In this document: positions 1 to 36,186 of the stretch, piece by piece
Position numbering within the stretch: the stretch's first letter is position 1
How the letters are laid out: the number at the start of each line of letters is the position of its first letter
Assembly: GCA_017610335.1 (NCBI GenBank)
Contig: JAFCCG010000011.1
Location: forward strand, 1-36,186
Length of the DNA: 36,186 nucleotides
Reading direction: 5' to 3'
Source of the DNA: Chloroflexota bacterium
GTDB taxonomy: Archaea; Iainarchaeota; Iainarchaeia; Iainarchaeales; GCA-2688035
Notes under the pieces: generated by a model
Database searches by the model: none
What the model was told of the DNA's origin: nothing
What the model saw: only the letters and a program-made list of their open reading frames with translations
Position numbers and translations under genes: made by a program

Positions 1-495
1 CTCTCGGAAATTTAAGGGGAATACTGCTGTTGTCAGATGCCTGCCGCTCAGCAAATAGCTTGTTTTGGATTTTATTAGCTTGGAGCTTGAACCAGAAATA
101 AATATTTTTATTTTACCCTTGAATTCGTCGTAAATGCTTCTGACATATTTTTCCCAGTTCTTGACTCTTTGAACCTCGTCAAGGAAAACAAAGCTTTTCT
201 TGTTGTCTTCTTCGTAAATTATCTGAATTAAGTCATTAAAGTAATCTGGAGTTAGGGGATAAAGCCTCCTGTTTTCAAAGTTTATGTAATACACTGAGTT
301 CTTTCCGTGCTTTTCCTGGAGTTTTTTCATTTCAAGTTTCATCAAAGACGTTTTTCCAGCACGCCTGCATCCAATTGCATCATTAATCAAATCGGTTTCT
401 ATCTTTAAGCTCTCTTCTCTTTCTTTGATTCCTTTGGCCTGTTTTAGCCTTTCCTCTTCAATATAAATCCTTAACTTCTCTTTACGATTTTGCAT
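1..495 (-). CDS. AAA-type ATPase, DUF4143-like family (C-terminal part cut off by window edge)
   Basis: The gene starts at 495 and reads off the left edge, leaving 165 residues. A Walker A motif of the GxRRxGKT type (IGCRRAGKTS, residues 41-50) and a Walker B (FVFLDEVQRVKNWE, about 103-116) are followed by a sensor-1-like strand (IFISGSSSKL, about 131-140). This order is typical of the archaeal/bacterial AAA+ ATPases that carry a C-terminal DUF4143 or DUF234 nuclease-like domain; that domain would lie outside the window. Members are abundant in archaea, often many per genome, and their function is poorly defined. The N-terminus is lysine/glutamate rich, as is usual in the family. The family call is firm; the subfamily is not, because the C-terminus is missing. 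Confidence 0.85.
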   Translation of the reverse strand, partial: MQNRKEKLRIYIEEERLKQAKGIKEREESLKIETDLINDAIGCRRAGKTSLMKLEMKKLQEKHGKNSVYYINFENRRLYPLTPDYFNDLIQIIYEEDNKKSFVFLDEVQRVKNWEKYVRSIYDEFKGKIKIFISGSSSKLIKSKTSYLLSGRHLTTAVFPLNFRE

Positions 496-715
496 AATAT
501 CATTAAATGTACTTTACGATATATAAAGCTTTCGTTTTGGCTGTAACCACAAACATTTTACAAAAGTTACTGTTTACAAGCCCTTAACTTTTAAAGAGGG
601 CTTTTGGTTATAACCCTTACAGCAGTTATGAGCTTTTAATATTTAAAAAGCTTTATTTGTTATAAGTTTTTAAACCTTGGAAAAGGGGGTTTTTGAGCTG
701 ATTTTGAGCGGGCTT

Positions 716-1441
716 TCAATGTTTTGCCTTTTTCTTTGCCTTTTTTTCCCTTTCAAGCATTTTTTTGATTACATACTGTTTTGCTGATTTGTGCGTTTTT
801 GCTTTTAGAGCCTGGCTGAACAGTCCTTTTGGATTTACCCTATAAAGGTACATTGGAACAGGTTCGTAATAGAATTTGTACTTTTCTGCAATCCTAATCC
901 ACAGGTCCCAGTCCTCTGCAACCATTAGCTTTTCATCAAGTCCTCCTACTTTGCGAATTGCTTCCATTCTGAATAATGTACTGCCCTGTGAAAACACAGC
1001 TCCTTTCTTTAATTTTGTTATGCTAAATTTCAAATCAGGGAAAGGGTCATCAATGTTTCTTTTTTTCCTTGAAGGAAAAAATAACGGGCCGGTAATTTCC
1101 GATTCCTCGTCTATTACCCATGCATCCCCGTAAACCAGCCCAATGTCTGGATTTTTGTCAAGAATTTTTGAGCAAACCTCCAATTTGTAATTTACCATAA
1201 TGTCATCTGCGTCAAAAATGCATACATATTTTCCTTTGGTTATTTTGAATGCAAAATTTACTGCATGACTTTTTCCCTTGTTGTACGAGTGCTCAAAATA
1301 TTTGATTCTTTTGTCCTTGAATTTTTTAATTTCCTTTTTTGTTCCGTCTTTTGAATTATCATTAATAATAATCAGTTCAAAATTTTTCAGGGTCTGGTTT
1401 ATTACAGTTACTTTTGGTTTTAGTTCTTCGTTTCCGTTCAT
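716..1441 (-). CDS. Family 2 glycosyltransferase with an apparent internal deletion near the N-terminus
   Basis: This 241-residue protein has the GT2 (GT-A fold) hallmarks: NFELIIINDNSKDGT (residues 20-34), the metal/nucleotide-sugar DxD region FDADD (76-80), and the catalytic-base region AEDWDLWIR (175-183). GT2 enzymes transfer a sugar from a nucleotide donor to glycans or lipids at the cytoplasmic face. Family members normally begin VSVIIPTYNR, then an alpha helix ending SVLxQT. Here VTVI (11-14) runs straight into NQTLKNFEL, so about 18-20 residues holding the PTYN nucleotide-binding turn and helix 1 are absent, in frame. The enzyme may therefore be impaired, or the assembly may carry a 60-bp deletion. 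It is divergent from the pyruvyl-transferase-like gene, sharing an 89-bp intergenic region with a TATA-like stretch at 1466-1476 on this strand. The C-terminus is a lysine-rich tail. Confidence 0.85.
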   Translation of the reverse strand: MNGNEELKPKVTVINQTLKNFELIIINDNSKDGTKKEIKKFKDKRIKYFEHSYNKGKSHAVNFAFKITKGKYVCIFDADDIMVNYKLEVCSKILDKNPDIGLVYGDAWVIDEESEITGPLFFPSRKKRNIDDPFPDLKFSITKLKKGAVFSQGSTLFRMEAIRKVGGLDEKLMVAEDWDLWIRIAEKYKFYYEPVPMYLYRVNPKGLFSQALKAKTHKSAKQYVIKKMLEREKKAKKKAKH

Positions 1442-1499
1442 ACAGTAAGCTTTAGTTCAAACTTCTATAAAAATACTCGCTTGCTTTGAAAAAGAAAAG

Positions 1500-1508
1500 C
1501 TATTTATT
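1500..1508 (+). promoter_or_regulatory. TATA box of the pyruvyl-transferase-like gene
   Basis: CTATTTATT preceded by an A/G-rich BRE-like AAAAG lies 27 nt upstream of the ATG at 1531. No ribosome binding site is visible between them, so a leaderless transcript starting at or next to the ATG is likely. This supports 1531 over the upstream in-frame ATG at 1486. Confidence 0.55.
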
Positions 1509-1530
1509 TTGTAATGCACTATATTTTGCC

Positions 1531-2586
1531 ATGCCAACTGCCTTAATTTTTGGATACTATGGAAAAGACAACATTGGTGACGATGCAATGCTGCAGGTCA
1601 TTGCAAAGCAGCTGAAAAAGCTTCATGTAAAAACCATTGCTTTATCCTACAATTCTGCAAAGACAAAAAAAGAATTTGGAATCAAGGCAATAAGTCACAA
1701 GGCTGATTTGTCAAAGATAAAGTATGATTTTTTTGTGCTTGGTGGCGGAACTCAGATTCAGGATTACAGACTAAAGGGTTTTGAAAATCTGGTAAAGTTT
1801 TTTTTAAAGGCAAAAAAGCCTGGAGTAAAAACCTGTTTGCTTTCAATTGGTTCAACAAAGCTTAAGACAATAAAAGGAAAGGCGCTTGCAAAAAAGCTTT
1901 GTGAAAATTCCGATTTAATTATTATGCGGGACAATGAAAGCAGGGAACAGCTTAGGAAAGCAGGTATCAAAAAGCAAATTCATGTTTCTGCAGATTTAAC
2001 TTTTACTGAAAGCAAAAAACCCGACAAAAGAAAAAGAAATGCGATTCTTTTTTGTCCAATTCCTTTTTATGAAATTTTTGAGCTCAGGCCAAAAAAGGAC
2101 AAACAGCTTGCGGAAAAAATTGCAAAGGCAATAGATCTTGTTGCAAAAGAAACTGGTGCGAGGATTGAAATTTTTCCCTTTTTCAAAAAATATGACACTA
2201 TTTTTTGTAAAAAAATCCTTTCAAGTGTGAAAAGCAAAAAAGTAAAGCTTTTGAAATACAAGCCTCTTGGAATGAAGCTTGCAAAAACTTTTGAAAAATT
2301 TGACCTTGTTGTTGGAATGCGTTTTCATTCCCTTGTTTTTTCTGCAGTAATTGGGAAGCCGTTTGTTGCTGTTGATTTTACTGCAAAAACAAGAAATCTT
2401 GTAAAGATGTTTGCATGGAAAGCATTTGCAGTGGAACAGGGCTTTAAGCCAGGTCTGCTTGCCGGAAAAACAGTAAAGCTGTATAACAATTTGCCTGCTG
2501 CAAGAAAAAAACTTATTGCAAAAAGAAAAAAGACTGAGAAAAAATCAAAGAGCGCATTCAGGCTTTTCAAGGAAAAGATTTTGTGA
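1531..2586 (+). CDS. Polysaccharide pyruvyl transferase family protein
   Basis: The 351-residue product begins with the family's N-terminal signature GYYGKDNIGDDAML (residues 8-21). It continues with VLGGGTQIQD (about 69-78), IIMRDNESREQL, VSADLTF and the diagnostic VGMRFHSLVFSAVIGKPFVA (about 259-278). Proteins of this family (CsaB/WcaK-like) transfer pyruvyl groups to, or otherwise modify, cell-surface polysaccharides, so a role in surface glycan decoration is inferred. The open frame extends upstream to an ATG at 1486, but the conserved domain starts at the ATG at 1531 and the TATA box sits 27 nt before it. The neighbouring glycosyltransferase and two glycoside-active enzymes support a carbohydrate role. 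The C-terminal 40 residues are lysine-rich and not part of the usual core. Confidence 0.85.
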   Translation: MPTALIFGYYGKDNIGDDAMLQVIAKQLKKLHVKTIALSYNSAKTKKEFGIKAISHKADLSKIKYDFFVLGGGTQIQDYRLKGFENLVKFFLKAKKPGVKTCLLSIGSTKLKTIKGKALAKKLCENSDLIIMRDNESREQLRKAGIKKQIHVSADLTFTESKKPDKRKRNAILFCPIPFYEIFELRPKKDKQLAEKIAKAIDLVAKETGARIEIFPFFKKYDTIFCKKILSSVKSKKVKLLKYKPLGMKLAKTFEKFDLVVGMRFHSLVFSAVIGKPFVAVDFTAKTRNLVKMFAWKAFAVEQGFKPGLLAGKTVKLYNNLPAARKKLIAKRKKTEKKSKSAFRLFKEKIL

Positions 2587-2599
2587 ATGAAGTAAGCGA

Positions 2600-4090
2600 C
2601 TATGCCTTAAGCAAGTCAAGTAACAGGGCGGCTGTCCAGGTCATTTTATCAGAACCCAATGGCCTGCCTGCCCTTCCTTTTTCTGAAGCGATTGGTGCAA
2701 AGTATTCGTCAAATAAGGGCATTTGGAATTCTCTTGCAAGGGCTTTTTTTATTTCTTCTGCACTGGCGCCTTCTTTTCTAAGTGCTTTTTTTCGTAAATC
2801 AACCCTTTTCCAAATTCCTGAATCCGGTTTTTTTCTTACTCTACTCCAGCCAATTGCTGCAAAGCCTGAATCCCAAAGCCATCCATGACCGTATTGTGTT
2901 TTTGAAGGCGTTGTAAAGGATTCATTAAAGCTGTTGTATTCCATTAGTGAAGCTGCAAGGCTTTCAAGTTCTTTCACTCCTTTAAATCCTTGTGCAATCA
3001 ATTTAATTGTTTGCTCTCTGACTTTTTTTGCAAGTGCTTTATCATAATTTTCCAGTCCTTTTGTAACAATCCAGTTTCGCACAGGCCAAATAGGTCCTTT
3101 TGCATATCTAACAGGATTAAATTTTTCTGAGTCAAGCGGAACGCTTGGAACCATAAATCCATTTTTTGGATTGAATTCTTTTTCATTTTTCAAATGCTTT
3201 ATCAATTCTTTTGCCTGTTCTTTGGAGGCAATGTTTCCAAAAAGCGGTGCAAAAGAATGTACTGTTGCAATTTTTATCAGCTTATTTCCTTTTATATCAA
3301 AAGAATAAAATAATCCTGTTTCTTCGTCGTATAATTTGTTTCTTATTGTCTTTTCAACTTTTAATGCAAGTTTTTCATTTAGCTTTTTTTCTTTTTCCAA
3401 AGAAAGAGCTTCTGCAATCAATGCCATTGAGGAAAGAGATTTTTTGAAAATGCAGTTGAACAAAATGTCTTGTACAACAAAAGGACATTCTTTCCAAAGT
3501 TTTTTTTGATCATATTTTTTTGTAACAAAAAAACCAACCAATCTTCCATAAGCTTCATAATCTTTTTCTTTTGGTCTCTGGCCCTTGGCAACGTAAACCG
3601 CGTCCTTTCTTTTTTTGATTCTTTGCTCAAAACCTTTTGCCCTAAGTTCTTCAAGTGTTCTTTTAATCAGCTCATCATAGCATGGTGTATTATCAGAGCC
3701 GGTTGCCCATGGGTGAAAAACGCTTGCAAGTCCTTCTCCTTTAGGGTCTCGTTCGGTTAAAAGAAAATTATGGTACTGCTTTAGTTTTGGATAAAATTCT
3801 TTGAGAAATGGAACAAGATCTTCCTTGTTTTGTGAGTTGTTAAACACTTCCCACAATGCAAAACCAATGTTTGGCGGCTGTGTAATTCCGGATGTTCTGA
3901 TTTTACTGTTTCCGCTTATTTTTACAGTAACTCCCCATTCTTCTTCATCAGGGCTGTAACCTGTTTGTCCTGGTACAAACCTTATCTGTGGCAGCATTCC
4001 ATTGCTCCACTGTGATTCAAGAACTGAAGCAATTTCATTCATTGCTCTTTTTTCACCGTATGTAAGAACCATGTTATACAAAAAGTCCAT
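2600..4090 (-). CDS. GH63-like glycoside hydrolase (mannosyl/glucosylglycerate hydrolase-like), rearranged
   Basis: The 496-residue protein matches the (alpha/alpha)6-barrel family of mannosylglycerate/glucosylglycerate hydrolases: SQWSNGMLPQIRF (residues 26-38), TSGITQPP (66-73), HPWATGSDNTPCYD (126-139), KGPIWPVRNW (331-340) and the C-terminal end LGSDKMTWTAALLLDLL (478-494). These enzymes hydrolyse small alpha-glucosides or mannosides in the cytoplasm. In relatives, a segment like TxPxxxYPHxWxWDxAFxAIGL precedes the NGMxPHIxF motif near the N-terminus. Here the equivalent, TTPSKTQYGHGWLWDSGFAA (residues 393-412), lies near the C-terminus, and the protein starts directly at the next helix. 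An in-frame TGA immediately precedes the ATG, so the N-terminus is not simply mis-called. It converges with the pyruvyl-transferase-like gene, 13 bp apart. The substrate cannot be named. Confidence 0.75.
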   Translation of the reverse strand: MDFLYNMVLTYGEKRAMNEIASVLESQWSNGMLPQIRFVPGQTGYSPDEEEWGVTVKISGNSKIRTSGITQPPNIGFALWEVFNNSQNKEDLVPFLKEFYPKLKQYHNFLLTERDPKGEGLASVFHPWATGSDNTPCYDELIKRTLEELRAKGFEQRIKKRKDAVYVAKGQRPKEKDYEAYGRLVGFFVTKKYDQKKLWKECPFVVQDILFNCIFKKSLSSMALIAEALSLEKEKKLNEKLALKVEKTIRNKLYDEETGLFYSFDIKGNKLIKIATVHSFAPLFGNIASKEQAKELIKHLKNEKEFNPKNGFMVPSVPLDSEKFNPVRYAKGPIWPVRNWIVTKGLENYDKALAKKVREQTIKLIAQGFKGVKELESLAASLMEYNSFNESFTTPSKTQYGHGWLWDSGFAAIGWSRVRKKPDSGIWKRVDLRKKALRKEGASAEEIKKALAREFQMPLFDEYFAPIASEKGRAGRPLGSDKMTWTAALLLDLLKA

Positions 4091-4238
4091 TCAATTACTT
4101 AAAGATTACCTTGTTGAAAAAGTTTTTGAAAAATAACTTATGCAACCTTTTTTATTTCCTTTCGCTTTTTTTTTAGCGGAAATTTACTACAAATTCCTTT
4201 TTAAGGTTTTTTGTAAAGAGGTTGCTTAATAGTTTTAA

Positions 4239-4276
4239 ACTATTTATTTCAGAAAAACGAAAACACCTGGAGTGAT
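4239..4276 (+). promoter_or_regulatory. Promoter and ribosome binding site of the acidic micro-ORF
   Basis: A TATA-like ACTATTTAT at 4239-4247 is followed by a strong Shine-Dalgarno GGAGTGAT at 4269-4276, five nt before an ATG. The arrangement supports expression of the short reading frame that follows. Confidence 0.45.
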
Positions 4277-4281
4277 TTACA

Positions 4282-4401
4282 ATGGATATAAAATTTGAAG
4301 AGGGCAAAATCTTAGCAGAAGAAGAAACCGAAGAAGAAACAGAAACAGAAGAAGAAACCGAAGAAGAAAAACCAGAAGAAACAATTCCTAAAGCGGAATA
4401 A
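4282..4401 (+). CDS. Putative 39-residue highly acidic micro-protein
   Basis: A 40-codon frame runs from ATG 4282 to TAA 4401. It begins MDIKFEEGKILAEEETEEE and continues as Glu/Thr repeats, ending KPEETIPKAE. About half of the residues are Glu and no hydrophobic core is apparent, so it is probably disordered. Support for it being real is the TATA box, the GGAGTGAT ribosome binding site at 5-nt spacing and an eight-T run just after the stop. I recognise no family. It stands alone between two minus-strand genes. Acidic tails of this kind can bind basic proteins or metal ions, but no function can be assigned from the sequence. The repeated GAAGAAACC-type codons could also be a slippage-prone tract. 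Confidence 0.45.
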   Translation: MDIKFEEGKILAEEETEEETETEEETEEEKPEETIPKAE

Positions 4402-4404
4402 GTG

Positions 4405-4412
4405 TTTTTTTT
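4405..4412 (+). terminator. T-run terminator after the micro-ORF
   Basis: Eight consecutive T residues begin four bases after the stop codon of the acidic micro-ORF. Archaeal RNA polymerase terminates at such runs without needing a hairpin. Confidence 0.4.
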
Positions 4413-4490
4413 AAAAGGGCGTTTCCTTTTAGTGTACGTCCGACTTATTTTTTTTTAAAAATTTAAAAACAGATTCTTCCTAAAAATAAT

Positions 4491-5183
4491 TTAGTCTTCA
4501 AGGCTTTTAATTACAAGTCCCATGTTACTTATTTCTATAGGGTGCAATTCTTCGCTGTGTTTTGTTCCGCGCATTTTTATAACACTTAATACCCTTTCAA
4601 AGCTTACTGCCTTACGAAGTCTTCCCATCATAATAAGTCCGTCAAAAAGAAAGTCTTCTGGAGTAAATTCCATATTGTCAAAATCTGTTTTTTGTTTTTC
4701 AGCTGTGACCAAAAGTGTTATATTGTGTGCTGTAATTGTTTCAATAAATGCAAGTATTCTTACTCTAAATCCTCTGATATCGGTGGAAAGATTTTCTAAA
4801 GGGGTTATTGAATCAATTGCAACTCTTTTTACTTCCTCTTTTTTAATTTCTCGCATTAGTTCATCTGAAGCTAGTTCATATCCATGGGTTATCGGAATTT
4901 TCATTAATTTTACAAGACCTTTTTCTTCAAGTTCTGCAAAATCCATTCCAAGTTCTTTTGCATTTTCTCTTAGTTTTTCAACACTTTGCTCGCTTGTAAC
5001 ATAGACTCCTGTTTCTCCATAAATGCGTGCTCCGTTGTAAATGTATTGCATTGCAACAATACTTTTTCCTGCTCCTGGCTCTCCGCTTATAAGTACGCTG
5101 TTGTTGTGTATAAAGCCGCCTTTTGTAAAAAGTTCATCCAAACCAGGTGTTCCTGTTTTTACAATTTTTATTTCTCCTTCCAT
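4491..5183 (-). CDS. RecA/KaiC-superfamily ATPase (single KaiC-like domain)
   Basis: The 230-residue protein opens with the KaiC-family lead-in TGTPGLDELFTKGGF, then Walker A GEPGAGKS (residues 34-41). TSEQSVEKLREN follows, where KaiC has the paired catalytic glutamates, here E-Q. Walker B is KRVAIDSIT (about 120-128). The C-terminal RGTKHSEELHPIEISNMGLV is diagnostic of archaeal KaiC-like/RadD-type ATPases. Such proteins are ATP-dependent hexameric or monomeric regulators linked to signalling, motility or DNA transactions; the specific role is unknown. The start is set at the second ATG (5183), because AAAGGA lies nine nt upstream of it but abuts the first ATG at 5192. The leader contains a duplicated ribosome-binding segment. 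Confidence 0.85.
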   Translation of the reverse strand: MEGEIKIVKTGTPGLDELFTKGGFIHNNSVLISGEPGAGKSIVAMQYIYNGARIYGETGVYVTSEQSVEKLRENAKELGMDFAELEEKGLVKLMKIPITHGYELASDELMREIKKEEVKRVAIDSITPLENLSTDIRGFRVRILAFIETITAHNITLLVTAEKQKTDFDNMEFTPEDFLFDGLIMMGRLRKAVSFERVLSVIKMRGTKHSEELHPIEISNMGLVIKSLED

Positions 5184-5188
5184 AAAAA

Positions 5189-5232
5189 TCATTCCTTTAA
5201 AGCAAATTAATTATTCATTCCTTTAAAACAAA
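5189..5232 (-). repeat. Duplicated leader segment upstream of the KaiC-like gene
   Basis: TCATTCCTTTAAAGCAAA (5189-5206) recurs as TCATTCCTTTAAAACAAA (5215-5232), 17 of 18 identical at 26-bp spacing. Read on the gene strand, each copy carries AAAGGAATG. The distal copy opens a two-codon mini-frame, ATG AAT AAT TAA (5218 to 5207), just ahead of the gene. Confidence 0.6.
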
Positions 5233-5268
5233 CCAAGTAATTAATTGCTTTTCTTCTATAAATAGATT

Positions 5269-5829
5269 ATGCATCATGAATTAAAAGAATTTTTACAGAA
5301 AAAAAAGCTTTTATTTGAAAAAAAGCTTGGCAGAGGCTTTAGTAGTCATATTTTTCTTGCAAAGAACAAAAAAGGAAAATATTTTGTCATAAAAATGGAA
5401 AAGCATGACAGTACCCGTTTCAAAATGGCTGAAAGGGAAGCGGAAAATCTTGAAATGGTAAATGCTGTTGGAATTGGTCCAAAACTTTTTGCCGTTGATC
5501 TGAAACGCAGAATTGTTTTAATGGAATTTATTGAAGGTCCTCGTTTTTCAGATTGGATTTTTTCCAACCCTTCAAAAACAGTGTTAACTTGTTTTGTCAA
5601 AGAATTGCATCGGCAGGCAAAAGCATTGGATAAGCTTGGATTAGATCATGGTCAGCTTGCCGGAAGGGGACGAAATATTCTGGTAAGAGACGGACTGCCT
5701 GTAATAATTGATTTTGAAAAAGCTTCCTGTAATAGAAAATGCCATAATTTTTCAGTAATAGAAAGTTTTCTTTTCAAAAGCCCAAAGGGTGCAATTGCAG
5801 CTAAAATAAAAAAAATAATGAGGAAGTAA
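5269..5829 (+). CDS. Predicted Ser/Thr protein kinase, archaeal COG2112-like
   Basis: This 186-residue protein has a minimal kinase fold. It shows a glycine-rich loop LGRGFSSHIF (residues 20-29), the ATP-anchoring lysine in FVIKMEK (K42), a helix-C glutamate in AEREAENLE, and the hinge MEFIEGPRF. The catalytic loop is LDHGQLAGRGRNILV (125-139), with D126 and N137, and the metal-binding aspartate is in VIIDFEKAS (D148). It is shorter than canonical kinases and resembles the RIO/Bud32-related archaeal COG2112 group. Substrates are unknown. Upstream, CTATAAATA at about 5254-5262 is too close to the ATG to be its TATA box, so the promoter may be the AT-rich AATTAATT around 5236. It shares a divergent intergenic region with the KaiC-like ATPase. 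A signalling link between the two is speculative. Confidence 0.75.
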   Translation: MHHELKEFLQKKKLLFEKKLGRGFSSHIFLAKNKKGKYFVIKMEKHDSTRFKMAEREAENLEMVNAVGIGPKLFAVDLKRRIVLMEFIEGPRFSDWIFSNPSKTVLTCFVKELHRQAKALDKLGLDHGQLAGRGRNILVRDGLPVIIDFEKASCNRKCHNFSVIESFLFKSPKGAIAAKIKKIMRK

Positions 5830-5870
5830 AATTACTTCCTAAATTTCCTATTTAAACAGATTCTGAATTT

Positions 5871-6287
5871 TTACTTCCTGAATTTTCTGTCAACTTCGCT
5901 TATTAGAATATCGCAAGCTGCTTTAATGCTTTCAAGCTGTTTTACAATTCTTTCTTTTTCCAATTCAATTTCTTGAACAGTTTCATATGGCTCAATTGCG
6001 TCTCTTAGCATTCCACCGTCAACATAAGCATAAGGGTGCGAATCCATTTTTTTGGCAATTCTTTTAACCATTTTGCCAAGCCAAAGGTTCATTTCGTCTT
6101 TTACTTGGCCTTTAATCTGCTTGCCAGAACTTAAATGTTTTCTAAGCATGTTAATAATTGTTGCTTTTGGAAAAGGCAAATCATCTCTGTCATTTTCAAC
6201 CTCTTCTTCAACAATTTTTTCTTCTGTTCCAGGCATTTCTTTAGCCTTCTCAGCACTTGTTTCTGTATCCTTATTTTCATTAGTCAT
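5871..6287 (-). CDS. Histone-fold protein with C-terminal coiled coil
   Basis: The 138-residue protein has an acidic, disordered N-terminal tail (residues 1-35), then a histone-fold-like region. DLPFPKATIINMLRKH (36-51) resembles the alpha-1 start of archaeal histones. A long central helix follows (KDEMNLWLGKMVKRIAKKMD, 63-82), then a short loop and helix (YVDGGMLRDAIEPYE). A heptad-like C-terminal helix runs IELEKERIVKQLESIKAACD and on to the end (107-138). This layout fits histone-fold proteins with added coiled coils described in recent surveys of prokaryotic histones; the match is by eye. The start at 6287 is chosen because GGGGAG lies nine nt upstream; the earlier ATG at 6314 has no such site. 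DNA binding or bridging is inferred. Confidence 0.6.
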   Translation of the reverse strand: MTNENKDTETSAEKAKEMPGTEEKIVEEEVENDRDDLPFPKATIINMLRKHLSSGKQIKGQVKDEMNLWLGKMVKRIAKKMDSHPYAYVDGGMLRDAIEPYETVQEIELEKERIVKQLESIKAACDILISEVDRKFRK

Positions 6288-6452
6288 AATACTAGCTCCC
6301 CTAAATTTTCCCAATTAGCATTAAAAATTAAGTAGATATCTTATGCAACATTCAGATTTTAAAGCCTTTCCCTGCATAAAACAGACTGTTTATTTTGTTA
6401 ATTTCTTAAAAAAGCTCTAAAAAGTCACTTTTACTGCAAAAATCAGGCATTT

Positions 6453-7553
6453 TCACTTTCCAATAAAATGCATGTGGCTTAGGATATCTTTTATTGCCAC
6501 TTTTTTTACAGTTATAACCGAATCTCCTGCTCCGCTAAAAATAAGCAAATCTTTTTTATTCAAATCAAGAATTGCTTCTGAAGGAAATATAACGTTGTTT
6601 ACAAATCCCTTTTTTTCATAGTTTTTTTTAGGACTGAACAAAGGGTGTGTTTTTGGACTTCTTGCAATTATTTTTCCAGGATTTTTTTTGTCCAAAAGCA
6701 CTACACCTGCACTGTAAACATTTTTGTTATTCCTGTCTTTTTTCACGCCGTGGTATATTTCAAGCCAGCCTTCCTTAATTTTTATCGGAGTTGTTCCTGC
6801 TCCAATCCTTTCACTTTCCCAGCAATTTTCCCTTGGCTGAATTATGCTTTTTTCTTCCCCCCAATATTTTAAATCAGGTGAATGCGAAATCCAAATAGAG
6901 GGCTTGCTGAATTCAAAAAAGCCCTCTGGTCTGTGCAATGCAACATATTTTCCCCTAATTTTTTCAGGAAAAAGACTCACGTCCTTATTTTGCTCTCTGA
7001 AAATTATTCCATGTCTTTTCCAGTTCCTTAACCTGTTTGAAACAGCCAGCGAAGTGCAAACACCTTCATGTAGTGAAATCGAAACATAGGTCATAATGAA
7101 ATTTCTGCCAATTTTTACAATGCTTGGATCCTCTACTCCAAACTGCCCTTCTTTATGGGTTCCTGTAAAAACAGGCAGCTCTTCAATTTTTTCAACGTTA
7201 AAACCACTCTTGTCAAGTAGAATTCTCCTAAAATTTGACGAGGTCTTAAGCCTGCATGTTTTGTTCTCCAAATAGAATACATTTTCTTTTTCGCCAACAA
7301 TCTTTGTTTTGCTTATTTTTCTGCTGCTTAATTTGTAGCCGTTGTTTTTCACATCCTTGTCTGAAACAATCATCGGACATTTAATGCTTGTTCCAATATT
7401 GGCTTTTGGCATTTCCGCAACCCTTGCAAAAAGCACTATTTTTTTGTCAGACCACCTTATGGCTGCAGGATTCAGCACGCCCATAACAGCCCAGCCCCTT
7501 ACCGAGGGTTTGACGTCCTTTGGTGTTAGCAAAATCTTTTCCTCAACCAGCAT
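6453..7553 (-). CDS. GH130-family glycoside phosphorylase-like protein
   Basis: Features of the five-bladed beta-propeller GH130 family are present: ILLTPKDVKPS near the N-terminus, GVLNPAAIRW, FGVEDPSIVKIG (the ED-P motif), TYVSIS, SLFPEKIRGKYVALHRPE, IWISHSPDLKYW, RIGAGTTPIKIKEGWLEIYHG and FPSEAIL. Family enzymes reversibly phosphorolyse beta-mannosides, releasing mannose 1-phosphate, in the cytoplasm; some members are hydrolases. The open frame begins at 7610, but the preceding 19 residues (hydrophobic LIFLVFLML) are atypical. The ATG at 7553 sits 30-40 nt downstream of an AATTAAAAG TATA-like element (7583-7592), so it is preferred, giving 366 residues. With the GH63-like enzyme and the glycan genes it suggests mannose-containing glycan or compatible-solute metabolism. 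Linkage specificity cannot be told. Confidence 0.75.
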   Translation of the reverse strand: MLVEEKILLTPKDVKPSVRGWAVMGVLNPAAIRWSDKKIVLFARVAEMPKANIGTSIKCPMIVSDKDVKNNGYKLSSRKISKTKIVGEKENVFYLENKTCRLKTSSNFRRILLDKSGFNVEKIEELPVFTGTHKEGQFGVEDPSIVKIGRNFIMTYVSISLHEGVCTSLAVSNRLRNWKRHGIIFREQNKDVSLFPEKIRGKYVALHRPEGFFEFSKPSIWISHSPDLKYWGEEKSIIQPRENCWESERIGAGTTPIKIKEGWLEIYHGVKKDRNNKNVYSAGVVLLDKKNPGKIIARSPKTHPLFSPKKNYEKKGFVNNVIFPSEAILDLNKKDLLIFSGAGDSVITVKKVAIKDILSHMHFIGK

Positions 7554-7620
7554 TAAAAAAACCAAAAAAATAAGGCATTCCAAGCTTTTAATTCTTTTGT
7601 CAGACAACATTCTGCCGATA

Positions 7621-7660
7621 ATGATTTGACAATTAGCCTGATGTATTCAGGGTAATATAG
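7621..7660 (+). repeat. Left imperfect direct repeat flanking the ABC-F island
   Basis: ATGATTTGACAATTAG (7621-7636), followed about 13 nt later by GGGTAATATA (7650-7659), is matched by a second copy at 10114-10154 in the same orientation. The two copies enclose the ABC-F gene and two small genes. The left copy abuts the upstream end of the GH130-like reading frame. Confidence 0.6.
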
Positions 7661-7840
7661 ATTTTGATGGCTTTTCAGAAAAACCCTAAATTTGACCCCC
7701 AAGCGTGGTATTGGCTTTTGGGCTTGAAAAAATCACAAACGGCAAAAAATCCCGCCGAAAGAATAAAATAGGGGAATGAACATAAAGATAACACTAGTTT
7801 GCTTTTTTTTTGGCGAACATTGTTTTTTGGAGGCATTTTT

Positions 7841-8056
7841 ATGGTTAAACGAAAATTATCCGATTTGTTAGATGATTTGGATAAAGGAAAACAACAGACT
7901 TTTTGGCAGGCAAGACTGCTTGAAATGCAGCTTTTGTTAAAGGAAAAAAAGTATTCTGCTTTAGGAAGGCGAATTGGTGACCTTTTAGAAAGTGATCAGG
8001 CAACAGGTAGAATAAAACCTTCTAAATCGGAAGCAAACAAAAACAGGTCAGAATGA
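7841..8056 (+). CDS. Small hypothetical protein, 71 residues
   Basis: The frame starts at the ATG at 7841 behind a good ribosome binding site (TTTGGAGG, seven nt spacing); an upstream in-frame start at 7799 has none. The product MVKRKLSDLLDDLDKGKQQT is followed by two predicted amphipathic helices (FWQARLLEMQLLLKEKKYSA; LGRRIGDLLES) and a basic, Asn/Lys-rich tail. I recognise no family. It is the first gene inside the direct-repeat-flanked island, about 150 bp ahead of another small gene and about 450 bp ahead of the ABC-F ATPase. It could be a small regulator, but nothing in the sequence proves that. Confidence 0.55.
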   Translation: MVKRKLSDLLDDLDKGKQQTFWQARLLEMQLLLKEKKYSALGRRIGDLLESDQATGRIKPSKSEANKNRSE

Positions 8057-8205
8057 AGAAAACGACCTAATTTACATCTGTCAACTTTGAAAATAATCCA
8101 ACAAAACATATAGGACCCTAGTAATATTGCCGGTTTAGCTGGAATATATGAAAACATAGTAATATAGTCTATTTGACTAATAATTATATTGGAGCTGATA
8201 TTTTT

Positions 8206-8403
8206 ATGAACAAAAAAGAAGTCATTGCGCTTGTGCGCAATGATATACTGAAACACCAAACAGGCAAATTAGATCGCATGCCTACAACTAACCAATATGC
8301 AAAACAAGCCCATTTGACAATTAGCGCATTTGAAGAATTTTTACTACTGTTGTCAGAAAAAGAACAAGCCTACTGTTACAATAATAAAAGTAATGAAGAA
8401 TAG
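8206..8403 (+). CDS. Small hypothetical protein, 65 residues, possibly helix-turn-helix-like
   Basis: The frame starts at the ATG at 8206 with GGAG about 11 nt upstream; the longer frame from 8173 lacks a ribosome site. The sequence MNKKEVIALVRNDILKHQTG, then KLDRMPTTNQYAKQAHLTIS, is weakly reminiscent of the GntR-type winged-helix core (DI..G.L..MPT..Q.A), but too short for a firm call. The codons for HLTIS contain ATTTGACAATTAG, the same 13-mer present in both flanking direct repeats. It is a candidate regulator of the downstream ABC-F gene by position only. Confidence 0.5.
   Translation: MNKKEVIALVRNDILKHQTGKLDRMPTTNQYAKQAHLTISAFEEFLLLLSEKEQAYCYNNKSNEE
8312..8324 (+). repeat. Third copy of the island 13-mer
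   Basis: ATTTGACAATTAG occurs here inside a small coding region and also at 7624-7636 and 10117-10129, all in the same orientation. Confidence 0.5.
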
Positions 8404-8509
8404 CGATTTTTGCTTTTGTAAAGACAAAATAGTCCTTTTCGCATTTTTTGCTATTGAAAAAAATAATTTTCAGCATACTTTAAAGAATTCATTTGGGTGA
8501 TAATTGCAT

Positions 8510-10090
8510 ATGGCTTTTTCTGTCAAAAATATTTCAATCTCTCTTGGTCGTCGGGAAATACTAGTTGATGAAAGTGTTGGATTTGCAGATGGTTCTAAAG
8601 TAGGGCTTATTGGCAGAAATGGTGTGGGAAAAACAACATTTCTCAAAGCAATTTTAGGTCAGGTGGATTATAATGGAAAGATTGAATTCAATGGTAAAGC
8701 AGCTTATTTTTCTCAACAAGTTGATTTAGATTTGGATAAAACTGGATGGCAAATTATTGGAGAAAGTGCTCCAATTCATAACCAAAATAAGCCTGAGAAA
8801 AAATTGCACGAGATTGAGCAATTTCTTTCACGTCCTGACATTCATCAAGACAATAATAAAGTAACCAAGTTGATGGAGCGCTATGTGGAACTGCAGGCTG
8901 AAATTGCAAAACATCAAACCCTGCCCCGCGTTAATAAAATCAAATCTGCTTTACAAACTCTTGGAGTTAAAGAATCATGGCTTGACCAAAACGTTGGTTC
9001 ACTTTCTACAGGACAGCGTGCGATTATTGCATTGGTCCAGATTTTATCTTCTGATGCAGATTTTTTACTGCTTGATGAACCAACCAATCACCTTGATTTC
9101 AAACGATTAAGTATTTTGGAAAAACACCTGCGTGTCTTCAAAGGAACAGTGCTTATGGTTACTCATGACAGGCATTTTTTGGATAGCGTGTGTGATACTA
9201 TTCTAAAAATAGAGAATGGAAAATGGATTAAGTACAATGGAAATTATTCGGCGTATGTTAAAACGCGTGAATCAACATTTAATGCTCAAAAAACAGCCTA
9301 TATGTTAGAAAAAAAATATATTGCTATTCAAAAAGACAAAATAGCCCGCCTTGGTAAAAGTCCTCAGAAAGTTAAGCAAGGGCACTATCGTGAAAAACTT
9401 TTGGAAAAGCGCGGAATTCTTGAAAAACCAGATTTGGATAAATCAAAATTCAAAACCTCGTTTGAAGCATCACCAATTCAATCGGTTGTGGTTTTGGAAC
9501 TGGATGACTTGAGTGTTGGATATGAAAAACCGCTAATTTCTCATATTGATTTTAACATTGGTCTTGACCAACGAATTATTTTAATCGGAGAAAATGGACT
9601 GGGCAAAAGCACTCTTTTCAAAACAATTGAAGGGCGTGTTCCAAAAATTTCAGGCGAAGTGATTTTAGATCCACAGGCAAAACTTGGCTATATAGATCAA
9701 GAACTCAAAGACTTGACACTCAATGTCACTTTGTATGATGAAATATATCCTTTGTTTAAAGACCATGCTAAAACGCGCCAGCAATTATCTATGTTGGGAT
9801 TTATTACTGATGCAGACGTGTTCAAGCAAATTTCCAAACTGTCCATGGGTGAAAAATCCAGACTTAATTTGCTTAAAATTCTTATTAAAAAACCCAACTT
9901 GCTTTTGCTTGACGAGCCAACCAACTACTTAGACATTGATGCCTGTGAAATTATTGAAAACGCGTTTTTGAATTATAACGGCGCAATTTTGGCAATATCG
10001 CACGACAGATATTTTATTGAAAAAATAGCACAGCGAGTTTTACAAGTAAGTGACGGAATAATTAAAGAAATTGACAAAAAAACGATTTAA
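8510..10090 (+). CDS. ABC-F family ATPase (ribosome-associated type)
   Basis: The 526-residue protein has two ABC domains in one chain and no membrane segments. Domain 1 has Walker A GRNGVGKTTF (about 36-45), signature LSTGQRAIIAL and Walker B FLLLDEPTNHLD. Domain 2 has GENGLGKSTL, LSMGEKSRLNLL and LLLLDEPTNYLD. The intervening linker is charged (about residues 245-325), the position of the P-site-tRNA interaction motif of ABC-F factors. These proteins bind the ribosomal E site to relieve stalling, and some confer antibiotic resistance. Translation starts at the ATG at 8510, eight nt after GGGTGAT, rather than the TTG at 8504. ABC-F proteins are chiefly bacterial and eukaryotic, so acquisition from a bacterium is likely. 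The flanking direct repeats agree with that. Confidence 0.9.
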   Translation: MAFSVKNISISLGRREILVDESVGFADGSKVGLIGRNGVGKTTFLKAILGQVDYNGKIEFNGKAAYFSQQVDLDLDKTGWQIIGESAPIHNQNKPEKKLHEIEQFLSRPDIHQDNNKVTKLMERYVELQAEIAKHQTLPRVNKIKSALQTLGVKESWLDQNVGSLSTGQRAIIALVQILSSDADFLLLDEPTNHLDFKRLSILEKHLRVFKGTVLMVTHDRHFLDSVCDTILKIENGKWIKYNGNYSAYVKTRESTFNAQKTAYMLEKKYIAIQKDKIARLGKSPQKVKQGHYREKLLEKRGILEKPDLDKSKFKTSFEASPIQSVVVLELDDLSVGYEKPLISHIDFNIGLDQRIILIGENGLGKSTLFKTIEGRVPKISGEVILDPQAKLGYIDQELKDLTLNVTLYDEIYPLFKDHAKTRQQLSMLGFITDADVFKQISKLSMGEKSRLNLLKILIKKPNLLLLDEPTNYLDIDACEIIENAFLNYNGAILAISHDRYFIEKIAQRVLQVSDGIIKEIDKKTI

Positions 10091-10113
10091 TATATGCTGA
10101 CAAAAATATCTTG

Positions 10114-10154
10114 ATGATTTGACAATTAGTCTAATAGTGCCTGGGGGTAATATA
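10114..10154 (+). repeat. Right imperfect direct repeat flanking the ABC-F island
   Basis: ATGATTTGACAATTAG (10114-10129) and GGGTAATATA (10145-10154) match the copy at 7621-7659, with one extra base in the spacer. The repeat begins 24 bp after the ABC-F stop codon. Confidence 0.6.
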
Positions 10155-10186
10155 ACTTTTTTTCATTGCGATTTGAGTTAGTTCAT

Positions 10187-10598
10187 TCAAAGCATTCCAA
10201 ACTCTTTTATCATTTCTTTTGTGGTAAGCGTTTTTATCCTGTTTTGTGCTTTGAATCCCCTGTCTTCGCTCCAGATAATTGTGTCTTCTTTGAGAGCACA
10301 GGCAAGGTATAACCAGTCATCAGGGTCTTTAATTAAAGAAGCAACTGCTGGCAAAAAGGGTTTTAGCTCTGAGTCTTCAATCAGAAGAACCTGTGATGTT
10401 ATTTTGTTATACAGTTGTCGGAATTCTTCTTCACTGCCTGCAAATTTTCCTTTTAAGTAACCTGTATATTTTTTGAATTCTTTTAGAAGAAAGCGGGGTG
10501 CATAGAGTTCTATTTCTGGCCCGAACCACAGTTTCCTTGTTGTTCCACTTTTTAGAAATGCAGCAAAGAGGATGTTTGCATCAACTTGAGTAGTTCTT
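10187..10598 (-). pseudogene. PIN-domain protein lacking a start (5'-truncated remnant)
   Basis: An open frame of about 137 codons encodes a recognisable PIN domain. It reads VDANILFAAFLKSGTTRKLW, then ELYAPRFLLKEFKKY, DPDDWLYLACALKEDTIIWS, EDRGFKA and TTKEMIKEFGML before TGA at 10187. The Asp residues of VDAN, DPDD and the SED motif fit the metal-binding PIN nuclease site. No ATG, GTG or TTG lies in frame between the upstream stop (10599-10601) and VDAN; a functional gene would need Met plus one to four residues here. It is best read as a decayed VapC-like toxin, or a gene with a non-canonical start. No antitoxin gene sits beside it on this strand. Confidence 0.6.
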
Positions 10599-10793
10599 TA
10601 TCGGAAAAAGAGCTAGAACAAAAAAAGCATTTTACAGAAAAGAACTCGAGGGGGTGTCAATAAGCTTTTTGGATGCAAAATCGCTGACAAAATTTTCAGG
10701 ATAGGGGAAAGGGAAAAAGTATCCAAATTACTTTGTAAAATAGACCCACAAACCCTACAACACAACTTTTTTATAAATAAAATGTTTTTGCGG

Positions 10794-10809
10794 CTTCAGT
10801 CCGCCTCTG
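10794..10809 (-). repeat. Dispersed repeat copy S1 (inverted orientation)
   Basis: CAGAGGCGGACTGAAG on the minus strand shares the GGCGGACTGA core with the copies at 11503, 11608 (partial), 12638 and 14051. It lies just upstream of the RHH/RelE-like pair and in the opposite orientation to the others. Confidence 0.5.
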
Positions 10810-10833
10810 AATAAATTAAACCAACCATTATCC

Positions 10834-10867
10834 TTATATATCTTTTTGTTATATATTTGATAGGTGA
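10834..10867 (+). promoter_or_regulatory. Promoter/operator and RBS of the RHH/RelE-like pair
   Basis: TTATATAT occurs at 10834-10841 and again at 10849-10856, 15 bp apart, forming TATA-like elements that may also be RHH operator half-sites. AGGTGA at 10862-10867 precedes a TTG start by five nt. Confidence 0.45.
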
Positions 10868-10872
10868 TTTAT

Positions 10873-11133
10873 TTGAGTGAAACTTTGGTTAGGCTGGAGG
10901 GAGCGCCAGAAATTGTTTTGGAAAAACTTACTGGGCTTGGTATATTTAAGACAAAGACAGAGGCAATTAGGGCTGCTATTCTTGATTTGGGAAAGGACTA
11001 CAAGGTCTTTAACAGTTTGCAGGAGCTTGAGGCTGAGCTTGTTGCAAGAAAGTTGCAGATAGAAGAAAAGGAAATGAGGAGAAAAGGCATTAAGTATATT
11101 TCTAAGGAAAAGGCTCTTGCCAAATACAGGTGA
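10873..11133 (+). CDS. Ribbon-helix-helix-type antitoxin (VapB/RelB-like)
   Basis: The 86-residue product has an N-terminal RHH-like segment, TLVRLEGAPEIVLEKLTGLG, then IFKTKTEAIRAAILDLGKDY (strand, helix, turn, helix). A charged C-terminal helix ends KGIKYISKEKALAKYR, as in antitoxins whose tail wraps the toxin. The start is taken as TTG at 10873, five nt after AGGTGA; GTG at 10864 would overlap the ribosome site. It is followed after five bp by a RelE-like toxin in the same orientation, the classic antitoxin-first operon order. Auto-repression through the TTATATAT repeats upstream is inferred. Confidence 0.75.
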   Translation: MSETLVRLEGAPEIVLEKLTGLGIFKTKTEAIRAAILDLGKDYKVFNSLQELEAELVARKLQIEEKEMRRKGIKYISKEKALAKYR

Positions 11134-11138
11134 CCTGA

Positions 11139-11417
11139 GTGAAGTTGTCGCCTTGGAAAGTCAAATTCATGCCTGGTTGGGACAAGTGCTTCAAAAAATT
11201 TGGTAAACCAACTCGAGAGAGGCTGTTGAAAAAGTTTGATCAAATGGAAAAGCCGCTGAGAGCAAGAGGTTTGCACTCTTCACGCTACCAGGTTGAAGAG
11301 GTTGGACAAAACAGAATTGGCTTTATTCAAGACCAGGCCACGAGAACAAAGCGCATCCATTTTGTTGGCAACCACAAGCAATATCGGAAATGGTACATTG
11401 TTCTGGAAAAATTGTAG
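11139..11417 (+). CDS. RelE/ParE-superfamily toxin
   Basis: The 92-residue protein follows the antitoxin by five bp. It starts with GTG at 11139 behind AGGTGA, again at five-nt spacing; this AGGTGA overlaps the antitoxin stop. WKVKFMPGWDKCFKKFGKPT, then RERLLKKFDQMEKPLRARGL, corresponds to the two N-terminal helices of RelE-like folds. YQVEEVGQNRIGFIQDQATR and TKRIHFVGNHKQYRKWY form the beta sheet with the terminal basic/aromatic residues expected of an mRNA-cleaving or ParE-type toxin. Whether it cleaves ribosome-bound mRNA (RelE) or targets gyrase (ParE) cannot be decided. Length and context are typical of the superfamily. Confidence 0.75.
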   Translation: MKLSPWKVKFMPGWDKCFKKFGKPTRERLLKKFDQMEKPLRARGLHSSRYQVEEVGQNRIGFIQDQATRTKRIHFVGNHKQYRKWYIVLEKL

Positions 11418-11502
11418 CAATGCCTATTATTTAAACCATTTTGGATGACCCTTAATACTTGCCAATGATGATCTGACGATGACACAGAGCGCAAGCAATG
11501 AC

Positions 11503-11522
11503 GAGAGATGGGCGGACTGAGG
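11503..11522 (+). repeat. Dispersed repeat copy S2
   Basis: GAGAGATGGGCGGACTGAGG here is identical over all 20 bases to the copy at 12638-12657. It lies in the 201-bp gap after the RelE-like gene. Confidence 0.75.
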
Positions 11523-11549
11523 TGTTGAATTTTTAATTTATGCGAAGCC

Positions 11550-11606
11550 ATGCCATTGAGCCCAAGCGAAATGGCATTCTTGCTCGCACCAGCCGGGCGT
11601 GACGGC
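11550..11606 (+). other. Intergenic hairpins between the RelE-like and MNT modules
   Basis: ATGCCATT (11550-11557) pairs perfectly with AATGGCAT (11570-11577) across a 12-nt loop, and AGCCG/CGGCT (about 11590-11606) forms a second short stem. The stems lie between two copies of the dispersed repeat. They may be part of a repeat element or of a small RNA; neither is proven. Confidence 0.35.
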
Positions 11607-11607
11607 T

Positions 11608-11619
11608 GATGGGCGGACT
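11608..11619 (+). repeat. Dispersed repeat partial copy S2b, abutting the MNT gene start
   Basis: GATGGGCGGACT matches the centre of the 20-mer repeat and ends within the TTG start codon of the nucleotidyltransferase gene. The GAGG end of the repeat is replaced by coding sequence. Confidence 0.5.
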
Positions 11620-12176
11620 TGGTTGATATTGATTTTCTTAATGAAGGCGCATTTCGACTATTGGAGTTTCTTTTGGATAAGAAATACTATTTGCGAGAGC
11701 TTGCTGAAAAAACAGGTCTTGCTCCAAGTAGCGTTCACAAAATAATGGCAAAACTTGAGCTAAAAAAAATTGTTGTGGTAACAAAACAAAAGAACCGAAA
11801 AATTTTCAGTCTGAATTATAATAGCCCTCTAGCAACAAGTATACTGAGAACTATTTTTGTGCACGAAATCACAATGGCTAGGGCATTTAAAAACCTGGTC
11901 AAATTACAGCCTTTAGGCGTTTACTTGTTTGGCAGTGCTGCTACTGGAAAAATGACTGGTGACAGCGATGTTGATTTGGCAATTTATTTTAAAAAAAAGC
12001 CAGATTCGCTTTTAATAAGCCGGATTAAAAGAGAGTTGAGTAACCAGCTAAAAAGAGATGTACAGTTAATTACGTTGACCAAAAGCAAAGTTGATTCGAT
12101 GGAAAAGGAGAAAACAGAGTTGTTGCAGCAAATAAGACTCAAATCAATTGTCTTAGAAGGTGAAGAACTTGATTGA
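11619..12176 (+). CDS. Winged-helix plus MNT-type nucleotidyltransferase (antitoxin of MNT-HEPN pair)
   Basis: The 185-residue protein has an N-terminal winged helix (FRLLEFLLDKKYYLRELAEK, then TGLAPSSVHKIMAKLELKKI, residues 12-51). A minimal nucleotidyltransferase follows: LFGSAATGKMTGDSDVDLAI (103-122), with GS at 105-106 and the metal-binding aspartates D117 and D119. MNT proteins of this kind pair with HEPN ribonucleases, neutralising them in known systems by adding AMP residues. The fused DNA-binding domain suggests it also represses its own operon. The only plausible start is TTG at 11619, inside a repeat copy and without a clear ribosome site, which is unusual. The next gene overlaps its end by eight bp. 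The pairing call is firm; the biochemical mode is by analogy. Confidence 0.8.
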   Translation: MVDIDFLNEGAFRLLEFLLDKKYYLRELAEKTGLAPSSVHKIMAKLELKKIVVVTKQKNRKIFSLNYNSPLATSILRTIFVHEITMARAFKNLVKLQPLGVYLFGSAATGKMTGDSDVDLAIYFKKKPDSLLISRIKRELSNQLKRDVQLITLTKSKVDSMEKEKTELLQQIRLKSIVLEGEELD

Positions 12177-12609
12177 GGTTGACGATTGCTTTGAGAAAGG
12201 TTTACTTAAGAAAACTACTAAAAGTAAGAGGCTTGCATTGCAAGATCTTGCACAAGCTGAATTTTTTCTGAATGAAAGCTTTGATTTAATAAACATCAAA
12301 AAGGACGAGATGGCTGCAATAGCGATGTACAATGCGGCTTTTCATGCAGCAAGAGCACTACTTTATTTGCATGGGGTAAAGGAAAAAAGCCACTATTGCC
12401 TACAGAAATACTTGGAAGAAAAATTCAGCAAAAAGGGAATGTTCAGCTCAGAGGACTTATCCTTATTTGATTTGTTGAGGGGGCTAAGACAGGAAGTTCA
12501 ATATAATGTCACGAGAGTGAAGTTTGAGGAAAACCTAAGCGAATTATATAACAAAGCAGAAAAATTCATTGAAAAAGCAAAAGACATCGTTAAATCCGAG
12601 AACTCTTAA
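12169..12609 (+). CDS. HEPN-domain protein (toxin partner of the MNT gene)
   Basis: The 146-residue, mostly helical protein matches the COG1895/PF05168 HEPN group. ALQDLAQAEFFLNESFDLIN (helix 1) is followed by MAAIAMYNAAFHAARALLYL, HGVKEKSHYCLQKYL and DLLRGLRQEVQYN. The catalytic Rx4-6H of HEPN ribonucleases would fall in this last segment, but no histidine follows the arginines (RGLRQEVQYN), so nuclease activity is doubtful. TTG at 12169 is preferred as start because AGGTGA ends five nt before it; GTG at 12160 overlaps that site. The frame overlaps the MNT stop, implying translational coupling. Confidence 0.75.
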   Translation: MIEVDDCFEKGLLKKTTKSKRLALQDLAQAEFFLNESFDLINIKKDEMAAIAMYNAAFHAARALLYLHGVKEKSHYCLQKYLEEKFSKKGMFSSEDLSLFDLLRGLRQEVQYNVTRVKFEENLSELYNKAEKFIEKAKDIVKSENS

Positions 12610-12637
12610 AAAATGGAATTAAACCTTCGTCTTTCGA

Positions 12638-12657
12638 GAGAGATGGGCGGACTGAGG
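12638..12657 (+). repeat. Dispersed repeat copy S3
   Basis: GAGAGATGGGCGGACTGAGG, identical to the copy at 11503-11522, starts 28 bp after the HEPN stop codon. An imperfect complement of its end, CCTTCGTC, lies just upstream, as in copy S4. Confidence 0.75.
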
Positions 12658-12680
12658 CTATAAAGGACTTAAGATTAATA

Positions 12681-12721
12681 AAATATTAATATTTAGTCAT
12701 TTATAGATAGATTTTTAAACC
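12681..12721 (+). promoter_or_regulatory. Palindrome and TATA box upstream of the Fic gene
   Basis: AAATATTAATATTT (12681-12694) is a perfect 14-bp palindrome. TTTTTAAACC (12712-12721) is TATA-like and lies 21-30 nt before the ATG at 12742, which has no ribosome site. A leaderless, possibly auto-regulated transcript is inferred. Confidence 0.4.
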
Positions 12722-12741
12722 TTTTTAGGCCTAATTGGAAT

Positions 12742-13968
12742 ATGGTTTCAAGATTGGATGTTTTTTTGACTGTTGGTCTTTATCCTGAGCTTTCCTGTGC
12801 GAACATTGTCAAAAAAATAGGCAAGGCACAGACATCTTACAATGCAACATACAATCTTCTCCAAGAACTAAAAGCCGATGGATTAGTTGTGGAGAAGAAA
12901 GAATCCTTTAGTGCTTCAAAAACAAAAAAGGCGCACATGCTTCTTAGCTTGGTTTATTTTTGCTTCAAAAACGGGATTGATTACAACAAAGTTATTTCAG
13001 AAAAAAGTGCCGAGTTTGTCAAAATGGGTTTGGAAAAGGGTCAAATAAATGGTTTGCCTTTTGATGCAAAAACAGTCAGGAGAATTGTTGGCCAGCTTTC
13101 GAAAAACGGTTTTGCTGTTGTTGAGTCAAGAAAGCCTTTTTTGTGCAAAATTGTGCCATCGCAGTTTACTCAATTGCTTGTGGAATACTTTTTTGGGAAA
13201 ACTAAGGTTAAATGCTCTTTGCTGTTGGATTGTCTGGATGAACGGTTTGTTAATTCCAAGCTTGAAAAACAGTTTTCCTTATACAAGAGCCTTGAAAAAG
13301 AAAAATTCGCCTTTGATGAAATAGGGTTCATTTACATAAGTCTTTCTCTTGAAGGGAACACCCTTACATTATCAGAAACTGAAAAGATAATCAAGCAAAA
13401 CATTGCTCCTGCTTCAAAACCATTCAAAGACGCGCAACAGGTGCTTGATTATAAAAAAGGTCTTGACGGGTTTATTTTTTCCAGCATTGCAATCACACAA
13501 GAATCGATTCTTGAATTTCACAGAACATCAATGAATTCTTTGGCTACAGGCGCAGGCCGATTTAGAACAGAAAATGTCCGGATAAAAGGCAATTCTAACT
13601 TTAAAACTCCTGACTGGAAAGAGCTTCCTGACCTATTAAAAGGTTTTTTCAAAAACGCAAACATCTGGGAAAAGAAAAAAGTTTCTGCTGCCGAAATAGT
13701 TGAAAAAGCTGCCTTTTTGCACAACGAATTCCAGCGCATCCACCCGTTCATTGATGGAAACAGCAGGACATCAAGGGCAATATTCCTAAAGGCACTAATC
13801 CAAAACAATTTTCCTCTAATAAAAATACCAGTGGGGTTTTCCGACCAATACATGAAACTCACAAAACTAAGCGAAAAAAGAGACGACAAAAAGTTCGCCT
13901 TCCTGATGAAACAGATAGCCCTAGAAAACCTAAAACACATAATAAAAAAACTTGAATACGAATTCTGA
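12742..13968 (+). CDS. Fic-domain protein with N-terminal winged helix (AMPylator-like)
   Basis: The 408-residue protein has winged-helix-like segments at about 1-60 and 85-140, then a Fic domain. The autoinhibitory motif SLSLEG (S200, E204, G205) fits the [S/T]xxxE[G/N] signature placed N-terminal to the Fic core (class II). The active-site loop is HPFIDGNSRTSR (334-345), matching HPFxDGN-G-R with Ser in place of the usual Gly. The flap region around RFRTENVRIKG (273-283) is present. Fic enzymes usually transfer AMP to Ser/Thr/Tyr of target proteins. It is a stand-alone gene flanked by repeat copies S3 and S4. Catalytic His334, Asp338 and Arg345 are intact, so activity is likely, held back by the inhibitory glutamate. 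The target is unknown. Confidence 0.88.
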   Translation: MVSRLDVFLTVGLYPELSCANIVKKIGKAQTSYNATYNLLQELKADGLVVEKKESFSASKTKKAHMLLSLVYFCFKNGIDYNKVISEKSAEFVKMGLEKGQINGLPFDAKTVRRIVGQLSKNGFAVVESRKPFLCKIVPSQFTQLLVEYFFGKTKVKCSLLLDCLDERFVNSKLEKQFSLYKSLEKEKFAFDEIGFIYISLSLEGNTLTLSETEKIIKQNIAPASKPFKDAQQVLDYKKGLDGFIFSSIAITQESILEFHRTSMNSLATGAGRFRTENVRIKGNSNFKTPDWKELPDLLKGFFKNANIWEKKKVSAAEIVEKAAFLHNEFQRIHPFIDGNSRTSRAIFLKALIQNNFPLIKIPVGFSDQYMKLTKLSEKRDDKKFAFLMKQIALENLKHIIKKLEYEF

Positions 13969-14030
13969 ACCTGGTTGCAGATGCGAATACCTCAAATTGC
14001 AGATTCAATCCACTTAAATGCGTGGTAACC

Positions 14031-14071
14031 AACGCCTCATCTTTCGGATAGGATAGGCGGACTGAGGCGTT
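14031..14071 (+). repeat. Dispersed repeat copy S4 with perfect 9-bp terminal inverted repeats
   Basis: AACGCCTCA (14031-14039) pairs with TGAGGCGTT (14063-14071) around a 23-nt loop. The right part, GGATAGGCGGACTGAGG (14051-14067), matches the 20-mer repeat of copies S2 and S3. It sits 62 bp after the Fic stop codon. Confidence 0.7.
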
Positions 14072-14106
14072 TGAATTAAATAAGTTTTGCTCTTTTCTTT
14101 TTTTGA

Positions 14107-14412
14107 ATGAAAAAATTGAATCGTCTGAATATTGCCTTTATTGCAATTTCTTTTCTTGTTATGTTACCTGGAATAAACTTTGTCTACAAGATTATTTCAA
14201 CATGGTCTGTTTGGGGAATTCCTGAAAAATGGGCACTGAACATTTTTATTCTTTCATTTCCGCTGTTGCTTTTTTTTCTGGTGCTGCTGTTTAATCTTGT
14301 CAAAAAGTTTTCGAAAAACAGGAAATCAACAATTTTTACTTCAACTGCATTAATTCTTGCACAGATGTTTTTTTACGCCTACTTTATTTTTGCAGGTTTT
14401 TCAATCTTTTAA
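14107..14412 (+). CDS. Small membrane protein, about three transmembrane segments
   Basis: The 101-residue protein has hydrophobic stretches at about 9-30 (IAFIAISFLVMLPGINFVYK), 42-65 (ALNIFILSFPLLLFFLVLLF) and 77-100 (TSTALILAQMFFYAYFIFAG), separated by a basic KKFSKNRKS loop. I recognise no family. It follows repeat copy S4 and precedes, in convergent orientation, a pilin-like gene. It could be a pseudo-pilin accessory or an unrelated inner-membrane protein; nothing visible decides. Confidence 0.6.
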   Translation: MKKLNRLNIAFIAISFLVMLPGINFVYKIISTWSVWGIPEKWALNIFILSFPLLLFFLVLLFNLVKKFSKNRKSTIFTSTALILAQMFFYAYFIFAGFSIF

Positions 14413-14489
14413 GACCTGGTTCTGATTAATTTTAACAAAAATGAAAAGCGGCGGGAAGTGCAATGCTTCCCTTTTGAATAAAATGCCTT

Positions 14490-14948
14490 TTATGGGCAGG
14501 TTCCAACCAATGGCTTTTGCCCTGTTTCAGTTTTGCCTGAAATTCCGCCGACAACATCATAGCTTATTGCCACATCGTATTGGTAGCTTGATCCGCTTGA
14601 GCATGCAATGCCTGTTGCGCCTTTTACGCTTCCGTTGGTGTCTCCTGCTGCAAGGTTTGCGTCTGCCAATCCAATTGCCGTACCATCAAATGTTATCTCC
14701 GTAACTGCTATTTTGTCGGTTGTCAGGTTCTGCAAAGAGAATTCGGCATCCGCTGCTGTTCCGGTGATTTTCCAGTCGGTTATTGCTATTGGCGAAGCAC
14801 TTTTCCAGTATGCCTTGCTTTGGCTTTCTGTAATGCCTGTTCCAAGTCCTGGAAACCAGCCCATTACCCCAACAACAACCAATGCAACCACAATAATAAC
14901 CGCAAGGATTATCAGGTATTCTGTTGTTCCTTGGCCTTTAAAATTCAT
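14490..14948 (-). CDS. Type IV pilin-like protein with class III signal peptide
   Basis: The N-terminus MNFKGQGTTEYLIILAVIIV is the archaeal class III signal peptide: a short basic leader, a processing site before QGTTEY, then a hydrophobic helix (residues 11-30) that polymerises into a filament core. A prepilin peptidase of the EppA type would cleave ahead of the glutamine. The rest (to 152) is a Thr/Ala/Gly-rich beta-type domain ending with two cysteines near the C-terminus (C115 and C151 by count), possibly disulphide-bonded outside the cell. A strong ribosome binding site, GGAGG, lies seven or eight nt before the ATG. It is a candidate adhesive or structural pilin; no secretion ATPase is in the window. 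Confidence 0.85.
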   Translation of the reverse strand: MNFKGQGTTEYLIILAVIIVVALVVVGVMGWFPGLGTGITESQSKAYWKSASPIAITDWKITGTAADAEFSLQNLTTDKIAVTEITFDGTAIGLADANLAAGDTNGSVKGATGIACSSGSSYQYDVAISYDVVGGISGKTETGQKPLVGTCP

Positions 14949-15112
14949 TTTTTTTCCTCCGTTTTATTCACTTAATATCTTTTTCACTTTTGCCAAAAAT
15001 GTTTCCGGAGAAAACGGTTTTGTCTGTTTTTCCTTATTCTTTAACAGTTTTCAGCTTATTAAATTTTGCGCAGTTGAAATTTCTGCCTTTGAGAGATTTG
15101 CTGTTTCCAAAA

Positions 15113-15123
15113 CATATTTATAC
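15113..15123 (+). promoter_or_regulatory. TATA box of the 98-residue membrane protein gene
   Basis: CATATTTATAC lies about 28 nt before the ATG at 15147 with no ribosome site between, consistent with a leaderless transcript and favouring 15147 over the start at 15129. Confidence 0.5.
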
Positions 15124-15146
15124 TTCTTTTGCATTATTTCTTTACA

Positions 15147-15443
15147 ATGGATCCGATTGTAATTCTTGACCTTGCTACTGTGGTGTTGGCAATTGTTGTT
15201 TTTCGTTTGGCGCATCAAACTCAGAATAGCTTTGGTGGTTTTTTTAAGTCAGCTTTTGCAATTTTTTATTCAGTATGTGTTCTTTCAATTGCGGTAGCAG
15301 GTCTTGAAATATCTGGCTATATTGTTCCTGACCAAAACCCTGCAACACTGGCGTTGCATGTTTTTATGTTTGCTGTTCTCCTGTTAATTCTTCTGGGACT
15401 TTTTTCTCTTTCTAATAGTGGGATTTTTGATATAAAAAAGTAA
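15147..15443 (+). CDS. Small membrane protein, three transmembrane segments
   Basis: The 98-residue product has hydrophobic helices at about 3-20 (PIVILDLATVVLAIVVFRLA), 31-52 (SAFAIFYSVCVLSIAVAGLE) and 66-86 (LALHVFMFAVLLLILLGLFS), with short loops and a lysine end. It is divergent from the pilin gene. I recognise no family with confidence; similar three-helix proteins are common near archaeal surface-structure genes. The start follows from the TATA box spacing. Confidence 0.65.
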   Translation: MDPIVILDLATVVLAIVVFRLAHQTQNSFGGFFKSAFAIFYSVCVLSIAVAGLEISGYIVPDQNPATLALHVFMFAVLLLILLGLFSLSNSGIFDIKK

Positions 15444-15546
15444 AATTAGTTATTTCTTCAAAACCCTTTAAATTAGCCCAAAACACCCATATTTTGTTCT
15501 TTCATGGGCTTTTTTGCCATATGCCTTTAAATTACTTTTCGCCCGC

Positions 15547-15555
15547 GTTATATTT
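15547..15555 (+). promoter_or_regulatory. TATA box of the histone gene
   Basis: GTTATATTT preceded by the G/C-rich CGCCCGC lies about 60 nt before the histone ATG. It leaves a leader of roughly 35 nt carrying the strong ribosome site AAAGGAGG (nine-nt spacing), as expected for a highly expressed gene. Confidence 0.5.
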
Positions 15556-15614
15556 GAATTTTGCCTTCAATTGGCGGAATTAATGCGATTAAACACAAAA
15601 GGAGGAATCTATTC

Positions 15615-15791
15615 ATGGGAGACTCATTAGTAGTTGGGAGTAAAGTAAAGGACGCAGTTAAGGCAGCAGGATGCAACTGTGCAGGCGACTTAACAGACGC
15701 TTTGAGCGCAGAGGTCGCAGGATTAATAACAAAAGCTGCTGGAAGAGCTAAAGCCAACGGAAGAAAAACCGTTAGGGCTGCAGATCTCTAA
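15615..15791 (+). CDS. Histone with short third helix (DUF1931/face-to-face-like)
   Basis: The 58-residue protein has a short N-terminal strand SLVVGSKVKDAVKAAG, a long central helix (LTDALSAEVAGLITKAAGRA, residues 26-45), and the histone loop NGRKTVRAADL (48-58), matching GRKTIKAEDI of canonical archaeal histones. The chain stops right after ADL, so helix alpha-3 is almost absent. This resembles the truncated histones of bacteria such as Bdellovibrio and the face-to-face histone group of recent surveys, and differs from nucleosome-forming HMf-type histones. The VVGSKVK N-terminus supports that group. Two cysteines (20 and 22) are unusual for an archaeal histone. A strong promoter and ribosome site suggest high expression. 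It likely binds DNA as a dimer or tetramer. Confidence 0.8.
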   Translation: MGDSLVVGSKVKDAVKAAGCNCAGDLTDALSAEVAGLITKAAGRAKANGRKTVRAADL

Positions 15792-15818
15792 AATCAGAAA
15801 ATATTATTTTTTTGTTTG

Positions 15819-15844
15819 GATCGGGAACACTGCTCCCCAATCCA
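15819..15844 (+). other. Imperfect inverted repeat downstream of the histone gene
   Basis: GGATCGGG and CCCCAATCC flank a short loop, able to form a stem of about eight pairs with one or two mismatches. It follows a seven-T run at about 15807-15813, so it may aid termination or protect the histone mRNA end. Confidence 0.3.
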
Positions 15845-15891
15845 ACGCTATTTTTTTTAAAAGAATTTACTGGAAAAACAGGTGATAGAAA

Positions 15892-16215
15892 ACGAATTGT
15901 CCAACATGTAATGAAAAAATGAAAAAAGGAAAGCAACCTTATTATTTCAATGACAGGAAACTAGGTGAATTTGAGGCAGAAAAATGCCCTGAATGCAAAG
16001 AAGTCTTTTTTACAGAGGAAGCATCAGACAAAATTGACAAAACAGCTAAAGATATGGGTCTGTGGGGTCTTAGGCTGGAAGGAAAGCTTGGTTACAGCGG
16101 AAACAGCCTCATAGTCAGGGTTCCAAAGAAAATTGCTGAATTTTTGAACTTCAAGGAAGGCCAAAAGGTATCAATTCATCCGGAAGGAAAAGGCAAGCTT
16201 GCTGTTGAAGCTTAA
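15892..16215 (+). CDS. Zinc-ribbon plus AbrB/SpoVT-type DNA-binding protein, non-canonical start
   Basis: A two-CxxC zinc ribbon (NCPTCNEK and EKCPECKEVFF) is followed by an AbrB-like swapped-hairpin domain, SLIVRVPKKIAEFLNFKEGQ and VSIHPEGKGKLAV. The first CxxC lies upstream of the first in-frame ATG (15919), so a start there would leave the ribbon with one cysteine pair. In frame upstream are only AAA ACG AAT TGT before a TAG at 15886. AGGTGA (15880-15885) is six nt ahead of the ACG at 15892, so ACG may be the start codon; alternatively a start was lost by mutation or sequencing error. Such proteins are commonly antitoxin-like or global repressors. The stop overlaps that of the convergent endA gene. 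Function is inferred from the fold only. Confidence 0.6.
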   Translation, partial: TNCPTCNEKMKKGKQPYYFNDRKLGEFEAEKCPECKEVFFTEEASDKIDKTAKDMGLWGLRLEGKLGYSGNSLIVRVPKKIAEFLNFKEGQKVSIHPEGKGKLAVEA

Positions 16216-16721
16216 GGAGTAATTCTTTCAACCGCATAATAATTTACATCATTTTCTGAATCAACAACTGCCATGAGCATTTCGGTTCTGATATTTCCAG
16301 AAAGCCTTACCATTCTGCTCAATTCAATACTGTTAAATCTTTCATTTTGGCTTACAGCATTCACAACCCATTTACTGTGAGCCTGCCCGGCCTTTTTGCC
16401 CTTTGGATAAACACGAAAATCAAAACCAAATTTGAAACCTGTCTTTGTACAAAAGCCTTTTTCTCTCAAATCCTTGTAAACCTGAAATTTTAAATAAAAA
16501 TTTTTTATTTTCTTTTCAGAATGAACCAAAAGCTTTTTTCTTGAAACAGCTTTACCCTGCTTGTTTTTGAGCTTTAATTTTTTCTTTTCAAGCAAGTATA
16601 ATGCTTCATACAAGTCCAGAACAAATTCGCCTTTGCTCCGCTCACCAAAACCTTTTTGCTGAAGCTGGCTTGCCAGCCTCTTTTCTTCAACAACTGCCTT
16701 ATTTCCAATCAAAAGACACAT
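16212..16721 (-). CDS. endA: tRNA-splicing endonuclease, EndA-like
   Basis: The 169-residue protein has the archaeal endonuclease layout: an N-terminal domain with GFGERSKGEFVLDLYEALYL, followed by the catalytic domain YKDLREKGFCTKTGFKFGFD, RVYPKGKKAGQAHSKWVVNA and RMVRLSGNIRTEMLMAVVDS. The tyrosine (RVY) and histidine (QAHS) of the catalytic triad are in place. The lysine expected in SVRKxLxxAVVD appears as threonine (NIRTEML), which could make this a structural subunit or shift the catalytic residue. The family cuts bulge-helix-bulge introns from tRNA and rRNA precursors. The ATG at 16721 is preferred over 16808: the extra 29 residues are hydrophobic and outside the family. It is divergent from trpS. 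Confidence 0.8.
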   Translation of the reverse strand: MCLLIGNKAVVEEKRLASQLQQKGFGERSKGEFVLDLYEALYLLEKKKLKLKNKQGKAVSRKKLLVHSEKKIKNFYLKFQVYKDLREKGFCTKTGFKFGFDFRVYPKGKKAGQAHSKWVVNAVSQNERFNSIELSRMVRLSGNIRTEMLMAVVDSENDVNYYAVERITP

Positions 16722-16801
16722 TTTCAAACAACCTAATTGTTTTATTAACTTAATAAACATTAAATAAAAAAGAGTTAATAATAGTTGTATTTGTGATAAA
16801 A

Positions 16802-17881
16802 ATGGCAAAAATTGATCCTTGGGGAAGTAACGCAGTAAGTGACTATGATCACGTTTTCAAAGAATTTGGTTTAAGCAAATTTCCTGAAAGCATGAAAAAG
16901 CAGCTCAAGCACCATTTTTTTGAAAGAAACATTGTTGTAGCACACCGGGATTTTGAAAAAGTTCTTGAAAGAATAAAAAAGAAAAAAAAATTCATCAACA
17001 TTACCGGAATTGCTTCAAGCGGACCATACCATCTTGGCCACAAAGCAGACCTTGACCTTTTTGTTTTCTTTAAAAAATGCGGAGCAAAAAATTATTTCTG
17101 CGTTTGCGACCTTGACGCCTATTGCAGTAGGCCAAAGATAAAAACAGTTGCTGAAGCAAAAGAGATTGCAGTGCAAAATGTTGCAGATGCGCTTGCCCTT
17201 GGCTTGAGTGAAAAAGACATTTATGTGCAGAGCAACAGGGAAAAAGAATATTACAGCTTTGCATTTGAAATAGGCAAAAAAATCACGGCAAAAACATTTG
17301 AGGCAATTTACGGTCATCTTGATTTGGGAAAAGTAAGTGCAAACTTATTGCAGTATGCAGATATATTGCATGGTCAATTGCCTGAGTACAGCGGAAAGAT
17401 GCCAAGCATTACTGGAATTGGTTTGGATCAAGATAGTCATGCCAGGGCTACCAGAGATGTTGCAAAAAGGCTTGGCTATAATTTAGAAATGCCAAGTTTT
17501 ATCTATTTTAAGTTCCAAAGTGGACTGAAGCAAGGCAGCAAGATGTCTTCATCAGAACCTGACACTGCAATTTTTCTGAATGACTGCAAAGCAGATGTGG
17601 TAAAAAAGGTTGGTAGTTGCTTTACCGGTGGTTGTCCAACAGCCAAAGAGCAAAGAAGGCTTGGTGGCAAACCAGAAATATGCAAAAAGTATGAAATTGA
17701 CTTGTTTCACTTAGAAAGCGCTGCAAAGCTAAAGGACATTTTTGAAAAATGCAAATCAGGCAAAAGGCTTTGTGGTGAATGCAAAAAGCTTACAATAGAT
17801 TACATGGACAAATTCCTAAAAGAGCATCAGGCAAAAGCGAAAAAGAATCTGCCAAAAGCAAAAAAAATAGTTTACGGTTAA
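16802..17881 (+). CDS. trpS: Tryptophanyl-tRNA synthetase, archaeal type
   Basis: The 359-residue class I synthetase starts with IDPWG, typical of archaeal/eukaryotic TrpRS. It carries the HIGH-like motif SSGPYHLGHK (about 75-84) and the KMSKS-like motif GSKMSSSEPDTAIFL (about 240-254). GIGLDQDSHARATRDVAKRL is the usual substrate-binding region. It attaches tryptophan to tRNA(Trp) in the cytoplasm. Cysteines in FTGGCPTAKEQ and KRLCGECKK near the C-terminus could bind zinc. The ATG at 16802 is chosen over GTG at 16793 because it directly precedes the conserved AKIDPWG. A TATA-like TTAAATAAAAA at about 16760-16770 serves it, and the gene is divergent from endA. Confidence 0.95.
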   Translation: MAKIDPWGSNAVSDYDHVFKEFGLSKFPESMKKQLKHHFFERNIVVAHRDFEKVLERIKKKKKFINITGIASSGPYHLGHKADLDLFVFFKKCGAKNYFCVCDLDAYCSRPKIKTVAEAKEIAVQNVADALALGLSEKDIYVQSNREKEYYSFAFEIGKKITAKTFEAIYGHLDLGKVSANLLQYADILHGQLPEYSGKMPSITGIGLDQDSHARATRDVAKRLGYNLEMPSFIYFKFQSGLKQGSKMSSSEPDTAIFLNDCKADVVKKVGSCFTGGCPTAKEQRRLGGKPEICKKYEIDLFHLESAAKLKDIFEKCKSGKRLCGECKKLTIDYMDKFLKEHQAKAKKNLPKAKKIVYG

Positions 17882-17911
17882 TTATCCTGCTTTAGGCAAT
17901 TAATTTTTTAA

Positions 17912-18427
17912 TTATTCTGTTTTAGGCAATTCAATTTCTTGAATTTCAATTTCTGGCAATTTTTCCTTCATGTCTTTCAAAAGCTTTTTGAAAAAATCGT
18001 TATCCTGTTTTACTACAAAAATTTTTGCAACCTGATTCAATTCAGCCAAGTGTTCTATCTTGTTTGCAGTGCCGCCCCATTCGATGATGTCATTGCAGAT
18101 TTTTCTTTTCTTTCCAAACGCTGTTTTGACTTTTTGCATTAAAACATTGCCTCCTGCAATTTCTCCTGTTGCAAATCCAAAGCCGCCTGCCATTGCATGG
18201 GTGTCAATAACCAGTAAAAGAATTATTTCTCCTGCGCCATGCGCAACTGTTGCAACAAACTCATCTTCACTTTCTCTTTTTGAAAGCAATGGCACAAGAA
18301 TCTTTGGGCCCTTTGGCTTTTCTTCTTCAGCATCTATAATGCTTTTTTTCCCTGCTTTTACCTTTTTTTCCGCAGCCTTTTTTTTATTTTTCTTAAATTG
18401 TCTGGAATTTGTCTTTTCTTTTTTCAA
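17912..18427 (-). CDS. Universal stress protein-like protein with lysine-rich N-terminal tail
   Basis: After a 40-residue basic, disordered N-terminus (MKKEKTNSRQFKKNKKKAAE and on), the protein has a Rossmann-like domain. ILVPLLSKRESEDEFVATVA is strand 1 and helix 1; IILLLVIDT and FGFATGEIAGGNVLMQKVKT follow. NDIIEWGGTANKIEHLAELN and VAKIFVVKQDNDFFKKLLKD correspond to the later strands. This order is that of the UspA/HUP superfamily, which bind nucleotides in stress responses, but the G2xG9xGS/T ATP motif is not evident. It overlaps the upstream AbrB-like gene by 35 bp in the same orientation, so the two are co-transcribed and probably coupled. The family call is moderate. Confidence 0.55.
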   Translation of the reverse strand: MKKEKTNSRQFKKNKKKAAEKKVKAGKKSIIDAEEEKPKGPKILVPLLSKRESEDEFVATVAHGAGEIILLLVIDTHAMAGGFGFATGEIAGGNVLMQKVKTAFGKKRKICNDIIEWGGTANKIEHLAELNQVAKIFVVKQDNDFFKKLLKDMKEKLPEIEIQEIELPKTE

Positions 18428-19307
18428 TTATTTCACCTTCGTATTTTAAAAGTTCGCATACAACTTTTGCAAGCATTTTGCTGATTCCGATTTGTTCACC
18501 AATTCCTGCAACTCCGTTTGCTTTTTCTTTTATTGCAGAAAGCACGCCTGTTCTGTATTTTTGATACAATTCATTTTGTACAATGTAATAAAATCCATCA
18601 AAGCTTTTAATGCCCCTTATTTTGCCGTCGTCAATTTCTTTTTTGAGCTTGATGCTTAAAATTTTTGCATTCTCGGCATTCTTAAATACAAGAAAACCGT
18701 CTTTTTCAAGAGTGTACTCGTCAGGTCTTTTTTCTTTTGCATTAAAGGATTCAGATTCTTTTTTTCCGGTTCCGATTGTTTCCGGCTCCTTTTTTCCGGT
18801 TCCGATTGTTTCCGGCTCCTTTTTTCCTTGGACTTTTCCCACACCGGTTTTATTTTCCCCTTTAGGATTTTCATTTTCTGAATTTTCATTTCCCGTTTCG
18901 CCGTTCATTTTCACGTTTTTTTCAATTTCTTCCCTTGTTTTGTAAACTGCCCTTTTGTATTTTGGGCTGAGCCTGAATGCAATAACCTTTCCTTCCTTCA
19001 AAAGTTCGCCAAAGCGCACAAGGGCCTCCTTGCTTAAAAAAGTTTCAAACCTTTTTTCAACCCTGTCCTTTAAGTCCTTTTTCTTAAGCAATGCAAAAAT
19101 TTTTTTGTCCAAAGGGTTTTCTGCAACAGGCTTTTCCCGTCTTTTCATTTCATCCAATTTTTCTTCCTTAACCAAAACCCAAATTCCTTCCTTTGCCCTT
19201 GCCAGCTCATAGCATGCTTTTTGGTCAAGGCCAAGCTCCTTAAACATTTGCTGCGGAACAAGCAATGCAAAGCCATCACCTTTTGCCGAAACAGTTATCT
19301 TTCCCAT
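18393..19307 (-). CDS. AbrB-like N-terminal domain, repeat linker and winged-helix-like C-terminus; unknown role
   Basis: The 304-residue protein begins MGKITVSAKGDGFALLVPQQ, then MFKELGLDQKACYELARAKE, like the SpoVT/AbrB DNA-binding hairpin. A charged middle segment follows (KKIFALLKKKDLKDRVEKRF; GELLKEGKVIAFRLSPKYKR). The linker is low-complexity and carries the ten-residue repeat KKEPETIGTG twice plus a partial third copy. The C-terminal 100 residues (FLVFKNAENAKILSIKLKKE; KIRGIKSFDGFYYIVQNELY; EQIGISKMLAKVVCELLKYE) look like a winged-helix module. The start at 19307 has a TATA stretch (TTTTATAC) about 27 nt upstream and no ribosome site, so it is probably leaderless. It overlaps the Usp-like gene. 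It may be a transcription regulator, by fold only. Confidence 0.6.
   Translation of the reverse strand: MGKITVSAKGDGFALLVPQQMFKELGLDQKACYELARAKEGIWVLVKEEKLDEMKRREKPVAENPLDKKIFALLKKKDLKDRVEKRFETFLSKEALVRFGELLKEGKVIAFRLSPKYKRAVYKTREEIEKNVKMNGETGNENSENENPKGENKTGVGKVQGKKEPETIGTGKKEPETIGTGKKESESFNAKEKRPDEYTLEKDGFLVFKNAENAKILSIKLKKEIDDGKIRGIKSFDGFYYIVQNELYQKYRTGVLSAIKEKANGVAGIGEQIGISKMLAKVVCELLKYEGEIIEKRKDKFQTI
18761..18820 (-). repeat. Perfect 30-bp tandem duplication inside the AbrB-like gene
   Basis: Positions 18761-18790 and 18791-18820 are identical, each encoding one KKEPETIGTG unit. A partial third unit borders them. The copies are identical at the DNA level, so the expansion is recent or slippage-prone. 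Confidence 0.85.
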
Positions 19308-19399
19308 ACCTGAATATATTACTGTATAAAACAATTAAAAAACAGCATTTTTAAAGCAAAAAAATAGCATTTTCAAAGAGTTATCTGCCTTCAAAGCTT

Positions 19400-19879
19400 T
19401 TATTTGCCTGCAATATCCTTCAAATGCCTTTGCTGCCGGCTTTTTTCAGCCAAATCTGCCTTGCTTGGTGCATGAACTTTTGCAAGCTCGTTTCTTTTCC
19501 TTTGCCTGTTTACAAAATAGACAATTATCTTAACGGCTTTTCCAATTTGCTGCATTTCTTTTTGGCTTTTTCCGGACTGTGAAATTATTGCCTGGTTTTT
19601 TACAATTGCTTCGGCATCCAGCAAAACGGCATTTTTCAAAATCTCAATAAACCCGTCAACATTTACGCCTTTTGCCTTGTATAAAACTCCGTAAGCATTT
19701 GCAATTTCTGACATTACATTAATTGTCATAGGCTTGCCTTTCACAGGCCTTTTTCTCCTTGCTGTTTTTGCAACAAGGCCCTGCTCCAAGATATTTTTTG
19801 CAAACTCCTGCGCCCCGAGCTTTGACTCAGGAAACATTGCAAACTGCGTATGCCTTGACAAAACCTTTCTCTTTTTCAT
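19400..19879 (-). CDS. Unknown basic helical protein coupled to an RHH regulator
   Basis: The 159-residue protein is rich in Lys/Arg (MKKRKVLSRHTQFAMFPESK; TARRKRPVKGKPMTINVMSE) and predicted mostly helical (FIEILKNAVLLDAEAIVKNQ; IGKAVKIIVYFVNRQRKRNE). I recognise no family or catalytic motif. Its ATG immediately follows the TAG of the RHH gene with no gap, so the pair is one operon with coupled translation. By position it could be the toxin or effector half of an antitoxin-like pair, or a nucleic-acid-binding partner, but nothing in the sequence proves that. The C-terminal 35 residues are charged and probably disordered. Confidence 0.6.
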   Translation of the reverse strand: MKKRKVLSRHTQFAMFPESKLGAQEFAKNILEQGLVAKTARRKRPVKGKPMTINVMSEIANAYGVLYKAKGVNVDGFIEILKNAVLLDAEAIVKNQAIISQSGKSQKEMQQIGKAVKIIVYFVNRQRKRNELAKVHAPSKADLAEKSRQQRHLKDIAGK

Positions 19880-20134
19880 CTAATGCACGCCCTCATATTT
19901 GTATTTGTCTAATTCTTCCATTGCTTCTTCAACAACCTTTTCTTCTTGTTCAAGTTCTTCTTCATCAGGGTTTTCCAATTCCTTATTCAAAAGGTTTTTT
20001 CTAATTTCAATGAGCCTTGCCCTAATGGAATCCCTGATAAAATCGCTCCTACTGCTGAATAAGCCATGTTCTCTGACAAGCTTGTCAATTTCATTTACAA
20101 GTTTTGGATCAATTACAAGAGAATAATGTTTCAT
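19880..20134 (-). CDS. Ribbon-helix-helix (CopG-like) regulator
   Basis: The 84-residue protein starts with the RHH fold: strand HYSLVIDPKLV, then NEIDKLVREHGLFSSRSDFI and RDSIRARLIEIRKNL. The tail (LENPDEEELEQEEKVVEEAM and on) is strongly acidic and could contact the basic partner encoded directly downstream. The promoter carries three TTATATAA palindromes at 12-bp steps, a fitting binding site for cooperating RHH dimers, so autorepression is likely. AGGTGG lies ten nt before the ATG. The combination of an acidic-tailed DNA-binding antitoxin-like protein and a basic partner is suggestive of a toxin-antitoxin pair, but this is inference. Confidence 0.75.
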   Translation of the reverse strand: MKHYSLVIDPKLVNEIDKLVREHGLFSSRSDFIRDSIRARLIEIRKNLLNKELENPDEEELEQEEKVVEEAMEELDKYKYEGVH

Positions 20135-20152
20135 AAGCCATTCGCCACCTAG

Positions 20153-20184
20153 TTATATAATATCTTATATAACATGTTATATAA
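20153..20184 (-). promoter_or_regulatory. Triple TTATATAA operator/TATA region of the RHH operon
   Basis: TTATATAA occurs at 20153-20160, 20165-20172 and 20177-20184, at exact 12-bp spacing. The last two form the perfect 20-bp palindrome TTATATAACATGTTATATAA. The array lies 19-50 bp upstream of the RHH start, where TATA-binding protein would also bind, so repressor and TBP probably compete. Confidence 0.75.
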
Positions 20185-20185
20185 A

Positions 20186-20851
20186 TTACTTCCTTTTTGC
20201 TTTTGTTTTGTGTTTTGTTTCATTTTTTTCAAAAAGCAGTACTGCATACATTCCAATCATTTCGCCAAATCTTTTTCCAACAACCTTGTTTACATGCCTG
20301 CTTGGGGTTGCAATAATCTCGTGTCTTGTAACAATCCATCCATTGCTAATGCCTTGTTTTAAATCACTGCTTCCTATTTTGTGAAGGTGGCCTCTTGTAT
20401 GCATTCCTCTGAAAATGCTTACTGTTTGCCAAAAAACGCCTTTTTCCAATGGCACTGTAACAAGAATTTTTTTCTTTGCAACTCTTTGCAATTCTTTAAA
20501 TGCATTTCCCCATTTTGGTACATGTTCTAAAACTTCTGTGCATAAAACAAAATCAAAGCTATTGTCTTTGAATGGAAGTTTTTCAGCCTCTATCCCTGCA
20601 AAGTGACATCCTGCAAATTCTTTTTTCGTGGGAGGCAATTTTTCATAGGTATAATCTCCTCCAAAAACATTTTGGCAAAACCTTCTTGCAATTTTTTCAA
20701 AATAACCCTGAGCGCATCCAACTTCTAAAAAGAAATCATCCCGCCCAAGCTTTGCAAGCTCTTCAAGAATAATGCCTTCTCTTGCTTTATTGCCAAGCAA
20801 CCTGCCACCGATATTGCTGTAATAAAAATTTTGGTCATTTAATTCAACCAT
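20186..20851 (-). CDS. Class I SAM-dependent methyltransferase
   Basis: The 221-residue protein has motif I FLEVGCAQGYFEKIA (about 41-55), an acidic residue after strand 2 in VFGGDYTYEKLP, EAEKLPFKDNSFDFVLCTEV (motifs II-III) and LEHVPKWGNAFKELQRVAKK, as in the Methyltransf_11 group (UbiE/COQ5-like). The methyl acceptor is unknown. The C-terminal 70 residues (RGHLHKIGSSDLKQGISNGW; EKNETKHKTKAKRK) include a basic tail. Its stop codon is two bp from the RHH operator array on the same strand, and the thioredoxin-reductase-like gene is 25 bp upstream, so it probably belongs to a transcript started at that gene. Confidence 0.8.
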   Translation of the reverse strand: MVELNDQNFYYSNIGGRLLGNKAREGIILEELAKLGRDDFFLEVGCAQGYFEKIARRFCQNVFGGDYTYEKLPPTKKEFAGCHFAGIEAEKLPFKDNSFDFVLCTEVLEHVPKWGNAFKELQRVAKKKILVTVPLEKGVFWQTVSIFRGMHTRGHLHKIGSSDLKQGISNGWIVTRHEIIATPSRHVNKVVGKRFGEMIGMYAVLLFEKNETKHKTKAKRK

Positions 20852-20876
20852 TTACCCAAACACCCCCTACCCAAAT

Positions 20877-21809
20877 TCACTTTAAGCCCTTTACAAATTC
20901 AAATATTGAAGTTGCTGCAATAGCTCCTGAGCCTGCTGCAACAATTGTTTGTGCAAGTTCTCCGGTAATATCGCCTGCGGCAAATACTCCTTTAACGCTT
21001 GCGGCATTGCCTTTGTTCACCGTAACAAATCCCTTTTCATCAAGCTTTAACCCTAGTTGTTTTGCAATCTTGTTTTGAGGAACGCTTCCGATATAAACAA
21101 AGATTCCGTCAACAGCAAGTACTTTTTCTTCACCGCTTTTCCTGTTCTTTACTTTAATGCCATTAACTTTTTCCCTGCCGTCAATTCCAACAGTCTGTGT
21201 ATTTATCATTACTTCAATTTTTGATTCTGCTTTTATTGGTTGGGCATAAACAGACTCAAAAACAGGTTTTTCACCAAATTCAATCAAGTAAACCTTTTTG
21301 CAAATTCCTGCAAAGAACAGTGCAGCGTTTGCTCCGGAATTTCCTGCACCCACAACTGCGACAATCTTGTCTTTAAATCCTGGTCCGTCGCATGTAGCGC
21401 AATAGCTTACACCCTTACCGTATAATTCTTTTTCACCTGGTACGCCAAGTTCTTTGTATTTGCTTCCTGTGCAAATTATAATACTTTTTGCAAGGAGTTT
21501 TTCTTCCCCGTCTTCAATATCAAGTTCAAACAATTCGCCGTTCTTTTTTACCCCTGTAACTTCTGCAGCTTCCTCTGGTTCTACTCCAAATTCTTTCAAG
21601 TGTTCTGCCATCTTTTGCATTAATTCCATTCCTCTGATTTTTTTTACTCCTGGGTAATTTTCAACCCAGATGGCATCAGCTGTTTGTCCTCCAACGGCCT
21701 TTGACTCAAACAGCTTCACGCTCAAGGCCTTTCTTTTTGCATAAAGCGCGGCAGTAATTCCGGCAGGACCTCCTCCAATAATGGCAACATCAACAGTTTC
21801 TTCTCCCAT
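20877..21809 (-). CDS. trxB: Thioredoxin reductase-like FAD disulfide oxidoreductase
   Basis: The 310-residue protein has the FAD-binding motif DVAIIGGGPAGITAALYAKR near the N-terminus, VGGQTADAIWVENYPG, the redox pair CATC in GVSYCATCDGPGF (about 130-142), a second dinucleotide motif VVGAGNSGANAALFFAG, and the C-terminal FAD motif GVFAAGDITG. Thioredoxin reductases reduce thioredoxin with NADPH. The usual HRRxxxR that binds the NADPH 2'-phosphate is replaced by LIEFGEKPV, so NADPH preference is unlikely; NADH, ferredoxin or another donor is possible, as reported for some archaeal homologues. It is the first gene of a probable run with the methyltransferase. Confidence 0.88.
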   Translation of the reverse strand: MGEETVDVAIIGGGPAGITAALYAKRKALSVKLFESKAVGGQTADAIWVENYPGVKKIRGMELMQKMAEHLKEFGVEPEEAAEVTGVKKNGELFELDIEDGEEKLLAKSIIICTGSKYKELGVPGEKELYGKGVSYCATCDGPGFKDKIVAVVGAGNSGANAALFFAGICKKVYLIEFGEKPVFESVYAQPIKAESKIEVMINTQTVGIDGREKVNGIKVKNRKSGEEKVLAVDGIFVYIGSVPQNKIAKQLGLKLDEKGFVTVNKGNAASVKGVFAAGDITGELAQTIVAAGSGAIAATSIFEFVKGLK

Positions 21810-21891
21810 TCTAATACCATATAACTTTGTAAAAAATTAAAAAGGGTTTGTCTTTGAGCAAAGGCCTTCTAGAAAAATTTTTAACCACTTT

Positions 21892-21908
21892 GTAATACTT
21901 TGTATTAC
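21892..21908 (+). promoter_or_regulatory. Inverted-repeat operator abutting the RHH start codon
   Basis: GTAATAC-TTT-GTATTAC is a perfect 7+7 inverted repeat ending directly before the ATG at 21909. A TATA-like AAATTTTTAACC at 21874-21885 precedes it. The position between TATA box and start suits autorepression by the RHH product, and the gene appears leaderless. Confidence 0.65.
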
Positions 21909-22196
21909 ATGGATGTTATTAGCTTAAGGCTTGGGAAAAAACTTGATAGTGTTGTTGAAAAAGATTTGAAGGAATTTAATTACAGCACTAAAACAGAGTA
22001 TATCAGGCAGGCAATCAGGGAGCTTCATGACAAGCTTAGCACAGAAAAGGCTATAATGACACTTGCAAGGAACAAAAGTTTTGCAAAAAGAGCCGGGATT
22101 AAAGAGCCGACTGAAGAGGGGTATAAGAGAATACGCAAAGAAGTTGGGCAAAAAATCTTAAACAGGTTCAAATCTCTTCCGGCAGAAAAATCCTGA
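21909..22196 (+). CDS. Ribbon-helix-helix antitoxin-like protein
   Basis: The 95-residue protein begins MDVISLRLGKKLDSVVEKDL, then KEFNYSTKTEYIRQAIRELH, an RHH DNA-binding domain, and has a basic C-terminal half (RAGIKEPTEEGYKRIRKEVG). A perfect inverted repeat abuts its start codon. Its last 29 bp overlap, tail to tail, the end of a PIN-domain toxin gene on the opposite strand. VapB-like antitoxins normally precede their toxin in one operon, so this convergent arrangement is unusual. Pairing with that PIN protein is inferred from the overlap alone. The in-frame ATG at 21900 lies within the operator and is less likely. Confidence 0.7.
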   Translation: MDVISLRLGKKLDSVVEKDLKEFNYSTKTEYIRQAIRELHDKLSTEKAIMTLARNKSFAKRAGIKEPTEEGYKRIRKEVGQKILNRFKSLPAEKS

Positions 22197-22584
22197 CTGT
22201 ATCACAAAGCCGCTCAAAGTGAAAATCCCTTGAAATAACAACAGCGTTGTTGTCTTTTGCAATTACTGCATATAATGTGTCTACAAAGGGTAATCGCTTG
22301 CTTTTGGCTATTCTTTCAGCCGTTGCAACTTGTTTGGCTGAAAAACAAACTTTTTCTAGCAGGTTTTCTGTTAAAATTATTTTAAAACACTGTTTTTCTA
22401 TTTGGCTTGGGGTTAGCTTTTTGCCAAGCTCTTCTAAAATCGCATCAGAATAAAGAATCGCCCATTTGTTCCGAATGCATTTTCTAAAAAATTGGAATGC
22501 AAATTCTCCAAGCGGGTGAATTCCATCGCTTCGGTTTAAGGCAAAATCCAGCCACACATTTGTATCAACATAAAATCGCTTCAT
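22168..22584 (-). CDS. PIN-domain ribonuclease (VapC-like toxin)
   Basis: The 138-residue protein starts MKRFYVDTNVWLDFALNRSD with the first metal-binding aspartate. It continues with SDAILEELGKKL, LPFVDTLYAVIAKDNNAVVI and SRDFHFERL, supplying the other acidic residues of the PIN active site. VapC-type toxins cleave tRNA or rRNA with Mg or Mn. The start at 22584 is preferred over 22602 because the conserved strand begins there. It is convergent with, and overlaps by 29 bp, the RHH gene on the other strand, so the two messages would be antisense at their ends. Confidence 0.8.
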   Translation of the reverse strand: MKRFYVDTNVWLDFALNRSDGIHPLGEFAFQFFRKCIRNKWAILYSDAILEELGKKLTPSQIEKQCFKIILTENLLEKVCFSAKQVATAERIAKSKRLPFVDTLYAVIAKDNNAVVISRDFHFERLCDTVRIFLPEEI

Positions 22585-22731
22585 TAAAAGAACTTTTTTC
22601 AAGGCCTGTTACTTAAAATCGTTTCAGTTTTTCGGCAATTGCCTGCCTATTTTATCCCAAACAAGCATTTTTTTCCAAACCGCAAGGTATTAATATAAGG
22701 GGAAATAATGATTTATGTAGTGAAATAATGT

Positions 22732-23760
22732 ATGAAGAAGTACGTTCCAAAAATTTTGTTGCTGGTTGTATTAGTTACACTTTTGCTTTATGTTTTTGCT
22801 GACACGTCGTTTGATTATTATAAGCAAAAATCTGAAGATACTTTTAAAGCATTAATATTTACCCAAAACGATAATCTATACCATGCATTGGATGTTTTAA
22901 ATGATTTGGATGGTGGTGCAATACTTGTTGTTGACACTTCCAATGATAAAGTTCACATAATTAAAAAAGGAGTTGGTGATTGGGATTTTCAAGTGAGACG
23001 CGAAAATGGGTCTAATAGTTCTTTACGTGAAACTTTTAGAGTATTAGACTGTACTGGTTTAGGTGCAGAGTATCAGGTTCCTAATACCAAACGAAGTCCT
23101 GGAAGTATTATTAAAATAAGTAATATTAATGCAGAGTGTTATACTCCTCTTGGTTCAAACCTCTCTTTTGATTCAACTATAGATGACTTGAAGCGTGTTG
23201 CTTCAAATGTAAGAAATGTTTACAAACTCCTGCCTGCATATATTAATCTTCCGGACGATGCAATAACTCTTGCAGAAGCAAATCCTGTGATAGCTGGCGA
23301 GTTAAAGCTCACTCCTTCAATCTTCAATAAGGCTACAACAAAAAAGATTGATTTTGAGTTCACAGTACCTGAGGACTTCGATGAGGGTTACCTTTTATAC
23401 ATTGTAACAGAGTCTATTGACAAAACCGAGGCTGAAATTATTGAAATGATTAACAGCGGCGATCTTGTCGGCAAGCTGGTACCAATCTTTGTTTCTGCAG
23501 AGGCTGTCTACGCTAAGAACGCAGTCCTTAAAGGTTCCATAGCAGAGCAAGACCGCCTGGAACTTATTCAAGACCTGGACAAAGGCAAATATTTTGTCTA
23601 TGTACACAAAGTTGTTGTTGGTCCAGGGGACAAAGCACTTGTCGGCGCCTTCCTCGCAATAACAGGCGAAAAGACCCAAACGCCTTGCGACAAGTGCGAA
23701 ACATTGGTTCATTGTCTTGCCTGTATTAATCAAACCTTTGTTGAAGACATTTTGGGATAA
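22732..23760 (+). CDS. Secreted or membrane-anchored protein of unknown function
   Basis: The 342-residue protein has an N-terminal hydrophobic segment (VPKILLLVVLVTLLLYVFAD, residues 4-23) that is a signal peptide or membrane anchor. No other membrane span is seen, so the bulk should lie outside the cell. The C-terminus has four close cysteines (CDKCETLVHCLAC), suggesting a metal site or disulphides. I recognise no family. The first half is AT-rich with a different codon look from the second half (from about 23340), which may mean a composite origin. A TATA-like GGTATTAATATAAGG lies at about 22685-22699. It sits alone between two toxin-antitoxin pairs. Confidence 0.7.
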   Translation: MKKYVPKILLLVVLVTLLLYVFADTSFDYYKQKSEDTFKALIFTQNDNLYHALDVLNDLDGGAILVVDTSNDKVHIIKKGVGDWDFQVRRENGSNSSLRETFRVLDCTGLGAEYQVPNTKRSPGSIIKISNINAECYTPLGSNLSFDSTIDDLKRVASNVRNVYKLLPAYINLPDDAITLAEANPVIAGELKLTPSIFNKATTKKIDFEFTVPEDFDEGYLLYIVTESIDKTEAEIIEMINSGDLVGKLVPIFVSAEAVYAKNAVLKGSIAEQDRLELIQDLDKGKYFVYVHKVVVGPGDKALVGAFLAITGEKTQTPCDKCETLVHCLACINQTFVEDILG

Positions 23761-23782
23761 TTTTTTTGTAAGTGTTTGTTGC

Positions 23783-23863
23783 ATGGGAGACCGGATAAAA
23801 AACGCCAAGAAAAAGTTTGGTTCACTAAAAGAGGCAATTAGGCGAAAAGGCGGCAGGCTTTAG
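23783..23863 (+). CDS. Possible 26-residue basic peptide
   Basis: A 27-codon frame, MGDRIKNAKKKFGSLKEAIR and on to RRKGGRL, runs between the secreted-protein gene and the VapB-like gene. The product would be an amphipathic basic helix. There is no clear ribosome binding site and no known family, so it may be chance or a gene remnant. Confidence 0.2.
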   Translation: MGDRIKNAKKKFGSLKEAIRRKGGRL

Positions 23864-23908
23864 TCTGCTATAGTCTGTTGAGGCAAAAGAAAAGATATGC
23901 TTATATAA

Positions 23909-23934
23909 CTATAGTGCTATAGATATATAGGTGA
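23909..23934 (+). promoter_or_regulatory. Operator, TATA and RBS of the VapBC-like pair
   Basis: CTATAG palindromes at 23909-23914 and 23917-23922 follow a TATA-like TTATATAA (23901-23908). AGGTGA (23929-23934) is six nt ahead of the TTG start. The paired palindromes suit an antitoxin operator. Confidence 0.5.
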
Positions 23935-23940
23935 TTTTGA

Positions 23941-24153
23941 TTGGATTCTACCACTATTCAGGTTCAAAGGTCTACCCTTGAGCTTCTTAAAAAGACAAAG
24001 GAAAGGGCAAAGGCAGGTTCCTATGATGAAATTATCAGATTTCTTTACAAAAGTGGCAGCAGGGCTTCAATGGCCGGGGCCCTTGCCCGAAAAAAGTCTT
24101 ATACAAAAAGCGAGTTGTTGAAGGGATTGAGGGACAAGCATGACCGATTCTAA
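23941..24153 (+). CDS. VapB-like antitoxin
   Basis: The 70-residue product, MDSTTIQVQRSTLELLKKTK then ERAKAGSYDEIIRFLYKSGS, has the strand-helix-helix start of RHH-like VapB antitoxins. Its C-terminal tail is basic (ARKKSYTKSELLKGLRDKHD). It starts with TTG, six nt after AGGTGA, like the other antitoxin genes in the window. The toxin gene overlaps its last 14 bp in another frame, which indicates translational coupling and the standard antitoxin-first order. Paired palindromes upstream suggest autoregulation. Confidence 0.75.
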   Translation: MDSTTIQVQRSTLELLKKTKERAKAGSYDEIIRFLYKSGSRASMAGALARKKSYTKSELLKGLRDKHDRF

Positions 24154-24523
24154 GGTTTTGCTTGATTCTTCTGCTTGGATTGAATACTTTTTAACAGGCA
24201 AACAGGAAATAAAACAACTAGTTGAATCAAACAATTTTATTCTTGTAACATCTGCCCTTTCAATTTTTGAAGTTAAAAGAAAGCTTTTGAAAGAGCGTTA
24301 CAAGCCAAAGGAGATTGCTTCTGTTCTTAAGTTTATAAGAAGTAACAGCCTGGTGAAAGACATAACTGAGGAAATTTGTGAAAAGGCAGCTGATGACTGC
24401 TATAAAAAAGGTCTTCATATGGCTGATGGAATAATTTACAGGACTGCTTTGGAAGAAAGTGTCAAATTGATAAGTCTTGATTCTGATTTTAAAAATCTGG
24501 CAAATACCCTGATATTAAAATAG
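24140..24523 (+). CDS. vapC: VapC-like PIN-domain toxin
   Basis: The 127-residue protein carries the PIN residues in order: VLLDSSAWIEYFLTG (D9 by count), SALSIFEVKRKLL (glutamate), GLHMADGIIYRTALE (aspartate) and LISLDSDFKNL (aspartate). Length and spacing are those of VapC endoribonucleases, which cut tRNA or rRNA using Mg or Mn. Overlap with the upstream VapB-like frame by 14 bp makes the pair a standard toxin-antitoxin operon. Confidence 0.85.
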   Translation: MTDSKVLLDSSAWIEYFLTGKQEIKQLVESNNFILVTSALSIFEVKRKLLKERYKPKEIASVLKFIRSNSLVKDITEEICEKAADDCYKKGLHMADGIIYRTALEESVKLISLDSDFKNLANTLILK

Positions 24524-24610
24524 AATAATTGCTTAAATTCTGTCGGCAAAAAAGGTTTTTTTCCCTTTCTCGAAGTTTTTTTTATTTTTTCTTCTTCGAA
24601 GAGATTTTTT

Positions 24611-26926
24611 TTACTTTTTCTTTTTTCTGACAGCCTTTTTCTTCACGGTCTTTTTTGTAACGTGCTTTTTCTTAACCTCTTTTACTATATCCTGGAGGTT
24701 GTTTTTGTTTCCTGTTGTTTTTCCCTGCTTTTGCTTCCGGCTAGTTGTATTGTTGTTTTTCCTGTGCTTTCCTATTTCTTCAAGCTTTTTTCCAGGAATT
24801 TCCTGAACGTCTTTTGCAAGGTTTATTAGTCCGCCTTTTGGCTTTTCTTTTGCTTCTGCTTTGAGGGCAATTGCGGCAAATGCAATTATTACTGCAATAA
24901 CTATTCCTGCAAGGGCGAGGTCACTTGCGTTTTCCAATCCAAACAAACTGACAAAAAGTTCTTGTTCTTCTGGCTTTTTGTCAAGGTCTACTGTTATTTC
25001 CCTTTCCATTGTTCCCTTATCTGTTTCAATACTAAGAACAACGTCAAATTGTCTTTCTTTGCTTTCTCCAATGTATATTGTCATTGGAACCTCTATTGAT
25101 TCAGCAGGATTAAGCAGTATTTCTTCAAATTTGAATCCTGCATTAAAATCTTGTGAAGAAATTTTGGAAATTCTAATCATTGAATTGCCGTCGTTTGAAA
25201 CCTGTACTAAAACCTTGATTGACCTTTCAGTTCTTTCAATTATTTCTGTTACATCGGCATTTGTTTCAACACTTGCGGTTCCAAGTTCTGCATAAAGTCC
25301 GCCGTATACTGTAATGTCAAGTTCTTTTCTGAAAGTTTGATTTTTTCCCTTAATTATTACGGTTGCTGTATGATTTCCTTCTTTTGTGTCATAAGGGGGT
25401 GCCATATAGAAGTATATTTCCTGTTCTGCACCTGTTTCAATTCCTGTTTGTGTTGGTTCAAAGTAAATCCATTCAGGTCCTGAAACAGAAACCATAACAT
25501 TTTGGCTTCTTGTACCCTTGTTTAATGCCTTTACTGTAAATGGTTCACTTTTGCAGTTGGCATCCAGCTCAATTTTTTCATTCAATCCATCCCAGTTAAC
25601 TTCGAGGCTATAACAGTCTTCGGCAGTAAGAGTGTAATCTTTTTGCATTGAAAAGTTTTCACCTTTTACCTGCAGAGTAAAAATCTTTTCTCCTGCTTGT
25701 TCTCCTGCAAGGTCTATTTCAACCTCTATACTTGCGCTTTTTCCACTTGCAATTTCAACCTTTCCTGGTAAAACTACTGCATCAATTCCAAGAACAGTTA
25801 TTTCTGCTTCGATGGGCTTAATGGCATCGTTTTCTAGAGTAAATTGGTACAATGCCTTTTCTTCAATGCATGCTTTTGCTTCAGCTGCAGGATTTCCGTT
25901 AATTTTTGTTTCTGTTATTGAAATATTATAGCAGTCCTGAAGTTCTGCAGAAAGCTCTTGTTTTGTTCCCTTGTTGAATTTTGCCGAATGGGCAAAAAGG
26001 CTGAAGTCATATGTTCCTTCTGCTGCATTTGTTCTTGCAAAAACTATTGAAACCTCTTTTTCTTCTCCTGCTTTGAGAGTAAGGTCTGCGGGCTCAATCT
26101 TTGCCCAGTCAATTCCGCCAATGCTTAAGTGAAGTTGGTCTTCAAGCAATCCGTTATTTTTTACCTTCACTGTTCCCTGCATGCTTTTTTCCTTGCAGGC
26201 ATCCATTTCTGTGGCGGTAATGCTTATTTCCTGTTCGTCTTCTATTTCAAGGGATGCATTATCCACTGTAAAAAATGTTGTTCCTTTAATTCCTGCTTTG
26301 ATACTGAATTCGTATTTTTTTGTTTCAGCATCACAGTCTGGTTGAATTTCAAGCTTTACTGTTTTTGTTTGTCCTTCTTCTAAAAACATTTCGCTAAAGC
26401 TAAGTTTTGTCCATTCATTTGGAAAACCTTCAACTTCGAGAAAAACAGTTTCGTCCATTTCACCGGTATTTTTTATTCTGATATCAAATTCGGCTTTTTC
26501 ACATTGTGAAACTTGCATGTTTTTAGGCAGAATATCAAGTTCCAGAAGCCTGCTTTCTACAACAGTAACAATTATTTCTTTTTTTTCACCGCTTATGTCT
26601 ATTACAATAGTATATTCTCCTGGAGTGACATAACATGATTTTGGCTTTACAAAAGCATAAAGTTCTTCGGTATCACTATTGGCTAATGTTACAACTAATG
26701 GTGTTTCACCAATCCAAACTCCGTTGATGTTTATCCAATCGTTGTTTTCTCCGATTGCACTTATTGTGTATGTTTTTGTTGTACCTGAATCGTTATGCAA
26801 AGTATATCTTGCCTTGTCAGGAACTGCACAGTTTGTTTCAAGCGAAAAGTCGCCTGTTAGTGTTAGGGCGTTTGCTGTTCCGATTAAGAAAAGCAAAGTT
26901 AATGCCAGAATAATTTTTTTAACCAT
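24611..26926 (-). CDS. Large membrane-anchored surface protein with repeated beta-sandwich domains
   Basis: The 771-residue protein has a signal peptide (KKIILALTLLFLIGTANA, residues 3-20) and several beta-rich repeats of the NEW3/CARDB type. Each has the pattern of hydrophobic strands, a conserved cysteine (as in SQCEKAEFDIRIKNTGEMDE, DACKEKSMQGTVKVKNNGLL) and phrases such as KVKNNG or LNKGTRSQNV. A transmembrane helix follows at about 667-688 (LALAGIVIAVIIAFAAIALK), then an 83-residue very lysine-rich tail in the cytoplasm. Such proteins are common archaeal surface or cell-envelope adhesins or scaffolds. It is the third gene of an operon with two similar proteins and overlaps the previous one by eight bp. 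The exact role is unknown. Confidence 0.75.
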   Translation of the reverse strand: MVKKIILALTLLFLIGTANALTLTGDFSLETNCAVPDKARYTLHNDSGTTKTYTISAIGENNDWININGVWIGETPLVVTLANSDTEELYAFVKPKSCYVTPGEYTIVIDISGEKKEIIVTVVESRLLELDILPKNMQVSQCEKAEFDIRIKNTGEMDETVFLEVEGFPNEWTKLSFSEMFLEEGQTKTVKLEIQPDCDAETKKYEFSIKAGIKGTTFFTVDNASLEIEDEQEISITATEMDACKEKSMQGTVKVKNNGLLEDQLHLSIGGIDWAKIEPADLTLKAGEEKEVSIVFARTNAAEGTYDFSLFAHSAKFNKGTKQELSAELQDCYNISITETKINGNPAAEAKACIEEKALYQFTLENDAIKPIEAEITVLGIDAVVLPGKVEIASGKSASIEVEIDLAGEQAGEKIFTLQVKGENFSMQKDYTLTAEDCYSLEVNWDGLNEKIELDANCKSEPFTVKALNKGTRSQNVMVSVSGPEWIYFEPTQTGIETGAEQEIYFYMAPPYDTKEGNHTATVIIKGKNQTFRKELDITVYGGLYAELGTASVETNADVTEIIERTERSIKVLVQVSNDGNSMIRISKISSQDFNAGFKFEEILLNPAESIEVPMTIYIGESKERQFDVVLSIETDKGTMEREITVDLDKKPEEQELFVSLFGLENASDLALAGIVIAVIIAFAAIALKAEAKEKPKGGLINLAKDVQEIPGKKLEEIGKHRKNNNTTSRKQKQGKTTGNKNNLQDIVKEVKKKHVTKKTVKKKAVRKKKK

Positions 26927-28739
26927 TGTATTGTCTCCTCCATATTTCTTTTTCTTGCGGTGTTTTAAAAACCTTTACCAGTAAAAGACTGGCGATAATA
27001 ACAACTATTAACAGCAAGCCACCAATTGCAATATCTCCGCCTAATGCAAACAGTCCTGCAAAGCCAAGGTCAATTGCTTCATCTTCTTCTTCAATTGCAG
27101 TAATCACAATGCTTACATTTTTTGCATTGCTATATTCGCTGTTTCTTGCCTGCAGTATTGCGTTATATTCTCCTGCTGTTTCAGGTCCTGCATTTACCAG
27201 AAGGCTGATTTGCCTTTCTGCTCCTGCTGGAATTGAAATGCTGTTTTCTTCAGAAGCACTTACTCCCCAAGGCAAACCTGTTAAACCAATTGAAATTCCT
27301 TCAATTGTTTCATTTGAATAATTTTTGAGAACAACCAAAAACTCTTTTTCTGAATTTGCATCCATTGTAAGATTGCCAGTATAGCTTAGAATGCGAAGAC
27401 CGTCCTCTGTTACAATTTGTTCTTCTTCAACAACTTTGAATCTTAGAATTTTTTCAAAATCATCTTCTCTGGTTTCGGCCTTTAATGTAATACTATAACT
27501 TCCTTCTGCAAGCCCTTCCATTGCGGTAACGCTTACATAAACCTGTCTTTCAGAGTGTCTTTCAAGTTCAAAATCATCCTCTGACAGTATTGTTTTAATC
27601 AAACTGTGGTTGTTTTCAATTTCAAGTTCAAAATCTTCACGGTAGTCTCCCAAATTCTGCAATGTAATCACAAATATTGCGTTTCCACATTCTGTTATTT
27701 CAAGGTCGTTTTCTTCAACAATAATTCCTGCATTATGTTCGCTTGAAGGTCTGACACAAACCTCTTTTTCAATGCTGTGGTCCGCATTCCAAACATGCAG
27801 TGTAAGATCATAGTCTTTTACTCTTGTATCATTTGCTGCATTTACTTCGAAGTAAAATTCTCTTTGTTCGTCTCCCTCAAGCCATGCATTTGAAGTCTGC
27901 AAATTTGCTGAAAGCTCGCCTCCAACACTAAAGAAAACCTTTTGTTCTTCTTCAAGTCTGTTTGTGACTTTAAAATAAATTCGTTCATTTTCTTCTTTTT
28001 TAACAGTAAAGCATGATGAGGAAACTGAAACAGAAAATTCAGCTATTTCTTCTTCACCGCAGTCTTCTACGTCAATTGAAAGTGTTTTCTTAACTGTTTC
28101 ATCGTTCGTAATTGCATACATGCTGACATAGTGTCTTCCAATTGAACTGTATGGTGAAGGGAATATTTTCAATTCAACATATCTTTCTTCAAAAGGAACC
28201 ATATCAAGTTCTTGTCTTTCAAAATATGGCAAAAGCATTTCGTTTTCTGCCTGCAATTTAACATACTTAAATTCGTCACTGTTGTTTCTAATCAAAACAT
28301 TCACATAATCTTCTTTGCCTCTGCAAACATCATTTGAATATGCAACAAGCTCTATTTCTGGTTCTTCCGCAACATAAATTGAAACAAAAGCATATGCGTC
28401 TCCCTGGTCTGATTCAGCTTCAAGTTCTACAAGCTGCAATCCTCTTGGAGCATTATTTGTTGTTATTGTAATTGTAATATTTGTTGACTCGCCTCCATTA
28501 AGGCATATGTGGTTGTCAATAAGTCCTGTGTCAATATAAGCATCATTTTGTTCTGTTTCAAGATCAATGCAGGTGTTTTCATATCCAAGATTTTTTAGCT
28601 GGAACTGTAATCCTATTGAATCATTTCTTGAAATATTTGCTTCTTTCATGTTTGGAAGCAATGCAATTGATGCAAATGCGTTTGAAGCAAGAAGTACCAG
28701 TAAGATTGTTGTAATCGCTGTAAGAAAACTTCTGTTCAT
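26919..28739 (-). CDS. Membrane-anchored surface protein with beta-sandwich repeats
   Basis: This 606-residue protein has a signal peptide (FLTAITTILLVLLASNAFAS), about four or five beta-sandwich repeats (KNLGYENTCIDLETEQNDAY; RNNSDEFKYVKLQAENEMLL; KVTNRLEEEQKVFFSVGGEL; NLGDYREDFELEIENNHSLI; KNYSNETIEGISIGLTGLPW) and a C-terminal helix (IAIGGLLLIVVIIASLLLVK) with a short cytoplasmic end. Several NxS/T sites are candidates for N-glycosylation. Architecture and position match the neighbouring 771- and 183-residue proteins. Its ends overlap both neighbours (eight and four bp), so the three are one translationally coupled operon. It is likely a structural envelope component; no enzyme motif is seen. 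Confidence 0.75.
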   Translation of the reverse strand: MNRSFLTAITTILLVLLASNAFASIALLPNMKEANISRNDSIGLQFQLKNLGYENTCIDLETEQNDAYIDTGLIDNHICLNGGESTNITITITTNNAPRGLQLVELEAESDQGDAYAFVSIYVAEEPEIELVAYSNDVCRGKEDYVNVLIRNNSDEFKYVKLQAENEMLLPYFERQELDMVPFEERYVELKIFPSPYSSIGRHYVSMYAITNDETVKKTLSIDVEDCGEEEIAEFSVSVSSSCFTVKKEENERIYFKVTNRLEEEQKVFFSVGGELSANLQTSNAWLEGDEQREFYFEVNAANDTRVKDYDLTLHVWNADHSIEKEVCVRPSSEHNAGIIVEENDLEITECGNAIFVITLQNLGDYREDFELEIENNHSLIKTILSEDDFELERHSERQVYVSVTAMEGLAEGSYSITLKAETREDDFEKILRFKVVEEEQIVTEDGLRILSYTGNLTMDANSEKEFLVVLKNYSNETIEGISIGLTGLPWGVSASEENSISIPAGAERQISLLVNAGPETAGEYNAILQARNSEYSNAKNVSIVITAIEEEDEAIDLGFAGLFALGGDIAIGGLLLIVVIIASLLLVKVFKTPQEKEIWRRQYNG

Positions 28740-29287
28740 TTTGATCCCTCCACCCGTTTTACAAAACGTGAAATAAATGCAATTAAAAGAATTGCTGAAA
28801 CAACTGCAAGAACTGCATTAATCGCGTTCTCCGGCGTAAAAATTGATGCTGTAAATGTTTCAAAATTTGCAAAGGTAAAAAGACCTGTTCCAATTGATTG
28901 TCCGCTTGCATTTTCCTCACCATCTTCAATAGCTTTCTTAAAAATAACCCTTACATTTTTGAATACTTTTTCTTCCCCTATCTGAATTTCTAAAGTTGTT
29001 TCAAAACTGTTTCCTTCCAATTCCTCACTTGGGCTGATTGAAAGGCTTAAAATAGTGCTTTTTCCTGCTCCAAGGCTTCCGCTTGAAGGTGAAACAAATG
29101 CATTAAATGGTGCAAAAATTTTTGCTGAAAATTCCTGTGCAATTTCTTCATCATTTCTGATTGTCACCGGCAAGTCTTTTTGTTCTTGTTGAATAATAAT
29201 AGTTGAAGGGGAATTAACGTAAATTGCATGAGCGCTTATGCTGCCAAATAATAGAATTAATGTTATAACATAAAGACATTTATGCAA
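28736..29287 (-). CDS. Membrane-anchored surface protein with a single beta-sandwich domain
   Basis: The 183-residue first gene of the operon has a signal peptide (MHKCLYVITLILLFGSISAH), one immunoglobulin-like domain (IYVNSPSTIIIQQEQKDLPV; LSLSISPSEELEGNSFETTL) and a C-terminal transmembrane helix (INAVLAVVSAILLIAFISRF). The start is taken as TTG at 29287, six nt after GGGGAG; the ATG at 29308 lies upstream of that ribosome site. It overlaps the next gene's start by four bp. It looks like a minimal version of the two larger partners and may cap or nucleate a shared surface structure, which is inference. Confidence 0.7.
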   Translation of the reverse strand: MHKCLYVITLILLFGSISAHAIYVNSPSTIIIQQEQKDLPVTIRNDEEIAQEFSAKIFAPFNAFVSPSSGSLGAGKSTILSLSISPSEELEGNSFETTLEIQIGEEKVFKNVRVIFKKAIEDGEENASGQSIGTGLFTFANFETFTASIFTPENAINAVLAVVSAILLIAFISRFVKRVEGSK

Positions 29288-29414
29288 TTTTAACTCCCCA
29301 CACCACAAAGCAGTTATGTATCAAATTAACTAATTCACTTTGCTTTGTTATATATAATAGCCTCTGATGACCAATAAAAAGCTTTCGCTTAAGGGTGACA
29401 ATAAGATATGACGG

Positions 29415-29972
29415 CTATTTTAGCATCTGTTCCAGTAAATTGCTTTTTGTTATTATTCCAACACTTTTGCCTTTTTCCACTACAAGAATTGCAGCATTAA
29501 AGTTGAGTAGCTGGCTTATTACAGAAATTGGGGTATTTGCCTGAATTGTTGGCAAAGCTTCTTCCATTGCCTCTTCTGCACTGGTCTTTTCAACATCTAT
29601 TCCAACGGTTGAATTGATTTTTGCAAGAATGCTTTTTTCTGAAATGCTTCCAACTTGTTTTCCTTTGTCTAAAACAGGTAATTGGCTTAATCCATATCTT
29701 TCCAATGCCTTTATTGCCTTTTTCAGACTTTCATCGGCTTTCACAAACCTTACAGGCTTTGTCATTACTTCTTTTGCCTGCTTTTCCTTTCCCAGTTTTA
29801 ATCTTGTAAGGCGGTCAAAAAGTCTTTTTGTTCTCCCATAGCTTGGTTCAATGTTTCCTGATTCAATTTTTGCAATAAGGCTCTGGCTTACGCTGCTTAA
29901 TTCAGCCAGTTGACTTTGTGTAAGACCTGCTGAAATTCTTCTGGCTTTTATCTCGTTTAAGTCCGGAAGCAT
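29415..29972 (-). CDS. Xre-type helix-turn-helix plus CBS-pair regulator
   Basis: The 185-residue protein joins an Xre HTH (IKARRISAGLTQSQLAELSS, then VSQSLIAKIESGNIEPSYGR, residues 8-47) to two CBS domains (VMTKPVRFVKADESLKKAIK; LPTIQANTPISVISQLLNFN). It matches archaeal COG3620-type regulators. CBS pairs often bind adenosyl ligands such as AMP, ATP or SAM. It is divergent from metK across 136 bp, so control of SAM synthesis in response to an adenosyl ligand is plausible but not shown. A TATA-like stretch is at about 29982-30000 on this strand. Confidence 0.85.
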   Translation of the reverse strand: MLPDLNEIKARRISAGLTQSQLAELSSVSQSLIAKIESGNIEPSYGRTKRLFDRLTRLKLGKEKQAKEVMTKPVRFVKADESLKKAIKALERYGLSQLPVLDKGKQVGSISEKSILAKINSTVGIDVEKTSAEEAMEEALPTIQANTPISVISQLLNFNAAILVVEKGKSVGIITKSNLLEQMLK

Positions 29973-30108
29973 AGGATGATATATGTACCAAAAAGGCTTT
30001 TAATCTTATTCTAATCGGAATAATTAAGGCATTTTGCAATTACTTAAAAACATTGTCTTATTCTTTTTCTTAAAATAATGGATTAATTTTTTTGGAGTTG
30101 ATGAGCAA

Positions 30109-31272
30109 ATGAGAACAGGTAACGGAAAGTATCTTTTTACAAGCGAGGCAATGACTGAAGGTCACCCTGACAAGGTTGCAGACCAGATTAGTGATGCTGT
30201 CTTGGACGAGATAATCAAGGACGACCCAACGGCAAGGGTTGCCTGTGAAACAATGACTGGAATGGGTTTTGTTGTCATAACAGGCGAAATAACCACTAAG
30301 ACATATGTAAACGTGCAAAAAATTGCAAGGCAAGTGATAAAGGAAATTGGATATGACAACCCAAAGTATGGGTTTGATTACCAGACTGTTGGGGTTCTGA
30401 CCTCAATTCACGAGCAAAGCCCTGACATTGCAATGGGCGTTAACGAGAAAGAGGGCGAGGGCGGAGCAGGAGACCAGGGAATGATGTCTGGTTACGCAAC
30501 GAACGAAACCCCTGAATTAATGCCTGCCCCAATAATGTATGCACACAAGCTTGCGATGAAGCTTACAGAGGTAAGGAAGAACGGTACTTTGAAATACTTG
30601 AGGCCTGACGGAAAGACACAGGTTACTATTGAGTATGAAACCAACAAGCCAAAGAGGATTACCGCTGTAGTTGTTGCAGCACAGCACGACCCTGACGTAG
30701 AGCTTGAAAAGCTCAGAGAAGACATTAAAGAAAAAGTCATAAAACCTGTTTGCGGAGATCTTCTTGCAGATGACACAAAATACCTTATTAACAACACAGG
30801 TAGGTTTGTTATGGGCGGTCCTGTGGCAGACACCGGGTGCACTGGAAGGAAAATAATTGTTGACACATACGGCGGAGTAGGCAATCACGGTGGAGGTGCC
30901 TTTTCAGGAAAGGACCCTACAAAAGTTGACAGGTCAGCTGCCTATATGGCAAGGCATATTGCCAAAAACATTGTCAAAGCAGGTTTGGCAGACAGGGCAG
31001 AGATTCAGATTTCCTATGCAATTGGAAGCAGGGAGCCTGTAAGTCTTTTCATTGACCTGCATGGAACCCACAAAGTTGACCCAAAAAAGATTCACGAGGC
31101 AGTAAAGAAGATGTTTGATTTGAGACCAAGTGAAATAATAAAATATCTTGACCTGAGAAGGCCAATCTTCAGAAGAGCCTGTGTTTATGGTCACTTTGGT
31201 CACGAAGACGAAATCTTCACGTGGGAAAAAACTGATAGGGCTGATGAATTAAAAAAGGAATGCGGGCTTTAA
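30109..31272 (+). CDS. metK: S-adenosylmethionine synthetase, bacterial-type
   Basis: The 387-residue enzyme makes SAM from ATP and methionine. It matches the bacterial/eukaryotic MetK family closely: [18 protein letters not shown] near the N-terminus, [49 protein letters not shown], and [20 protein letters not shown], including the ATP- and metal-binding residues. Length equals that of bacterial enzymes. Archaea typically use a very divergent MAT, so this gene points to transfer from bacteria, as seen in some DPANN lineages. GGAG lies nine nt before the ATG. Two candidate terminators follow the gene. GC content looks higher than in the neighbours. Confidence 0.95.
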
Positions 31273-31286
31273 AAGCCTTTTTTTTT
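31265..31286 (+). terminator. Terminator 1 of metK
   Basis: A short GGCT/AGCC stem overlaps the metK stop codon and is followed by nine T residues (31278-31286), a typical archaeal termination signal. Confidence 0.45.
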
Positions 31287-31316
31287 CTTTGTGGAAAAAA
31301 AAGCCTTGGGAAAAAA

Positions 31317-31351
31317 GCCAAATTGCCTTGTAATTTGGCAACCCGTTTTTT
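31317..31351 (+). terminator. Hairpin plus T-run between metK and the YbaK-like gene
   Basis: GCCAAATT (31317-31324) pairs perfectly with AATTTGGC (31332-31339) around a seven-nt loop, and a six-T run follows at 31346-31351. Confidence 0.5.
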
Positions 31352-31355
31352 CCTT

Positions 31356-31386
31356 TCTCTTTTATATTATTCTCTTTTATATAATT
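31356..31386 (+). promoter_or_regulatory. Tandemly duplicated TATA box of the YbaK-like gene
   Basis: TCTCTTTTATATTAT (31356-31370) is repeated directly as TCTCTTTTATATAAT (31371-31385). The second TATA lies about 28 nt before the ATG at 31409, and AGGTGG is at about 31394-31399. Confidence 0.55.
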
Positions 31387-31408
31387 ACTATATAGGTGGT
31401 TTGAAAAA

Positions 31409-31810
31409 ATGCTTGAAGATTTTATTAAAGCAAACAATTTGCAGGCAAGAATTCTGTCAATTCCTGTAAAAGCGCCTACAATTAAATGTCAGCTTTTTAG
31501 ATGCGATGATGTTGATGTTTTGGCAATATATTTTGCGTCAAAAGAAATTGACTTAAAAAAGCTTGCAAAAGCTGTTGGAGCAAAAGAAGCAAATTCAATT
31601 GCGCTGGAAAAAGCAGAGGACATAACAGGTTATGATTTTGAATTTATGCCCCCTGTTTCAATTTATGGTGTAAAAGCAGTTGTTGATTCAAAGCTTGCAG
31701 CTGTTGAAAAGGTAAAATGCCTTATTAGTGCTGAACAAGTTCTTGAAATAACTTTGAAAGAAATTGTTGAAGCAAATGATGATATAATTGAAGCAGAGAT
31801 AACAAAATAG
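31409..31810 (+). CDS. YbaK/ProX-family aminoacyl-tRNA deacylase-like protein
   Basis: The 133-residue protein has the fold signature of the YbaK/prolyl-tRNA editing group: NNLQARILSIPVKAPTIKCQ, VDVLAIYFASKEIDLKKLAK, GAKEANSIALEKAEDITGYD, MPPVSIYGVKAVVDSKLAAV and ISAEQVLEITLKEIVEANDD. Such enzymes hydrolyse mischarged aminoacyl-tRNAs in the cytoplasm. It is free-standing, with no synthetase domain fused. The lysine normally found in these proteins may correspond to K47 or K50. The exact tRNA specificity cannot be told. A 16-bp near-perfect repeat (AGATAACAAAATAGAT) overlaps its stop and recurs 20 bp downstream. Confidence 0.8.
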   Translation: MLEDFIKANNLQARILSIPVKAPTIKCQLFRCDDVDVLAIYFASKEIDLKKLAKAVGAKEANSIALEKAEDITGYDFEFMPPVSIYGVKAVVDSKLAAVEKVKCLISAEQVLEITLKEIVEANDDIIEAEITK

Positions 31811-31832
31811 ATATAAAGATAACACAATAGAT
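31797..31832 (+). repeat. 16-bp direct repeats at the end of the YbaK-like gene
   Basis: AGATAACAAAATAGAT (31797-31812) and AGATAACACAATAGAT (31817-31832) differ at one base. The first copy includes the stop codon. Confidence 0.5.
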
Positions 31833-31900
31833 GCAGGCATTATATACTTGCTTCAGAGATAACAATTTGATTTTTAAAAACAACCCTACTTTGTTACACT

Positions 31901-32569
31901 ATGCTTCTTGACTTGCATGTACACAGCAAATATAGCGAAGACAGCGTTTCAAAGCCAAGTGATTTGGTTCAAAAGGCTGCTGAAAAAGGTTTTGGCTTCG
32001 CAACAACAGACCACGATAATTGCAACAGCTGGCAGGAATTCAAAAAACTTGGCAAAAAGTTCAATGTGCCAATTGTTTTTGGAACAGAAATAAAGGCACA
32101 CAAGGGCGAAAAGCTTTTGGGCGATTTGCTTTGCCTTTTTTTAAAAAAGCCAGTTGTAACAAAGGATTTTTTTGAAGCAGTTGAGTTAACACATGCACAG
32201 GGTGGAATTGTTGCTCCTGCTCATCCATTTGACCTTATGAGAAAGCCTCTTCTAAGAGGCTGGGGAGACGAACTTCCAAGAGTTAAAAAACATCTTGATG
32301 CACTAGAAGTTTTTAACAGCAGAACAATTGTGAAAAAATTCAACAGTAGAGCAAAACGATTTGCAAAAGAAAACAAGCTTCCAATGATTTGCGGTTCTGA
32401 TGCTCATACTTCCAAAGAACTTGGAAATTCTTTTACTGAAGTAAAGGCAAAAAATCTTGACGAGGCAAAGGCCGAAATTATAGCTGGAAGGACAAGATTG
32501 CATTGTCACAGTTCCTCTGTTATCGTTCATTCTTATTCGACAATGGCAAAACTTGGTTTGAAAAAATAA
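31901..32569 (+). CDS. PHP-domain metal-dependent hydrolase
   Basis: The 222-residue protein has the PHP motifs DLHVHSKYSEDS (residues 4-15), TTDHDN, FGTEIKA, GGIVAPAHPFD and GSDAHTSKEL, which gather histidines and aspartates around two or three metals. PHP enzymes are phosphoesterases or nucleases; the COG0613/COG1387-type members act on nucleotides or sugar phosphates. The ATG is about 26 nt after a TTTTTAAAAA TATA-like stretch and has no ribosome site, so it is probably leaderless. The substrate is unknown. It lies 33 bp before the tRNA-binding protein gene in the same orientation. Confidence 0.85.
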   Translation: MLLDLHVHSKYSEDSVSKPSDLVQKAAEKGFGFATTDHDNCNSWQEFKKLGKKFNVPIVFGTEIKAHKGEKLLGDLLCLFLKKPVVTKDFFEAVELTHAQGGIVAPAHPFDLMRKPLLRGWGDELPRVKKHLDALEVFNSRTIVKKFNSRAKRFAKENKLPMICGSDAHTSKELGNSFTEVKAKNLDEAKAEIIAGRTRLHCHSSSVIVHSYSTMAKLGLKK

Positions 32570-32602
32570 GGTGTGTGTCAAAAATAAAACGAGGTAGTAA
32601 AA

Positions 32603-32926
32603 ATGATTAGTTTTCAGGACTGGCAAAAGTCAGAATTAAAAGTTGCAAAAATTATTGTAGCAGAAGACATCTCTGGCAAGGACAAACTCTACAAAATTCA
32701 AATAGACCTTGGCTCGGAGCAAAGGCAAATTATTGCAGGAATAAAACCATTTTATGAAAAAGAAGAATTGAAGGGCAAAAGCATTATTGTTGTTGCAAAC
32801 CTTGAGCCAGCAAAGTTTGCAGGACTTGAAAGTCAGGCAATGCTGTTGGCAGCCAAGGCCAAAGACGGAAAGTACAAGCTTGTTTCAATTGACGATTCTG
32901 TTGAAGCCGGAACAAGTGTTGAGTGA
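32603..32926 (+). CDS. tRNA-binding OB-fold protein (MetRS C-terminal/Trbp111-like)
   Basis: The 107-residue protein matches the free-standing tRNA-binding domain: SELKVAKIIVAEDISGKDKL, YKIQIDLGSEQRQIIAGIKP, KGKSIIVVANLEPAKFAGLE and SQAMLLAAKAKDGKYKLVSI. In archaea this domain is often a separate subunit that aids methionyl-tRNA synthetase; bacterial equivalents are MetG C-terminal domains, CsaA and Trbp111. It probably binds the tRNA elbow as a homodimer. GAGGTAG is a fitting ribosome binding site. The catalytic MetRS is not in the window. Confidence 0.88.
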   Translation: MISFQDWQKSELKVAKIIVAEDISGKDKLYKIQIDLGSEQRQIIAGIKPFYEKEELKGKSIIVVANLEPAKFAGLESQAMLLAAKAKDGKYKLVSIDDSVEAGTSVE

Positions 32927-32969
32927 ACAGTCTCAATTTCCTAAAATAGCAGGCTTGTAATTTTTTTGT

Positions 32970-34121
32970 TTAAAACAACAGGCTTGTAATATACGGCAAT
33001 GCAATCACTGTTCCAATTAGGCTTCCGATATTTGCAAAAGCCGTAACCATTAAAATTTTTGTAACCCTGTTGTGTGTCATTTCCATAATTCCGCTCATTT
33101 TTGGTAATTGCTCAAAGTCGTCAACTTTTGGAGGCCGCATTTTTAATTCAACAAGTCCTGCAATCCATCCTGCAGCAAAAGCAGGGTGTAATGAAGTAAA
33201 CGGTGCTGCAATAAATGCTGCCAGAATTGAAAACGGGTGTGCTCTTGCAAGTGCTGCCCCCAGAGCTGAAAGGATTCCGTTAATCAGGAACCACATTAAA
33301 AGCATGTCAAGTGCTATGTCAACTCCTTTTATATAAATTCCAAATGCAAGAACGCCGATAAAAACTATTGGAACAAGGTATTTCAAAAAGCTAATCCAGC
33401 TTCTTTTTTTCTTAACTGTAAGTAATGGCCTTATGTCTCTTGGTTTATCAAGATATTTTTTAATTCCTTCTAAATGTCCTGCTCCGACAACAGCAACAAT
33501 TTTTTTTGCCTTTATTCCGAGAATTTTATTTGCAATAACTATATCTCTTTCGTCAACCAAAACTTCTTTTACTGAGGGAAGTTCTTTGCCTAATTGTTGC
33601 ATTAATGCATTTAACATATCTTTTTCTTTGAGTTTTTCAATAGTTTTTGCATCAAGCGTTTGTCCAAATCCAAAAAATCCTCCAAGAATGCTGTATCCCA
33701 TTTTTGCCTTTTCAATAATTCCCATTTTGTTAAGGGCTCTTTTAAGAGTGACTCTTACATCTCTGTCCAGAAGTGCTATTGGAATTTTTTTTCCTGCAGC
33801 AATCTTTACCGCCTCAAGCATTTCACTTCCTGGTTTTACTCCGAGGTCGTCTCCAATCTGTCTTTGCAGGTTTGCCAAAAGAATGTTTAAAAGAAACAAG
33901 TATGTTTTTCCTTCTTTGATTATTTGCCCCAAATCCATCTGTTGCCATTTTTTACCCTGCTTTAGCTGGTGCAATCTTTGCAAATCAAGTTCTATTCCAA
34001 CAACGTCCGGAATTTCTTTTTCAATGGTTTGGCTGACAAGGTCTATGCTTTCCTTACTTACATGGGCAGTTCCAACAAGTATAATTTCCTTCTCTCCAAT
34101 CCTGATTTTTTCAACAAGCAA
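32970..34121 (-). CDS. TraB/PrgY-family membrane protein
   Basis: The 383-residue protein has the TraB domain: GTAHVSKESIDLV (residues 17-29), VVGIELDLQRLHQL, IALLDRDVRVTLKRALNKMG, VLVDERDIVIANKI and VGAGHLEGIKKYL. Four or so C-terminal membrane segments follow (LVPIVFIGVLAFGIYIK; ALDMLLMWFLINGILSALGA; AAFIAAPFTSLHPAFAAGWI; TAFANIGSLIGTVIALPYIT). The family, related to EreA/ChaN-like metalloproteases, inhibits pheromone activity in Enterococcus; its archaeal role is unknown. The start is TTG at 34121, five nt after a GTGAT ribosome site. TTAATTAAACC at about 34154-34164 is TATA-like on this strand and may be shared with the divergent small zinc gene. Confidence 0.85.
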   Translation of the reverse strand: MLVEKIRIGEKEIILVGTAHVSKESIDLVSQTIEKEIPDVVGIELDLQRLHQLKQGKKWQQMDLGQIIKEGKTYLFLLNILLANLQRQIGDDLGVKPGSEMLEAVKIAAGKKIPIALLDRDVRVTLKRALNKMGIIEKAKMGYSILGGFFGFGQTLDAKTIEKLKEKDMLNALMQQLGKELPSVKEVLVDERDIVIANKILGIKAKKIVAVVGAGHLEGIKKYLDKPRDIRPLLTVKKKRSWISFLKYLVPIVFIGVLAFGIYIKGVDIALDMLLMWFLINGILSALGAALARAHPFSILAAFIAAPFTSLHPAFAAGWIAGLVELKMRPPKVDDFEQLPKMSGIMEMTHNRVTKILMVTAFANIGSLIGTVIALPYITSLLF

Positions 34122-34200
34122 GCCAAATCACTAGATTAATAGAAAAGGAAAAGGTTTAATTAAAAATGGGTTTGCATAGTATTATTGCTAAGGTGTGATA

Positions 34201-34374
34201 ATGGCAAATGAATTAAGCAAAAAGCTTTTGGATATTCTTGCATGCCCCAAATGCAGGGGAAATTTAATGCATGAAAAGGCAAAATCGCGCTTAACATGCA
34301 AAAAATGCAGGCTTGCCTACCGCATTGAAGAAGGCATTCCAATAATGCTTGTGGAAGAAGCTGAAAAAATCTGA
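34201..34374 (+). CDS. Trm112/YcaR-like small zinc-binding protein
   Basis: The 57-residue product MANELSKKLLDILACPKCRG then NLMHEK.. ends with LTCKKCRLAYRIEEGIPIML VEEAEKI. Its LLDILACPKC and GIPIML motifs and two CxxC pairs match the Trm112p-like family, which in archaea and eukaryotes activates several SAM-dependent methyltransferases acting on tRNA, rRNA and release factors. GGTGTGAT precedes the ATG by two to five nt. A TATA-like TTTAATTAAAA lies at about 34155-34165. The partner methyltransferase is not obvious here; the one at 20186 is a possible but unproven candidate. Confidence 0.8.
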   Translation: MANELSKKLLDILACPKCRGNLMHEKAKSRLTCKKCRLAYRIEEGIPIMLVEEAEKI

Positions 34375-34417
34375 CAAGAGAAAAAGCTTTTTAAGCCAGA
34401 CAATCTAATTTTATTGC

Positions 34418-35116
34418 ATGCAAAAGCGCAAAACTCCAAAGCCTGTGAGAGAACCGGTTCCCAAAAGGCAAAAGGCGGCCAAAAAGCCTAAGTCAATTGT
34501 CATAGAAGTAAAGCCTTTGCCAAAGGCACTTGTTAAAAGGCTCGAAAAGGCGGCTCCAGTGATTGAGAAACTGCTCGGTTCTATGAAAAACATTGATCAC
34601 CGTAAAAAACTGTTGCTAGAGATTTTTGGCTCTTTTGGATTTATTCCCAAAAATCTTCCAAAAAAAAACATTACTATTTATGGAAGAAGGGTTAGGCAGA
34701 TGAATATTAAAAGAAACTTTCCTGGGGTGCAGCTCGCAATTAAAGCTAATCACTTTTTAACATCAAACGAAGTAATTGATAATGTAAAATTGTGGGTTGC
34801 ACATCATAATAGCAGATATAAAAATTCAGATTATTTCCTTTTGAAGCCTATTGCTGTTGCAATAAGTGGCACGCTTATAGCAATGCCCAAAATAGATGCG
34901 CCAAATGTAAAAGAAATACTCAACAAAAAGCAGCAAACAACTAGAGGATGGCAATTTTTTAACAAACTCAACAAAAATTTTGGCGTTACAAAAGCCAATC
35001 TCGAAGAACAACAAAATCTTGTTAGAGTAAGAACTGGCATTTTGTCAGGAAACATCTGGCTTCTTGGATTTAAAAATGGAAAATTCGTTTTTATGGCAAT
35101 GCCTGATTATCTTTAA
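34418..35116 (+). CDS. Unknown basic protein, 232 residues
   Basis: The N-terminal 30 residues are very basic and proline-rich (MQKRKTPKPVREPVPKRQKA). The rest is a mixed alpha/beta domain (IYGRRVRQMNIKRNFPGVQL; SDYFLLKPIAVAISGTLIAM; NLVRVRTGILSGNIWLLGFK; NGKFVFMAMPDYL). I recognise no family, catalytic motif, signal peptide or membrane span. The GNIWLLGFKNGKFVFMAMPD end is vaguely like the final strands of kinase C-lobes, but the upstream motifs are absent. A TATA-like CTTTTTAAGCC lies about 30 nt ahead of the ATG. It follows the Trm112-like gene by 43 bp and converges with pyrG four bp away. Confidence 0.65.
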   Translation: MQKRKTPKPVREPVPKRQKAAKKPKSIVIEVKPLPKALVKRLEKAAPVIEKLLGSMKNIDHRKKLLLEIFGSFGFIPKNLPKKNITIYGRRVRQMNIKRNFPGVQLAIKANHFLTSNEVIDNVKLWVAHHNSRYKNSDYFLLKPIAVAISGTLIAMPKIDAPNVKEILNKKQQTTRGWQFFNKLNKNFGVTKANLEEQQNLVRVRTGILSGNIWLLGFKNGKFVFMAMPDYL

Positions 35117-35120
35117 TAGC

Positions 35121-36186
35121 CTATTTTTCCGAAGCTTTTTTTACAAATTCCAAAAACAGTTCATCCGGATGCAATGGCCTGCTTGTCAATTCTGGATGGT
35201 ATTGTGTTGCCATCATAAACTTTTGTTTTGGAATTTCAAGAATCTGCATTATTGGCACTTTTGGGGCTTTGCCGCTGAACACAATTCCCTTTTCCTCAAA
35301 CTGCTTGATGTATTCTGGATTGCATTCAAACCTGTGCCTGAACCTGCGCCTTATAGTTTTTGCATTGCCGTGAAGTTTTGAAGCAATTGTTCCTTCAATA
35401 ATTTCAACATTCCGGCCTCCCAAGCGCATGCTTCCGCCCAAACCCTCTATCTTTCTTTGTTCTGGAAGAAGACAAATAACAGGTTCTTTTGTTTTTGGAT
35501 CAAATTCTGTACTGTTTGCGTTTCTTAATTCAAGAACATTTCTTGCAAACTCAATTAATGCAATCTGGAATCCGAGACAGAGTCCAAGATATGGGATATT
35601 ATTTTCCCTGCAGTATTTTGCCATTGCAATTTTGCCTTCAACGCCTCTTGTTCCAAATCCGCCTGGTACAATTACTCCGTCAACGCCCTTCATTTGCTTT
35701 TTCAGCAAATCATTTTTTTCTTCAAGATTTGTTGTGTCAATCCATTTGGCTTTTACAGGTCTGTTAAGCTTAAAGCTGCAGTGTTCAAGTGCTTTCAGGA
35801 TGCTGATATAGGCGTCTGAAGAGCCTGTGTATTTTCCTGCAATTGCAATCATAACAGGTTTTGCTTTTCCCTGAATGCTTGTTTTTTTGCTCCATTCTTT
35901 CAAAGCAGTATTTCCGTTTGTTTTGAATTTTTTTTCAATATTTAAAGTCTTTAAAACTGTTTCATCAAAACCTTTTTCTCTTAGCTTAAGTGGCAGACCA
36001 TAAATGTTGCTTACGTCATGTACTCCAAAAACATTTTCTTTTGGAATATTGATGTAAAGGCTCATTTTTTCCCTAATGCTTTCCTGCAATTTTGTCTGGC
36101 TTCTGCATACAATAACAGAGGGTTGAATTCCCATTGCAAGTAGTCTTTTGATTCCAAGCTGTGCTGCTTTGCTTTTTTGCTCTCCT
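35121..36186 (-). CDS. pyrG: CTP synthase, C-terminal part (5' end beyond window)
   Basis: The frame runs off the right edge; about 355 residues are seen. The N-terminal piece (GEQKSKAAQLGIKRLLAMGI, then QPSVIVCRSQTKLQ; KMSLYINIPKENVFGVHDVS; NIYGLPLKL) is the end of the amidoligase domain, matching TKPTQHSVxxLxxxGIxPD in other CTP synthases. The remainder is the class I glutamine amidotransferase domain: GVDGVIVPGGFGTRGVEGK, the nucleophile in YLGLCLGFQ, and the His-Glu pair in QYHPELTSRPLHPDELFLEF. The enzyme converts UTP to CTP with glutamine and ATP. KSKAAQ replaces the usual KTKPTQ at the substrate-binding loop. It converges with the unknown gene ending at 35116. Confidence 0.93.
   Translation of the reverse strand, partial: GEQKSKAAQLGIKRLLAMGIQPSVIVCRSQTKLQESIREKMSLYINIPKENVFGVHDVSNIYGLPLKLREKGFDETVLKTLNIEKKFKTNGNTALKEWSKKTSIQGKAKPVMIAIAGKYTGSSDAYISILKALEHCSFKLNRPVKAKWIDTTNLEEKNDLLKKQMKGVDGVIVPGGFGTRGVEGKIAMAKYCRENNIPYLGLCLGFQIALIEFARNVLELRNANSTEFDPKTKEPVICLLPEQRKIEGLGGSMRLGGRNVEIIEGTIASKLHGNAKTIRRRFRHRFECNPEYIKQFEEKGIVFSGKAPKVPIMQILEIPKQKFMMATQYHPELTSRPLHPDELFLEFVKKASEK

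Follow-up and report, generated by a model that had tools for sequence, protein, structure and literature searches.

Does the open reading frame at positions 5871 to 6287 encode a histone and, if so, of which kind and with what likely mode of action on DNA? It lies in the window, i.e., the whole stretch of 36,186 nucleotides that was analyzed, from the genome of a Diapherotrites (Iainarchaeota) archaeon. The elements that we delineated in and around this gene are as follows.

5871..6287, minus strand: CC-histone gene, 138 aa, stop codon included
6288..6330, minus strand: upstream region with the ribosome-binding-like site AGGGGAG
6180..6287, minus strand: disordered acidic N-terminal tail, residues 1-36 (from pLDDT and charge count)
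5982..6179, minus strand: histone fold, residues 37-102, with helices 41-51, 60-82 and 91-102 (from AlphaFold2 and fold search)
5874..5981, minus strand: C-terminal heptad helix, residues 103-138 (helix 104-137), likely a tetramerization coiled coil (from AlphaFold2 and heptads)
6099..6122, minus strand: basic motif K56-Q-I-K59-x-x-V-K63, candidate DNA-contact residues by their spacing to published CC-histone residues
5269..5829, plus strand: ArkI-like kinase (COG2112 type) of 186 aa, in convergent orientation to the CC-histone gene (context, outside the histone)
15615..15791, plus strand: short alpha3-type (face-to-face-like) histone, 58 aa (context)

The reading frame begins with an ATG, with AGGGGAG a few bases upstream, and differs from its nearest relatives at codon positions 1/2/3 by 5/0/19 and 3/0/36 over a 102-codon core. 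Since these differences are almost all at third positions and the gene is present in 49 of 54 related genomes, it is a real coding gene under purifying selection. It forms a single-gene operon: no upstream neighbor family occurs in more than eight of 59 loci, and the kinase downstream is convergent.

AlphaFold2 modeling of the monomer gave helices at residues 41-51, 60-82 and 91-102, followed by an uninterrupted 34-residue fourth helix (104-137), with a mean pLDDT of 78 overall, values of 84-96 in each block of ten residues from residue 41 onward and mostly above 90 in the four helices. No strands were assigned in this monomer model of the CC histone; histone strands form between chains. In a fold search with the model, all 50 top PDB matches were to histone-fold proteins. 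The NF-YB-type subunit of the CCAAT-binding complex ranked first; H2B, Dpb4, NC2 and an Asgard histone, HHoB (2.0 Å rmsd over 67 columns, TMt 0.77), were also among them, and Foldseek E-values were modest (best 1.5e-3). The 66-residue fold block, which starts with LPFPKATIINMLRKH (residues 37-51), shows zero length variation in 45 relatives. Across the same relatives, the a/d heptad positions of the last helix are 80% hydrophobic, and the heptad pattern stands out from shuffled sequences for the family profile (P=0.003) and borders on doing so for the single sequence (P=0.057). The tail of residues 1-36 contains 14 D/E vs 5 K/R (net −9), and residues 1-30 are predicted to be disordered (pLDDT <50). 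The first-pass annotation had read a histone fold, an acidic N-terminal tail and a C-terminal heptad helix from the sequence and had proposed structure prediction as a check; our data support all three parts of this anatomy, the prediction being that of a monomer.

It had also proposed a profile search against histone-fold families. Pfam and NCBIfam searches gave no histone match for the protein itself, and a weak signal was seen among its relatives, seven of 45 of which touch PF00808 (best E 1.5e-4). The five CC members of the phylum that were listed fall under the PF00808 cut-off, the best with 20.7 bits vs 21.4. Likewise, hhalign comparison with canonical histones was weak (E 0.18), and PDB sequence searches yielded no meaningful match. 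No relative was found in viral contigs. Matches to Pfam OVT1 and PDXDC1-like_cen were below cut-off, probably reflect helical composition, and were discarded.

The architecture fits a kind of protein that is already known, the coiled-coil (CC) histones described by Schwab et al. in 2024 (PMC11390915), which combine a histone fold with a long C-terminal helix and often negatively charged disordered tails, and for which Iainarchaeota are listed. The candidate DNA residues published for this class, R32, K35, R45 and K49 (PMC11390915), are spaced by 3, 10 and 4 residues, a spacing that fits positions 46, 49, 59 and 63 here with an offset that is our own mapping. Positions 49, 59 and 63 are basic in our protein and in nearly all relatives; at position 46, our protein has N and divergent members have R. 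Based on anatomy, phylum and residue spacing, we consider it probable that the gene encodes a CC histone of a Diapherotrites archaeon, which would form handshake dimers, tetramerize via its coiled coil and bridge DNA. HMfC of Methanothermus fervidus (E3GZL0), a CC histone, bridges DNA in vitro (PMC11390915); in a comparison by description, HMfC and its class share with our protein the histone fold and the long helix after alpha3, and acidic disordered tails are common in the class, but HMfC has none.

Other histone types were compared as well. Methanococcales (Mc) histones such as MJ1647 also have a C-terminal tetramerization extension and bridge DNA (PMC10516927), as we would predict for the protein studied here, but their extension consists of two short helices rather than one continuous 34-residue helix, and Schwab et al. 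note little sequence similarity between the Mc and CC classes (PMC11390915). RdgC histones likewise end in a large helix, for which a tetrameric bundle is predicted. Their genes occupy an invariable operon next to those of an RdgC-like protein and a membrane protein; in a comparison limited to the conserved neighbor families of the CC gene, no such pair was seen. Nucleosomal archaeal histones (HMfB, and one encoded in the same genome) share the three-helix histone fold, whereas the CC histone lacks their RxTxxxxD motif, has a longer loop between alpha1 and alpha2 and adds an acidic tail and a long fourth helix. In contrast to alpha3 or face-to-face histones, which are short with a truncated alpha3, it has a 12-residue alpha3 that leads into the long helix.

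By analogy with the published family, two chains would join in a histone handshake dimer, and two such dimers would then pair through a coiled coil of their 34-residue C-terminal helices, giving a tetramer with DNA faces at opposite ends. R49, K59 and K63, on the side formed by alpha1, loop 1 and the start of alpha2, would hold the DNA, so that one tetramer could connect either two DNA duplexes or two sites within the same duplex. The acidic tail would probably lie over the basic face and lower or tune DNA affinity, an idea of the family's authors (PMC11390915); such auto-inhibition, like bridging itself, is what we infer for the protein studied here. The first-pass annotation was right about the anatomy, and the likely mode of action that it suggested agrees with that of a class that has already been described.

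A histone fold can also serve in protein-protein adaptors such as NF-YB, NC2-beta or Dpb4, and the coiled coil could then recruit a partner while DNA is not organized at all. The best fold matches are indeed NF-YB and Dpb4-like subunits, the protein is acidic overall (pI 5.4), and the canonical RxTxxxxD motif in loop 2 and alpha3 is absent, with P85, Y86, Y88 and D90 invariant in its place. However, K56, K59 and K63 of the basic motif are invariant in 45 relatives, most genomes have a single copy, so that a homodimer is expected, and the closest described class bridges DNA (PMC11390915). We therefore regard an adaptor role as unlikely and favor a DNA-bridging CC histone.

This CC histone would act alongside other histones of the same cell. 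It had been suggested that, together with the short histone at 15615, the organism would have two non-canonical chromatin proteins, but the genome contains at least four histone genes, which fall into three classes: one nucleosomal (on contig C95), the CC gene and two nearly identical short alpha3-type genes. The second short copy (G000:C68:3324-3497) is 93% identical to that at 15615..15791, and the short histone matches 9F2C, 8FVX and 9QT0. In 14 of the 29 genomes that have both, the CC and short alpha3-type genes are located within 20 kb on the same contig, a count that includes non-independent cases due to shared ancestry. Whenever the two genes shared a contig, the distance between them was at most 50 kb, even on contigs of 0.5-1.2 Mb.

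The most conserved neighbor of the CC gene is the ArkI-like kinase. Of 58 loci, 45 (among L097-L153) showed it in the flanking sequence that was retrieved, always downstream of the CC gene and in tail-to-tail orientation, at distances from a slight overlap to ~5 kb. The second most conserved neighbor, present in 29 loci, looks like a chaperonin from its sequence. The kinase profile best finds TkArkI (7vnx, E 1.5e-21), and the protein has HGQ and DFE motifs; identification as a Bud32-type protein kinase was rejected, TkArkI being the best match and a separate Bud32 being encoded on contig C38. The persistent arrangement could suggest that the small kinase phosphorylates the histone tail and thereby switches DNA binding. 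Yet ArkI phosphorylates tRNA U47 (PMC9095486), which makes a conserved neighbor of this type weak evidence for histone phosphorylation and retained gene order the simpler reading. Moreover, family f4 and genome G073 have the histone without such a kinase, G013 shows only a weak kinase match, the two genes are ~109 kb apart in G018, and the Ser/Thr positions of the tail are not conserved among relatives. A functional histone-kinase pairing was rejected given the ArkI-type identity of the kinase and its absence from several lineages that retain the histone, and phosphorylation of the tail by this kinase appears very unlikely. Hardly more credible is a broader scheme, in which CC histones, short alpha3 histones and the ArkI-like kinase would constitute a loosely linked chromatin neighborhood, the tail, which is acidic in the majority of families and predominantly basic in one, would tune bridging, fused doublets would fix two unequal halves in one chain, and the kinase would modify the histone despite its ArkI ancestry. 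That the protein is an ordinary helical or coiled-coil protein merely resembling a histone, as the missing Pfam and NCBIfam matches might suggest, is the least probable explanation given the predicted fold, the exclusively histone-fold matches and the weak PF00808 signals in relatives.

Several further genes were noted in the window. The region 11619-12609 (plus strand) encodes a nucleotidyltransferase-domain protein and an overlapping HEPN-domain gene in an MNT/HEPN toxin-antitoxin layout, and is directly followed by a gene for a Fic/DOC-domain protein of 408 aa (12742-13968, plus strand). A glucosylglycerate-hydrolase-like glycosidase (2600-4090, minus strand) and a GH130 mannoside-phosphorylase-like protein (6453-7610, minus strand) are encoded near the CC gene in close relatives only.

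Conservation analysis showed that the CC gene is present in 23 of 25 good genomes of the phylum to which the window belongs; genomes of family f21 lack it and have nucleosomal histones. Most of the relatives that carry a name are Diapherotrites (Candidatus Iainarchaeota), among them the complete genome GW2011_AR10. More distant homologs occur in 13 of 15 genomes of a further phylum-level group, reached via ‘DPANN group archaeon’ RIFCSPHIGHO2_02_FULL_47_15. Three records titled Chloroflexota, Thaumarchaeota and Falkowbacteria (L098, L099 and L100) carry close relatives of the CC gene and its neighbors and look like misassigned bins.

At 13 loci (L131-L135, L137 and L139-L145) we found doublets, i.e., single chains of 240-288 residues with two complete CC units. 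Because all first units group in one clade (SH-aLRT 99) and all second units in another (SH-aLRT 96), in a tree of few columns, the doublets are likely to have a single origin. Structure modeling of a natural doublet shows both units with moderate confidence and weak fold matches, which is no proof of dimer geometry. The tails vary as well: of 45 relatives, 40 have a tail with a net negative charge and five (L146 and L149-L152) one with a net positive charge. These five all belong to family f17 and have a net negative C-terminal part instead. The main text of the CC-histone paper (PMC11390915) is silent on doublets and on basic-tailed members, and a wider paper search returned no mention of CC doublets, which is limited evidence for their novelty. 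In the papers searched, we likewise found no report of the near-universality of CC histones in one order, a single-origin doublet clade, a family with mostly basic tails, the linkage to alpha3 histones or the conserved tail-to-tail ArkI-like neighbor.

If our reading is true, almost all genomes of an order with reduced genomes encode a bridging histone in addition to a wrapping one, and bridging would be a core rather than an accessory chromatin function there. The natural doublets, together with the families with acidic or basic tails, provide ready variants for testing the roles of the fourth helix and of the tail.

What the first reader, a model, noticed from the sequence alone, without database searches (positions are those of the whole stretch)
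10794..14071. Toxin modules laid out like cassettes between copies of one dispersed repeat
Three toxin-type modules on the same strand (RHH/RelE-like, wHTH-MNT/HEPN, wHTH-Fic) are each followed by a copy of a repeat with core GGCGGACTGAGG: 11503-11522, 12638-12657 (20 of 20 identical to the first) and 14051-14067. A partial copy abuts the MNT start at 11608-11619 and an inverted copy precedes the array at 10794-10809. Copy S4 has 9-bp perfect terminal inverted repeats, so the element can fold. The modules are unrelated in family, so the shared sequence between them suggests insertion or recombination at the repeat. No integrase or transposase is visible, so it would be mobilised in trans.
Basis: partly seen in the sequence, partly recalled or inferred. 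Interest (0 to 1): 0.7.

Follow-up and report, generated by a model that had tools for sequence, protein, structure and literature searches.

The report
Toxin cassettes inserted at guide-RNA gene
In a group of tiny, uncultured archaea, small toxin and defence genes are slotted one after another into the two ends of a gene for a small RNA that guides ribosome modification, each bringing a copy of the RNA end it replaces so the RNA stays whole; this resembles known gene-capture systems but at a kind of target we found no record of.

Summary
The shared core GATGGGCGGACTGAGG is the 3' end (second guide + D box) of a conserved archaeal C/D-box sRNA gene at 11460-11523. That sRNA was found in 54 of 75 genomes of the order; its stems covary and its guides complement 16S rRNA. 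Downstream gene modules end in 'arm + core', so each insertion restores the sRNA. A second, mirror-image repeat family ('L', e.g. 7617 and 10112) carries a promoter plus the sRNA 5' half and delimits modules upstream. Whole modules move between sites: 82-92% identity from repeat to repeat, none outside; related genomes differ at orthologous loci by whole units; the Fic protein is 87.6% identical in another taxonomic family. The cargo is mostly toxin-antitoxin/defence-type. No integrase lies near the sites inspected, and canonical integron attC boxes are absent. Best explanation: integrase-less cassettes inserted by a recombinase acting in trans, most likely a tyrosine recombinase, at both ends of a C/D sRNA gene: a new variant of RNA-gene-targeted integration. 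Recombinase, circular intermediates and sRNA expression are not shown.

The parts
11460..11523 (+). C/D-box guide sRNA gene, the native attachment gene: closing stem GCC 11461-11463, C box 11465-11471, guide 1 11472-11484, D' 11485-11488 (CAGA here, CTGA in relatives), hairpin GCGCAAGC 11489-11496, C' 11498-11504, guide 2 11505-11516, D box 11517-11520
   Evidence: R1 model 94 bits in the window; one strong copy in most family and order genomes; covariation; 16S complementarity in relatives
11428..11459 (+). Promoter region of the sRNA (TTTAAACC...), of the type carried by L cassettes
   Evidence: Same sequence type precedes L sites; the sRNA in G006, which has no L cassette upstream, has a different one; promoter role inferred
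11507..11522 (+). R core within the sRNA 3' end (left end of the R array)
11523..11607 (+). ORF-less unit (about 101 bp with its core); near-identical unit on C55, related sequence at the HerA locus
11608..11619 (+). Truncated R core GATGGGCGGACT at the start of the MNT/HEPN cassette
11619..12176 (+). wHTH-MNT nucleotidyltransferase (antitoxin-type)
   Evidence: Polbeta 1.7e-14; MntA_antitoxin model 55.1 bits, just under its 60-bit cut-off
12160..12609 (+). HEPN protein (toxin-type)
   Evidence: PF05168 5.1e-15
12615..12641 (+). R arm GGAATTAAACCTTCGTCTTTCGAGAGA
   Evidence: Aligned with other R arms
12642..12657 (+). R core, end of MNT/HEPN cassette
   Evidence: cassette 92.3% identical to G003 C10 with random flanks
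12742..13968 (+). wHTH-Fic protein (motif HPFIDGNSR)
   Evidence: PF02661 3.6e-17; 87.6% identical to G022, another family
14025..14051 (+). R arm GTAACCAACGCCTCATCTTTCGGATAG
14052..14067 (+). R core GATAGGCGGACTGAGG, last of the array; native gene 14107-14412 follows
   Evidence: right flank 78% identical to G003 C10
10864..11417 (+). RHH-like (10864-11133) and RelE-like (11139-11417) pair, in the upstream (L) array, not in an R cassette
10106..10160 (+). L site (sRNA 5'-half core, arm, T run)
7612..7665 (+). L site
10794..10805 (-). Inverted GGCGGACTGAAG, 1 mismatch; role unknown

Best explanation
The locus is a two-sided cassette platform built on a conserved C/D-box guide sRNA gene. Small integrase-less units, mostly toxin-antitoxin or defence-type genes, integrate by conservative site-specific recombination at the sRNA ends. 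R cassettes carry the sRNA 3' end (guide 2 + D box, GATGGGCGGACTGAGG). Inserting at the 5' edge of this block, they rebuild the sRNA and displace the old 3' end, which becomes the next site, so units stack in tandem downstream. L cassettes do the mirror image upstream, carrying a promoter plus the sRNA 5' half. Sites at secondary loci (after a HerA gene, at the end of a dolichol-kinase-like gene, beside RuBisCO) host further arrays. Shown by sequence: the sRNA, the sites, cassette identity confined to the interval between sites, whole-unit differences between relatives, and spread between families. Inferred: the recombinase, most likely a tyrosine recombinase acting in trans; circular intermediates; and selection to preserve rRNA methylation (predicted at A1061 and C1402 of 16S, E. 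coli numbering).
For: sRNA: found in 54/75 order genomes; 98.7% of stem cells paired, 41 double changes against 9.0 shuffled; guide 1 has 10-11 Watson-Crick pairs to the same 16S site in four genomes, P 0.000-0.016. Cassettes: five pairs 82-92% identical with flanks at shuffled level. Whole-unit differences at the sRNA locus; HerA locus empty in three relatives, filled differently in two. Fic 87.6% identical in another family, where a congener's kinase is 56%. Core variant of G013 shared by its sRNA and cassettes. Direction: R cores downstream of the sRNA in 7/32 loci within 1.5 kb against 1 with a control match. Junctions place the exchange near the 5' edge of the core.
Against: No recombinase found beside any site inspected and none tied to the cassettes; no circles or empty/filled reads. 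All genomes are drafts. Guide 2 complementarity is weak on its own (P 0.02-0.14). In G044 the cassette core differs from its host's sRNA. C55 shows loss of the native gene end, so some junctions are not clean insertions.
Confidence: 0.74

Rival explanations
1. It is a conventional integron cassette array without an integrase (CALIN): R sites are attC sites folded as single strands and recombined by an integron integrase.
For: Tandem same-strand units with one site at each 3' end, TA cargo, ORF-less units; archaeal CALINs are known (PMC9668308).
Against: Nothing like a conserved GTTRRRY follows the sites, and letters after GAGGC are not conserved; folding is weak, mean z about -1; none of the five recombinases reaches the integron-integrase cut-off (best 190 against 265, and that is XerA). 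No attC model was run.
Confidence: 0.08
2. Same cassettes and same sRNA target, but the mover is a single-strand (Y1/IS200-type) transposase or a domesticated relative acting in trans on hairpins.
For: An IS200-type transposase gene lies on C61; L arms are palindromic; some R sites fold well.
Against: R arms lack a conserved hairpin; each cassette shows only one site type; a rebuilt 16-bp end of an RNA gene is typical of integrases (PMC8371274). No link between that gene and the sites was tested.
Confidence: 0.1
3. No mobile cassette system: repeats are sRNA copies or terminators scattered by segmental duplication and homologous recombination among TA genes.
For: The core really is part of a conserved sRNA at an orthologous place; tandem near-complete sRNA copies exist in some genomes.
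Against: Identity of five cassette pairs stops at the 16-bp core on both sides, too short for ordinary homologous recombination; sites are directional relative to the sRNA; the HerA locus was filled with different units in two genomes.
Confidence: 0.05

Closest known systems
Integrative elements and genomic islands at tRNA/tmRNA genes (Islander PMC4383910; archaeal tyrosine recombinases PMC8371274)
   Same: Short identity block at the end of an RNA gene, gene rebuilt on insertion, displaced fragment marks the far end, exchange point at the 5' side of the block.
   Different: Target is a C/D guide sRNA gene; units are about 0.1-1.4 kb, carry no integrase, stack in tandem, and a mirror-image family uses the gene's 5' end.
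Integrons / CALINs, including archaeal ones (PMC9668308)
   Same: Tandem cassettes with a site at the 3' end of each, TA-rich cargo.
   Different: No canonical attC boxes or conserved fold; the platform is an RNA gene; no integron integrase at cut-off.
Xer dif modules of Acinetobacter plasmids (e.g. PMC6449649, PMC13141974)
   Same: Small integrase-less modules, often TA, thought to be moved by a host recombinase in trans.
   Different: Site is an sRNA end plus arm, one per unit, on chromosomes of archaea. Similarity of the sites to dif was not tested.
Archaeal C/D-box sRNAs (Rfam sR1, sR2)
   Same: Box and guide layout; sub-threshold similarity of the window sRNA.
   Different: No Rfam family reaches its gathering score in the window; this one doubles as an attachment gene.

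Membership tests
Archaeal C/D-box guide sRNA | C, D', C', D boxes in order with a closing stem | tested here: met
   Alignment and covariation
Archaeal C/D-box guide sRNA | Guides complementary to rRNA next to D/D' boxes | tested here: met
   Guide 1 clear in four genomes; guide 2 weak
Archaeal C/D-box guide sRNA | Expressed and directs 2'-O-methylation | not testable with these tools
   Needs RNA data
RNA-gene-targeted integrative element | Element carries the gene end and restores the gene | tested here: met
RNA-gene-targeted integrative element | Encodes its own integrase | tested here: not met
   Cassettes hold only accessory genes; no integrase near sites
RNA-gene-targeted integrative element | Empty and filled sites in relatives | tested here: met
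   HerA locus; at the sRNA locus, relatives of other genera lack R cassettes
Integron / CALIN | attC with R''/R' (RYYYAAC/GTTRRRY) | tested here: not met
   By eye on listed sites, no attC model run
Integron / CALIN | Conserved single-strand fold of the site | tested here: inconclusive
   Mean z about -1, range -3.4 to 0.5
Integron / CALIN | Integron integrase in the genome | tested here: not met
   No protein reaches the TIGR02249 cut-off; genome 87% complete
Xer dif module | 28-bp dif-type sites flanking each module | not tested
   Host dif site not identified
MITE / IS200-IS605 element | Paired terminal hairpins or inverted repeats at both ends | tested here: inconclusive
   L arms hold a palindrome, R arms do not

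The most novel reading that the evidence does not exclude
A separate, integron-like gene-capture platform in DPANN archaea: two mirror-image families of integrase-less cassettes use the two ends of a conserved C/D-box rRNA-guide gene as attachment sites, keep the guide RNA intact (one side even supplies a new promoter), and circulate toxin and defence genes across families through a recombinase in trans.
Probability: 0.5. Interest if true: 0.87.

Novelty: new variant of a known kind. Interest (0 to 1): 0.76.

Why it matters
It gives an uncultured archaeal lineage a concrete route for gaining and shuffling toxin-antitoxin genes one unit at a time, and adds a C/D guide RNA gene to the list of integration targets. 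The conserved target and short sites make it possible to find such cassettes in DPANN genomes by sequence alone and to ask which recombinase serves them. Because insertion rebuilds part of the guide, the mobile sites and an rRNA-modification guide would be under shared selection, which can be tested.

Tried and rejected
Rfam at gathering threshold: nothing in the window. Viral contigs: no exact R or L site pattern. The R 20-mer in genome contigs: four contigs of three related MAGs and no others. Integrase next to sites: none. First idea, classical integron: dropped for lack of attC boxes and conserved fold. Hairpin as a general property of the site: dropped. Guide targets in 23S: no consistent match; 16S matches are consistent. 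RHH-like protein: no Pfam or NCBIfam match; RelE-like protein: no Pfam, NCBIfam or convincing PDB match. Papers on C/D sRNA genes as attachment sites: none found in the held library. The L tally of 5 includes one artefact (G019, a 3-letter pattern), so 4 is used.

Full report
Observation. In the window's own genome (1.29 Mb, 95 contigs, 87% complete) there are 11 exact GGCGGACTGAGG; all lie in four clusters (contigs C20, C32 = window, C55, C68), roughly 0.1-1.4 kb apart and in one orientation per cluster. Full copies read 'arm + core', for example GTAATTAAACCTTGGTCTTTAGAGTAG + GATGGGCGGACTGAGGC.

The core is the end of an RNA gene. In six genomes one copy has a long conserved sequence upstream. 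Read as RNA it has C box, guide, D' box, small hairpin, C' box, guide, D box and a GCC/GGC closing stem, the plan of an archaeal C/D-box guide sRNA. A covariance model of these six (R1) finds a match in 16 of 18 family genomes (two of them weak) and in 54 of 75 genomes of the order, including many without cassettes nearby. It tends to lie near the same genes (kinase, small DNA-binding-type protein, histone-like, EndA, TrpRS). Over 34 sequences 98.7% of stem cells pair, with 41 double changes against 9.0 in shuffles (0/500), and at most 57% pair when slid. That alignment was fitted to the model, which leans the counts towards the structure, but the compensation is large. Guide 1 matches 16S rRNA GGTCATCGTCAGC by 10-11 Watson-Crick pairs in all four genomes tested (P 0.000-0.016), which predicts A1061 by the D+5 rule. 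Guide 2 matches ACCGCCCATCAA by 8-9 pairs (P 0.02-0.14), which predicts C1402 and is weaker. The best-placed Rfam entries, below threshold, are the archaeal C/D families sR1 and sR2.

Cassettes. Between sites lie single modules: MNT+HEPN and Fic in the window; DUF4258+MazE-type, GNAT+HicBA and others elsewhere. The same module occurs at different places. DUF4258/MazE on C20 and C68 are 89.3% identical, GNAT-HicBA on C55 and C68 82.0% and in G007 83.6%, Fic in the window and at the G003 HerA locus 90.6%, MNT/HEPN in the window and G003 C10 92.3%; 200-bp flanks are at the level of shuffled sequence. At the sRNA locus, G003 has sRNA - HicBA unit - MNT/HEPN - native gene, while the window has sRNA - 101-bp unit - MNT/HEPN - Fic - the same native gene. 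The HerA locus is empty in G007, G004 and G005 and filled with different units in G000 and G003. G022 belongs to another family of the order, yet its Fic protein is 87.6% identical to the window's, in an array with its own R-like sites. A congener of G022 has a housekeeping kinase only 56% identical to the window's. This points to recent lateral movement.

Where exchange happens. At the secondary HerA site the left junction is native|GATGGGCGG... and the right junction is cassette arm|native without the core. In C55 the left junction starts within the core, at GGCGG, and the native gene end is lost. So the exchange point lies at or near the 5' edge of the core, with the identity block running to the 3' end of the RNA gene. 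The review of archaeal tyrosine recombinases reports exchange points shifted to the 5' end of att sites and a preference for 3' ends of tRNA genes (PMC8371274). In G013, whose sRNA ends GATGGGCGAACCGAGG, two cassette sites carry the same variant (one with a further change); in G044 the cassette site does not match its host.

The mirror-image family. Upstream of the sRNA a different repeat (L) carries TTTAAACC-type promoter-like sequence, TTGCC, GATGATGATCTGAC (the sRNA 5' half), then a palindromic arm and a T run. Copies lie at 7617 and 10112 in the window and in clusters on C41, C76 and C95. They delimit modules such as PIN, RHH-ParE and nucleotidyltransferase genes. The RuBisCO-adjacent locus holds different L modules in G000 and G003. 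G013's L core follows its own sRNA 5' half. Where L cassettes sit upstream, the sequence before the sRNA is of the cassette type; G006, with none, has a different one. I infer that L cassettes supply a replacement promoter.

Mechanism. The anatomy fits conservative site-specific integration with target restoration. The recombinase is not shown. The genome has five tyrosine-recombinase genes, none near a site, and an IS200-type transposase. I favour a tyrosine recombinase in trans over a single-strand transposase. Canonical integron features are absent or weak, although I did not run an attC model.

Taxonomy. The genome handles themselves are unnamed.

Limits. Nearly all genomes used are draft MAGs; counts of cassettes are lower bounds because only 1.5-10 kb around sites was read. 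Literature was searched only in an open-access library, so 'no precedent' means none found there.

Noticed in passing
L081:862-3003 (-), contig C11 of the window's genome: The genome's XerA-type recombinase is split by an intein at its active-site motif (TPHTLRH, then C...HN, then SYATHLLEAG); intein N- and C-terminal models match.
   Followed up: partly
window 7612-7665 and 10106-10160; L108, L109, L111: The L repeat family: promoter-like sequence plus sRNA 5' half plus palindrome and T run, delimiting toxin-type modules in several loci.
   Followed up: yes
window 10190-10585 (-): A PIN-domain gene 90% identical to an L-cassette gene on C41, apparently broken by a frameshift.
   Followed up: partly
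G000:C55 (L175, L032): The 3' end of a dolichol-kinase-like gene is replaced by an R array; its last codons come from the repeat core.
   Followed up: partly
G000:C68:917/984, C76:4271/4349, G006:C6: L sites in reverse orientation sit about 60-80 bp before R sites, as if the two cassette types can be joined back to back.
   Followed up: no
window 10794-10805 (-): Inverted near-copy of the R core with no arm; may be a relic or chance.
   Followed up: no
G000:C34:23037-25749: The 23S rRNA match comes in pieces, with about 200 model positions not matched between 25362 and 25490; could be divergence, an assembly fault or a split gene.
   Followed up: no
L230 (G041), L232 (G035), L233 (G016): Some genomes have two or three near-complete sRNA copies 1-4 kb apart with accessory genes between, as if whole sRNA copies travel with cassettes there.
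   Followed up: partly
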